From: Siphlonurus alternatus
Lineage: Eukaryota; Arthropoda; Insecta; Ephemeroptera; Siphlonuridae
Length of the DNA: 64,000 bases
Assembly (NCBI GenBank): GCA_949825025.1
Contig: OX463786.1
Location: 19,043,911-19,107,910, forward strand
Direction of reading: 5' to 3'
In this document: positions 1 through 64,000 of the stretch, in pieces
Layout of the letters: every line of letters starts with the position of its first letter
Position numbering within the stretch: position 1 is the stretch's first letter
The notes under the pieces: generated by a model
Told to the model about the DNA's origin: nothing
The model's database searches: none
What the model saw: the letters and a program-made list of their open reading frames with translations, nothing else
Program-made: the position numbers and the translations under genes

Positions 1-1125
1 ACATAATTAGAAACTGCACGTTGGACAAAGCATTGTTAGCAAAGGTCATTGTTATACTAACAAAATTTATTGTTTATTGCACTTTAATAATAAATTGCAT
101 AACATTGTTTTGCAGCCCATGGTCAATTGTAATTTTAGCTTCTATTATAAGAATGTTGATCCTTATTCATAAGCCAAATGGTACAAAATGTATATTAAAT
201 AAAATATAAATGCCTTAAAGCTTTAAAATAAAACATTATTCAATCACTCATTTAATTAATTAAAAAGATTTAATAAATAAAATAACTTATCTATTAATTT
301 ATTCGTAATTCATTTTACATTGTTATCGACCTTTTTTCACACAAGCATGACAGAGGAAAATGAATCATTTCCATGTAGATTATTTAAATATTCTATAAAT
401 CTGTACAATTATCAAAATTAATAACAAATATTGTATCATTGTAATTTAAATTTTTATAAATCACGGTCTGTCTGTATAAATATATTAGGGAGATATTCCA
501 CAATTTTACAAAGAGAAAGTAGCTATGTTCCATTGAAATAGGGAGTTTCGAGTAATTTGGCAAGTATTGTAATATTTAATATACTAGAATATTATAACAA
601 AATAAATGAAATTTCTTTTATAAAGTTCTAAAATACAGATTAACATCAAAATATTTATTAAATTACTAATAATTAAATTAAAAATAAATTAAAAAAAAAT
701 TAATTTTTAAATAAAAACTAAAAATAAATAAATTACATTTTTTTTTTTTACAATTTTATCGACTATTGTCTGCAAAGGTCCGCTTCATTATTACAGGAAG
801 TATACAGATAGAGAAGAAAGCATAAAATTTTCTTTGTTTTATTCCAACATCATTACTTGATTTCTTGCTCAGATAAACTCGTGTCTGTACCGAGTGTTCT
901 TTTTTTTATCAGTTGAGTACCACGCGGTGATGAAGATATGTATAAAAAAACATGTTAGCTGTCAGGAAGCGAAATTGCATGTTCACTCACAGTCAGATGT
1001 ATTGTTGTCTTATTTGGCAATGTTTGATAATTAAATGAGTAGGTAGAATGAAGGATTGTTGGCATTGAAATTTATTATATTGATTTTTGTTTAATATAAA
1101 ATAGTCATCATCTTAATAATTAATA
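1..1125. other. AT-rich intergenic stretch
   Basis: Low-complexity A/T-rich sequence with short poly-A and poly-T runs. I see no exon-like island, no tRNA-like boxes and no clear repeat boundary. Confidence 0.5.
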
Positions 1126-1132
1126 TTGTCTT

Positions 1133-1286
1133 CTATATTACACGATACAATTTTAGATAAACTTTTTCCTTGCAAGAAAATTTCCTCTCCATACAAACAA
1201 ATGGAAATTAAGTTTTTTTGCAAGGAAAAATTGTATACAATAATTTTATTAGAAAATTTGTATCGTGTAATACCGGCTTTAGAAAA
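1133..1286. repeat. MITE, 'ACACGATACAATTTT' inverted-repeat family, copy 1
   Basis: Imperfect palindrome: the left end reads ATTACACGATACAATTTT and the right end reads TTTGTATCGTGTAAT followed by ACCGGCTTTA. The middle carries a second dyad around CTCCATACAAACAAATGGA. The same element recurs at 27040-27157, 30470-31013 and 46495-46650. It is non-coding and too small to be autonomous. Confidence 0.75.
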
Positions 1287-1299
1287 GAAGAGAGAATGC

Positions 1300-3840
1300 C
1301 CTTACTATACACATTATTTGGTATTAATGTGTAAATAATGATGTTAAAAAGAAAATTGCATCTGTTCTATTAAAAAAATGAAGTGATTTTTACATTAAAA
1401 TCTAAAAAATTTATTATTTCAAATATTCTCAATGGACGCCCGTTCGTTTCATAACAAAATTATTCGACTAACTTCGTGTTGTATGTGTAGAATAATCTAT
1501 AATTTTTAATAACAGAAATTAGAATTTGTTGATTTATTTAATTTAATATAATTTAAAAAACGAAAGTATTTTGTTACATTCAATTTTTTTCTCACTCGAA
1601 AACATTTCTCAAACTGCATTTTTTTATTTCGATAAAAGCAAAAGATCTTCTGATTACAAAAAAAAAAAACACAATCAGAAATCCCATCTTTGCTATGAAG
1701 CAATGCTTTGTTTTATATCACATTGTTGTTTTGAAAGTATGGACATCCAGCTTTAATCCGTACATAATTCAGTAATAACTATAATCAAATTACTTGATGT
1801 TTTTATTTATGTACAATTTGTTATTATTTTCATTTGGTCATTGTTAAAAAACATCTGTATAGGAAGTAAATCCTCAGCAACAATACCATTGTTTCATTTA
1901 TAACAATGTATATTCCAAATACTAGATTTTTAACATGATTTTCTTGACTGATTTTTTAAATATGTTATAATAATAAAATAACATAGGGAGAAAGTTACTA
2001 TATGGTGTATGGTGTTAATAAGAACATTTGTGCTTGTAACTTATGTGAAATTGTATAAAGGTGGAGAAATCGACTATTATTTTTACTTTATATAAAAACT
2101 TTATATTATTTGTACATAAAAAATTATTCTCACGTTTTATTGATATTTGTTTATATATAAAGTACGTGATTTCTTATATTTTTGTGGTAAATTTCACAGA
2201 ATTATCTTTTTGTATGCATTCTTTTGTTTTACGCAAAGATATGTGTACAATACTTTCGGTAACTTTCATACATGTTTTGTAAGTAATTCATAAATTTAAT
2301 TATAATTTGATAATATACACTTCTGAATAACAAGAATGACCTTTTTTAGGGCCTTCAAGAGACATGGGATAGTAAATTCATAAATCATGAATGCATATAT
2401 AAAGTTTAAGTAAAATATAGTGATTAATCATATAATAATTATTATTATGTTTAGTTTTATTAAATTTCATATTGTATAAATAGTTAAAATAAATTAAAAA
2501 AATCAAAATAATAAAAATTAAAAAAAAATTTCACAGTAAATAAATTTAAAGTAATAAATTTAGAAAGCTGAATTTAACAAGAACAATACTGTACATTTAA
2601 CATTACATAACTAATGACGTCACAGTTCCAGTCTGTTGAACACACAGTAAGTGTCAACATTAGCTTGTCACCTAAATTGTCGTAAAGATCATATTTGTAC
2701 TCTTTACCATGTAATTATGGCCATTATGTCAAGACACGTTTGTATTGTTTAATAAATGAATGTTTATTTACATTTCTAAATGGGTTACTGTAACGTTAAC
2801 TTGGTTTAGTGAAATATTATGGTTATTGTACTAGCGTCTTCAAAACTGCATGAATTAACGTTTGTCCAAAGCCTGTATATTAGTATAATTATGGGCTTTG
2901 AGTAAGTCAATTTTTACATGGAAATAATGGAATAAGCATAGCAAGCATAGGAGAACACAGTATCCAAAGGTATATAAAGTAATTTAAGCATATAACCATA
3001 TATTATTACATTATTACCATGAATTATTTCATAATTACGCTCTTGCCAATATTTTTACACAATTATTTTTAGTAATAACACTTACCAATAATTAATCAAA
3101 TGCAGTTTTAGGATATAAGACAAAAAATTAAATGATTTTTCTAAAAATATTATCATCTTTTTAATTATTTTGCAACAAGTAATTTTTCTTTAATTATTAA
3201 ATATAAATTACTTTTATTGTTTGAAAATCCCTGAGCTTTTAAGAAAATATTTTTAATTTCTACCTGTGCATATATGGGCTATATTATAATTAATTTGTAC
3301 ATATTTTAGAACTGTCTTAATTATAATATAGTTACTTTTTATTGTTCATAAAATATAATACACTTGATAAATATGAAAATAAAATCAAGTAGTATTATTT
3401 TACACTTGGAAATATAAAAGAATTCATATTCTTATTTGCTTTATTATAATTAATTACATTTTCTAATCTCACTTCTAATCATGTGTCTTTTCCTACATAT
3501 GTGATAATGTGAACTTTAATTACAAGAAATAATTTTCTTTATGCAATAATTCACTTCTACCGTGAAAAGACGTGATGCATGCAGAGGTAGTTACAAATCT
3601 AGAAATGTATTTCTTGCAATAAACCACATAACTGTAGTAAAACCACGTAATTGTAACAATTACCATAAGTACAAAAATTAGAATGTATATATATGCAACT
3701 TCTCAATAAATGCATTTATAATACTTTTATTGTAAGGAAGTGATATTTATAATAATTGAGATAATGATAAGTGTTTCTAAAGTATTGTATAGTTCAATGT
3801 CACCATAACAACACATAACATTGGTATATTGACTTTCAAG
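1300..3840. other. AT-rich intergenic stretch
   Basis: No supported gene. There is one isolated TGACGTCA octamer at 2615-2622. The remainder is A/T-rich filler with short ORFs that lack splice-site or GC support. Confidence 0.45.
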
Positions 3841-3848
3841 GAAATGAA

Positions 3849-4348
3849 TGTATACCTCTAGACAGTACTAACTTTACTCCTGCTTTGTTTGTAGGCGTTG
3901 CCACGCAGTCTATAGAGACTTCAAAAGTGTTCCCCGGCGGGAAAATTTTCTCCATAAGTCTCCATGTTACAAAATTTGATTTTTTTCTCAGTAACTGTTA
4001 AAACTATTAATTTGAAACAATCTCCTACCCCCCATTTAGAGGTGTTCTGATAATAAATCAAGAACTTATTTTCCTCTCAAAATATCTTTAATGACCAAAA
4101 AGCGATTTCAAGTTTTTTTTTTTTTTTTTTTTACATATTAGGTTTGAATAGGACGGTGGGAACACCGCAAAATCAGCTGACTTGAAGCCTCTATAGAGGC
4201 GTAGTGACAATTTTTTTTTATATAAAATAGATTGAGTGTTCTTCTTACATGACTCGTAATTTTAAATATGAATATTTTTGTCTATTCAAGCTGCAGCTCT
4301 AGCAAGTGAGGCCAAGGGGTAAAATTTATACTGTCCAAAGGTATACAT
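3849..4348. repeat. Nested inverted-repeat element (about 500 bp)
   Basis: The outer inverted ends are TGTATACCTCTAGACAGT at 3849-3866 and the near complement, read on the other strand as TGTATACCTTTGGACAGT, at 4330-4347. An inner pair, around CTATAGAGACTTCAA (3912-3927) and TTGAAGCCTCTATAG (4177-4192), marks a second element inside. No transposase is present, so this looks like one MITE nested in another. Confidence 0.55.
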
Positions 4349-4521
4349 AGATACTGGTATATTACAATCTAAATTATATGGATTATGGAATGTACAAAAT
4401 ATATATTATAATAATGGCTTGCGTTTTCTTTAAAATATATAAAATACACTGTTATTTGATAAAAAAAAAACTCATTTCATTTTGTTTTTTAATTTCTTAT
4501 CTGTAAAACCTACATAATAAC

Positions 4522-4627
4522 AGGTCTGTTCATATAAATTCATGAATCAATAATCAGATTGTGCAGGAAACATAAGGATCATTAAATAATTTAATATCCT
4601 CTAATTGTCTACTTACGAACAGAGCTA
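4522..4627. repeat. Short MITE with GGTCTGTTCrTA ends
   Basis: The left end GGTCTGTTCATA and the right end TACGAACAGAGC are imperfect complements. They match the ends of the better preserved hairpin element at 20666-20800. Solo ends of the same type occur near 52603 and 54190. Confidence 0.4.
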
Positions 4628-5355
4628 AATAATACAATTGTTAATATTATTTAATTTTAATTGTTCAAATAACTAGCTGATAAAGCCAGCTAAGATGTTA
4701 TCAGAATATCAATGAAATAATGTTTGTAGACGATTATCTTTACTAAAATCATATAACGTTGTTTGTACGCTACTGTCAACAATTAATTATTAGTTACTGT
4801 ACTGTATATAATATATGGGACATTTTCATCAGATATCATGCAAATACATGGAACTGGTTGCTGATTTTACCTGCATATGTCACTAGTTTATAATTAATGC
4901 GGGCAACTTCCAGCATATATACTACCAAGTCTATAGTTTCTATTTGCTTCACTAATTATAGCATGTAATTGATAATTCGTTAAATACTGTATCTTCTATT
5001 ATGAAGAATTAGACACAAATAAATCGACATTAAATTTTTAAAAGGATACAAGGTCATCAGAATAAAGAAATTTGACACAGTGGATAATTTTGATTCTCAA
5101 ATCGGAGTAAAGATAAATAAATACAAAATAAAGCTGGTATATATATTTACTGTAGGCGAAATAGATTAAATAAAGAATTTTGAATTTGATATTTTTCCAT
5201 TGAATTTTCGTAAAATATTTTATCATTTTTATAATAAAGTATTTATTTGTATTAAATTTCAGTGTTATTAAATTTTTTTTTCAATGTTTCATGTTGTCTA
5301 TATGTAAATCAAATAAACAAATCAACTTAAATGAAGATGAATTATGTCATGACAT

Positions 5356-5508
5356 GGTTTTCCACTATATGGCTTTGGACCATTGCACTTCCGGTTCATT
5401 GACAAAAAACTGTATAATAGCGTTTATACTGGCTGAGGTTTCCACGTTTTTCTCAATCGCAGGCAATTGCTAGGATGGATTGCAAGGTACCCAATAAGGT
5501 TTGATAAT
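5356..5508 (+). repeat. 5S-type SINE, 5'-truncated and internally deleted
   Basis: It matches the body of the SINE at 48269-48660 (TTTGGACCATTGCACTTC, GGCTGAGGTTTCCACG, GGATGGATTGCAAGG) and then jumps directly to the tail (GTACCCAATA, GGTTTGAT). The 5S-like head and the central GC-rich part are missing. Confidence 0.7.
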
Positions 5509-5509
5509 A

Positions 5510-6600
5510 TATATTGTGGTAAATATGTTATTTAGAGGGTGTTACAAGCTTTAAAAAAGATCTGGAAAAAATTTGACAGAAGAAAATTCAAATGTACAGT
5601 AAAAAAACTACACAGTAGTATAAAAATCCATGTAACATTGTATATATCTTACAACAATGATTCACATTACAAAATAGAGGGTAAGTAAGTTGACACATAT
5701 TATTGTACACAGCATGATATTTACATGTTAGTGTTATGTACATTATGCATAACAAGAAGTCTTGGAATTTATAATTAACATAATAAAATTTCTAGCATGC
5801 AGCGTCATATGTTTGCCCAAGTTTTGAAAATAATGGAATTTCCACTCTGCAGTATACAGAAGACAATACAAACATAAAATGAAGATTTCTCAATCACGTA
5901 TGAGTTATAAAAGAGTCGAGTGCCAGGAATATTAATATTGAAATATTGGGTCAATATGATTTCATAATGAAATAACATCGGAAAAATTGCCACTTATTTT
6001 AAGCGAGACAAGTTTATTGTGAAAAGTAGATTTACAGAGATTTTTTAATCATTTTACAGGCTCCATTTGAATGCAGAACACATATTTACACAATATTGTG
6101 TATAATAGAATTTTGCATATTTTGTAAGTACTAATTAACACACATTACACTGCATCTTGATTGTAATATTTTAACATTTTGAAATGGAATTTATATAATT
6201 GATTAATTTTACCACATATCGTTATATGATCACAATTCTAACCCCATTATTGAAGCAGGGCAGTAACATACAATCCATAAAGTGAGATTTTTTCTCATAG
6301 ATTGCAATGCGTCATATAGATTTAATATTTTTATAAATTTTAATTTAATACAATAAAAATATTATTTATGCATGAAATAATAAAAAATTAACAGTGTAAA
6401 AATAAATTGTAATCAATAATTATGTCAGTTTAAAATTATGATTTTTTTTTAAATAATAATAAAACATAAAAAGAAATTAATATTTTTATGAATACTTTTA
6501 AATAAAATTAAAATTAATATTATAATGATTTATGTATTCTGGTAATCCACTGTGTCTTGTATAATTATTTATGTTCTATTTCACGTGTAATAATTGTAAT
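5510..6600. other. AT-rich intergenic stretch
   Basis: I see no gene, RNA or bounded repeat here. There are only short A/T-biased ORFs without splice support. Confidence 0.45.
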
Positions 6601-6733
6601 TGTCAAGTATTTTGCACATAAATGATAGGTGTTTCTCATATTTTGTTATTTTATAAAATAACACAAAAATTGCAAAATTCTGGACTTTCTATGAATGCGT
6701 ATTTTATGACTGTGTTTTTTGTTCTGATTACAG

Positions 6734-6930
6734 CTTGGAGATCCGCTTCGTGCAAACATATCCAAATTATACACGAAGATCCTGACCGCTTCTGGTTCAA
6801 AATATATCCGAACCATCATCCTGCGGGCACGCAGATTCGTGAAAAATATTTCGAATTCATGTGGGCATCTTCCAGCAAATTTATTATATCTTTGTAGGAT
6901 AATTATAGCCCAATATTTTATCATAATGTA
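6734..6930 (+). CDS. Orphan exon-like ORF, unknown protein
   Basis: A pyrimidine-rich tract ending GATTACAG at 6733 looks like a good splice acceptor. From 6734, phase 0, a GC-richer frame stays open for 65 codons to TAG at 6929-6931. It begins LGDPLRANISKLYTKIL and is rich in Leu, Ile, Arg and Ser, with no domain I recognise. A second plus frame (6622-6897) and the minus strand (6646-6924) are also open here, so frame choice is uncertain. If it is real it would be the last exon of a plus-strand gene whose earlier exons I could not find. It could equally be a decayed transposon fragment. Confidence 0.25.
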
Positions 6931-7129
6931 GTTATAGTAATATCATATTTAGTCACACACTGAAAAAACATACATGTTCTTTCCTATAGTTAAATAATGT
7001 AATAGTTTTCTTACTTGATTGAAGTTTGAAGAATATGTATCAAAAAGATTAAAATTTTAATTCCTAGTGTTCTGTGAACCCGCATTGCTTATAAGTTTGT
7101 AGGTTCATTTGAAACCAGAAATAGAATTG

Positions 7130-7200
7130 CGAACCATTCCAGCATCAGCCTAGTTTTGAGTAAGGGAACCATGGTAACCTTGGTATGCGGCTGGTTGGTA
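7130..7200 (-). repeat. Degraded SINE body fragment
   Basis: It resembles the body of the tRNA-headed SINE at 8205-8548 (ATTCCAGCATC, GGAACCATGGTAACCT, GGTTGGTAC) but is diverged and lacks both head and tail. It directly abuts the GA microsatellite. Confidence 0.45.
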
Positions 7201-7201
7201 C

Positions 7202-7204
<3 letters not shown>

Positions 7205-7245
<41 letters not shown>
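7205..7245. repeat. (GA)n microsatellite
   Basis: About 20 perfect GA dinucleotides. Confidence 0.95.
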
Positions 7246-7247
<2 letters not shown>

Positions 7248-7249
7248 AT

Positions 7250-8200
7250 AGACATGTCATTAATTGCATGTAGTGCAAAGGCTGACTGAACCCTCAAATG
7301 AAAATTGAAGTAATAGTAACATAAACCTGTCAGCGCCATGCTTATGTTATGCAGGTGGAATACATCGAAGCTAGCCATGCGTAGAAATTAAATGATAAAT
7401 GTTTTCATAATTTAAAGACATGCTATACAATACTGTAATAAAATTTTGAAGAGCTTCTTTATAAATGTTTTTTTTTTAAAGTAATATTTCGTTGTTAGAA
7501 TTTACATAATTTGTCAGTATGGTTTAAATGTTTGCGGATCTCACGACGCGGAATTAATATTTATGTTGGTAAAAACCGTAAGCTTTTGAATGTATTGATG
7601 TGAGTTATTATAGTACGCAAAATCACGATCAGGGAATTACTATACTAAAATATATAATATACTACGCTGAAGGGTAAGTTATACCTCCAACACATTTTTG
7701 CACTGCGAGGTCATAATATGAATGCAAATAGTTCAAGATATGAAATGATTTTTACTACGCACTTTTTGGAAAATAAGATGGAACTATAAAAAACTTTAAA
7801 ATTATATTTTAAAATTATAAAAGAAAATAAATATATTTTTTAATGTTATAAATTAATTAAATTTTTTTTATAAATTTAATCATAAAATAAATAAAAGAAT
7901 ATGGTAAAACAAATTATTTGTAGTTTAAATTTTAGACACAGTGCAAATGATTTAAATATAATAAAAAAACAATTTAAAAATATAATACGCTGCTAATTGC
8001 TCAAATTTGGAAAATCATTCGAATCTGTTTGCATTTGAGTTGTTTGATAGCAATAATTTCAAATTTCTAAATTTGACTTTATATTCTGTAAGTTCATTTT
8101 ATTAATTTGAAATAACTTCAAAAATATAATTAGCAAGCAAAGGTATATTATGTAATAGATATAAAATATATATTGTTACTTATTTACTATTTATTTTTTT
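7250..8200. other. AT-rich intergenic stretch
   Basis: No supported gene or RNA. Confidence 0.45.
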
Positions 8201-8204
8201 GCTT

Positions 8205-8548
8205 CAACTGAACCCTAGTACAGAGTACTGGCCACAATGAAGTAACTGAATTTAACCTCCCGACTCTTCGTAGACCCTACTTTTGTGGGTCCCTTCCAAA
8301 CCGGGGCGGCCATGGCCTAAGCAATCCATCCCAGCATTCACCTGGTTGTAACTGAGGAAACCATGGAAACCTCGGTCAAGATGGTCGGCAATTGATGGAG
8401 GATGCCATCAATCACCTCCCGGATGCACGAGTGAGTGTTCTTTAGCAACCGCCACTTGTGAAAAGTTTGGCGGTGCATGGTTGGGATCGAACTCACGACC
8501 ATCCGATTACGAATCAGAGGCGTATACCACTGCGTCAAATGCCCGGTT
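8205..8548 (-). repeat. SINE with tRNA-derived head, near full length
   Basis: Read on the minus strand, the head (8548 downward) has a tRNA-like box A (GCAGTGGTATACGC) and box B (GAGTTCGATCCC), the internal RNA polymerase III promoter of tRNA genes. The body follows (ACCGAGGTTTCCATGGTTTC, GGGATGGATTGC, GGCCGCCCCGG), then a 3' end GGGTTCAGTTGAAGC with an A-rich tail. The body is clearly related to that of the 5S-headed SINEs in this window. Confidence 0.8.
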
Positions 8549-8549
8549 T

Positions 8550-11060
8550 AAATATATAGTTATATCATAATATGATTCGATTGAAGAATTGATTTAATAG
8601 AAGAAATGAGAAAGAAAATAAATGAACGTAGACGCACAAAATTATTTCATACAACAAAAAAGAAAACTCGGAAGTAAAATATTAATTAAATAATCCTTGA
8701 GTTCGTAACAGGAAATTACAAAAGAGTTAAGTGCGATATCTCCCAGTGTTCCAAGTTACAGAAGAATTAAAACACCAGACCGAAACAGAGAAAGGGAAGC
8801 TTAACAGAGGGAGACCAACAATTGAGACATTATATAGTGATGAAACATTGTTGACAATATACGACAACAATGATACGCTAGGTTACATTCTTATACATTG
8901 TAGTCACGGTTTAAACATTAAATAAAAATATTACGTCATTTTAAATGATATAATCAAAGTTGTACTATTTTTTTTTATAAAATGTCAATACGTGATTCAA
9001 ATTATTAATTTTTATAAAAGATACAATCACATGAATCTTTTGTATCTTGTACGTAGTATTTGGTTTTATTCTTAATTTATAATTGTGTTATTGCTTTTTG
9101 ATTCTACAACAATAAAATTACGTCAGAATCATATTAATTGCAGACAAATTGAAAGTACATCAATATAGTATTAACAGATAATAAGAAACATCATCCATGG
9201 CATATGCATTATGCGTGATGGTAAGAAACAACTCCAAATTCAAGCATTATTATCATTACTTGTAAGGTATATTATATTATACAAAAAGTAGTCCAATAAT
9301 GGCATTGTATTATACACATGAAATTAATACAAAATCAGTAATCTCAATCCTGAAATATAAATAGTGCTATTATACATAATTATACCCATCGAACAGAATG
9401 TATCAAAATTATTGGTGCCCAATGTTAATTTTATATTAAAAATAGATTGTGCATTTACAATTTCTATCAAATTGTTATAATATTATGCAAATGCTTGAAA
9501 TAAATATTAAATTATATTTTTAAATAAATAATTGGTCAAATTACAAAATATTTAATTTAATATACTGGGTAATTAAAGCAGGCATAAAGTTTCTGCTCTT
9601 AATTTATGTTCGTGGTTCTTTTTCTGCTCTTTTTCTTGGTTTGTGATTAAATTTAGTATTAATTTATATAGAAAATAGTCATAACGTATTAATAATACTA
9701 ATATAATTTTACTATTTTATCTATTAAAGTAACATTGACGTATTACGTTTTTTTTTTATTAGCAAATTAAGTATGTAGCCTACGTAAGTAACAATGATAA
9801 GTTATCTCAAGTGCAGTCCACTCCAGTATGGTCGGTTGTGTCACGTGTTGTGCTTGCTCTCAGAGGCTGATTGTGGAGTTGTAGGAAAGTTGGCTCATCG
9901 GACAAAAAGCAACCACGTGATTAGGAGCACAGAGATAGCTAGGAGGTCGCTTGTCGCTTTTACATCTGATCATACAGTAATGCTATTGTCATAAAATAAA
10001 TAATAGTGATAATATCATATAAATAAGTAATAAATAATACCGCTAGTGCCAATGTTATACAAAGTAATATAAAATGTTCAATAAATCATAATTTCGAAAA
10101 TATTAGTGCTATTAGTACATTTAGTTTATGTTTAAAAAATATGATTTTCAAAATAAATTTCAACAAAAATCAATTGAAATTTATAATAATTTTAAAAATA
10201 TATTGGTTAGTAGCTTAATATTATTTAATTGCTATAATTAAATAGTAAAACGCTGCCAATTCAAGATTTAAACAAAATAGACTTCATAGCAATGAAGTTT
10301 TGCAATTTTAATTAAAATAAAAGTGTAAACACCACAGGATTCAATATAAAAAATTAAAGGCTAAAATATTATTATAAGTTGGTAATATTTATTATTTTTA
10401 CGATGGAGTACCGCGCGGGTACTGAACAATTTTTTTCTGGTTTGCCCATAAACTTATATTGAATAATAAATTAAATTTCGTAACATATTTTCTATTTTAT
10501 TGCAAAGTTATTGCGCTCTACTGAAAAAGGTACGATACAACATTTCTGTAATGATGGTAAAAAAATTTCATGCACTCTATACCAGCCAACATTGGTTTTG
10601 ATGAAATATTCTTGTATGTACTTTAAAAAAATATATTATTTAAGTTACTTCTAGTTAACATGGTTTTTGTTATTCATGTAGCATGATTTGTTCGTATATT
10701 AATGAAAAATATATTTTTCGGTTTATTTTTCGTATAACTTAATTTATTGTAAATGAAATAATCGAATATGCCGTGATAAAAATGAAATTTAAAACAATTT
10801 TTTATTTCTTAAAATTAATTACTGAACTATTATAATTGCTATAATATTATGCCATCTTAAAATTAAATATTAAAGTATCCAAATTGATATACTTTATCCA
10901 TGATGTACTTTTTACATCATGACTTTATCATATATGTTTAGACTGTTTCTACATTATTTGAGTCAACAATACAATAACAATAATTAGGCACAAAATACGT
11001 TATGATTATTATATCCTACGATTAGAAATTGAATTAAAATTAACATATAAAAAACTTAAT
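8550..11060. other. Mostly AT-rich stretch with two weak GC islands
   Basis: Two islands stand out. The first is 8715-8925, which follows an acceptor-like AACAG at 8712 and is open in two plus frames. The second is 9800-9980, which has two CACGTG E-boxes and open frames on both strands. Neither has a convincing frame or partner exon, so I do not call genes. The rest is A/T-rich. Confidence 0.35.
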
Positions 11061-11095
11061 ATCAAAATATTACATTAAAATAAAATTAATCTTAC

Positions 11096-11210
11096 CTTTC
11101 TGTGGTTGTGGAAAACTATTTGATGAAGATATAATAGTAACAACAATAACAATCACTGATAACAATGTCATTGTTGGTTGTGGTTTATAACTCCATGTTA
11201 ACTTGTTCAT
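11096..11210 (-). CDS. First coding exon of a secreted or membrane protein (partial)
   Basis: ATG at 11210-11208 opens 38 codons. A second Met at residue 14 starts a strongly hydrophobic stretch (TLLSVIVIVVTII) followed by small polar residues (SSSNS), which looks like a signal peptide with a short N-terminal extension. The exon ends GAAAG at 11096 with a strong donor GTAAG (phase 1). Upstream on the minus strand is a TATA box (see next entry). The 3' exons were not identified: the gene probably runs leftward through a long intron, possibly out of the window. A phase-1 junction directly after a signal peptide is common in insect secreted and Ig-type receptor genes, but the family cannot be told from this exon alone. 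Confidence 0.45.
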
Positions 11211-11255
11211 TGTTGAAGCTGCACTGATATTAAAAAAGAAGTCACTACACACTTT

Positions 11256-11300
11256 CTATCAAGTTTTATACGGGAGCGGAGAAAGCGCGCGCCTCACTGG
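11256..11300 (-). promoter_or_regulatory. Candidate core promoter for the 11.1 kb exon
   Basis: On the minus strand CCCGTATAAAACTT lies about 55 bases upstream of the ATG. It follows a CpG-rich stretch (GGCGCGCGCTTTC) that contrasts with the AT-rich surroundings. An initiator-like ATCAGTGC lies nearer the ATG, somewhat far from the TATA box, so the exact start site is unclear. Confidence 0.4.
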
Positions 11301-11471
11301 CCGGAACTGTTGATCAGCGCTCCTAGCGGATATTTAATGAACTTAAAAGCGTGATTAATGCTTCATTGAATCAACAGGTTGGTGAAACAATCAAGGAAAT
11401 GATTTGCAACTTCTGATGAATGTTTTTACTTTAGCTTACCTTCCATCGTTTACGTTTATAGTCAGGTGCAT

Positions 11472-11825
11472 TTTTTTTTTTTAATCAACTGAACCTTGTT
11501 GTATAGAGGTACTGATTTTAACTTCCCAGCTCTTCGAAGACCAGACTTAACATATTGCTAAGGATTTTGTGGGTCCCTTCCTATTCAATGAAGCCATAGC
11601 ATATAATAATCCATATCATAATTCGCCTGGTTGTGACTGAGGAAATCATGGAAACCTCAGTCAGAATGGTCGGCAGTTGATGCATCAATCGCACTTTCCA
11701 TGCGCACAAGTGGATGTTCTTAAGCAACTGTCACTTGTGATCATTTTGACGGTGCCTGGAATCAAACTCACGACCATCCGATTATGAATCAGATTTGCAT
11801 ACCATTGCATCAAGTTTCTTTTTAT
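11472..11825 (-). repeat. SINE with tRNA-derived head, degenerate
   Basis: It is the same family as 8205-8548: tail (GGTTCAGTTGATT, then poly-A on the minus strand), body (CTGAGGTTTCCATGATTTC) and tRNA-like head (GAGTTTGATTCC) are all present but mutated. Confidence 0.7.
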
Positions 11826-12156
11826 CAAACGACAAAAGATAAATTAATACATTAAAAATGTTATTACATATTTGGATATAGAGGACCTTGAGTTTTGTTC
11901 TATTATATATAATTTTTTTTTTGTAGATATAACACCTTCAAAATTGAGGGGAAAGCTGCGTGTTAAATATTTGCATGACTGTGACGTCACAGCGATGTTT
12001 TTAAAGACACAAATAAAAAATCTGAAGAAAACTGACACTACCATAGGTGAATGCTCTATATATGACAATAATAGCTTGATCATGTCCTCTAAATATATAT
12101 AACTAAGTTTATAGCCCGAAACTTTCAAACCTCTTATGTGTTTTGTACACTTATTA

Positions 12157-12302
12157 GGACCGGGGTCGGCTGATGCCATCCCGGCATTTACCTGTGACTG
12201 AGGGAAATGTGGAAACCCCAGTCAGGATGGACTATAAAGCCAGGGGAACCACAGAGTGAACGTATACACAACGATTTACCTCTGGTGTAGTGGGAAAAGC
12301 TT
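12157..12302 (-). repeat. 5S-type SINE, body fragment
   Basis: It matches the central part of the 5S-headed SINE (GCCATCCCGGCATTTACCTG, GTGGAAACCCCAGTCAGGAT, GCCAGGGGAACCACA). The 5S-like head and the A-rich tail are absent. Confidence 0.65.
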
Positions 12303-12309
12303 CATTTTT

Positions 12310-13340
12310 TATAGTGAGTTGTGTTTACTTAATTTTGATGATTTTATCAGACTTATGATTGTAGTGTTATAATATCATGAATTGTTTTTATATTTTAAGA
12401 GAATAATATAAATTAAATTAAGTGCTGGATTATAACTTAAAATGACAAAAAAAAACGCATTTCTATTCTACAATAAAAATGGTTCACATTGTACTTTAAT
12501 AATATAAACAAATATAATTAAATTTAACATTAAAAAGTTTTTGATAAATTAATTTTATAACGAATGTTTATTGTTTTAGCAATTTTAATTTTCAATTTAT
12601 ATAATATAATGCATGATATATTTATTAATAAGATAATAAAATTATATTAAATACAAAATTTTGCACCTGAAAATATTGTCAATACTTGAAATAGTTCATC
12701 GGCATTTATGCTACTATAATAATTATTAATTATTGTCTTGTTTAATTGTAATGATCGAGTGTAAAATTGTATCATTAATTTTTTTTATTAGAAGCTGCAA
12801 TACTGATATTTTTAAAATAATTTCAAATAAATGTGTTAATTTTAAATAAACGTAAGTAAAATACATATAATGTTTTGTTTCTAAAAATTGCATAATATAT
12901 TTATAAAACAATTTTAATGCTAAATTACGGTTTATCTAATAATTAATTTATTATTGAAACAAAGTATTGGCATATTTGTACAGACATAAAATATAATTTA
13001 ATAAATTTTGCTACAAAACCTGGCCTTTATAGTCTTATTATTAGTTACAATGTTATCAAAATTATTAAAATTAAAAATTTGTGAAATTCCATTATTGTCA
13101 TAATAAAAGTATAAAAAGTAGATTGACATTTAAATCTTACAATTCCCTACAGTATTCTCCGTATCCAATTCAAAACTGAATTCTCCATTAAAAATTTGTG
13201 TAATTTAAATCAAAAATATCTTCGTATTTTAATACAAATAAAATACAATCTCCCGGACAAAAAAAAAAAATGTATTTGTCGGTATAATTTTCCAAAGGCA
13301 ACACCTACGATAACAACAACAAGATATTACATGTTATATT
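12310..13340. other. AT-rich intergenic stretch
   Basis: No gene or bounded element was found. Confidence 0.45.
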
Positions 13341-13351
13341 CGGCGCTTAAG

Positions 13352-13805
13352 GTATAACCTGAGAATTTGTCTGTCAAGGTCAAGAGGCGTGGCTATAGTG
13401 GCAACACTGTTTTCATTGGAACGCGAATAATTTTTTAGGAGGGGGTGGTGACATCAGTCCTTGAGAACGTTGCCACATTTCTCATCACATACAGGAAACG
13501 ATCATCGCCACGGTTCAAAATATATGAAAACAATTCAGAAAAATAGTCTAAAAAATTAGGTTTTAGTAAAAAAAAAAGTAAAAGAATCTGTTGTATAGTT
13601 TTTTTGCAATGCTAATTAACAAATTTAACATTGGAAGTATACAAAATTCTCATTTAAATAAATTAATTATAATTAAACCAACGGTTAAAAAAATCCGAAA
13701 AAATTCAGAGCTAATTTGACGATTGTTGTAAGTCCACCAAATTAATTTGAAGAAAATCTGTTGTAGCGAATTCTTCGTCCAAATTTCTCAGGTTAAGCCT
13801 TAAAT
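13352..13805. repeat. MITE with TTAAGGyaTAACCTGAG ends
   Basis: The left end TTAAGGTATAACCTGAGAAT and the right end (minus strand) TTAAGGCTTAACCTGAGAAA form near-identical terminal inverted repeats about 450 bp apart. The interior is unique-looking and non-coding. Confidence 0.55.
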
Positions 13806-14332
13806 CCTCTCAGATTGGTAGATAATTGAATGTAAAGAGTCAGAGGTCAAGAGCATCGTGTTCCATTGTTTGAACGATCTCCAAATAAACTTCGCTCATT
13901 AGGTAATTATTGATTACATGTTTGGACATGTTTTTGTTTCAAGGTTTTATATGCACGCACGTGACTCATCATGAATTAATTTAATTGTTAAAGATTCAGA
14001 CAGGCTTTTCCCTGTAGGTTTAAATGGATACTTATTTTTATTTTTTCATTATTATTAGTCTTTTATTAAACACAAAAATAATATTAGAAATATACATTAT
14101 AGAATAACACTGTAATAGAACACATAAAACACACATACAAACTATAATACATAATAGTTACAGAATAATAGAATAATAGAAAATGATAATAAAAGAATAT
14201 AAAATAAAATAACAGATGATATTAACAGCCTGTTACATCATAATATATCATATATATTATATATGCTTATATATAAAACAAAATATGACATAGAAAATAA
14301 ATAGAATGAAAAACTTATTGCTTAATTGCTAT

Positions 14333-14560
14333 TCAAAATATATAGACTATATTATATATTATTATGAAGTCTCCCTTGGCATAATCGCTGTTAGGTTTAA
14401 TTCTAGATTTACAGATATTTAAATGATATTGACTACAATGTTCATTACATAATTTACATACACAAGATTGTTCAGCTTTATGATAACCAGAGGATTTACA
14501 AATTAGATGGTGGAAGCCGTGAACATACCCTATTAGTAACTTTTGGGAGAGCATAACCAA
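14333..14560 (-). CDS. Cysteine-rich small ORF, unknown
   Basis: The frame encodes GYVHGFHHLICKSSGYHK followed by AEQSCVCKLCNEHC and one further Cys: six cysteines spaced C-x11-C-x-C-x2-C-x3-C-x7-C, then a basic stretch. The density of Cys, Lys and His is unlike random A/T-rich ORFs, and the CxxxGY...CVC look recalls cysteine-stabilised secreted peptides. It does not fit a defensin or any family I can name. Just upstream on the same strand (ATG near 14699) is a hydrophobic leader-like ORF (MIFYLFIILIIIS). A short intron of about 70 bases could connect the two, but that is speculative. It may also be chance or repeat-derived. Confidence 0.25.
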   Translation of the reverse strand: MVMLSQKLLIGYVHGFHHLICKSSGYHKAEQSCVCKLCNEHCSQYHLNICKSRIKPNSDYAKGDFIIIYNIVYIF

Positions 14561-14699
14561 TCACCGTAATACATATTAAGGTGTTATTTATATCAATACT
14601 TGACCTGGATAATATTATATAAAATTTGTAAAATGATACGACAAAACGTGCCAGTTTATATGAAATTATAATCAAAATTATAAATAAGTAAAATATCAT

Positions 14700-15527
14700 T
14701 AATTTTTATGTTTATTTATTATTGAAAGTAAATACAAAATTAATGTATTAAATTTATTATTGTTTATATAGTTAATAAAATAACAAGTTAAACATTTGAA
14801 TTTAAAAATTTGTTTTTATTCAAATGCTTAAAGAAAATTGACTGATTTATTTCTTTAAATTATAATAGGCAACAAAATATTCCAAATTATATTTAATTCG
14901 TCATGTTTGTCTCATCTATGTATACATAATTAAGAATAGTCATCGTCCGCTAATAATTAAAAATTAAATAACAATTTAAAATAAAAATACAACATGAGGC
15001 ATTAGTCGTAAGTTCAGTGAAATATGTTACATTTAAAACATAGAAGCTAAAAGTATCGGAAGGAAACCATAAATTTATAATTATACTAAATAAACAATTT
15101 TTTACAAAATTGAAGGATAAATTTACAATAAAAATAATATAATTATTTTATTAATGTTCCATCCTTTCAAGCAAGCCCACTAGTATACATGTCAGAAAAA
15201 TACGCCCCTTTTCTTAAAGACGTTGCATGCAAATTGAGCGCTCAACATTTTGACAGCGACAGTAATTATTGCATGCATTGAAGCGCTGGAAGACGGTCCA
15301 AGGTCAAATAGGAGTTTATTTTAACCGGAAGTCCAAGGTCAAATGGGAGTTTTGTTTTAACCGGAAATATGAAGGTTGCAGAATTGACATTCGCTTTGTT
15401 TCTTGATTTGATATAAGGAAATAAGCAATAATTGTTTACAAATGTTTCTTATTCAGCATTTAATTTCAATCATATGTATTAATTATTATCAAGGTTTAAT
15501 AATATTCAGTGTAGGGAGTATAATATT

Positions 15528-15530
<3 letters not shown>
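14700..15530. other. AT-rich intergenic stretch
   Basis: No gene was seen. A short direct repeat (AGTTTATTTTAACCGGAA and AGTTTTGTTTTAACCGGAA, each after CCAAGGTCAAAT-GGGAG-like sequence) lies at 15298-15366. Confidence 0.45.
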
Positions 15531-15573
<43 letters not shown>

Positions 15574-15581
15574 AGAGAAAC
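15531..15581. repeat. (AG)n microsatellite
   Basis: About 24 AG units with one interruption. Confidence 0.95.
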
Positions 15582-15711
15582 TACGACTATATATGAATTT
15601 TTTAATAAAACAATCAATAAATTAGACAAAATCATTGATGTAAGGAAGTCAGTAATAATCGTTACTTACTCAGCATTGAATTTGACTTACATATTATATT
15701 ATTTATTATTT

Positions 15712-16104
15712 TTTTTTTAATTTTTAATCAAACCCTATTGGGTACTTCTAATTACATGCTACTTTGAAACCCCGAACCTTCCGAAACCCTAACTTGAGCG
15801 TTTCGTGGGCTCTTCCGGAACGGGGGCGGCCACGGCCTTGCAATCCATCCCGACATTTGCCTGCGACTGAGGGAAACGTGGAAACCTCAGCCAGGATGGA
15901 CGCTACAGCTTTTTTCAATGAACCGGAAATACAATGGTCCAAAGCCAGGGGAACCACATAGTGGAAAAGCGTAACAATTTACCCCTGGGTGGGAAACGTG
16001 GCTTTTGTTGAAAATGGTCACCCATCCAACTACTAACCACGCTCGGCGTTGCTTGACTTCGGTGATCTGACGAGACCCGGTCAAGCGCACTGCGCCACAC
16101 ACAT
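15712..16104 (-). repeat. SINE with 5S rRNA-derived head, full length
   Basis: On the minus strand the 5' end reads GTGTGGCGCAGTGCGCTTGA. It is followed by a clear 5S rRNA-like segment: TCTCGTCAGATCACCGAAGT, CAAGCAACGCCGAGCGTGGT, TAGTAGTTGGATGGGTGACC. These match the internal pol III promoter region of 5S genes (box A, intermediate element, box C). The body carries GGCTGAGGTTTCCACG and GCGGCCGTGGCCGCCCCCG-like sequence. The tail is GTACCCAATAGGGTTTGATT plus A-rich DNA. This places it in the 5S-derived SINE class (SINE3 type). Confidence 0.88.
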
Positions 16105-16528
16105 ATTATATTATAATGTTTGTCAAAAGTTTATATTCAGTATAGGGGAAGTATTATAGTTTGAAGAATGTAGTTATTATAGCTATAATAATATTAACTA
16201 GGGCTGGGGGGCCTTTACAAAAAGGCCCCAAATCAGTGTGCAGTGATCATTTGCAATGCCAGTCTTAATTTTTCAAAAAAAGTTTCAACGGGTTCGAAGA
16301 AATTGCAGGGGTTTTAAATAGGGGGCTTGGATTTGATAATATTCATGTTGTGAAAAATATTTGCATCAAAAAATATACAGAAATAAAAAATAAATAAAAA
16401 TAGTAATAAAAAATAATAAATAAAGCGAAGATACAGCACCTCTGAGTCGAGTAGGTCCACTTTCCATTGTCACCATTTATTACAAAGTCGTCAGCAACAG
16501 CAAAGCGAATCGTAGAAGGTGGGGCTCC

Positions 16529-16592
16529 TTAATCGGATGAAACCGGGAAAGCGGAATTCGGTAGGACTTTTTAATCGGATGAAACCGGGAAA
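16529..16592. repeat. Pair of 22-bp direct repeats
   Basis: TTAATCGGATGAAACCGGGA plus two further bases occurs at 16529-16550 and again at 16571-16592, a 42-base period. Similar AAACCG/GCGGAA words continue to 16610. Confidence 0.85.
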
Positions 16593-16815
16593 CCGAAAAG
16601 CGGAAGGGGGCTTATCAGAAGGAACCTGGTAGCGGACAGAGATTTAAAATAAATTCAGTATATAACCATTCACATTTTACCTTGCAAGTCTTGGTATCTG
16701 AGTCAACCTCGCTAGTCGGCGGTCAGAGAACGAATGACTGTTGAGAACGTCAACGACATTCTCAAAAATTTTGTAATCACGTCCTCTCGCCGTTCCCAAC
16801 AATGCTTGTTTACCC

Positions 16816-16853
16816 GTTGCCATGGCAACGACGATCCACAAGCTGTGACGTCA
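16816..16853. promoter_or_regulatory. RFX X-box next to a CRE
   Basis: GTTGCCATGGCAAC at 16816-16829 is a perfectly palindromic RFX-type X-box. TGACGTCA (CRE, bound by CREB/ATF-type bZIP factors) follows at 16846-16853. GGCGGGAAAC at 16881 and TTTCCCGCC at 16997 resemble E2F sites. The cluster is CpG-rich and looks like a promoter, but no gene start could be assigned to it. Confidence 0.45.
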
Positions 16854-17223
16854 TGCACATTACGGGGCCTCTCGAATGTTGGCGGGAAACCGTTCAAACC
16901 GCGGTGCACGCGCGATATAATATGCATGAAACGTGTTTCCCACCCAATAATGATCGCCAGCAGATTTAAATATTGCCGCCCGCTTTATTTTTTTATTTTC
17001 CCGCCTTCCTCGATCATTTCCGGTTCCCGACAGTACTAAATTCGAGTTTCTGGCATAATTTTACATGATACTGGACTGTAGAGGGGAGATTGATATGGCT
17101 CGCAACGCGTAAGAATAAAAAACATGCGTTCGTCACGGGTCCGCCATTCATACGCAGCTCGGCTCCTTCGGAGACCTCACCTAACCATACAATGGAATAA
17201 GATAGTGTTGGCCTTTCGAAAAA

Positions 17224-17335
17224 CAGCTCGGCTCGTTCCTCGCCTCGCTTAAAATTCTTGGATAGATGTGTGCGGGCAATGAATACATTGCCAACTCATA
17301 CGCAGCTCGGCTCGTTCCTCGCCTCGCTTAAAATT
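17224..17335. repeat. 33-bp direct repeat pair
   Basis: The 33 bases beginning CAGCTCGGCTCGTTCCTCGC and ending GCTTAAAATT occur identically at 17224-17256 and 17303-17335, 79 bases apart. A partial third start (CGCAGCTCGGCTCCTTCGGA) is at about 17154. Confidence 0.9.
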
Positions 17336-18226
17336 GAATATCAAATAAAATATATATTGATCTGAGCGTTAAATAATGGTTATTTTCAAACTCCAGGGAT
17401 GTTTTTACGTATAGAAAGTCAATTTAATATTTTATTTACCCTTAAATAACACCTGTACATTGAAATCATGCATGAAATCCAGCATGGTGCATATACGAAA
17501 AATTGGTATTTCACCCGCCGCCATCTTGTTTTTTGAGATAGGTAAAATCCGAGGCCAGATTCGTGATCAGCGTGGTCGATATAGTCAGAAACCATCGAAA
17601 ACTCAATTTCGATTTTTCCCCCTATCTTCCCCATGTATAAGCGGTGAGAGAAGGGGTACCCCTTCTGAAATTTTTGTCAAAAACATAAAAGTCCAAAAAT
17701 CTCAAGAACTATGGGTCGCAGCTTAAATCTGAAGACTGCATCTTGTCTGGCTCAAAAAACTGGTCTAGAAAAACTGGACAAATAATTTTTCGGGACAAAC
17801 ACTTTCCCGAAATCGGGATTTTGGATATCGAAAAATTCATATCTTCGATCGGGCCGCGTGGGCCCCCTATGTGCCGGAAAATTCCCAAATTTGGTTTTTG
17901 GGCATTGTTTTGGGTCCCCTACAACCTCCCGTCGAGAGTTTGCTCGAAAAAAAATTCCTTCCCCGAGTTTGGCGCAACCCGTAAAAAATGGGTATTTTGG
18001 CTGGCAGATCCGCCCGCAATGCTAATCAAATGGTCCCATGTTATTCTTATGGGGATTTGAGACCAGGCTTTCGTTTTAAAAAAAACGCACTTTCGGTGGT
18101 CGCAGGGGGTCGAGTCAGGTATCAAATTGAAGGGCACATGGTGTAGAGTCCATAAAGTGTCAGAACAAAGTTGTGGAACGTTGCGCTCTGCCGCCATATT
18201 GGATCCAAAACGCGTACTTTGAAGGG

Positions 18227-18243
18227 GGGGCCCTGCGGGCCCC
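18227..18243. other. GC hairpin
   Basis: GGGGCCC, loop TGC, GGGCCCC: a perfect 7-bp stem. The same design recurs at 18842-18862 (CCCC TTC GGGG), 17163-17173 (CTCC TTC GGAG) and in the terminal cluster. A further perfect palindrome GGGCCCCAGGGGCCC lies near 18764. Confidence 0.85.
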
Positions 18244-19595
18244 GTAAGACCCACATTCTTGAAACGCATATTTTTAGGCGTGAGAAGCTTAGTTTTAACA
18301 GGGTTCGATGAAAAAACACCATGTCAATAACGTAAAAAAAAAGTTATTCGGGAAAAGGATGCGTTTCCTATGTTATCCTTATGGGAGGAGGTTGTTTTGC
18401 ATTTCCCGCTTGCCTGGGCTAATTCTCATAGTTGGCATCGATTTGAAAAAAGTTTCTGAAAGAAAAAGAGTGTGGGCAACTTTCATACTGCGCGGAATTT
18501 TCGATTTCAGGTGTGCTCAAAAGTTATTCGAGGGGGAAAGTGGTCGATTTTTAGCATGCGTAAACCCTATGTTCCCATGCGATTTTTTGACTTTTTTGAA
18601 AATTGAAAAATCGAGCCGAAGAAAAGTTAGGACTTGCCAAAAGCTTTCAGAAAAAACCTTAAACTTGTTCCTAGCCAAAAAATTGCCGAAACTGTTGGGG
18701 GGGTTCACCAGATTGAAGCTTGCAAAAAAGCTTTTGAAAACTACCCCTCTGGAGGGAGCACAAAGGGCCCCAGGGGCCCAAATTGATATTGGTCAGATAG
18801 CCCGTTAAATTTGAATCCTGATGGGTCCCAATACAAAAACCGGGGGCCCCTTCGGGGCACCTTTTATGGGGTCCAAAAATAAAAGTTGCACCCCTAGGGG
18901 TTTCGGGTGCCATACTGTACGGATCCGGCCATAGCACGGTAAGTATGCTATGGAGGTGCCATGTTTGTATTTGGCGAAGCTGCGTCGTCTGTCGGGACAC
19001 ACTTTTGCTGTAGGAACCTTCACCGTAGCTCTTTAATCTAATGATTTAAGGCAAAGGCCGTAAAACACCTTTTTTTCGAGGTCCCAAACTTCCGGGGCCC
19101 GCAGCCGCGGAACCAAAACAGATAGGAGGGAGCTCACATGAAGCTTAAAGATGCCCGACACAGTCTTCTAACCGATTCGACCAAAAAAAGTTTCAGTTTC
19201 CAACTTTAAAAGACTTTTTTGGCAAAAACCGCAAAAACGGCGATTTTTTTTGAAAAAAACACTAAAACGAAGATAAAAAATTTTTGGAGCAAAAATTCAA
19301 AAATAACACCTCCCATATAAAAGTTTACGTCCCGGGCTACATTTCGCCCATTGGGACCTAAGCTCTAACTCTCAAAACCGCTTACCGGTGGTTTTTTAAA
19401 AAAATTAACATTATCGCTTATGGCGGGCGAACGGTGCACCGGACGCCATCTTTGAAGGCAAAAAGTAGGGGTAGCGCATGTTACCTAAAGCCGTTTTTGG
19501 GGTCAAAACGTCATTTTTCGGAAATTTTTGAAATTTCGGGAATTTTGAAAATCCCCTCCGGGAATTTTTGGGAATTTTTGGATTTTGAAAATGAC

Positions 19596-19684
19596 GGGTG
19601 GGGCCCTTCGGGTCCCACCCGGGACGCGCCCTGCGGGCGCGGCGGGGCCCTGCGGGCCCCGCGGAGGGCCCTCCGGGCCCCTCA
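19596..19684. other. Four tandem GC-rich hairpins at the block's right edge
   Basis: Consecutive stem-loops: 19596-19620 (11-bp stem with one G-T pair, loop TTC), 19625-19641 (CGCGCCC, loop TGC, 7 bp), 19642-19662 (GCGGGGCCC, loop TGC, 9 bp) and 19664-19684 (GGGCCC, loop TCC, 6 bp plus a bulge). The loops are always flanked CCC/GGG. The rest of the window has nothing like it. Confidence 0.85.
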
Positions 19685-19816
19685 AAGATTCTTGACCATG
19701 CATTTCAAATCAGAGATTTAGTGCTTTTAATATAATATAATAAAAAATTGATAAAAACATTGTTTTATAATACATATAGGAACTGATTTTCAAGTATATA
19801 TTTAAAACTTCCATTA

Positions 19817-20660
<844 letters not shown>

Positions 20661-20665
20661 TACTT

Positions 20666-20800
20666 ATATTAGGTCTGTTCGTAAATACACAATCAGAAAG
20701 AATCGATTATTTGTGATGAACCTTATGTTCCATGTACAGAAGGTACATCACATATATAATCGATTTTTTCTGATTGTGTATTTACGAACATACCTAATAT
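20666..20800. repeat. Hairpin MITE with AGGTCTGTTCGTAAATACAC arms
   Basis: The left arm (from ATTAGGTCTGTTCGTAAA) and the right arm (TTTACGAACATACCTAAT) pair over about 45 bases, including CAATCAGAAA/TTTCTGATTG and ATCGATTAT. The spacer is short and non-coding. Confidence 0.8.
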
Positions 20801-21482
20801 ATATATGGTAGGAATAAACTTTTAAATTTGAAGAACAGATTTATTGCATAATTTTAATTAATTGTCCTATAAATAATTTTGATAGTACCTTTAATTGTGC
20901 CAAAGTATATATATCAAATTCAAATCAATTTTTCGTTAATTTTCAATTAAATTGATTTCTTTTTTTTTTTTTTTTTTTCATTTTATTTTTTCTTGTTTCT
21001 AAAATCACCAAGATTTTAATTTTTTTAAAATTTAATAAAAGCAATGTATAATTCATTTTTACCATCATATCTTCCATTACCTACATGTTAAAATTCTCCA
21101 AAAGAATAACGTATACTTTCTGCGCCGAGATGTCCATAAATTCTTTCTAATTTGTTTCAGATTGACACCACAAATGTGATGTAACAATGATCCTCAACAA
21201 TACAAATCGTAACAATGAGGTTGTGACGTCATCATGACCCTGCCACGCCCCCCTCTAACTTTCTCTTCAAGACGGAATGTTTCTGGTAAGGCACCCGCCT
21301 TTAACATGTGACTTCTTTGACCGCGTGTGAAAGTGTTTACATCTTGTTATGTATGACGTTTTACTAACCGAACGTAAATAAGATGGTGAGATCATCGTGT
21401 GCAAAACATCAAACTGACATAACTCAGTACACATAGAGATTGTATCAGAAAGTACACTTAGTTTACTTGAATTTTTATTATT

Positions 21483-21616
21483 TAATGTATTATTTATTTA
21501 AATTTTCGGATTTTTACCTTTGCCGGTGTTGCGATAGTCACCATACTACATACAGAAGGATTACATCGAACACCGGCAAAGGTAAAAGTCTGAAAAGTTA
21601 AATAAATAATACATTC
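21483..21616. repeat. Hairpin MITE with CACCGGCAAAGGTAAAA arms
   Basis: The left arm ends TTTTTACCTTTGCCGGTGT and the right arm starts ACACCGGCAAAGGTAAAA. The outer parts ATGTATTATTTATTTAA / TTAAATAAATAATACAT also pair. Confidence 0.8.
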
Positions 21617-21698
21617 AATATGAATACCTTTTGCACAAAAAAATATATTTACTAATATTGAATTTTTCTATTAGAGAGAGAAAGAAAGAGTATAATAG

Positions 21699-22015
21699 AA
21701 TGAGATATTAGGATGCTAAAATTTTAGTGGCTTAATCGAAAGAAGGGGTAAAAATATGGTACTGTGAATTTTTTCAGATTTTTCTGAGACCGGGAACTAT
21801 TTTTAAAAAATTATTGAAAGTCTATTTTATGACGTCACGGACGGCACTACCCTATCTTTTTTCTTAAGGAGTGCCGCCCGGGACGTCATCAAAATAGACT
21901 TTCAATAATTTTTTAAAAATAGTTCCTGGTCTCAGAAAAATCGGAAAAAAATCACAGTACTATATTTACTCCTTTCGATTAAGCCACTAAAATTTTCACA
22001 TTCCAATATCTCATT
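21699..22015. repeat. CRE-bearing hairpin MITE (type A), copy 1
   Basis: The ends AATGAGATATTAG / AATATCTCATT and long internal arms (TTTTAGTGGCTTAATCG; TTTTTAAAAAATTATTGAAA) fold into a near-complete hairpin of about 317 bases. The loop side carries TGACGTCA at 21830 and the mutated mate GGACGTCA near 21890. A second copy is at 38189-38510. Confidence 0.85.
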
Positions 22016-22029
22016 AATTAAGTAGCTGC

Positions 22030-22680
22030 AATGTTTAATAAGTCGAATCAAACTAATTGACAATGGTTCCATGCACAAGTTTAGTGTCTCCAGCTGTATT
22101 ATGAATTATACTAATTAATATCTTTAAAATTAAAATGTACTAATTGTTCTATAATATAACTGTAAAGTATAATTCGTGTTTCATTTTTGTATCTGTATAT
22201 TGACTATATAATATTCTTCTTGTTGGTAGATTTATTGAAATTTTAAGTTATCAAGATTTTCACTTATAACCGTGGTTTAGAGTGCCAGATTTAAAAATTT
22301 TAAAGTCTGTCACTAAAAATAGTTAATAAAAATAATAATAAAAAAAAAAACATTCTTTTGTCTTGAATCGCAGCCTCAGTATTTAATAATTACAGCATTA
22401 AAAGAGAAAACATGTATTGTAAAACAGTCATAATTTTCAATTAAAATAAATTAACAACAAAACTGACATTTATTTTCAATGTTAATCACGTATTTAAAGA
22501 GAGTGTTACAATTTTTACGAGCACATTAAATAACGTAACAAAGCTCGTAAAATTACATCGTGATGTAACACCTGACTTGGTGGAGGTATTATTATGACCC
22601 TTCCTTGACTTGACGTGACTTGGGGAACGCGGAAACGTCTCAGGGTAAATTGTTAACTCAGGGTTGTCTGCATGACTTCT
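22030..22680. other. AT-rich intergenic stretch
   Basis: No gene was recognised; the ORF at 22486-22833 (minus) runs into the adjacent MITE and is not supported as coding. Confidence 0.4.
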
Positions 22681-22686
22681 TAGTTT

Positions 22687-22965
22687 TGAAAGGTTATCCC
22701 GAGATGAAATAAATTTAATCTTTTCTTCTATATTAAGCTCTTCTCTCGTCTTTTCTCCTCTTATTTTGCACCATTTTAGAGGTAAAAAGAGGGGGAAATA
22801 CGAGATTACGTATTTTTTCCTCTTCTTGAGCATAAAATGTTAGAAATATTGTTTTCATTTCATCCTCACTTTGAGCAAAGAGAAGACGTGATTTAGAAGA
22901 AAAAAGATTAGGTTTAGATGTGTAAAGGATGAGTTGAAGACGTAATTTTTCAATTAGGGTATTCT
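22687..22965. repeat. MITE with CCCGAGtTnAAATAAATTT ends, copy 1
   Basis: The left end is CCCGAGATGAAATAAATTT; the other end is GATGAGTTGAAGACGTAATTT followed by TTCAATTAGGG. Internal words ACGAGATTACGT, GAGCATAAAATGTTAGAAAT and TTTTGCACCATTTTAGAGG recur in copies at 36733-36960, 40742-40862, 44075-44297 and 52888-53155. A fragment lies at 23080-23180. Confidence 0.7.
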
Positions 22966-23189
22966 ATCAGAACCAAATAGGTGTACCCCCTGAATACAAT
23001 ACATTTTCCATGAGAGTACATATTTTTGGTTCTGATATAGTAGTCTCTGCAGTCATATATGTTGAGGACAAAAATTATAGCATCACAAGGTGAAATTAAT
23101 AACGTTTATCTTTCATTCATTTTTAACGTTCTTCACTAGTATTTTTTCCTCTTATTTTGTACTATTTCTGAGGGAAAAAAGCTTGAAAA

Positions 23190-24100
23190 ATTATAAATGT
23201 TTTTTGTTTAATATAATATTTGATTATAATATATTATTAAATTAATATTTTTATTTAAATAAAACTATATTTAAAAACGCACTATTTTCATTTTTCATAT
23301 CAGTAACGTAAAATAACTTCTTCTGAAAAATTGGCCAAATAAAATTGCCAATTTAAAAATTCTTCAATTCTCTAAACTCGTGAACATATACCCATATAAT
23401 ATGGATTTTTGAAAACTGCAAGAATACTAAATTTAATAATGTTATTTATGTAATGAATGGAATTATCAAGGCATGGTAACAATTAAATCCTCAAAGGTGT
23501 CAATAATTATTTCATATCAAAATTTACCATAAAATGCATACATTAAAGTCACTGAATTTTAATAATTATAAATAATAAAATGTAGAAGATGCTGAAAGGG
23601 AGTTCAAAGGATTTCTGTTTATATTATTACTTGTTTATAATTTGAAATAAATAAAATAAAAATGTATTATTCTACAAACATTTCTTGATGTTGATACAAA
23701 TTAATGAAATTAAATAATTTCCTTTTTCCAATTTATTATCAGAAAATAAATTATTAGTGACAATATAATTATTATAACTACAACATTCCGATATAATTGT
23801 ATACACGTAATTTATTATAAACATTGACAAATTGCAATTACACGCTTTGAATTGATTAAATCACCACCCTGGGAAAATCGTCCAAGCGAAAGTGTCAACC
23901 AAGTCGACTTTCTCTGTTGTAAGTTATTGTCGCCGCGAGCTGTAACTTGTAACATAGACTTGTTACATGACTTTTATATCACATTCTTCGTGGGTGGCAT
24001 TTGCAAATTATTTTTATGTTTATTTAAATAAACATTGTAGTAAAATTATGTATACTCCTTGTCTTAGAAAATTTCCCTTTGCAACATTGTTAATAATTAT
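23190..24100. other. AT-rich intergenic stretch
   Basis: Nothing recognisable apart from A/T-rich filler. Confidence 0.45.
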
Positions 24101-24105
24101 GAGTG

Positions 24106-24478
24106 GGAGGTGTGGCGCAGTGCGCTTGACCGGGTCTCGTCAGATCACCGAAGTCAAGCAACACCAAGCGTGGTTAGTAGTTGGATGGGTGACCATTTTC
24201 AACAAAAAAACACGTTTCCCATGCTTTTCCACTGTGTGATTCCCCTGGCTTTGGACCATTGCACATTCGGTTCATTGACAAAAGCTGTAGTGTCAATCCT
24301 GGCTGAGGTTTCCACGTTTCCTTCAGTCGCAGGCAAATGTCGGGATGGATTGCAAGGCCGTTGGCCGCCCCCGTTTTGGAAGAGCCCGCGAAACGTTCAA
24401 GTTAGGGTTTCGGAAGGTTCGGGGTTTCAAACTTATTAAGTAATTAGAAGTACCCAATTGCGGTTTGATTAAAAAAAA
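24106..24478 (+). repeat. SINE with 5S rRNA-derived head, full length
   Basis: The same order as 15712-16104 but on the plus strand: GTGTGGCGCAGTGCGCTTGA, 5S-like TCTCGTCAGATCACCGAAGT and TTGGATGGGTGACC, body TGGCTGAGGTTTCCACG, tail CCCAATTGCGGTTTGATT then poly-A. A short imperfect AATAATTATGA / AATAATCATGT match flanks it, consistent with an aged target-site duplication. Confidence 0.88.
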
Positions 24479-24924
24479 TAATAAAATAATCATGTTCCGT
24501 AAGAATAACACAGGGTACGATGATTATCTGATCAACAAGGCTGCAAATGGGAAATTTTCTGAGGTTACGAACGTATTTACAGTACTTAAAGTTCACTCAT
24601 CACCTCAAAAAATTTCTTACTTGCAGTCTTGTTAATCATCATATCCTGTGTTATTTATACTAGGCAAGGCTGCAAAGTGAATATTTTTGAGATGACTAGT
24701 GTAAAACCATATATATCAGACCTTATGGCCATGTGTGGTGGATTTTATAGTATATAAAGATGCTGGCTTATATATGAATAAACGAATAATGAACTTATTT
24801 TAAGTGCAGGAAATAATTTTAAGGACCTATCTTTTTATTTAGAAACAAATACCTGTCATAAAATGCTTGAAAATATGTTATACGTAACAAATAATAATTA
24901 GAGTAGCATTATATGGTCCGAGAA

Positions 24925-25010
24925 AGCGTGATTTTTGTTAAAAATGCGTGGTCACCCTCCAAATATTAATCATACTTAGTATTGCTTGACTTCGGTGATC
25001 GTCCAATATG
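24925..25010 (-). repeat. 5S-type SINE head fragment
   Basis: It retains only a diverged part of the 5S-like head (GATCACCGAAGTCAAGCAAT on the minus strand) and the adjacent GGTGACCACGC segment. Confidence 0.6.
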
Positions 25011-25011
25011 T

Positions 25012-25600
25012 TTGAAAAAGCATTTTTGAATACCATACCATTGAAATTGGTTATTTAAAAACAGTTTATTAATAAAAAATTAAAAATATTTTCACATATT
25101 AAGTAATATATTATATTATAATTTTTTAATCGGTGCATAATGTTTATGGAATTCAAAGTTAAATCATTATTAGATTTCATTGATACAATTAAAAAAAAAA
25201 TTATAATAATTCATTCAAATAGAAATAATATACCCTGATTCATATCTCCATGAAAATATCGCCTTGAGGATAGTCCACTTGTTCAACACACAAATGAAGC
25301 AGTTTGCATACCCATCAGGGGCTTTGAAAACTTATGATATTGTCTTATTTTATTTTAACTTGATTTGTTTTTAAATTTCTTAAATTTTATCAAATTAATT
25401 ATTTTTAAGGAAGTACAGTTCGATGTTTCCTAATATATTTTTTTTTTACATTGTAATAATTTTAAAAAACATTAATTTTGTTCAAGATTTTAATTTCAAA
25501 ATTTATTTTTGATATAATTTTTATGATAAAATATAATAATTATTAGTTTAATAACTATTTACTTATTCTCTAGAAAATCAAAAGGCAACCATTAATATCA
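25012..25600. other. AT-rich intergenic stretch
   Basis: No feature apart from the polyadenylation signal noted for the next gene. Confidence 0.45.
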
Positions 25601-25610
25601 GTAAAGATTG

Positions 25611-25616
25611 TTTATT
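25611..25616 (-). terminator. Polyadenylation signal AATAAA of the proline-rich gene
   Basis: AATAAA on the minus strand, about 220 bases downstream of the stop codon of the gene at 25834-29025. Confidence 0.5.
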
Positions 25617-25833
25617 AATCATATCATAGTTGGATTTAATGCAGAACAGAATATAAAAAATAATTCATATTGAATTATTATTATACAGCTTTTGAAAAGA
25701 TTTTTTTGTTGTTGTTTGCACAAGAAGGTTATAAAAAATATACAAAATTTAAAGGTCAAAGAACATGATTATTATGAAAATTGAACAAAGACAATCATAT
25801 TAAAATATCATTTAAATAAAAATTAGTTTTTCC

Positions 25834-28800
25834 TTATGCAGTAACTGTTGAAGCCTTTTCAAGAGGATGTCCATAAGGGAGAACAATAAGATCAGGACGG
25901 GTTTCGGGGAGTCTACGAACAAGCATTATGTCCTCAGGTCCGAGTTTGACAGACTGTTCAGGTAAAATTACAAAACCTTCAGCAAAATTAATAGTTTCTT
26001 CTTCAGGTACAATAAAAGGTTGTTCTGGTGTAACTGATGGGAGTTTTCTTTCAGGTGTAGGTTGTTGTGGAGTTGGGATATTTCTCTCAGGTATATTAAT
26101 TCCTTTAGTAGGTATAGGTAAAATTTCTCCAGGTCGAGATATAGGTACATTTCCACGATGTCCTGGTAATAATAAACCTTGTTCAACTACAGGGAGACGT
26201 TTGCCAGGTAATGTCAATGATTTTTCAGGAACACCATACTCGGAAATTGGTGGGGGAGGGGGTGCTGGGGCAGGAGGGGGTGGAGGTGGGGGTGGAGGGG
26301 GTGGAGCGGGGGGTGCATAGACAGGTTTTGGAGGAGGAGCGGGGGGGGCGTAGGCAGGAGGGGGTAGAGGGGGGCGAGTAGGTGGTGGGGGAGGAGGAGG
26401 GGGGGCCGGAGCAGGGGGTGCATAGACAGGTCTTGGAGGAGGAGCGGGGGGTGCGTAGGCAGGAGGGGGTTTAGGGGGGCGAGCAGGTGGGGGGGGAGGA
26501 GGTGGTGGAGGAGGAGGAGGTGGTGGTGGGGGAGGAGGCGGTGGGGGAGGGGGCGGTGGGGGTGCAGCTGGAGGTCCGTAAGCAGGTTTCGGCGCAGGGT
26601 AAGGCCTCGCTGGCGGGTAAGGTCGATGTTCCTCCTTGACAGGTGGAGCGTAGAATCCTCCACGCGGCAGTGGCGCCTCCCCAAGACATGCGGTGAATGC
26701 AAGAAGCAAGATCAGCCCTTTCACCTGAAATTAGAATACAATCATTAGCTTTATATCTTAATTAACATATTTTAATTAAAATTAATTTACAAATTATGTT
26801 TAACAATAATCATTGTGATAATAAATTAATGAAAATTCTTTATGGTTATATAAAAGTTAATGCAATCTGTATAATAATATTAAAATTAAAATAATTACAA
26901 TTTTGAAGGTAAGAATGTCATACAAACGATGGCAAAAAGGCAGAGTGGTAATTGATTTCAAGTAAATATTTTAAATTAGATGGCTAGATAAAAGATAGTA
27001 ATTACTGCACTGATAAACACTATAAGTCATCATACAAATTTGCATACAATTTTTACTTACAAAAAATTCATCTCCATACAAACAAATGGAGTTAAAAGAT
27101 TTCTTGCAAGGAAAAATTTGAATTCAAAATTGTATCGTGTAATGTACAGGCTTTATATAAAGTACATAATATGTGAATACTTTTTTTAATTTTTCCCAGA
27201 TATTGCAACAATCCATAATAATTTACATTTAAAACTTAAGGATGAATCTCAGTAGGTTGATATCTTGCAATCGTACCGCCTGAATGCAACAAGACTTGCA
27301 GGGGACTTAGAACTCACCATCAATAGGTGGCATATAAATTTTGAAGCGAATCTGTCTTATCAGTTTTGTGAAAACTGAGGTAGAAGTTTAACATTGGCCT
27401 TATGGACGGAAACCGGAAATGGAGCTGTTGTAAGAAAACTGCAAGACTGAATCTGCTCAAACCATAAGCGATTAAGTTTTAGAACAATCTCGATTTTTTA
27501 AAATTTATTTCATTCGATTCGTTTGAAGGGAAATATTCTTTGATTCCGAAATAACTGAGATTAATCGTTAAATGTTTGGATAAAAGACAAGGAAATATTT
27601 AAACAATTCTGGTAGTTAAAGTGTAGGATTCTTTGATAAAATATATCATGGAGTTGAAAATAGTGATAAATTAACTTTATAATAAATTGCATTTGATTAT
27701 AGTAACAATATTAGAAATTAATCAAAAAGTCAGAATTGTAAAGCCATTATAAGATTTGTAAATTAAAATAAACTATACAATACTAAAAATATTTAAATTA
27801 TTAGTTTATGGACTCGGAAATTTATTAAACATTTACGTATTCATGCTACCGTATTTTTATGAATTTGAAATTAATTTACATTTTAGATTTTTCTTCTCAG
27901 TATGAATTAATTATTATAATGCTTTTAAGGGTAAGGTAACGTGAATCAGCTGTTTTTTTAGACCCATTTGATTAACATGTAAACTTTAGCAAACTCACAA
28001 AAATTCTGAAAAAAAAAATTTTTTTTTTGAGACAGATTTTAGTACCTAAAAGCCATGGAAAAAGTTTCAAGACAATTATTCGAGCCATTTTTTAAATTAT
28101 TATTATTATTATTTTCAATTTTCAGCATAGGGCTTTCCCATGGAGAGCCAAACTCAAAACCTACTTAAAAAAATCGGCTCGAATAATTGTCTTGAAATTT
28201 TTTCTGTGGCTTTTTGGGACTAAAATGTGTCACAAATTTTTTTCAGAATTTTTGTGAATTTGCTAAGGTTTACATGTTAATCAAATGGGTCTAAAAAAAA
28301 CAGCTGATTCACGTTACCTTCCCCTTAATATTTCATTTGCGAGCAAGTGTGTACTATTCTTCAATGCCAGTTGGAAACCAACAAATTTAATATATTACAA
28401 TATCCGATGCCTCACTTTCTCTGTTCACTCTTATCAATATAGTCTTTCAATATGATGTTTCCGGAATATAATTCCCACATTAATGATGGTAATATCGTAC
28501 AAAAATTGTAAGTTATAATTGTATTTAAAAAATTAAGATTCAAACATAAATTAAAAATTAAGAAAATAATTTGGAAATTAATAAAAATTATTAAAGATAT
28601 AGTTACAATAAAAACTAATTAAAATTATATATTGATTAAACCGCATAAATATAAATCATAAAATAAAAGAAAACCAATTAAATTTTAATTTCCATTAAAT
28701 CTATTGTAATTATTTTATTTTTAAAATTAAAAATATGCTACCGTATTTTTATAAATGATTTTTCATATTAAGTTGTTTAACATAATATTAAAAAATATTG

Positions 28801-29025
28801 TACACTAAGCGATTTCAAATTTCTTGCTAAATTTTTATTAACTGAAAAAATCTGTATTTAAAGAATAATTTTATAATAGCATTGGGTTTTAAAGACAGAT
28901 ATTATGTAATTTATATTATCCGATACGATTATATTGCTTAATCTGTATTAAATTATCCAATAAAAAAATTCAAATCCATATAATCACATCATAAACTCCC
29001 CCAAAATTCCAGTACTTACGATCAT
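25834..29025 (-). CDS. Secreted proline-rich cuticle-like protein, paralogue 1 (298 aa)
   Basis: Two exons. Exon 1 (29025-29020) is only ATG ATC, ending at a perfect donor GTAAGT. Exon 2 (26724-25834) follows acceptor TTTCAG and continues VKGLILLLAFTACLGEAPLP, giving a signal peptide of about 18 residues. The mature protein has poly-proline blocks up to about 40 residues alternating with YAPPAPPP(R/K)PVYAPPA units. A C-terminal part of about 135 residues is less biased, with repeated LPG, IPE and TPE words and the motif MLVRRLPETRPDLIVL. The composition fits extracellular structural proteins such as cuticle or chorion components, but no chitin-binding R&R domain is visible. The intron of 2.3 kb (26725-29019) contains two MITEs. 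Its partner is the paralogue at 33732-35578. Confidence 0.85.
27040..27157. repeat. MITE, 'ACACGATACAATTTT' family, copy 2
   Basis: In the intron of the proline-rich gene. It carries TTCATCTCCATACAAACAAA, GCAAGGAAAAATT, then AAAATTGTATCGTGTAAT and CAGGCTTTA. The left end is degraded. Confidence 0.7.
27925..28328. repeat. Large hairpin element with TTAAGGGTAAGGTAACG ends (type C), copy 1
   Basis: The ends TTAAGGGTAAGGTAACGTGA and (plus strand) ACGTTACCTTCCCCTTAA flank arms containing ATCAGCTGTTTTTTTAGACC and GATTAACATGTAAAC, giving a roughly 400-base inverted repeat. It lies inside the intron of the proline-rich gene. Relatives: 41331-42076, 44824-45173, 55535-55896, 63158-63488. Confidence 0.85.
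28340..28990. other. AT-rich intron sequence
   Basis: The remainder of the proline-rich gene's intron; nothing recognisable. Confidence 0.45.
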
Positions 29026-29038
29026 GGCTCCGTCTGGT

Positions 29039-29077
29039 TGACAATGTGCCTCTCTCACTCTCTCTCACCTTATATAG
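29039..29077 (-). promoter_or_regulatory. Core promoter of proline-rich paralogue 1
   Basis: The TATA box CTATATAAGG (29077-29068) is followed after a GA-rich stretch by GTCAACC at about 29042-29036, a plausible initiator at the usual distance of about 30 bases. The ATG is a further 14 bases on, so the 5' leader is very short. Confidence 0.7.
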
Positions 29078-29258
29078 GTGTCGAGCTGGTGTTTCTAAAC
29101 TGTGGCTCTCAGGCAGAAATAACAAGACTTCGTGTTACAAAACATCCTCTAGTATGAAAATAAACCAACTTGTTTACTCCAAGAATTGGTAAATGTGGAG
29201 AAATATGTAAATGGTATTTAATTTTAAAATACTAATTATATATTAATTAGTAAAATGC

Positions 29259-29496
29259 TAATAGAACACCCATTCGTGCATCCGGGAGGTGATTGATGGC
29301 ATCCTCTATAAATTACCGACCATCCTGACTGAAATTTCCATGGTTTTCTCAATCACAATCAGATGAATATTTGGTTGGGATGGCAGCCTCGGTTCAAAAG
29401 AGATCCATAAAATCCCAAGCAATGCTAGGTCGGGTCCATGAAGAGTCGGGATCAATTGTGACCAATAACCTACACAACAGGGTTCAGTTAAAAAAA
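29259..29496 (+). repeat. tRNA-type SINE, 5'-truncated
   Basis: Body and tail of the tRNA-headed family (CGTGCATCCGGGAGGTGATT, ACCGACCATCCTGACTGAAA, GGGTTCAGTT then poly-A). The tRNA-like head is missing, as is usual for 5' truncation on insertion. Confidence 0.75.
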
Positions 29497-29764
29497 AAAA
29501 GTTAGTATAAACTGGAAGGATTATTTAATATATAATATCAAATTGTGGCTCAAAATTATCTAAGTTTAAATAAATTGCAGAGACCTAATTATATACTGCA
29601 GTTTAACCAGTAATAATATGTTATTAAAATAATATCTAGTTTCAAGCAGCCAAATTATATGGCTACAGCATCAATAGTTTTAATGTTTTATATATATTTT
29701 CAAATCCATAAAATAATAATTTAAATATTTAATATTGAATGATAAAGTAAATAAAACTACATAG

Positions 29765-29830
29765 TGTATAAATATATATATATATAAATATATATATATA
29801 TATTTATATATATAATATATATAAAAGAGA
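29765..29830. repeat. TA-rich microsatellite
   Basis: Runs of TA with occasional extra A or T. Confidence 0.85.
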
Positions 29831-29857
29831 TAAAATCCCATACCCTGAACACAACAA

Positions 29858-30052
29858 TTGTTAAATAAACACCATCCAGAGGCATCCTCTATCAATTGGC
29901 GGCCACCGTGACTAAGGTTTCCACGATTCCTTCAGTCAAAACTGAGTGAATGCTGATATGGTTTGCTAAGACATGGTTTGGGAGGACCCACAAAATTCTA
30001 AATAATGCACGAAGAACTGGCAAGTTAAAATTAAATTATTATAGCAATGAAA
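29858..30052 (+). repeat. tRNA-type SINE, truncated and diverged
   Basis: It contains GGCATCCTCTATCAATTGGC, ACTAAGGTTTCCACGATTCC and GGACCCACAAAATTC, the body of the tRNA-headed family, without head and with a worn tail. Confidence 0.65.
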
Positions 30053-30134
30053 TTTGTGAGATTTTGCGTTTAATAAAAACTATATATTATTTTATTAATA
30101 TTTATTAAATTAAGTAATATTTTTTTACCATTCA

Positions 30135-30440
30135 CCATTTTCAACAAAAACAACGTTTCCCAACCGAGGGGTAAATCGTTGAGCTTTTCCATTATGTGGT
30201 TTCCCTGGCCTTAGACCATTGCACTTTCGGTTCATTGACAAAAGCTGTAGCGTCCATCCTGGCTGAGGTTTCCATGTTTCCCTCAGTCGCAGGCAAATGC
30301 TGGGATGGATTGCAGGACCGTAGCCGCCTCTGTTCCAAAAGAGCCCGCGAAACGCTCAAGTTAGGGTTTCGGAAGGTTCAGGGTTTCAAAGTAGTATATA
30401 ATTAGTAAATAGAAGTGCCCAATAGGGTTTGATAAAAAAA
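30135..30440 (+). repeat. 5S-type SINE, 5'-truncated
   Basis: It starts within ATTTTCAACAAAA (just after the 5S-like region in the full element) and runs through the body (GGCTGAGGTTTCCATG) to the tail AGTGCCCAATAGGGTTTGAT plus A-rich sequence. Confidence 0.8.
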
Positions 30441-30469
30441 TATTTATATAATAATTTTATGAACCTTAA

Positions 30470-31013
30470 GCCGGTATTAAGCTGGTATTACACCATACAA
30501 TTTTGCATATAATTTTTCTTTGCAAGAAAATTTCATCTCCATACAAACAAATGGAGTTCAAGTTTTCTTGTAAGGAAAAATTGTATGCAATAGTTATCGG
30601 TATTAAGCCTGTATTACACGATACAATTTTACTTACAATTTTTCCTTACAAGAAATTTCATCTCCATACAAACAAATGGAGTTCAAGTTTTCTTGTAAGG
30701 AAAAATTGCATGCAATAGTTAGAAAAATTGTATCGTGTAATACCGGCTTTACACGATACAATTTTTCTAATTATTGAATACAATTTTTCCTTACAAGAAA
30801 ACACAAATTCCATTTATTTGTATGGAAATGGAATTTTCTTGTAAGGAAAAATTGTATGCAAAATTGTATCGTGTAAAGCCGGTATTGCACAATACAATTT
30901 TTCCTTACAAGAAAATTCCATTTCCATACAAATAAATGGAATTTGTGTTTTCTTGTAAGGAAAAATTGTATTCAATAATTAGAAAAATTGTATCGTGTAA
31001 TACCGGCTTTAAT
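30470..31013. repeat. Cluster of four tandem MITEs, 'ACACGATACAATTTT' family
   Basis: Four successive copies or half-copies of the palindromic unit: about 30478-30600, 30600-30750, 30745-30890 and 30880-31013. Each is bounded by ACCGGCTTT or AAGCCGGTAT and TGTATCGTGTAAT, and orientations alternate so the whole cluster can fold on itself. Units share CTTACAAGAAAA and TCCATACAAA. Confidence 0.85.
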
Positions 31014-31019
31014 AAATAA

Positions 31020-31720
31020 TAACATTTATTAATTTATTTAACGGTGTCAACTTGGACTTCGAATTGCAATCATGAGCGCTCTCCTTACTTCCAATATGAT
31101 ACATCTGCATTTTTCTATCTTTAAAATTTTGACTCATTAAAAATATTAAATATTATCCAGAGAATGCTTACTAAAAATATGAAGAAAATAATATTATTGA
31201 AGTCTGGGAATTTCTGTTTCTATTTTTACAGAGGTCACGTAGATGGACACGTTTTTGACATTTTTGTTATTGTAATTTTGACATTGAAGAAAGTTCAAGA
31301 GCAAGCTTAAAATATTTTGTATAAAAAGTATTATTATTTTGTAAGATATATGGTTTATAATATTCTATAATTCAAGCAAAATTAAAATATTTTTCAATAT
31401 CATTATATTATTCATAAGTATTTTATTGATTTTCGATTGTAGAACAATATAAGCACATCAGAATTTATCACAGACAATTTTAAAGCACTTCAGTAAAAAC
31501 TCAAAACAATAAATATATCAAAAAGAAATTTGAGCATTACTGACAAGGTGCACATTATAAATAAATCGACTAAAAATGATAATATATTCATAATTATAAT
31601 AAAAAAACACCATCCTGAAATAGTGGCAAATCCTTAAAATGGAACATACAGTGCATATATTATATATATTGGCCGTTTGTTACAATGAATGAATGTAAAC
31701 AAAAATGATATTACACATCA
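31020..31720. other. AT-rich intergenic stretch
   Basis: No supported gene. Confidence 0.45.
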
Positions 31721-31724
31721 CATA

Positions 31725-32100
31725 TCAGAATAGACAATAATGGTTGAATTTTTTATTTCATAATTAAAAAATATACATAAATATGTGCTTTACTGAATTT
31801 TTTCAGATTTTTTGGAGTGCAGGAACCAATTAAAAAATATATATTTAAAATATCTTAATTAGGGTGGTACAACCTGACGAGACAACCGTGACGTCATCAG
31901 TAGCCAATCACAGAACGAAAAAATGACGTCACATTTGTCCCATCAGGTTGTACCAACCCTAATTCAGATATATTAAATATGTTTTTAAAATTAGTTCCCG
32001 CACTCCAAAATATCTGAAAAAATTCAGAAAAGCACAATTTTATGAAATTTTTCTAATTATGAAATAAAAAAATGCAACCATTAATATTGTCTATTGATAA
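31725..32100. repeat. CRE-bearing hairpin MITE (type B)
   Basis: Inverted arms (ATAGACAATAATGGTTG / CAACCATTAATATTGTCTAT; TGAATTTTTTCAGATTTTTT / its complement) of about 150 bases each. The loop-proximal part carries two TGACGTCA octamers (31889-31896, 31924-31931) flanked by ACAACCTGA / TCAGGTTGT. Confidence 0.85.
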
Positions 32101-32146
32101 CGTTACAATAATAATTAAGATTTACTTCTTTCGTTCTAGGAATAGA

Positions 32147-32290
32147 TTTGATTTGATTTGATTTGATTTGATTTGATTTGATTTGATTTGTTTATTGGAT
32201 CCAAAACAGAAGTTCCAATTGTTGGATACATTGCAAATTACATCATAAGACATAAACATTACCATATGTACTTACATGTTTAACATAATA
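32147..32290 (-). repeat. (TTTGA)n tract with adjoining element end
   Basis: Eight or so GATTT units followed by GTTTATTGGATCCAAAACAG. A pentanucleotide tail joined to a TTTATTGGATCC start looks like the 3' end of a non-LTR retroposon inserted on the minus strand, but no coding part follows. Confidence 0.4.
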
Positions 32291-32299
32291 AAATTATAC

Positions 32300-33560
32300 A
32301 CATACATACACAATTGTACAGTTCACTAAAATAACACACAGAATTATAATATTATACCGACAATATGAGATCGTGTTATATTACTGAATTTTTATCATAT
32401 AAACTGAATTTTATTATATTTATGTCTGACAATTAATTACGTTAATATAAACAATACAAACAATAATACAAACAAATCTTTCATATAATGATCATAAAAG
32501 TGGTGATTGTATGAGAAGTAGTTTCCTTAGTATTATTCATGAATTTTGTTTTGTCTCACTTTCTTTTGTACATTTCGTTTCTGATATTATAATGGCTGAA
32601 ATATCAATTATTATGTTTATTTATAAATTGGTTATGTTAAAATTATAATTTTTGTTTCTTAAAATCTTGAAGAACCAATATGTATTCTGTAGCGGCCGAC
32701 AGGGAGAGTATATCCCTGGCTGGTACAATATCACGTAATAAACAATGAAATAAAAAAAAAAAATATGAAAACTTTAAAAATTGAATACGTCTCATATCGC
32801 CTTCATAATAAAATAATGGAAAACTTACAAAATAAATTCCTATGATATTGCAGTTTTTAATTGTTTGTAATTGTAATTGTAATACCTTTTTATATAATAT
32901 TTATATTTTCCAAGGATTTTGCCGTTTACATTCATTTTTTATTAATTAGGTATAAATTATAAGTGTAAATGAAAAATTTATTTTTTAATATTTTCTCCTT
33001 TTAATCACTGTTATCTATGCACCCAATATAATTATATAGATAATTATTTTTATTAAATTTAAGTTTTCTATTTTACTGCTGCATCCATAAACTTCTAACA
33101 AAACTCCCTTATATATTTCATGAAGTTAGATTGTGATTGTTTTTTATTAGAAATATAAATTAATTAAAATATTTGTAAATAATTCGCTGATAGGGAGTTT
33201 TCAGTTTATATCATAATTTCCATTATATTAGTTTAATTATTGTAATTTCTAAAAATTATAGTGTTGAACAGGACTGCATACCAATTTGAACTTTTAACTT
33301 AACCATGATGGTGATAAAGTACTTAATTAAATTATTAAAAAATTAAAAGAAATAAAATAATATTATCATTAAAAAATCTTATGATGCATGCAAGTGAGAT
33401 GGCATATTAATATATTTTTATCAAATTAAAAAACAATATTGATATTTCTATGCTAATTTCATTCATCATGTTCTACAAATAAAGACTTTTTTTTTTAATT
33501 TCTTTTGGTATTAGGAAATTTTATATCCTGTAAAAGAAGCAGTTCATATTTTTGTAACAA
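32300..33560. other. AT-rich intergenic stretch
   Basis: No feature recognised. Confidence 0.45.
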
Positions 33561-33567
33561 TATATTA

Positions 33568-33573
33568 TTTATT
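33568..33573 (-). terminator. Polyadenylation signal AATAAA of proline-rich paralogue 2
   Basis: AATAAA on the minus strand about 160 bases past the stop codon. Confidence 0.5.
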
Positions 33574-33731
33574 AACAACATTAAAAGTGTTATAATCAAC
33601 AAAGTAAATACAATTTCCAACAAAAGTAAAAGAATACTTCAAAATATTTCTAAATTTATAATTAATCAAAAGACCAAAAACTTCACATAGTATAATATTC
33701 AAGTTAACAAATTTGATACATTGGTAAATTA

Positions 33732-35578
33732 TTATGATGGTGGTCCATAGACAGGTCTAGGGGGAGGATATGTAGTTTGAGGTGGGGGAGGGGGAGGAGG
33801 TGGGGGCGGGGGAGGGGGAGGTGGGGGAGGGGGAGGTGGGGGAGGAGGGGGCGGGGGAGGTCTAGGTGGCACCCCATACTCATTACGAGGTTCCTCAAAT
33901 ACTTTTTGTGGTGCCTCAAATACTTGCTGTGGAACCTCATAAGTCTGTTTTGGTGCCTCATAAGCCTGTCTCGGTTCTTCATATACAGTTTTTTGTACAG
34001 CCAAATCAGTACGAGTATCAACCAATTTGTGCACCAGTTTAATATTAACATGTTCAGGAACTTGGTATGTCTGTTCTACCTTTTGAAGAACCTCAGGAGC
34101 TCCATAAACTGGTCTTGGGGGTGCGTAATAAGTTACTTTAGGTGGGGGAGGGGGCGGAGGAGGGGGTGGTGGGGGTGGGGGAGGAGGAGGAGGTGCAGAG
34201 TAGACAGGTCTTGGGGGTGCGTAATAAGACTCTTTAGGGGGTGGGTATACATGTCTTTGGGAAGGGTATTCCAGGCTCGGGGGTGGTTCTTCTCTAATTG
34301 GGGGTGAGTAAGTTTCCTCAGGGGGTAATTGTCCAAGTGGGGCATCCCCAAGACATGCTGCGCAGGATAGAAGCAAGATGACACCCTTCAGCTGAAACAA
34401 GAGAGAGAAATTATGTATTTTTTTTTTTTTTTGTCGAAAGTGTATTGAGAGGAAATATTGGTAAAACAATCCCAGAATTGTTCTAATTATAAGGAAGTAA
34501 TGAAAACCTAAAATAATGTTTTCTAATTTGTTTTCTAGACTTTAGAAGGGGCATTCACAAAGTCTTAAGGCCACATTTAAGGCTCGATAATTTTAAGCTT
34601 AATTTTAGGCGTGTTTTTTAGACCCAAAATTTCTGGTCTTAAATTATTGAGCCTTAATTGTGGCCTTAAGGATTTGTGAATGCCCCTTTAGGAAAATAAT
34701 TATCTATTTAAAACAAATATATTGTATATAAAATGATTACATATAGATTTAATAGAGTAACCCTCATTGTTGGCTTAATTTTTAATTAATTAATTAATTT
34801 TTTTCGTATTAAATTATTAAATAAAATTAGTATAAAAATACTTTATTTAAAATTTGTAAACAATATTGTAAAAATAATTTTTTTATTTTTTATAATTATT
34901 AATCAATTTACCTTTTAATAAAAAATATTACTACGTTATAATATTAATTTTGTGAAATATTAAAATTTTACATTATTTTAATTATTTTAAAACAATAAAA
35001 ATACATTTTACTTATTCAACAATTGTAATATGTCAATAAGATCAGTTGCAATGCGTGAAGCGTGTACTTAAAGTTCATCCTTCTAACATTTAAACCATAA
35101 TATGAATGATCTCCATTGAAATAATAGTACGTGGTTTGAGAATATATATGTTTAGATTTTTTAATGTCAGGGAGTACGGTACAAGCTACTATGAGAGTCC
35201 TATGCAGTTCAGTTAGAAACACTAAAAACTAATGACAGGAGCAGAGAAAAAGAGAATTGTATTTTTTCAGGTTGCAATAAAATTCCCAAATTATTTTAGT
35301 GGCATCATTTTTCAACCGCAAAAATTGCCTAAATATTACGAAGAATTATTTTTAACTGTTTTATTTTCAATTTTATGAAGAAATATTTTAGAACAATAGT
35401 CAAAGCTTCAATCCCTTCAGTAATAAATAAAAGTACATAAATCAAGGCTCTGATGCTAAAGAACTGTCAAATGTTGAACGTTAAAGAAAAATAATTAAAG
35501 AATAATATTTTAGATTTTTTTATCGGCAGAATATTATTTTACATTGAACTGAGAGACCTGGAGAGTACTTACAATCAT
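33732..35578 (-). CDS. Secreted proline-rich cuticle-like protein, paralogue 2 (221 aa)
   Basis: The same architecture as paralogue 1: exon 1 (35578-35573) is ATG ATT with donor GTAAGT; exon 2 (34391-33732) follows TTTCAG and continues LKGVILLLSCAACLGDAPLG, a signal peptide of about 17-19 residues. The mature chain has YYAPPRPVY-type repeats, two poly-proline tracts and a central segment with YEAPKQTYEVPQQVFEAP repeats. It ends PPPRPVYGPPS. Residues reading KLVHKLVDTRTDLAVQ match the motif MLVRRLPETRPDLIVL of paralogue 1 (LV-x2-L-x2-TR-x-DL-x-V). The Y/A/P-rich repeats suggest an extracellular structural protein, probably cuticle. Same strand, 4.7 kb upstream of paralogue 1's start: a tandem duplication. 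Confidence 0.87.
34544..34692. repeat. Hairpin MITE with AAGGGGCATTCACAAA ends
   Basis: The arms GGGGCATTCACAAAGTCTTA / TTAAGGATTTGTGAATGCCCC and GGCTCGATAATTTTAAG / complement pair over most of the 149 bases. It lies in the intron of proline-rich paralogue 2. Confidence 0.85.
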
Positions 35579-35600
35579 GGCGTTGGCTGGCTGCTTATGA

Positions 35601-35631
35601 TTGACTCTGAGACCGATCGAAGCTTTTATAG
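35601..35631 (-). promoter_or_regulatory. Core promoter of proline-rich paralogue 2
   Basis: TATA box CTATAAAAGC (35631-35622) with TCAGAGTCAATC downstream as likely initiator region, 25-45 bases before the ATG. Confidence 0.7.
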
Positions 35632-35699
35632 TAAACATAATACAAGGGAGTAACGGCACAATGTAAATATATAGGGAGAAAGTAAACAAATTTCAGTTT

Positions 35700-36720
35700 C
35701 TATATTTCACTTTTCTCATCGGCTTGCGAAGTATTTTTGGTCAATAATATTAATTTAAAATGCAATTGGTATGCAAGTATTTAGAATTTAAACAATTTGT
35801 AAATGCAATGATATATATATATACAGTCTAATCAAAGCGATATTTCCTCATTTTGTGACTTTTCTGTTCGTATTTCAATTTTGAAACTTTGCAGAAAAAT
35901 TATTGATGTATGTTTGAAATTGTGAATCGGGAGAAATATATTTAATTTTCTACTATTTCAAGAAGGAATATCATTCGAATTTGACGTAAAAATAATCGCA
36001 TCCTTGAAGTTATTAATTAAACAATAGAGATAGCTTGGAATTTATAAATGATAAATCACTTTCAATCCCCCCTTCCCTAAATATGTCATAAGAAGTGTAA
36101 ACTTTTAATACTTCATTTCTTTTTAATTGATCATTGATCATAATGCAATCCGAGTGTTTCACTCAATAGACCTCCTTCACCTACTGAGAGTTTGATTCAA
36201 ATTTAATCATTTGAAAATACAATTCAATTTTACATCATAAATAAAAATGTTAAGAATAATTTAATTTCTTAAGTTTATTGCGTATAGTCATTGAATTAAA
36301 ATTAAACATTGATATCTTGTAATTAAAATAAAAAAGAATTTTTTTATAAAAAAAATAAATATATTTTATTTATTAAAAATCAGTTTTATGAAGAGAATAA
36401 AATTAAAGTACATAAACTTTAAAAAAAAATGATAATATTTAATTCTTTCATATTCATACTTAATTTGATATAATTGTAAATCAAATAGTGTACTAACATA
36501 ATAAAAATAATATATTGTATTGATGAAAATAATAATTTAATATGCATGTTAATTGCGCAAAATCGCATGTACAAAAATATTTTATAAGAATTAGCTACTT
36601 CACTGAATTGGTCATGATTTATTATATTTCTTATTATGTATCAAATTATAGGGTAAATTTACTTACGGAAAATAAAAAAGCTATTAAATCAAATTAATAT
36701 TATATTTATTATTCCCTACG
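35700..36720. other. AT-rich intergenic stretch
   Basis: No supported gene or bounded repeat. Confidence 0.45.
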
Positions 36721-36732
36721 AAAGTGTAAAAG

Positions 36733-36960
36733 GAGCCCTAGAGCTGAAAATTTTCGTCTTCAACTCATCCTGTACACGTTGAAACCTAATCTTATAACGC
36801 ATTTTTACCTCAAAAACACTTCGTATTTACTCCTCACGAAAAGTGAGGATGAAATGGAGGCAATATTTCTAACATTTTATCCTCAATAAGAGGAAAAAAG
36901 ACGTAATCTCGTCTTTTTCTCCCTATTTTTTTATTTTATTTTTCTCTAAAATCTGAAAAA
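36733..36960. repeat. MITE, CCCGAG family, copy 2 (diverged)
   Basis: It contains TTTCGTCTTCAACTCATCC, TTTCTAACATTTTATCCTC and ACGTAATCTCGTCTTTTTCT, shared with 22687-22965. The second end is eroded. Confidence 0.6.
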
Positions 36961-37210
36961 TAAGTCGATACTTATTACAATATATCCCTCTGCAAGGTTT
37001 TTAAATTTCAATAAGAAAATAGCCCCAAACTTCTTATTTCCGGTTACTTCTAGTTAGATTATAAAATTAATTTCACTTTTATAAAATTAATTATTTATAA
37101 ACAAATATAACCTTGAGTAACCAATTAAAAAATTTCACCTGTTGCTAAAAATACGACGGTGAGATTTCCCCGTAATAACATTGATTAAACGTGTTGCAGT
37201 TTGTCAACAG

Positions 37211-37350
37211 GTTGCCATGGAAACCAAACACAACATTAACCAACATGTGGGACACGGGATTTGATCGTTAGCAGATCAACAAACTCTCGTGTTTGGTGTA
37301 GGAGTGCACATGTGGATTAAGTGAGAGTGGAGATGTGACCTTTTGGTATG
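37211..37350 (+). promoter_or_regulatory. RFX X-box and possible 5' leader exon
   Basis: GTTGCCATGGAAAC at 37211-37224 fits the RFX X-box. About 120 bases downstream GACCTTTTG ends at 37345 before a donor-like GTATGT. This could be the promoter and non-coding first exon of the membrane-protein gene whose coding starts at 38698 directly after an acceptor. No TATA box is visible. Confidence 0.3.
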
Positions 37351-37847
37351 TAGATGTTTTGTTTAATATAAATTTAGACCCATAACTTATGTTAATTAAG
37401 TATTCTTATAGTGAATTGACATTTAAGTTCTTCCATCGTTTAATGTAATAATATTATGATTATGAATTGTAACATCAGAAATTTATTCCTAGTTGAAAAA
37501 TTACGTGTATTTTATCTACAAATGTAAATACAGATTTTTCAAATTAATTTTATGAATATTTTAGATAGTACAGGACAAATATTATGGTTTCGAAAGTAAA
37601 AATGCATGGGTTCTGGGTACAAACAACAAGCAGTTCATACAAATTAACTCACGTAATGAATATAATACATGAAAGAAAATGAATATGAAAATATGCAAAT
37701 GAAATAATAAATGAAAGCTAAAATATAAATTTCTACAATATACTGACTTAAGATACATTCCTGTAATATCAATGTTTTAATTGTTATTAGTCTCTGCCCA
37801 GATAAAAAAATAAATTTAATAAATTTCGATTTCTTCCGATCATGCTA

Positions 37848-38045
37848 AGCTTAGTTGCTCTGGTTTTGGATCATTGCATCTTCAGTTCATTAACAATAAC
37901 TTTGGCTTCCATCCCGACTAAGGTTTCCACGTTTCCCTCAATCACCATGATAAATTGCATGGCCGTGGCTAACTTTATTTCGGAAGGAGAGTTCGTGAAA
38001 CGCTCATTTTAGGGGGTGTAAAATTAGTAAGTAGAAATACCCACT
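37848..38045 (+). repeat. 5S-type SINE, 5'-truncated and degraded
   Basis: It contains GGTTTTGGATCATTGCATCT, ACTAAGGTTTCCACGTTTCC and GAAACGCTCATTTTAGGG, the diverged body of the 5S-headed family. Confidence 0.6.
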
Positions 38046-38111
38046 TGTGATATAGTTATAGAATAATATCAATGTTAATTCATGCTTTCTACGACATTTA
38101 ATATTTCTTAA

Positions 38112-38650
38112 AATAAAAACAAAGAAAGTTTTAATAGAAGGTTAAGTAGCCAGTGTAATAGAACCAGCTCATCGTCAAGAATTCACTGAATGGGATATTA
38201 GAATGTGAAAATTTTAGTGGTTTAATCGAAAGAACGGGTAAAAATATGGTACTGTGAATTTTTTCAGATTTTTCTGAGACCGGGAACTATTTTTAAAAAA
38301 TTATTGAAAGTCTATTTTATGACGTCACGTGCGGCACTGCCCTATCCTTTTTCTTAAGAAGTGCCACCCGTGACGTCATCAAAACAGAATTTAAATAATT
38401 TTTTAAAAATAGTTCCCGGTCTCAGAAAAATCTGAAAAAATTCACAGTACCATATTTTTACCCCTTATTTCGATTAAGCTACTAAAATTTTTACATTCTA
38501 ATATCTCATTGCATGGCTACTGAATCTTCTATCATAACTTCTTTGTTTTCAATTTAAAAATTTTCATCATAGAAGGTTCAGTAGCCAGTCCAATGGAACC
38601 AGCTCGTCGTCAGGAGTCTATTGAACTGGCTACTGAACCTTCTATGATGA
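38112..38650. repeat. Palindromic repeat interrupted by a MITE, followed by an intact copy
   Basis: The unit AGAAGGTTnAGTAGCCAGT...GTAATAGAACCAGCTC is split: its left half is at 38125-38188 and its right half (GGCTACTGAATCTTCTATCAT) starts at 38514, with the type A MITE between. An intact palindromic copy follows at 38567-38650 (ATAGAAGGTTCAGTAGCCAG / CTGGCTACTGAACCTTCTAT). Confidence 0.75.
38189..38510. repeat. CRE-bearing hairpin MITE (type A), copy 2
   Basis: Nearly identical to 21699-22015 over its length, with two intact TGACGTCA octamers at 38320-38327 and 38371-38378 on either side of a short AT-rich spacer. Confidence 0.88.
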
Positions 38651-38697
38651 CTCCTTCCAATTAAAGAAAACTAATTGACCCCTGATTTTTGTTACAG

Positions 38698-39506
38698 ATG
38701 TACACTGTTCCCCACTCAGTGTTCCATATTATGGTGAACGAGTCCCTAGCCTTGGTAGTACAGTCCTATACAACAGAACCCTCCCTCGCCAACGTTCTGT
38801 GTCTTCTGCTACTCGGATTGGTGGGCACCGTGTTTAATTTGGGACTCCTGGTTGCCTCATTGGTTGATCTTAGACACATTGGGACCCTGGGACTCTCTGC
38901 TCAAGTGTCTTCTGTCTTCACGCACTTCGCAACAGCTGGGATTATTGAGGTAAAATACAGTGATAGGTACAGTATTACAAATCTTAGTTTACGTGTGGAT
39001 TCAACTGCGCGCGGCGGACATCTTGAAAATAAATATTAAGAATGCAGCTCACAGTATAGAGAAGATAGTAGAGAAAGTCGTATGTTAGAATCGAAGTCGA
39101 AAACTGCTCGCGTCAACGACATGTTTGTCCGCCGCAATGTTAAAATCATAGGAAAGGGGCACGACCAAATGGGGCATCCTGCAATGTTATGGTATAGGAG
39201 AATCAACTATAATCTGCTCTAACTCGGAAATTATTAAAGCTAGCACAGTGAAACTTTCACTAAAATATTAGAAAAAAAATCTAGTATTTTTTACAAAAAA
39301 AAAGTAAGCTCTTAACCCAATATTCAAAAAGTGTCAAAAATTGACTTCAGCTCCCCCGTAGCGCAGGTATGGGAGTTTGGCTACTATCTTTCCTGTACTT
39401 TGATGCAGCTATTTGGTCTAGACTGTCTGGAGCTTGCGCCATAGCGTCGACAGGTATTCTAAGATCTGTTAGACTGTATATAAATAATTATAAAATGGAA
39501 AGAAAA

Positions 39507-39568
<62 letters not shown>

Positions 39569-42500
39569 AATAAGATATTTTTGCTATGATTTTTTTTTGT
39601 CAAAACGCGGTGAAATATTGCAAATAATATGCTGACTTTAAATGTTGAATTTAAATTCTGTTTTTTTCTGGATATTTTTTCATCTTTCTGTCAAAATATT
39701 TTATCATCCACTGCTAAATAAAATATAAAATGTTTTATGTATTAGTAAATATTCAAATATTAATATAAATTATTTGAAAACGTGGACCTGAGTCACATTT
39801 AAAATTTTGTCAATGAAGAATGAAGAGCCTGTGTCACATCTTGTTTTTTTGACAATAATATTACGCCATATGCTTCTTTTATGTAACTTATCAACCATTT
39901 TGTCCATCTTAATTATTGTTTCCCTCACAATCATTAATATAACTTCATATGTTTCAAATTGACAAAATAGAACACACATATACGTGCAACGCATTTGAAT
40001 AATGTTTCAAATTTGTTTACTACCTTAGCAATTTAGATTAATTTATAAGTCTTAAAGTAAAATAAAGTACACAAGTTCCTAAAATTATTAGATATCTTAT
40101 TTTCAAATTATGCTAATGTAACAATATATTAATTTGTAAAAACTATTTGAAAAAAAAAAAAAATAATTTCAATTTAAATAAAAAAAATGAATAAAACAAA
40201 TTTTCAAACTAATTAATAACCTCTTAATAGTTTTAGACTTCACAAATAAAAAATAAATATAAAAATATCCTGGTGTAAAATCATATTGTAATTATATATT
40301 GTATAATTACATTTCTATTAATTAACTCAATGATAAAAATCTTTTAAATATTACTGTCTAACTATCGGAGATATTGTTTTTTTTCAGTAGAAAGAATTAA
40401 TTAATGCGTTTTGATTGACGGAAATCAAACATCTGCCATACATTTTAGTTAATTTTAATTTTATAGGACAATTGCCAAATAATAGTACTAATTATTTTAC
40501 ATTCTACATGATCTCTTGGAGCTCCAGCCGGGGTAATGGGGGTTAGAATAAAGTAGGGAACGGATGGTGGCCATGGCCTGTTACGCGTCCCAGCCTTCAC
40601 TGAGGTGAGACTAAGGGAACCGTGGAAAACCTCATTCAGGATGAACACCTTTACTTTTTTAATAATGGACCAAAGTGATGTCCAAAGCCTGGGGAACCAC
40701 ACACCAGTGCATCACTGCACTGGGTGGAAAATGAAATAAATTTACCCCAAGAAGGTAGCTAAAAAAGAGGAAAGATGTAAACTCATCTTTATTCCTCTAA
40801 AATATTTCAAAATAGGAGGAAAAGTGATTAGGCAAGACGTTAAAAGTGAAAGATGAAAATGATTTTAATTCGTTTCTACAGTCTACCCTGAACGCCTCAC
40901 TAGCGGCATTCTACGCCAGCGGTGGTTTCTCGAACTCCTCTTCCATGATCTCCGGTGCTGGCAAGGCGGCGCTCCTCGGCTCCATGCTGCTCACCTCCAC
41001 GTGTTACTCTTGGAGCGTGGCTGGACTCTTGGTGGCACACACGTGGCCTGGGACCAGTCTGCCACGTGTCAGGGCGGGTGCTGCGGTCGCTTGGACGGCC
41101 GGTGTGGCCCTCAGTGTTGCGGTACTAGTGGTGCTCGCTAGGAATAGGAACGCAATTAGCAGGTGAGTTGTTCTTAATAAAGATGTATATGCAGTTATGA
41201 AGTATGCTTTCACGGTTCGATTACATTAAATGTAATATAGTGTTTAATCTTTCGGGATAACCGTGGAAGATTTTGTTCTTCTCCTCTTCTCGATGACGTT
41301 TCACGGACGTGTTTTCTTCAAGTCTGTTAATTAAGAGGTAGAGATAATGTCAGTCAGCTGTTTTTCTAGCTCCATTTGATTAACATGTAAACCTTAGCAA
41401 AATAACAAAAATTCTGAAATTTTTTGGAGAGGCAGATATTAGTGCCTAAAAGTCATAGAAAAAATTTCAAAACAATTTAACGAGCAGATTTTTTTTAATT
41501 AATTTATTTAATTTTCAGCATAGGGCTTTCCCATGGAGGGACAAACTAAATAATTAATTTAAAAAAATCGGCTCGTTAAATTGTTTTGAAATTTTTTTAT
41601 GGCTTTTATACACTAATATCTGACAAAAAATTTCAGAATTTTTGTGAATTTGCTAAGGTTTACATAGGATAAGTAGAAGAATGGGTACTACTTAGCGGGA
41701 AAAAGAACCCTGACCTACGACAATCCTGATGCCTCCCACCACAAATTTACCGGGCGCCAAATTTGATAATGACAGTATGAGTCAAATAATTTCTCTTTAT
41801 TACTCTTTCAAAAGTCGATAAAAAAAATGTAGGAAGCACAATAAAATTCATGTTTATTTTATTATTGTATTTTTTTACAATAATATTTTACTATGGAGGG
41901 AAAATGCATATTTTCTTTAATTTATTAAGTTTTTGCTTTGACTTCGTAAGTTTCTGATGCCGAATCAGCTGATATTGTGGAACCCCATTGTGTAGAGTAC
42001 CCTTTCTTCTACAATCCTAGGTTTACATGTTAATCATATGGAGCTAAAAAAAACAGCTGACCGACGTTATCTCTAAAGAAAAGAGGAACACCCGCGACGG
42101 TTATCCCGATAGAGTACACACATGACACTATAGCCGCCACATTTAACTTTGTTATCGTCGTGTTTATAACGCTCTCAGTCATTGGTATTAGTCGGTTTAT
42201 AACGAAGGACATCACTGGCCGAGCCGAGCCGAATGACTTCCGACCATAACCAAGTTGAATGTGACGATTAGTGCAGAAATTTTGTAGGTTCATTTATGGT
42301 TCGCAATTAGTAGAAATGTATTTTTTTGCCTTTAACAATCAAAATTTAAAAAAAATTATTTACAATACATCCTTAATTTTTATTAACATCTTTAATTATA
42401 ATGTTTATTATTTAATTATTAATAAATGTATCTCTAAGGTTATAATATAAAGATTTTATCATTTTCAATTATAAAAAAATTGATTACGTACAATGTTCTT

Positions 42501-45500
42501 TACTGATGCATACTATCATAACCCCAAATTCCAATACTCAATTTGTAATTGTACAAGACATTATGAACAAAGTAGAATAAATAAATTTATAAATTAATAC
42601 TTTATAATTATAAAACCAATTTTATATATGTAAATGTTTAATGTAAATCACAAAATTAATAAATAATGAATATTTAAAGGGGTACCAAAGTGAATACTTT
42701 TTTTACATATTCGGGTAGCTAAGAATTATTCCAACATCTCTGTGGCACAATGTTTTCGTACAATGCCTAGTTATTTTACAATTAATTATTTAGTTTGAAA
42801 AGTGAGTTCTATGGCCGTTGATTGATTCAAGCCGATGCGCTCCCGCAGCGGCCGGTGATACGACAAGAAAGGGGCGGGAGGTGGTTCCCGTGATTCGCGG
42901 GAAATTCTCGTCGTATCAGCGGCTGCTGCAGGCGCGCACCGACTTGAATCAACCAACGGTTTTTGAACTCACTTTTCAAACTAAATAATTAATTTTAAAA
43001 TAACTAGGCATCGTACGAAAATATTGAACCACAGGGATATCAGAATAATTCTTAAGCTGCCCGAATATGTAAAAAAAGTATTCACTTTGGTACCCCTTTA
43101 AATTTTTTAAATTTTTAAATTATTTGTTAAATTATTATTTTCTTAAAAATATTTTAATAATTTTGAAAGTAAATAAATCTGAAAACAATTTATTTTAGAT
43201 TTTAAAAACACCAAGAATTAAAACAGCCATGCATAAATGAACCCAATATAATTGTAATGGCACATTATTAAAAAGTTTATAAATTTAACCTAATATTTTC
43301 ATTATTGTTGATACAATCATGTGTTCTATTTGATGTATTTGATACTTTACATTTAGTTATGTGCTTATTTTGTGTTCTATGATAATTTTCTCGTTTCTTT
43401 TTATTTTATTGACATCTAAGTTTATCTACATGTACAAATATAAAAATATCACAAATACATGAGTTTCCACCATGTTACAGCACTCCCCTGGTTCCCCGAG
43501 TCAAAATAGTCACGATCCACCAAGCTCTACGATACTCATTGACGACAATTTGCTTCGCGCTGGCTTGGTTGATATCGGTGATCGTGGCCGCGGTCGCCGG
43601 TAAACGATTCGTCACTTCGCCGGTCAGGCAGACCCTGATGTCAGGGAACGCACCCTCTCCTTCCCTGGCACTCGCCGTCATCGTCCTGTTATACCTGCTG
43701 CTCAGGGTACCGGCTGACCTGGTGAGTATGGAGTATTGTCCTCAATTTTTTTTATTGCAGAAATGGATAGAGGGTGCAAAGTTATGCTACCCTGATTTTT
43801 TTCAGATTTTTTTGAGACCTGGAACTATTTTTAAAAAATTATTGAAAGTCCTTTTTGTGACGTCACGCGGTGGCAAGTCCTATCTTTTTCTTAAGGAGCG
43901 GCGTCTCGTGACGTCACAAAAAGGACTTTCAATAATTTTTTAAAAATAGTTCCCGGGCTCTAAAAAATCTGAAAAAAATCAGGGTAGCATAACTTTGCAC
44001 CCTCTATCCATTTCTGCAATAAAAAAATTTGAGGACAATACTCTATTGTTGCCACTTAAGTGGATTTATATGATTCCCGAGCTAGTTGAAATAAATTTCA
44101 TCTTTTAAGCTCTCTTCTCGTCTTTTGTCCTATTTTGCACCATTTTAGAGGAAAAAATACGAGATTACCTACTTTTTCTTCTTATATATTGAGCATAAAA
44201 TTTTAAAAATATTAATATGTGTTTTTGAGGTAGAAAGACTTAATTACATTTAGATATGTAGAGAATGAGTTGAAGATGGAATTTTTCAACTCGATCGTAA
44301 AAATTATATATATGTGATTTAAAATTTGCAGTGATATAATATTATATAGTGAAACGTGTGTGATAAAAGTTCTACGATAAAAGTTACGTACCTCAAGAGA
44401 CTATGTTATTCGACTATTTATGTGCAAACAGTAAAACTTGTATATGCAATATTATTAATTTGTATCTGAGGTTATGTGTAAGAATGGCTGTCAAGCCAAA
44501 CATCGTCTAATAAAGAAATTTCTATTCTATCGTCAAGATAATACTTAAATCGTCTCTCCCACAGGCCGGACTGGTCCCCGGTGCTCGTCCCGCCACGCTC
44601 CATGCGGTGCTCACTTGGTTCCGGTTCTTCTTCTCCTCGGCCTCGCCACTGGCGGCGCTGACGTCGGCCGGCAAGTTGAGGGCCACCCTCGCTGCAATGT
44701 TGCACTGCTCCTCGCGATCAAGCTCCGTGTCGCCACCTGCAACCAGCCTAGCACTCATCAGGCAGGTAAGAAGCCTCGCTGGTTTTAGTCGTCTGTTCAC
44801 TGCGTTTAACTAAAAATGTAACATTAAGGGTAAGATAACACGAAAAATCGATTGTTGTAGTCCTATTTGATTAACATGTAAACCTTAGCAACCTCATAAT
44901 AATTCTGATTTTTTTTTAAGAGACAGTTCTTAGCACCAAAAAAATGTAGAAAAAATTTCAAAACAATCGCTCGATCCGATTTTTTTAAATTAATTTTTAT
45001 TAGTTTAGGTCTCCATGGGAAAGCCCTATACTGGAAATTTAAAAAAATCGGATCGAGCAATTATTTTGAAATTTTTTCTATACATTCTTTTGGTGCTAAG
45101 AACTGTCTCTAAAAAAGAATTATTATATGAGGTTGCTAAGGTTTACATGTTAATCCATTTTTTTCTTAAAGGTGTTCTAATAATACTATAAGAAATTTTT
45201 TTCCCTTCCCTTCTCAGCCAATATAGACTGCATGTGATTTCAGTATCTTATTTGCAATGAAAAGTGGGGGAACCATGACAACCTCAGATAAGATGGTCGG
45301 TTGATATACATTATCTAGAAATATATATAATATAAGCCTCTCATTAACTATATTTCTAGGTTTTATTGAGTTAGGCTAAGGCTAACCGTGGTTAGTGAAA
45401 AATCCCCCCCCCCCCTTTAACCCAAGTTATATACAAGACTAAAATCTAATATATTTTTCACAATGTTTCAGGTGACACAAATGCAAGTTCAAGCAAACTC

Positions 45501-45705
45501 ACTCGCTCTCGTAACACCTATCATCTTCCCCACCCCTGGGGGCCTCTTTCTGAGAGTTTCCCGAACCCTCGCCGCCCCCGCTTCTCCAGCATTCACTTAC
45601 CGCGCCTGTGACGTCATGACTTTGTTAGACAGGTCCGACTATAAGAGAGACCATTTGGAAAGAAGAGATGTGTTTATCAGAGACTCGAGGTTTTTGAGAC
45701 CGTGA
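38698..45705 (+). CDS. Multi-pass membrane protein, possible divergent class A GPCR (402 aa)
   Basis: Five exons: 38698-38949, 40882-41162, 43481-43721, 44565-44765, 45472-45705. All have GT-AG junctions and compatible phases (0, 2, 0, 0). Exons are markedly GC-rich. ATG 38698 lies directly after acceptor TTACAG, so a 5' non-coding exon is likely. Residues 13-16 (VNES) give an extracellular N-glycosylation site. Hydrophobic segments lie at about 31-55 (GTVFNLGLLVASL, with Asn47 where TM1 of class A GPCRs has N1.50), 64-83, 111-135, 147-170, 195-218, 237-256 and 269-292. The last reads FFFSSASPLAAL then AGKLRATL, recalling NPxxY plus helix 8. There is no DRY motif and no clear TM3 cysteine, so the GPCR call is tentative; seven helices is the firmer statement. 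The tail is charged (DYKRDHLERRD). AATAAA is at 45964. Confidence 0.6.
39050..40500. other. Intron 1 of the membrane-protein gene, AT-rich
   Basis: It contains a (TA)n microsatellite at 39511-39564, otherwise A/T-rich. A GC-moderate ORF at 39369-39480 has no splice support. Confidence 0.5.
40508..40757 (-). repeat. 5S-type SINE, second subfamily, head missing
   Basis: It matches the minus-strand element at 49673-50046 (GGTTTTCCACGGTTCCCTTA, GGACGCGTAACAGGCC, TGCAGTGATGCACTGG) but stops before the 5S-like head. Confidence 0.75.
40742..40866. repeat. MITE fragment, CCCGAG family, copy 3
   Basis: It contains GAGGAAAGATGTAAACTCAT, TTTCAAAATAGGAGG and GTTAAAAGTGAAAGATGAAA. It ends about 16 bases before exon 2 of the membrane-protein gene. 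Confidence 0.5.
41250..42112. repeat. Large inverted repeat of type C with outer arms (intron 2)
   Basis: Outer arms TTTCGGGATAACCGTGG (about 41252) and CGACGGTTATCCCGATAG (to 42112) enclose the type C hairpin (TTAAGAGGTAGAGATAATGT at 41331; ACGTTATCTCT to 42075; inner arms ATCGGCTCGTTAAATTGTTT). Its right arm is split by a 355-bp insertion (next entry). Confidence 0.75.
41665..42019. mobile_element. hAT-like MITE with 8-bp target-site duplication
   Basis: The terminal inverted repeats TAGGATAAGTAGAAGAATGG (left) and TAGGATTGTAGAAGAAAGGG (right, minus strand) bound a 355-base non-coding element. GGTTTACA flanks it on both sides (41657-41664 and 42020-42027). An 8-bp duplication is the hallmark of hAT-superfamily transposition. 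Confidence 0.85.
42673..43104. repeat. Long hairpin MITE with GC-rich core
   Basis: The ends AAAGGGGTACCAAAGTGAAT and ATTCACTTTGGTACCCCTTT, and inner arms (GTGAGTTC..., TTGATTCAAG.../complement) pair across about 430 bases. The loop region is CpG-rich (GATACGACAAGAA / TTCTCGTCGTATC). Intron 2 of the membrane-protein gene. Confidence 0.88.
43728..44047. repeat. CRE-bearing hairpin MITE (type D), copy 1, at a splice donor
   Basis: The ends GGAGTATTGTCCTC / GAGGACAATACTCT and arms (TTTATTGCAGAAATGGATAG, TTATTGAAAGTCCTTTTTGT) pair over nearly the whole element. TGACGTCA sits at 43858 and 43909. The element begins immediately after the GTGAGT donor of exon 3. A second copy is at 51180-51497. Confidence 0.88.
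44075..44297. repeat. MITE, CCCGAG family, copy 4 (intron 3)
   Basis: The left end CCCGAGCTAGTTGAAATAAA, the inner TTTTGCACCATTTTAGAGG and the end GTTGAAGATGGAATTTTTCA match the family. Confidence 0.75.
44824..45173. repeat. Hairpin element type C, copy 3 (intron 4)
   Basis: TTAAGGGTAAGATAACACGA at left; arms include ATTAACATGTAAACCTTAGC / complement and AAAAAATCGGATCGAGCAAT. The right terminus is truncated. Confidence 0.8.
45258..45312 (-). repeat. SINE body fragment
   Basis: GGGGGAACCATGACAACCTC and AAGATGGTCGGTTGAT match the tRNA-headed SINE body. Confidence 0.45.
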
Positions 45706-45765
45706 TGACGTCATAGTCACGAGACCTGTGACGTCACACCTGATTATAAAAGGAGCTATCTTCAG
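45706..45765 (+). promoter_or_regulatory. CRE pair plus TATA-like site just after the stop codon
   Basis: TGACGTCA occurs at 45706-45713 and 45729-45736, with a third in the last exon at 45609-45616. ATTATAAAAGGAG with a TATA-like core at 45745 follows. CTTCAGAG lies 18 bases beyond, closer than a normal initiator. It could be a downstream promoter or an accidental arrangement in the 3' UTR. Confidence 0.3.
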
Positions 45766-45963
45766 AGAATTCCGGAGCTGGGTGCATAGCTCATAATGGC
45801 TTATTCTTAAAAACAGATCAATTAAGAAGAAAAAGAAGGGAAAAATCCGGGTTTTTGTAAATTTAGACAATAATATATATGTGTTAATTAAATGTAGAAT
45901 ACCCAAACATCAACATGTGTTTCCACATGCAGCCTTGTTACTATCTATGCCTTATTTGAGTAC

Positions 45964-45969
45964 AATAAA
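45964..45969 (+). terminator. Polyadenylation signal of the membrane-protein gene
   Basis: AATAAA 259 bases after the stop codon. Confidence 0.55.
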
Positions 45970-45979
45970 ACTATAATAC

Positions 45980-46490
45980 ACAGAAATAATATCCCTATTT
46001 TCATTATATAAAGTTTCTTTTGTCAATAGGCTAAATTACAATAATGTAAATAGACACTAAAATTGTTTACTGTACTTTAAGTTGATTTGTAATTCATTAA
46101 ATGATATCATGGACAAAAAAATTTGATATATTTTTCTCTGGTGATATTTAATATTAACAGGAAAAATTATCACAGTATTATGTATACTGTAACATCAACC
46201 AGCAAGCGGAAACCCATCTTTTTAAAAATGTTTATTTATTGTGAGCAAATTGAAAATTTGTGACATCAATTTGAATGTGTAAATGTAAATAAAATAAATG
46301 TCTAATACAATCCATATTATAGCATAATTTTTTATGTGAACAATTCATATTTTTAATTAAAAATTATTAATGTATTTGAGTACTCATTTAAGTATTTTAT
46401 AATATAATATGGTAATTTTATTAAATCTTTTATTCTTTCTATTAATTTAATTCAGATTTATTAAGTCAATTGTAAGCATGTTTCCTTTCA
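45980..46490. other. AT-rich intergenic stretch
   Basis: Nothing recognisable. Confidence 0.45.
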
Positions 46491-46494
46491 TAAC

Positions 46495-46650
46495 TTAAGC
46501 TGGTATTACACGATACAATTTTTCTAACTATTGCATACAATATTTCCTCACAAGAAAACTTCAACTCCACTACTTTTGTTTGTATGGAGATGAAATTTTC
46601 TTGAAAGGAAAAATTGTATGCAAAGTTGTATCGTGTGATACAGGCTTTAT
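46495..46650. repeat. MITE, 'ACACGATACAATTTT' family, copy 7
   Basis: A well-preserved full unit: TAAGCTGGTATTACACGATA at left and TATCGTGTGATACAGGCTTT at right, with inner AACTTCAACTCC / GGAGATGAAATTT pairing. About 200 bases upstream of the CSP1 promoter. Confidence 0.85.
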
Positions 46651-46851
46651 ATTACGATATGTGTTTTTATGCAATGAAAAATTATAATATATGGCGTAGT
46701 AATTAGTATAATTTCCTTGAATCATAATTTTAACTGTAGCAAACAAGATTAAATGACCTTCAGCGAGAGGTCATTGGGTCAAATGTCAGCTCTGGTCAGC
46801 AGTTGGTTTTTCCTTATTATTAGTGCGCGTGCTTGCTTATGAGAACAAGAG

Positions 46852-46923
46852 CTATATAGGACTATCGCAGCATAGTATTGAAGCTTTATAATCATATTCT
46901 ACGAGAAGTTACAATTCGACGAG
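46852..46923 (+). promoter_or_regulatory. Promoter and 5' leader exon of CSP paralogue 1
   Basis: TATA box GCTATATAGGAC (46852-46860). About 30-70 bases downstream a short leader ends CGACGAG at 46923 at a good donor GTATGT. The acceptor would be CTCCAG at 47612, immediately before the start codon. Confidence 0.5.
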
Positions 46924-47052
46924 GTATGTTGTTAACTTGGCTGTGAATTTGTTATTTTCGAATAATCATATATACAATAATATATTTATCACCTACAAAG
47001 TACATATATATTTAGTATAATTTAATTTTTTTATTAAATTGACTTGAAAATA

Positions 47053-47182
47053 TTGGATGCGATTCACGAAGCAGTTAGGCAGGTTTTTAACCATGTTTAG
47101 TTATACCTGTTTTACATGTTAAACCACCTATAGTTAAACGTGGTTAGAAAACTGGCTAACTGCTTCGTGAATCGCGCCCATT
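47053..47182. repeat. Hairpin MITE with GCGATTCACGAAGCAGTTAG arms
   Basis: Arms GCGATTCACGAAGCAGTTAG / CTAACTGCTTCGTGAATCGC plus inner CCATGTTTAG... pairing. It lies in the proposed 5' UTR intron of CSP paralogue 1. Confidence 0.85.
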
Positions 47183-47612
47183 AAACAATTGATTCCATTT
47201 CACCGTATTTCACGTAATAAAATAAATCCAAATTATAGAATCCTATATCTTATAAGAATTTTCTTCTTTTTGAAAGAAAAATATATTATTTTTATTAATA
47301 GTTTTACGAATAAATTTTTTTTTTTTTTACAAAAATTGAACAATATTATGCAATATAAAAATATGTGAATGCATTTTCAAATATGAAGCTATTATTCTGA
47401 TTATTCATGTTTGATTTTTAAAACATTACAAATGATATGAATCAGTCAGTATATTTATCACAAAACCTCTCTAAAAAATTTCGAACATCAAATATGAAAC
47501 TTCCGGGTACTTTTGGCAGGAATATAAAATTAAATTGACTAACTTCTTTGTATGTGTCTCCCTCAGAAATCCTCTCAATAATTTTGCCTGCATGCGCACC
47601 TTTGTTCTCCAG

Positions 47613-51684
<4,072 letters not shown>

Positions 51685-51775
51685 ATTAGATTGTTTATAA
51701 ATATTGGAGTAAAATAAAATCATTAAATATTTGTAGTTATAATTTGTATACTGTAATTCTCTAAATGAGAGTTCC

Positions 51776-51781
51776 AATAAA
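51776..51781 (+). terminator. Polyadenylation signal of CSP paralogue 1
   Basis: AATAAA 92 bases after the stop codon; an earlier AATAAA-like word also occurs near 51713. Confidence 0.6.
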
Positions 51782-51789
51782 AGTGATGT

Positions 51790-52880
51790 TTTAAAAATAA
51801 TCAATGTTTTTCTTAAAAATTTATGTTTTTCAATACAGAATTAATTAATAGAAATAATAGAAGGATTGATATAGAATTAATTAAATTTAAACCCCTGAAT
51901 GTGCACCAAAACACTGGATGAGACCAGTAGAGAATTTATTTGTTATACAGTCCTTCAAAACTTAGGTGCCAGGAAATTTTGAAATTCTGGCTGGTGTGTG
52001 TGTTTTCCAATATTATATAACATAAGAACAAGAACTGAGCAAATCTTCTAAGGGCTAAATCTAAGGCTTGACTTCAAACAATGTCACGTATAATTCTTTA
52101 AATAAATTTAAGAGTTAATGGCACCATTCTTTGTAGAAGGCGCACCTTTCTAATCTTTCAGGGCACCTTCATAAAAAAATATAAAATTTTGGGAAAATAA
52201 ACAACCAGGACAAAGTTTCTGATATGTATAGGATTTAAATCGGAAGAATATCATTGGGACTGTAGTCTAGTTAAAAGTTAATCAAATCAGCATCTAAAAA
52301 AAATATATATAATTAATAAATAAATAAAATCCTTTTTTTTTAACTGGTTATGTCAAATTTTGTTAAACTTCACTTGCAAAAGTATTTTAAGTTTTTAATC
52401 TTTGTGATATTATATAAAAAAAAACTATTTACTCTGCATCTATTGATTTTTTCTATATAATCATGAACGATGTAGTATTTTATGCTGCTGCTTCGTTGTG
52501 TATATATTTATATAACGTCACTTATATAATATTATCATCTAAATATAAAAAATGGGTTAAAGGATTAATTATTTAAATTCTGGAAAGTCCCTAATACCTC
52601 TTGATCTGTTCGTAAGCTTTTCCTACAGTAGTGCGCACACACTTTCTGTATAAATTCGACCTTATTTCCAAGTGCATAAGGTATATAATTGAGTGCGTAG
52701 TTCTAAAAACAAGATTGCAAGCAGAAGGTCAAAGTTTCAAAAGTCGAGATTTGATATCTATAGGTCATTCTCTTTTTCCTCGTATGATAATTCTAGTTCT
52801 TCAACTTCGCATTTCATCTTTAGCAAGCAGGAAAAGAACTCAAGACAACGCAAATGTGAGTTGAAATTTATTTAACATTA
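51790..52880. other. Intergenic AT-rich stretch between the CSP genes
   Basis: No supported gene; a weak ORF pair at 52631-52875 has no splice or family evidence. Confidence 0.4.
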
Positions 52881-52887
52881 TATTTAG

Positions 52888-53155
52888 AATCCCTGGTTAA
52901 ATAATTTCGTCTTCAAATCATCATTTACACGTCTAAACTTAATATTATAACGTCTTTTAAATTCAAAAACACATCTTATTCTTCCTCAAAATGAGGATGA
53001 AATGGACAATATTTCTAACATTTTGCACACAATAACAGGAGTATTATATCGTGTGTGTTTTTTTCTTCAAAAATGTTGCAAAATAGGAAGAAGAAATACG
53101 AGGATATAGACATTAAAAATGAATGAAAGATGAAATTTATTTTAACTCGGGATAA
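52888..53155. repeat. MITE, CCCGAG family, copy 5, beside the CSP2 promoter
   Basis: The ends CCCTGGTTAAATAATTTCGT and ATGAAATTTATTTTAACTCG pair. Inner words (GAGGATGAAATGGACAATAT) match the family. It ends about 22 bases upstream of the TATA box. Confidence 0.75.
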
Positions 53156-53176
53156 TATACAGAGAAAGATATTTTT

Positions 53177-53212
53177 TATAAAAGGCCAGCATTTAAAACA
53201 AATTTACAGTCA
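53177..53212 (+). promoter_or_regulatory. Core promoter of CSP paralogue 2
   Basis: TATAAAAGGCC at 53177 and an initiator-like ACAGTCAATC about 30 bases downstream (53205-53214). Confidence 0.6.
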
Positions 53213-53469
53213 ATCTATTTCGATAAAATTAGTTTTGTAACGAAGATGGCCGACACGAACCGAAGTTTACCCAAGTGCTTCCGACGAAAATCTAAAAGAA
53301 TATATATGACGGCCAATATACATCAACGTGATAGCGGAAAAATATCAGAACTTCATTTTGCTAAATGGAGTTAAGATATTTTTTTACCAGCTTACTAATG
53401 GAGTTAGCATATTTTGTTCAGGTCTATATGTGTATAAGATAATTTCTAATGCAAATACCCGTTCTCCAG

Positions 53470-54605
53470 ATGAGGTTCCTGGTGCTCATGACCTTGCTCC
53501 TCCTGGCAGTCTACAGTGAAGGTCAAGAGGTCGTAGAAGGCGAGGTGGACGGTCGACCCATTTGGTTCCACTACCAGGAGATCCTCAACAACCCCGCCGA
53601 GATGACCAAACTGGTGGAGTGTGTCACGGACACCACCAAGTGTACACCGACCCTTCTGCAAGTCAGAGGTAGGTACAGTAATTTGCACAAAAAATGGCCC
53701 GTTGCATAAACATAGCTTCTTTTGCTCTTAACATTTTGGTTATATAATATATTTAAGAAGCGAAATAGAATGATAGAAGAAAAAGGCACGACAATGGGCC
53801 AATTTTTGTGCAATGTTATGATAACTTATGTTTATATAGTTCAGTGACAAAAGCAATGCAAATTAAGGAACTGCGGGAACGTAATGTATGTCAGTAACGT
53901 TGGGTTGTTAAAAATAACAAACTTGAGCCCCTGTAATTCATCGAGTGCAAAAATTGACACCATATTACATTTTATTGTTTCTACTCGATTTTTTTATTGA
54001 CAACATTTGAGGCGCTGGGGATCAAACGGGATTATATCCAAGCCAAACTGGGATTGAATTTTTGAACCTCAGCAAAATCAACAATAATTTTTTCAGATAA
54101 CTTTGGAACTTGGATTTGAAAGTTAACCATACTTATCTTTCCAAATCCATGTTCAAAAAAATATATTAATTAATTGTTATTACACAATGGATCTGTTCGT
54201 AAATGCACAACCGATTCATTAAACAAGATGAACCTTGTGTACAGGTAACAGATGGATAATCAAATAATTAATTGTTTTCTGATGTAACAATTTTTGCATT
54301 ATTTTTAGCTTTTCTCTCATTTTTCCTTCTCTAACCCAGTCTATATATTTATAGGTTCCATTCCTCTAATACTAAAAAAGTGGTTAAAAATATTAATAAA
54401 AAGTAAAAAAAAACTTTTGATGTGAGCTGGATTCGAACTCAGTTTCCTTTTTTCTGTTACAGGAGTCATCAAGGATTATTACCAAAACAACTGCAAGAAC
54501 TGCTGCAACTTCAAACGCAGCATGATCAGAGACATTCTTGAGTACTTTGCACAAGTCGACAACACGGTCCCGAACCAAATGAAGGAACAGTTCGAGCTCC
54601 AATGA
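53470..54605 (+). CDS. Chemosensory protein (CSP / OS-D family), paralogue 2 (113 aa)
   Basis: Coding exons 53470-53668 and 54463-54605, phase-1 intron (AGAG^GTAGGT ... TTACAG^GAGTC) of 794 bases. The signal peptide is MRFLVLMTLLLLAVYSEG. The mature chain has PIWFHYQEILNNPAEMTKLV, then ECVTDTTKC and NNCKNC: C-x6-C-x18-C-x2-C, the standard CSP spacing, plus the same extra Cys after the fourth. Both paralogues end MKEQFEL/MREQFELS-like. The predicted role is binding and transport of small hydrophobic ligands. It lies 1.8 kb downstream of CSP1 on the same strand, so it is a tandem duplicate. ATG again follows TTCTCCAG directly. The 5' leader exon donor is not clear. Confidence 0.87.
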
Positions 54606-54622
54606 GTTGCTCTCATATGTAG

Positions 54623-54780
54623 CAGGCGCAGATCCAAGGGGTTTGGCTGGTGCAAACCCCTCTAAAATTTTGCATTTAACATGGGCAACATAGGCATTTT
54701 CCCACATTCCAATTTGTTTTTATTAACATTGGCCTTATGGAGACAGCCACTTCCGAAATTTGGTTCTGGATCCGCGCCTG
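54623..54780. mobile_element. hAT-like MITE in the CSP2 3' UTR
   Basis: The ends CAGGCGCAGATCCA and TGGATCCGCGCCTG are inverted repeats. The flanks ATATGTAG / ATTTGTAA could be a worn 8-bp duplication. It starts 18 bases after the stop codon. A solo end TTCTGGATCCGCGCCTGA occurs at about 49618. Confidence 0.7.
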
Positions 54781-54812
54781 ATTTGTAATATTTTTAATTG
54801 TTACAATTCATG

Positions 54813-54818
54813 AATAAA
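54813..54818 (+). terminator. Polyadenylation signal of CSP paralogue 2
   Basis: AATAAA beyond the MITE, about 210 bases after the stop codon. Confidence 0.6.
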
Positions 54819-54829
54819 GCATTCTAAAA

Positions 54830-55530
54830 TATTTGTTTATGTTTTAATTCTCTTCTTAATTTTGTAGTACTCTTTGGTTTGTGTAACAATGAATGTAGGA
54901 CGTGAAAGAAGTGCAAATTTTATTGCTCTTGGATTATATCAAATAACAATATTTCACAACTTATAATTATAGCTTTATAATAATTCTCTCTCTCTCTCTC
55001 TCTCTGAGGCAGCCTATCAATTAATATACAGTATATAGGTTCTATATATAGTATATACCATGATTACTAGAAAATAATTGAAAATAATGCCCCTCCCCCT
55101 TCAGCTGTTGTAGATTTTGAAAACAATAATATTATACGAAATCACTATATCACTCGATATCACTTTACGATATCACTATATTATATTATAGTGATAACTA
55201 TATTTTTAAATGACTGATGACCGTATAAAAATAAATTCAATAGTAATTTAGTTAACAATAGCGTAAATAAAATAACAATATTAATTAACAATGCATTTAG
55301 CTGTGGTGTCAGTCAACCTATCAACAGCTACATTTGTAATATATTTAAAAATATAGAATATCTGTTATAATATTTATTTTAGAAATTATTTGTAAATATT
55401 TTTGTCGTTAAATTTAGTTTGTTAACTTTCTCCAATTTGGTAATTCTACAAATGAAGACAATTGCTATATATACGATATATATAATATATTTTATATGCT
55501 GTATAAAATATATTTTAAAAAATTCATGTT
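54830..55530. other. AT-rich intergenic stretch with (CT)n
   Basis: A short (CT)n tract at 54984-55005; no gene. Confidence 0.5.
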
Positions 55531-55534
55531 ATAG

Positions 55535-55896
55535 GGATTTAAGGGTAAGGTAACGCCACCAATGTTAAAAAAATCCCTCACACAAAAATTCTGAAAAAAA
55601 TTTATAATGTTCTCCTCTACACCCCCTATCAGTAGCTAAAATATCAGGTATACAAATACGATCTAGTTTTTGAGTTATAAATTTTTAAAGTTGACTACTT
55701 TAACATGGAGAAATGAAACTTCCATGTTAAATTAGTCAACTTTAAAAATTTATAACTCAAAAACTAGATCGTATTTGTATACCTGATATTTTAGCTACTG
55801 ATAGGGGGTGTAGAGGAGAACATTTTAAAAATTTTTCAGAATTTTTGTGTGAGGGATTTTTTTTAACATTGGTGGCGTTACCTTACCCTTAAATCC
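55535..55896. repeat. Near-perfect hairpin element, type C relative
   Basis: GGATTTAAGGGTAAGGTAAC at left and GTTACCTTACCCTTAAATCC at right. The arms, about 165 bases each, are almost identical complements (AAACTAGATCGTATTTGTAT, CTACTGATAGGGGGTGTAGA) around a short loop. Confidence 0.93.
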
Positions 55897-55899
55897 TAA

Positions 55900-57960
55900 T
55901 GACATAATATGCTGAATTTTTTTTAAAAACTATAACTTATAAATATATTTAATACCATATATATATAATACGTAATGTAAAAATTTCCCTTTTTTTATTT
56001 TCTGCATAACTGTTGTGAATGATAATTATATTGCAATCCGCAATAGGCATAACATAATATAGTGCAATACAAAAGAATTCTGGAGATAGCCTATGCAGCA
56101 TAGAAATTAATACGCGAAATGTAAAGAAGGTAATATAATACATAAAAATCTCTATTTACATTGTCAAATTGGAAGAAAATTCATAAAATATAAAATCTAG
56201 TTATTAAACACAAATTACTATTAAAATTATCATAAAACATAAAAAACGTAATACACATAAAAAACAGAATGAAAATAAACTCAATAAAATAAGTATTTTA
56301 ATTTTAAAAACATAATTTTAAGATTTAGATTTGAAAATCTGTTGAAAACATCCTCTTTACGGGTTCACCGGGTTCATGTGCACTTTCCCCCAGGCATATT
56401 GGTATCAAGCTTGTCCCATTCCCTATACTTCTCTACTTGGCTCGTATAAACATATAAGAGGTCTCATGCTTGAATTTTCTACACAGTTTCTCAGCATCAA
56501 CGTAAATGATCAAACATTACACTTTTTGTTTATAAAAATCTTACATTTTCATTGGTTATGTAATTTCAAACTAACCAATAAGAATGTTAGATTTATATTA
56601 TCATAAAACTTTTGTGTTTATGGGAACAATTTTAGCGTCTACTTCCTAAATGTGATATTAGGAGTTCATAATTATTAGTAGGTTAGTTAAATATACGTAA
56701 TGATACTACTATATGTTCATGTGCTCCTGGGGAGTTGTAAGAGAAATGTTGTGCAGCCCTAAACATCAAGTTCGTGTTAGCAAAATGTCACTCATATTAT
56801 TAGTACATGTACCAAGTAAATTAATTTTTACATTGTATAAATGTAAATTTCTCCATGCAGATTTTATATAAACAATTATTAAATATTGCAATAACGTCAT
56901 TACGTCATTCCAAAAGCAACGCATATGAAAATATATTTATAAAAATATTCAGTAATGTATTTTTCCGTGATCCATTTATTAAGGCAGGGTCCATTGACCT
57001 CACTCCACTGCATATAGGACATAATTTTACTGGAAATACTTTAAAAAAAAATATGCTATTATAATATGAAGAATTTTATGTACAAAATAGATAGATATTA
57101 ATTATTAAATATAAAATCAATATAAATTAATATGAATTTTTAATAAAATTAATTAATTATTAAAAATGCATGAAACATATTATCAATAAAATCTACCTGT
57201 ACCCTTTTACGTGAATAATTGGCTTAGAAAAATAAGGAATAAATGGGAAAGAGGGTCTCTTTAAATCCTTTATACTCAAATTAATTGTGGATAGGAATTT
57301 TGTTAATTAAATAGGCAATGCATGGGTGGATTAGACACCAGCCTACTTTTTATGAGGAAAAAGAGAGAGAGAGGGCAAAAGAATCACCTCAATTCTTTTC
57401 AAATATATTATTTTTAAATTTTCACATAAGATTCACACATGTTGAACAAAATAAATTCTATATTATTTATAATAAAGCACGTGGAAAATATTCTGTAGAT
57501 GTATATAGCTTCCTGTATATTTCTGAACGCCTGATTCGTTGCGCAACTCACAGCTAGCGGTGCTCGATAGAAAATATATCGACGAACTATCGAATATATT
57601 GGAGCATTGTGACGTAAGGGAATATAAACATAACTACATAGTAAATTCAATGGTAAACAAAATATCTCCAATTACAATAAATATTAATTTAAAATTAAAA
57701 TTATCTTAATTTAATCAAACACATTTTTATACTTTTAATTATATATAAAGATTCAATTTTTTATACAGTCGATATGAGCTTTTACGATTTGTTAATTTTA
57801 CTGATGATTTTTGTAGTTTCATAATGCCCACAGGTTATAACTTGGGCTGTCCATGCAATCATTAAATTGAGGGAGGGGCGATTATAGGGCGATGATGGAG
57901 TTACAGTGATCGCCCCCGCCTACTATAATAAAAGTGCTTATATATTTTGTATGCCATTCA
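55900..57960. other. AT-rich intergenic stretch
   Basis: No supported gene. A small CpG-bearing patch at 57525-57600 repeats TATCGA/TCGATA words. Confidence 0.4.
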
Positions 57961-57974
57961 TATCAGTGCTTATA

Positions 57975-58085
57975 AAGTCGTCTCCCGTTATCTTTGTAAT
58001 GACGTCACAGACCTTTTCCTTTGTCCTCCAATACAGTATTAATGGGAGGGTCACGTGACGTCACACAACAGATAAATGTGGACGT
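57975..58085. repeat. CRE-paired degenerate hairpin
   Basis: TTATCTTTGTAATGACGTCA (CRE 58000-58007) and GTGACGTCACACAACAGATA (CRE 58056-58063) are imperfect complements about 50 bases apart, the same layout as the CRE-bearing MITEs. Confidence 0.55.
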
Positions 58086-58099
58086 ATAAGTGCATGTGT

Positions 58100-58640
58100 G
58101 ATATTCAACATTGCACATACTTAATTTCATGGAAGGGTATATATGACTGCTTCCATCAATGCTTATATTATACCATAGGATATATAGGGTGAAGGATGAA
58201 TGATATAATATCTATTAAAAAATTAAAAAAAAAATAAATAAATGTTATTTTAGTATACTGGCTCCTATCCGAAAATAAAACGTCACGATGTACAGAATTA
58301 ATATTATATTATATTATAAATGCATAAATTCATTGTGGTTAATGATCGACTATTATTTATATTAGCTTGCGAAATCTAATTTTGAATGTTTCTTCTATAA
58401 TTGTAATGCCTAATGTAATTGTGGGACTATAGCATGGCCTAAATTTCTCTCTCAAAAAAATAAAATTATTCATTTATTTAAATCTCTGAACAATTAATAT
58501 ACAAAACTCAGTTTAAAAAAAGAAAATCTCAAAACTACATTGTCAAGAACCCAACTAAATAGCTATAGAGGCAATAAAACTCCATTCACATTTCAAATTA
58601 AATTTATATTACAGACATCGATAAAATTGTTTATACATAA
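58100..58640. other. AT-rich stretch
   Basis: No gene; a possible minus-strand AATAAA near 58475 could serve the next gene. Confidence 0.4.
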
Positions 58641-58661
58641 TTCTGTCCCGTACGAGAATGA

Positions 58662-61600
58662 TCATCTGGACCTCCTGGTATTTCTTCGCTCCTGTTCTCC
58701 GATTCTCCAGATGGGACGCGAATGTCCTTCTGTTTGCTGCTGAATCCTCTGTGAGACCTCCTGGACTCGCCTGACAGCCAGGATGAGAGGTTGGGAAAGC
58801 AGCGTGGTTCCGAGGACAATGCCAGCAGCAGCATTCCTATCTAACCACGTGGCAGCAAATAATACATACTGTTGTATGTATTATTTTCATTTTAAGTTCA
58901 TTTTTTAATTAAAATTTTATTAAATAATTTTAGTTTTTTAATAAATTATATTTTTTAATATTTATTTATTTTTTATTTTATAAAAAAAATTGATATTTTG
59001 TATACAATATTTTATATTTATTTATTATATTTTAATACTTTTACAGGAACAATATATATTTATTTAATTTATATAAATTAATTTACCTGCATCGTTTGGC
59101 ATAACAAAAGTTAAAAAAACAAATCACATTCACTCACTATCTATCTTCAAGGGCTGGAAAACATTGAAAACTGGGAGTCCGATTAAGAAACAGTTATTAG
59201 AATACTCATTAAAATGCAAGTAAATTTAAAATTATTGATTGAGGAATGAATATATTGCCAAGTTATAAAAATAAATTGATAAGGAATGATCTACATTAGA
59301 AACATGATCAATTATAATAAATCCTCTTAATTTAAAAAATAATGCCACTTGGGATACTTACATTGTTGCTGTTTAATTTAATATTTTAGTATGTATATTA
59401 AATAATTATATGAAATTTTCGAACACACAGTTATAGGAAATATAATATATATAAAAATTCCCTGTTACATTTATCGTCGTAAAAACAAAAAAGAAACAAA
59501 TTTATTGGTTACATTGTTTATTAATATGTCATGTTAATTCTGTATTCATACAAGACAAGTAGTATCTGATAGCACTAAACAATTAATAAATTATTATGGA
59601 TCTGATTTTTCTGTTACTTATAATAATTTAAATATAAATAAATTGAATTATAAAAATTGTTGCTGTGCATTTTAATGACTATAATTTATGAATTACTAAA
59701 AGCTGCAATATTATATTATTATTTGCACTCTGAATTGCTCTTTATTTACAATTAAATAAATTAAATATAAATAATTCAATATAATTATATAAAAGCTTCA
59801 AGAATCTGCCACTGCAACAAACAGCGCTGCTCTGTTACAAAATTTACCTTCTAGAATTTCCTGCGCTCCTCTTCTCTCACCTCTGTAACAGCGTGTTTGA
59901 CAAGGCAGCTGTAGAGTGGTGCGCATCCAAACATTCTAATAATATAATCTTAGTTGTACATAAGGTTTAATATCATATCCTTTAACATTAAAATACTTTG
60001 TAAATGCTCCGTTAATTTGACTTCACTGCGCCGATTACAGCTGTTTTTATGATAGACCTTCTATAGTTTTATGTTCTCCATGACAGAAGGTTGGTAAAAC
60101 AGCGTGCTTGTCGGGCCTTCTCAGGATGGAATGTGCTCCCCCTTGACAACTGAAGTCAAGTGAAGGAAGGTTTTGAGGTGTTCTTTGCATTGGAACTTAT
60201 GGGAAATGTACTAGCTACACTAAGGAGTCTTTCGTTATCCCTTTTCTTCAGTATAATTAATGTCGTAATGTCTCGTATTGCATTCTACGGAAATGAACGA
60301 ACTCTTTTTGGTGATGAAATTGTTCTTCGTTCTTATACCTCAACCAAAATTATAAATCATAGGATAATTTAGTAGATTTATGACTTGAATAGCAAGCAAA
60401 TGAGACAAAATTTTTTAATGTCATGATATGTCCGTTGATATAAGCTCTATTTACATATGGAATTCTTATAAGACATGCCCGCATAAAGAAGAAAAACAGA
60501 TCGGAAGAGCATTTATTTTCTATCTACAAGCACTGACAAGCAGTCAGTCTTTGTTATATAATATGAGGTTTTAGACAAGGAGAAGCATTTAACAATTTAC
60601 TTTTTGCATTTATTAGCTTTTCTTAAAAAATATTGGGCAGTATTTTTTTTACTAACATTGCTAGGAGAAACCCAAAATGCAATGTCCAAAACACTCAACC
60701 CTGTACATTGGTTGTAATATGGGGTTATAGGACAATAAGGGCAATACATCACATCCTTCCTCCTTTGTCATTGATGCATAAGAGTTAAATTGTTACACAA
60801 TTTTTGTGTCTAAGCACTGGCTGCATGCAGTATTGCAACAGAGATGCTGACGGCCAAGTGTATCCCCGGCCTCCGCTGTCTTCCCTAAACCGAACTGTGA
60901 AACATGCACCTCTCATGTATACCTCTCATGTATAGAGAGGACGCACAAACTGGTTTAGATAGAATATTTTCAACTTTATATAACATATCATGTTAGCAAA
61001 ATTCTAACCATGATCAACACACCAGAGATTGTTCTTTTTTTTTTTTTCTTAAATACAAGTTGATTTTTAGCACACTGAAGGAAATAATATACAGACATGA
61101 AATTAGTGTAAATTTAATTTCATTTTAATTAAGACAATATGTACCTTCATGTCTAAATACAGTCGTTCTTAGATTTGTGAAATGTGCTGAGTACAAAATA
61201 TCTGAACTGTTTATGTGCAAGTCATCACTCTGTCTTTTTTTATGACATGTTTTGTGCTAAATATTATACTTTGAGCATGTCACAGGATTCACAGGAACAG
61301 GAATTATATTCAAAATACAGCATTTTCATTAAATTGTAACAATTTAGGTAAGGGAACTGAGGAAATTATCAATAAAATGGAAAGGCCATAATAATAATTG
61401 GAAATTAGTGAATTTAAATTTATAGCAATTTTATTTATTACAAATAGTTTACAATTAATATAGAATTTTCTTACAAATGGCTTTAATATTTTAAATTATA
61501 TGACTTATCCAAATTCATGTGAATTGCAATTTTCTCTAAACTATATCACATGGCAGATAACTATCTTCTAAATGGCAAGGGATTGTCAGTGTAAAATACA

Positions 61601-61773
61601 GAAAAAAACATGGGCTGTGAAAAAAAAAAGTAGACTCCATAAGGTACACGACTCTTACGTCTGCACCGACGGCGGCTCCAGGCAGGCTCACGCACAGACC
61701 CTTCAGCGTTCACCGTCGCGACCCTCCTACTCACCGGGGCTTCGCAGCGATCGAGCAGCCGAGGCCACCACAT
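58662..61773 (-). CDS. Possible small three-exon gene, unknown membrane protein (about 90 aa)
   Basis: Proposed exons, 5' to 3' on the minus strand: 61773-61735 (ATG, 13 codons, donor GTGAGT, phase 0), 59935-59881 (acceptor ATTAG, donor GTGAGA, phase 1), 58840-58662 (acceptor TTAG, stop TGA). The frames join without stops. Exon 3 encodes RNAAAGIVLGTTLLSQPLIL, a hydrophobic segment, then a basic, Gln/Arg-rich tail. All three exons are GC-rich islands in A/T DNA. However, exon 2 plus exon 3 are also open in a second frame (exon 3 then reads IGMLLLALSSEPRCFPNL), and exon 1's island is open on the plus strand too. The gene is therefore tentative and I assign no function. Confidence 0.3.
58860..59800. 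other. AT-rich stretch (intron of the preceding candidate)
   Basis: Nothing recognisable. Confidence 0.4.
60050..60150. repeat. Dispersed repeat with CCAGCGTGCTT-type core, copy 1
   Basis: AAGGTTGGTAAAACAGCGTGC and preceding TTATGTTCTCC match copies at 62255-62362 (GACCTCCTGGTTGTTCATGT, AAAACCAGCGTGCTT) and 63677-63775. The family is not identified. Confidence 0.5.
60160..61550. other. AT-rich stretch
   Basis: No convincing gene. A 13-base tandem (ACCTCTCATGTAT twice) lies at about 60909-60934. Confidence 0.4.
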
Positions 61774-61812
61774 GCAGCGGCCCGGGCACGACGCTTAAAC
61801 GGCATTCATTTT
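61640..61812. other. CpG-rich island
   Basis: An isolated GC-rich segment with many CpG. It contains the proposed exon 1 of the minus-strand gene. On the plus strand a frame is open from about 61650 to TGA at 61833 following an acceptor-like ATACAG. It may be a promoter island. Confidence 0.45.
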
Positions 61813-62254
61813 CAGGGCTAGTTGCGTCACGTTGATATTTTTAATTCGTTTATAAGGTCCAATTGCTAGAGAGTTTGTTATGTAATTACAATCCTCATTG
61901 ATGGAACATTTACCGAGTATTTCCGAACATACACGAGGAAAACCTAGATGTGATGGTCCATGTATTGTCAATGAAAAACAGCAATCAGATGAGAAGTGTC
62001 AATTTGGAGAGCGCCGAAGATTTAAATGGTCAATATATGTAACAAAAGTATTTAGACCTCGCCTCAACTTGTCATGATTTCTAAGTCCAGAATTAAGAAC
62101 TAGCGCACTATTTTATTTGTTTATTAAAAAAAGAGCTGAATTTTATAGCACTGGGTACATAGTTTTGCATATACCTCAGCTGCATTAGAAACTTTTCGCC
62201 CTGGGAGTACATCTGAATACCTCATCAAATTACACCAGGAATCAAGATCCAGAA

Positions 62255-62362
62255 TTTCCCCAGTAGAGACCTCCTGGTTGTTCATGTTCTCCTGTCCGCC
62301 AGGTTCGAAAACCAGCGTGCTTTTATTCCGTAGCAGCCTAGCGGGTCCGTATGGTCCCGGCA
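62255..62362. repeat. Dispersed repeat, copy 2
   Basis: GTAGAGACCTCCTGGTTGTT, CATGTTCTCCTGTCC, GAAAACCAGCGTGC, GGGTCCGTATGGTCCCGGCA. It contains an internal dyad ACCTCCTGG / CCAGGT-like. Confidence 0.65.
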
Positions 62363-62369
62363 TGTGTAA

Positions 62370-63150
62370 GTAAATAAATAATTATATTTATTATAATTCA
62401 AGGCGTTGAATGTGCGTCTGTGTTGACTAAGTAATGTTTTTTATTATTCAATTCAATTATTTAATCACTGGATGTACAAGTACAACATCATGGATTACGT
62501 CATTTTACAAAATAACAAACACTGAAACACTTTACAACAACCCATAATATAATAAAAACAGTTACTAACAAGGCATATATAAACAATATTAATTATTTAT
62601 ACATAAATATTTAAAAAATTACACTAGACAATATATCCTCAGGCAACTTATTGCTAAAAAAAACATCTTTACAGGATAAAATTCTTTGTTAATAAGTATT
62701 TTTTTAATTTTAATTTTTCCTTTTTAATTATCCATTTGTTTTTGTCAATTTGGTCATAGTAACTTTGTGATGCCAGCAGATTTGAATGAAAGAAAATAAT
62801 ATATTAATATATTTTAAAAGAAAATGAATGGCATTGAAACCAATCAATGTCAATCAATGTCAATTAATTTTGAAAACAAATTCAGTGCAATTTATTTATT
62901 ATAATTTACTATGTACACTTACATTACCAAATAATAAACTTAGAGTAATATACAAATTTATATTTATTTATTGCGTTACATTTTCTTTTCTCGATATTAA
63001 TTTACTCATTGCTGCATGTTGATATTATTTGTTTTCTTTGTTCCAATATACAGTCAATACGTAGAACAACAAAAGACATGAGAATAATTTATAATTTCCA
63101 ATATAATGATAAATATTCTGACTAATTTAAAAAAAATAAATCCTTGAAGT
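62370..63150. other. AT-rich stretch
   Basis: Nothing supported. A TTTAATCACTGGATGTACAA start near 62460 weakly resembles the element end at 32187. Confidence 0.35.
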
Positions 63151-63157
63151 ACCTATA

Positions 63158-63488
63158 TTAAGGTAGAGATAATATGTATCAGCTGGCCCAATGCTAAAAA
63201 AATCCCATTCATAAAAATTATGAAAAAAATTTAAAATGTTCTCCTCAACATCCCCTATCAGTAGGTAAAATATCAGGTATACAAAAACGAGCTAGTTTTC
63301 GAGTTATGAATTTTTAAATTAGAGAACTTTAAAAATTCATAACTCGAAAACTAGCTCGTTTTTGTATACCTGATATTTTACCTACTGAGAGGCGATGTTG
63401 AGGAGAACATTTTAAATTTTTTTCATAATTTTTATGAATGGGATTTTTTTAGCATTGGTCCAGCTGATACGTATTATCTCTACCTTAA
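63158..63488. repeat. Near-perfect hairpin element, type C relative
   Basis: The ends TTAAGGTAGAGATAATATGT / ACGTATTATCTCTACCTTAA. The arms contain AAACTAGCTCGTTTTTGTAT and its complement, directly comparable with 55535-55896. Confidence 0.92.
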
Positions 63489-63676
63489 ACAATTTTATTT
63501 AAATATATTTTTTTTATCCTGCACATCAAATTAAAATATTGAATATTTAAATTATCATTTAAATAATTAAAACAATATAGGCTCGTAATTAAAATAACTA
63601 TATTTAAAACTTAATGTAATAAAGCTATGAATTGATTACAAAAAAAAAATGTATCATTAAAGTTCCTGAATATCCC

Positions 63677-63775
63677 GAGTAGAGACCTCCTAGTTGTTTA
63701 TGTTCTTCTGTCCAGGAGGTTGGAAAACCAGCGTGCTTGTAGCCTGACGGGACCGTACGGTCTCCCCGCATGTGA
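63677..63775. repeat. Dispersed repeat, copy 3
   Basis: GTAGAGACCTCCTAGTTGTT, TGTCCAGGAGGTTGG, AAAACCAGCGTGCTTGTAGC, GGGACCGTACGGTCTCCCCG: the same order as copy 2, with a palindrome GGGACCGTACGGTCTC. A (CT)n tract follows at 63803-63820. Confidence 0.65.
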
Positions 63776-64000
63776 TGTGTGATACTGGCGGTGTTCAACC
63801 TCGCTCTCTCTCTCTCTCTCGTTTATTTGCTATAATTACCTGTTAGGTTAGATGTTGTTGATACTATTTTATTGTACTGTGATTGTACGAAATCCAAATA
63901 TTATGTAAATTTGATTATACGTGGTTATTCTAATTGAACTTTGGATCAAATAAAAAAATAATAAGTCTTAGAAAAATATGTAATTTTAGAATCTCAATGA

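What the first reader, a model, noticed from the sequence alone, without database searches (positions are those of the whole stretch)
16201..19700. Isolated GC-rich block with repeated ultra-stable CCC-NNC-GGG hairpins
Seen: about 3.5 kb of GC/CpG-rich DNA in an A/T genome, opening with a 9-bp hairpin at 16208-16229 and carrying at least seven stem-loops of one design (loops TTC, TGC, TCC closed by CCC/GGG). No ORF looks like a known protein. Inference: either a horizontally acquired or viral/mobile segment, or a structured non-coding RNA locus driven by the promoter-like cluster at its left part. This is my best candidate for something undescribed.
Basis: partly seen in the sequence, partly recalled or inferred. 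Interest (0 to 1): 0.75.

Follow-up and report, generated by a model that had tools for sequence, protein, structure and literature searches.

The report
Protein-less rolling-circle jumping element
The GC-rich block is one of many copies of a recently active jumping DNA element that resembles the Helitron type and makes no transposition protein of its own; its hairpins lie partly at its two ends and it seems to carry a copied piece of a host promoter, so it is an interesting variant of a known kind of mobile DNA rather than a new RNA locus or a virus.

Summary
In the window's own 456-Mb genome its 5' end occurs at 122 places, its 3' end at 112, and an internal 48-aa frame at 141. The unit is window 16198-19740, minus strand, 3.54 kb. 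Its 3' end is a 9-bp hairpin, 6 nt, then CTAG. The base after it is T in 23 of 23 copies; the base before the 5' end is A in 34 and G in 6 of 40 non-tandem copies; target duplications do not exceed chance. That is the pattern of a Helitron (rolling-circle transposon), here without Rep/helicase. It departs from canonical Helitrons in starting TT, not TC, and has four GC hairpins within 150 bp of its 5' end. The head-to-tail pairs that could be tested look like independent insertions. The genome holds Helitron Rep genes at 5 places; GC-rich DNA beside three of them has CCCTAG|T ends. Near its 3' end the element carries a promoter-like block and a frame ending at a splice-donor-like site, probably captured host DNA. 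Not shown: an empty site, a matched helper, any transcript.

The parts
16198..19740 (-). whole transposable element, 3543 bp; 5' end at 19740, 3' end at 16198
   Evidence: ends shared by 23 full copies with different flanks; 5' end at 122 and 3' end at 112 places in the genome
19714..19740 (-). 5' terminus TTATATTATATTAAAAGCACTAAATC
   Evidence: preceded by A or G in 40 of 40 non-tandem copies
19596..19680 (-). 5' array of four GC hairpins: 19666-19680, 19642-19662, 19625-19641 (perfect stems) and 19596-19620 (one G.T pair)
   Evidence: the fourth by my reading of the sequence
18227..18243 (-). internal hairpin of the same design, 7-bp stem, loop TGC on +
18846..18858 (-). internal hairpin of the same design, 5-bp stem, loop TTC on +
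17163..17173 (-). internal hairpin of the same design, 4-bp stem, loop TTC on +
   Evidence: hexamer at 17166; stem by my reading
17224..17335 (-). two identical 33-bp repeats (17224-17256, 17303-17335)
   Evidence: 33-mer present in 23 of 23 copies
16816..16888 (-). promoter-like block: E2F-like TTCCCGCCAA, CRE-like TGACGTCA, X-box-like GTTGCCATGGCAAC (motif names recalled)
   Evidence: each in 22 of 23 copies
16680..16823 (-). 48-aa open frame whose end overlaps a splice-donor-like AAG|GTAAAATG; probable captured first exon
   Evidence: kept in 23 of 23 copies; 141 matches in the genome, 6 with a stop; no purifying selection
16208..16229 (-). 3' terminal hairpin, 9-bp stem
16198..16201 (-). 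3' terminal CTAG, followed by host T at 16197

Best explanation
Window 16198-19740 (minus strand) is a young non-autonomous Helitron-like transposon. A Rep/helicase made elsewhere in the genome would nick at the 5' end, peel off one strand by rolling-circle replication, stop at the 3' hairpin plus CTAG, and insert the copy between a purine (mostly A) and T without duplicating the target. The GC hairpins would fold in the displaced single strand, the 3' one as end signal, the four near the 5' end as part of the left end that the transposase reads. The promoter-like block and the 48-aa frame would be captured host DNA carried along. Shown: the repeat family, its ends, its flank bases, no duplication above chance, tandem partners that are not nearest relatives, and Helitron Rep genes in the genome. 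Inferred: rolling-circle movement, which helper moves it, the roles of the hairpins, and the capture.
For: 3' hairpin then CCAGCC-CTAG in 23 copies, T after it in 23 of 23, 19 of them host T; purine before the 5' end in 40 of 40 non-tandem copies, A 34 and G 6; no direct repeat beyond shuffled pairing in 16 insertions; 122 and 112 terminal matches, 0 in reversed controls; mean divergence 2.8%, two copies on different contigs 0.11% apart; copies joined as CTAG-TTATATT, as described for adjacent maize Helitrons (PMC2267711, passages); Helitron Rep domain at 5 places, one in a 2066-codon open frame with PIF1 helicase; GC-rich DNA beside three other Rep loci has six CCCTAG|T ends, five followed by TCTA.
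Against: The element starts TT, not TC (45 of 45 5' ends). G instead of A before it in 6 of 40. No empty site was obtained: one search gave matches crossing the junction by only 4 bases, none. No Rep/helicase element shares a long match with it. The PF05970 helicase search did not complete. No RNA or activity data.
Confidence: 0.85

Rival explanations
1. It belongs to the Helitron2/Helentron side (a DINE-1 or HINE-like element) that inserts between two Ts, the leading T being host sequence.
For: T stands on both sides if the leading T is host; hairpins near both ends, as reported for Helitron2 (PMC3627910, passages).
Against: Inverted repeats near the ends are not above chance: 181 of 2000 shuffles and 171 of 902 interior pairs score as high. 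In one tandem pair the copy on the 5' side is younger (1.0% against 4.5% from the column majority), and its junction CTAG-TTATATT fits a leading T that belongs to the element. Rep motifs at 4 of the 5 Rep loci read RGLPHAH and the fifth NWLPHAH, the L of canonical Helitrons by PMC4067079.
Confidence: 0.1
2. It is a structured non-coding RNA locus whose hairpins act in RNA.
For: All 8 CTNCGG hexamers read as C(UNCG)G in + strand RNA.
Against: No Rfam match in the block; the same hexamer is C(GNA)G in minus-strand DNA, so the loops do not tell RNA from DNA; 5 of 20 further 5' ends have lost whole or part hairpins.
Confidence: 0.03
3. It is a remnant or satellite of a viral or polinton-type element.
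For: One copy is interrupted by about 11.6 kb with an integrase frame (rve and chromo domains) and frames that I read as capsid, ATPase and protease.
Against: That insertion lies between two parts of the element that overlap by 7 bp, as a target duplication would; 7 block ORFs have no family; no relative in phage or viral collections.
Confidence: 0.02

Closest known systems
Canonical non-autonomous Helitron (Helitron1)
   Same: CTAG 3' end, hairpin just before it, T after it, mostly A before the 5' end, no target duplication above chance, no transposase, many recent copies
   Different: starts TT instead of TC; four GC hairpins near the 5' end, where Helitron1 is described as having a hairpin only near the 3' end (PMC3627910, passages)
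GC-rich Helitrons at C6:2.82-2.98 Mb of the same genome
   Same: high GC, six CCCTAG|T ends, five followed by TCTA and some by TCTATATTAAAG
   Different: start TC; lie beside Rep genes; no long match to this element
Helitron2, Helentron, DINE-1/HINE
   Same: hairpins near both ends; FoHeli1 and FoHeli2 have a GAA-loop hairpin at the 5' end (PMC5148889, passages)
   Different: no asymmetric terminal or subterminal inverted repeats found; CTAG end
Adjacent head-to-tail Helitrons of maize
   Same: G/T junction CTAG|T and origin by consecutive insertions (PMC2267711, passages)
   Different: there two different elements; here copies of one family, up to four 5' ends in a row

Membership tests
Canonical Helitron (Helitron1) | 5' end TC | tested here: not met
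   TT in 45 of 45 5' ends read
Canonical Helitron (Helitron1) | 3' end CTRR | tested here: met
   CTAG; the 23 copies were picked by this end, but the open search lists 90 of the first 100 places without mismatch, and 2 of 100 end CTAT
Canonical Helitron (Helitron1) | 16-20 nt palindrome about 11 nt before the 3' end | tested here: met
   9-bp stem ending 10 nt before the end
Canonical Helitron (Helitron1) | insertion between A and T without duplication | tested here: inconclusive
   A 34, G 6 of 40; T 19 of 19 host flanks; no duplication in 16 insertions; no empty site found
Canonical Helitron (Helitron1) | Rep/helicase partner sharing the ends | tested here: inconclusive
   Rep at 5 places; similar type of ends at three, no shared long sequence
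Helitron2/Helentron/HINE | asymmetric or subterminal inverted repeats | tested here: not met
Helitron2/Helentron/HINE | insertion between T and T | tested here: inconclusive
   no empty site
Helentron | partner with endonuclease fused to Rep/helicase | not tested
   no search for this fusion was made
Polinton/Maverick | viral-type genes in the unit | tested here: not met
   7 block ORFs without family
Known structured RNA (Rfam) | match above gathering score in the block | tested here: not met
   only match in the window is 5S rRNA at 48266-48387

The most novel reading that the evidence does not exclude
The element is a mobile promoter cassette: it captured a cell-cycle-type host promoter (E2F-, CRE- and RFX-like motifs) with the first coding exon and splice donor, and spread it to about 140 places, where it can start fusion transcripts in neighbouring genes; and its 5' array of GNA-loop hairpins is a new kind of left-end signal for a Helitron transposase.
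Probability: 0.2. Interest if true: 0.6.

Novelty: new variant of a known kind. Interest (0 to 1): 0.35.

Why it matters
It turns a puzzling GC island into a recently active, Helitron-like family with sharp ends. The 5' hairpin array offers a testable idea of what a transposase may read at the left end. If the captured promoter works, about 140 near-identical promoter-plus-exon copies in one genome would be a natural experiment on how transposons rewire genes.

Tried and rejected
Coding gene: no Pfam family at cut-off for 7 block ORFs or for the 48-aa frame; no relatives for two ORFs; best PDB match of the 48-aa frame at E 0.18; 2 synonymous and 11 non-synonymous changes in 23 copies against 36 and 111 sites, so no constraint. 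Phage or viral relative: none. Subterminal inverted repeats: not above chance. Concatemers as origin of the tandem pairs: disfavoured, since the partner ranks 3rd, 8th and 22nd of 22 in the three pairs tested (the fourth fetched pair has a broken second copy and was not in the alignment; only 23 copies were compared, so the ranks are rough). Helper among long 5'-3' pairs: the 15.1-kb pair holds a polinton-like insertion; of three probes inside the 16.6-kb pair, one is partly the element and two are other window repeats; of ten probes 2.5-2.8 kb upstream of 3' ends without a listed 5' partner, 6 were the family, 1 reads as a non-LTR retrotransposon and 3 are unidentified. Two short stretches resembling the 5' end near two Rep loci had E 0.89 and lie on the opposite strand to Rep; taken as chance. 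Parental host exon: one weak candidate, C6:5272100-5272195, 75% identity over residues 13-44, not readable. The L021 empty-site query and the PF05970 search did not complete.

Full report
1. What was claimed and what is there. GC of the block is 0.44 against 0.30 outside, CpG observed/expected 1.08 against 0.86. Triloop hairpins with stems of at least 6 bp number 10 against a shuffle mean of 1.5 and maximum of 6 in 200. The 8 CTNCGG hexamers on the + strand of the element all stand at hairpin tips, one of them weak; the minus strand has 3 such hexamers. The same hexamer is a C(UNCG)G loop in + strand RNA and a C(GNA)G loop in minus-strand DNA. That both are unusually stable is recalled (one search gave only a listing), so the loops do not tell RNA from DNA.

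2. It is a repeat. In the window's own assembly (456 Mb, 102 contigs) the block matches 31 listed places (25 of 388 candidates scored), 94-99% identical, most over the full length. The 5' terminus occurs at 122 places (up to 2 mismatches) and the 3' terminus at 112 (up to 3), each with 0 in the reversed control (100 places listed in each). The genome looks insect-like from gene fragments in the window; this is my reading and no search confirmed it.

3. Anatomy. Comparison of 23 full copies fixes the ends; copies without both exact ends, such as L027 and the second copy of L012, were left out. On the minus strand the unit begins TTATATTATATTAAAAGCACTAAATC at 19740 and ends with a 9-bp hairpin (16208-16229) and CCAGCCCTAG at 16198. 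Lengths are 3.49-3.55 kb, mean pairwise divergence 2.8%, range 0.1-6.5%. Two copies on different contigs differ by 0.11%, so movement is recent. After CTAG comes T in 23 of 23, of which 4 are the first T of a following copy. Before the leading T stands A in 34 and G in 6 of 40 non-tandem copies; the other 5 of the 45 ends read follow another copy's CTAG. Sixteen insertions show no direct repeat beyond shuffled pairing.

4. Head-to-tail copies. Several places hold copies in a row, up to four 5' ends, joined as CTAG-TTATATT. In three pairs the partner ranks 3rd, 8th and 22nd of 22 in similarity, so fresh insertion beside an old copy fits better than concatemers, though only 23 copies were compared. 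In one pair the 5'-side copy is 1.0% and its neighbour 4.5% from the column majority; a younger copy inserting at the older one's 5' edge fits best if the leading T belongs to the element and the target is R|T. A maize study describes the same G/T junction and favours consecutive insertions (PMC2267711, passages); elsewhere tandem arrays are cited as support for rolling-circle movement (PMC5876387, passages).

5. Which kind of element. CTAG, a hairpin ending 10 nt before the 3' end, T after it, mostly A before the 5' end and no duplication fit canonical Helitrons as defined in PMC4067079 (parts 1 and 2 of 8 read) and PMC5876387. The 5' TT does not. Helitron2 and HINE features: hairpins near both ends yes, inverted repeats no. 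Helitron Rep (PF14214) is found at 5 places; one lies in an open frame of 2066 codons whose second part matches PIF1; two others have stops in the match. Beside three Rep loci on C6 lies DNA of 51-57% GC with six CCCTAG|T ends in the same orientation as Rep, five of them followed by TCTA, i.e. head-to-tail Helitrons of canonical type. They are the nearest kin found, but no long match joins them to this element, so the helper is not identified.

6. The hairpins. Four lie 60-144 nt from the 5' end, within the roughly 150-bp left terminal sequence described for Helraiser (PMC5876387). Of 20 further 5' ends, 5 have lost whole or part hairpins (L056, L057, L059, L062, L073) and one more (L061) is broken by other sequence. 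A GAA-loop hairpin at the 5' end is reported for FoHeli1 and FoHeli2 (PMC5148889, passages). A role in end recognition is inferred.

7. Captured host DNA. Near the 3' end an E2F-like, a CRE-like and an X-box-like motif (22 of 23 copies each) stand before or at an ATG that opens a 48-aa frame kept in 23 of 23; its end overlaps AAGGTAAAATG, also 23 of 23. The median 10-mer of the element is kept in 91% and the median 14-mer in 87% of copies, so this is no sign of constraint, and the changes show no purifying selection. A 101-aa frame on the other strand is kept in 21 of 23. The 48-aa frame matches at 141 places of 150 scored, 6 with a stop. I read this as a captured promoter and first exon; the parental gene is not identified.

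8. Limits. No empty site, no RNA data, no relatives of this genome. Paper searches on Helitron ends, tandems and insects listed 1, 13, 15 of 59 and 8 papers; of these I read parts or passages of six (PMC4067079, PMC5148889, PMC6544945, PMC3627910, PMC5876387, PMC2267711) and saw no description of this family there.

Noticed in passing
window 15705-16105, 24110-24490, 30134-30455, 48274-48698: A dispersed repeat with a head related to 5S rRNA (Rfam 5S match at 48266-48387, 44 bits); four copies in the window are 86-93% alike, as for a 5S-derived SINE.
   Followed up: partly
L044-L045 (G000:C2:37094750-37110000): One copy of the element is interrupted by about 11.6 kb with an integrase frame (rve and chromo domains) and frames that I read as capsid, ATPase and protease, flanked by a 7-bp overlap of the element: a polinton-like insertion.
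   Followed up: partly
G000:C6:2.82-2.98 Mb (L038-L043): GC-rich Helitron arrays beside three Rep loci, with direct CTAG|TCTA junctions.
   Followed up: partly
window 21699-22015, 27925-28328, 38188-38510, 42639-43134, 55476-55966, 63128-63516: Long near-palindromes that match their own reverse complement at 79-91%, several related to each other: fold-back elements.
   Followed up: no
window 30475-31014: Tandem array with a period of about 125 bp and scattered relatives at 1133-1289, 27032-27189 and 46494-46652.
   Followed up: no
window 25834-26730 and 33732-34541: Two proline-rich open frames on the minus strand that look like cuticle or secreted repeat proteins; not searched.
   Followed up: no
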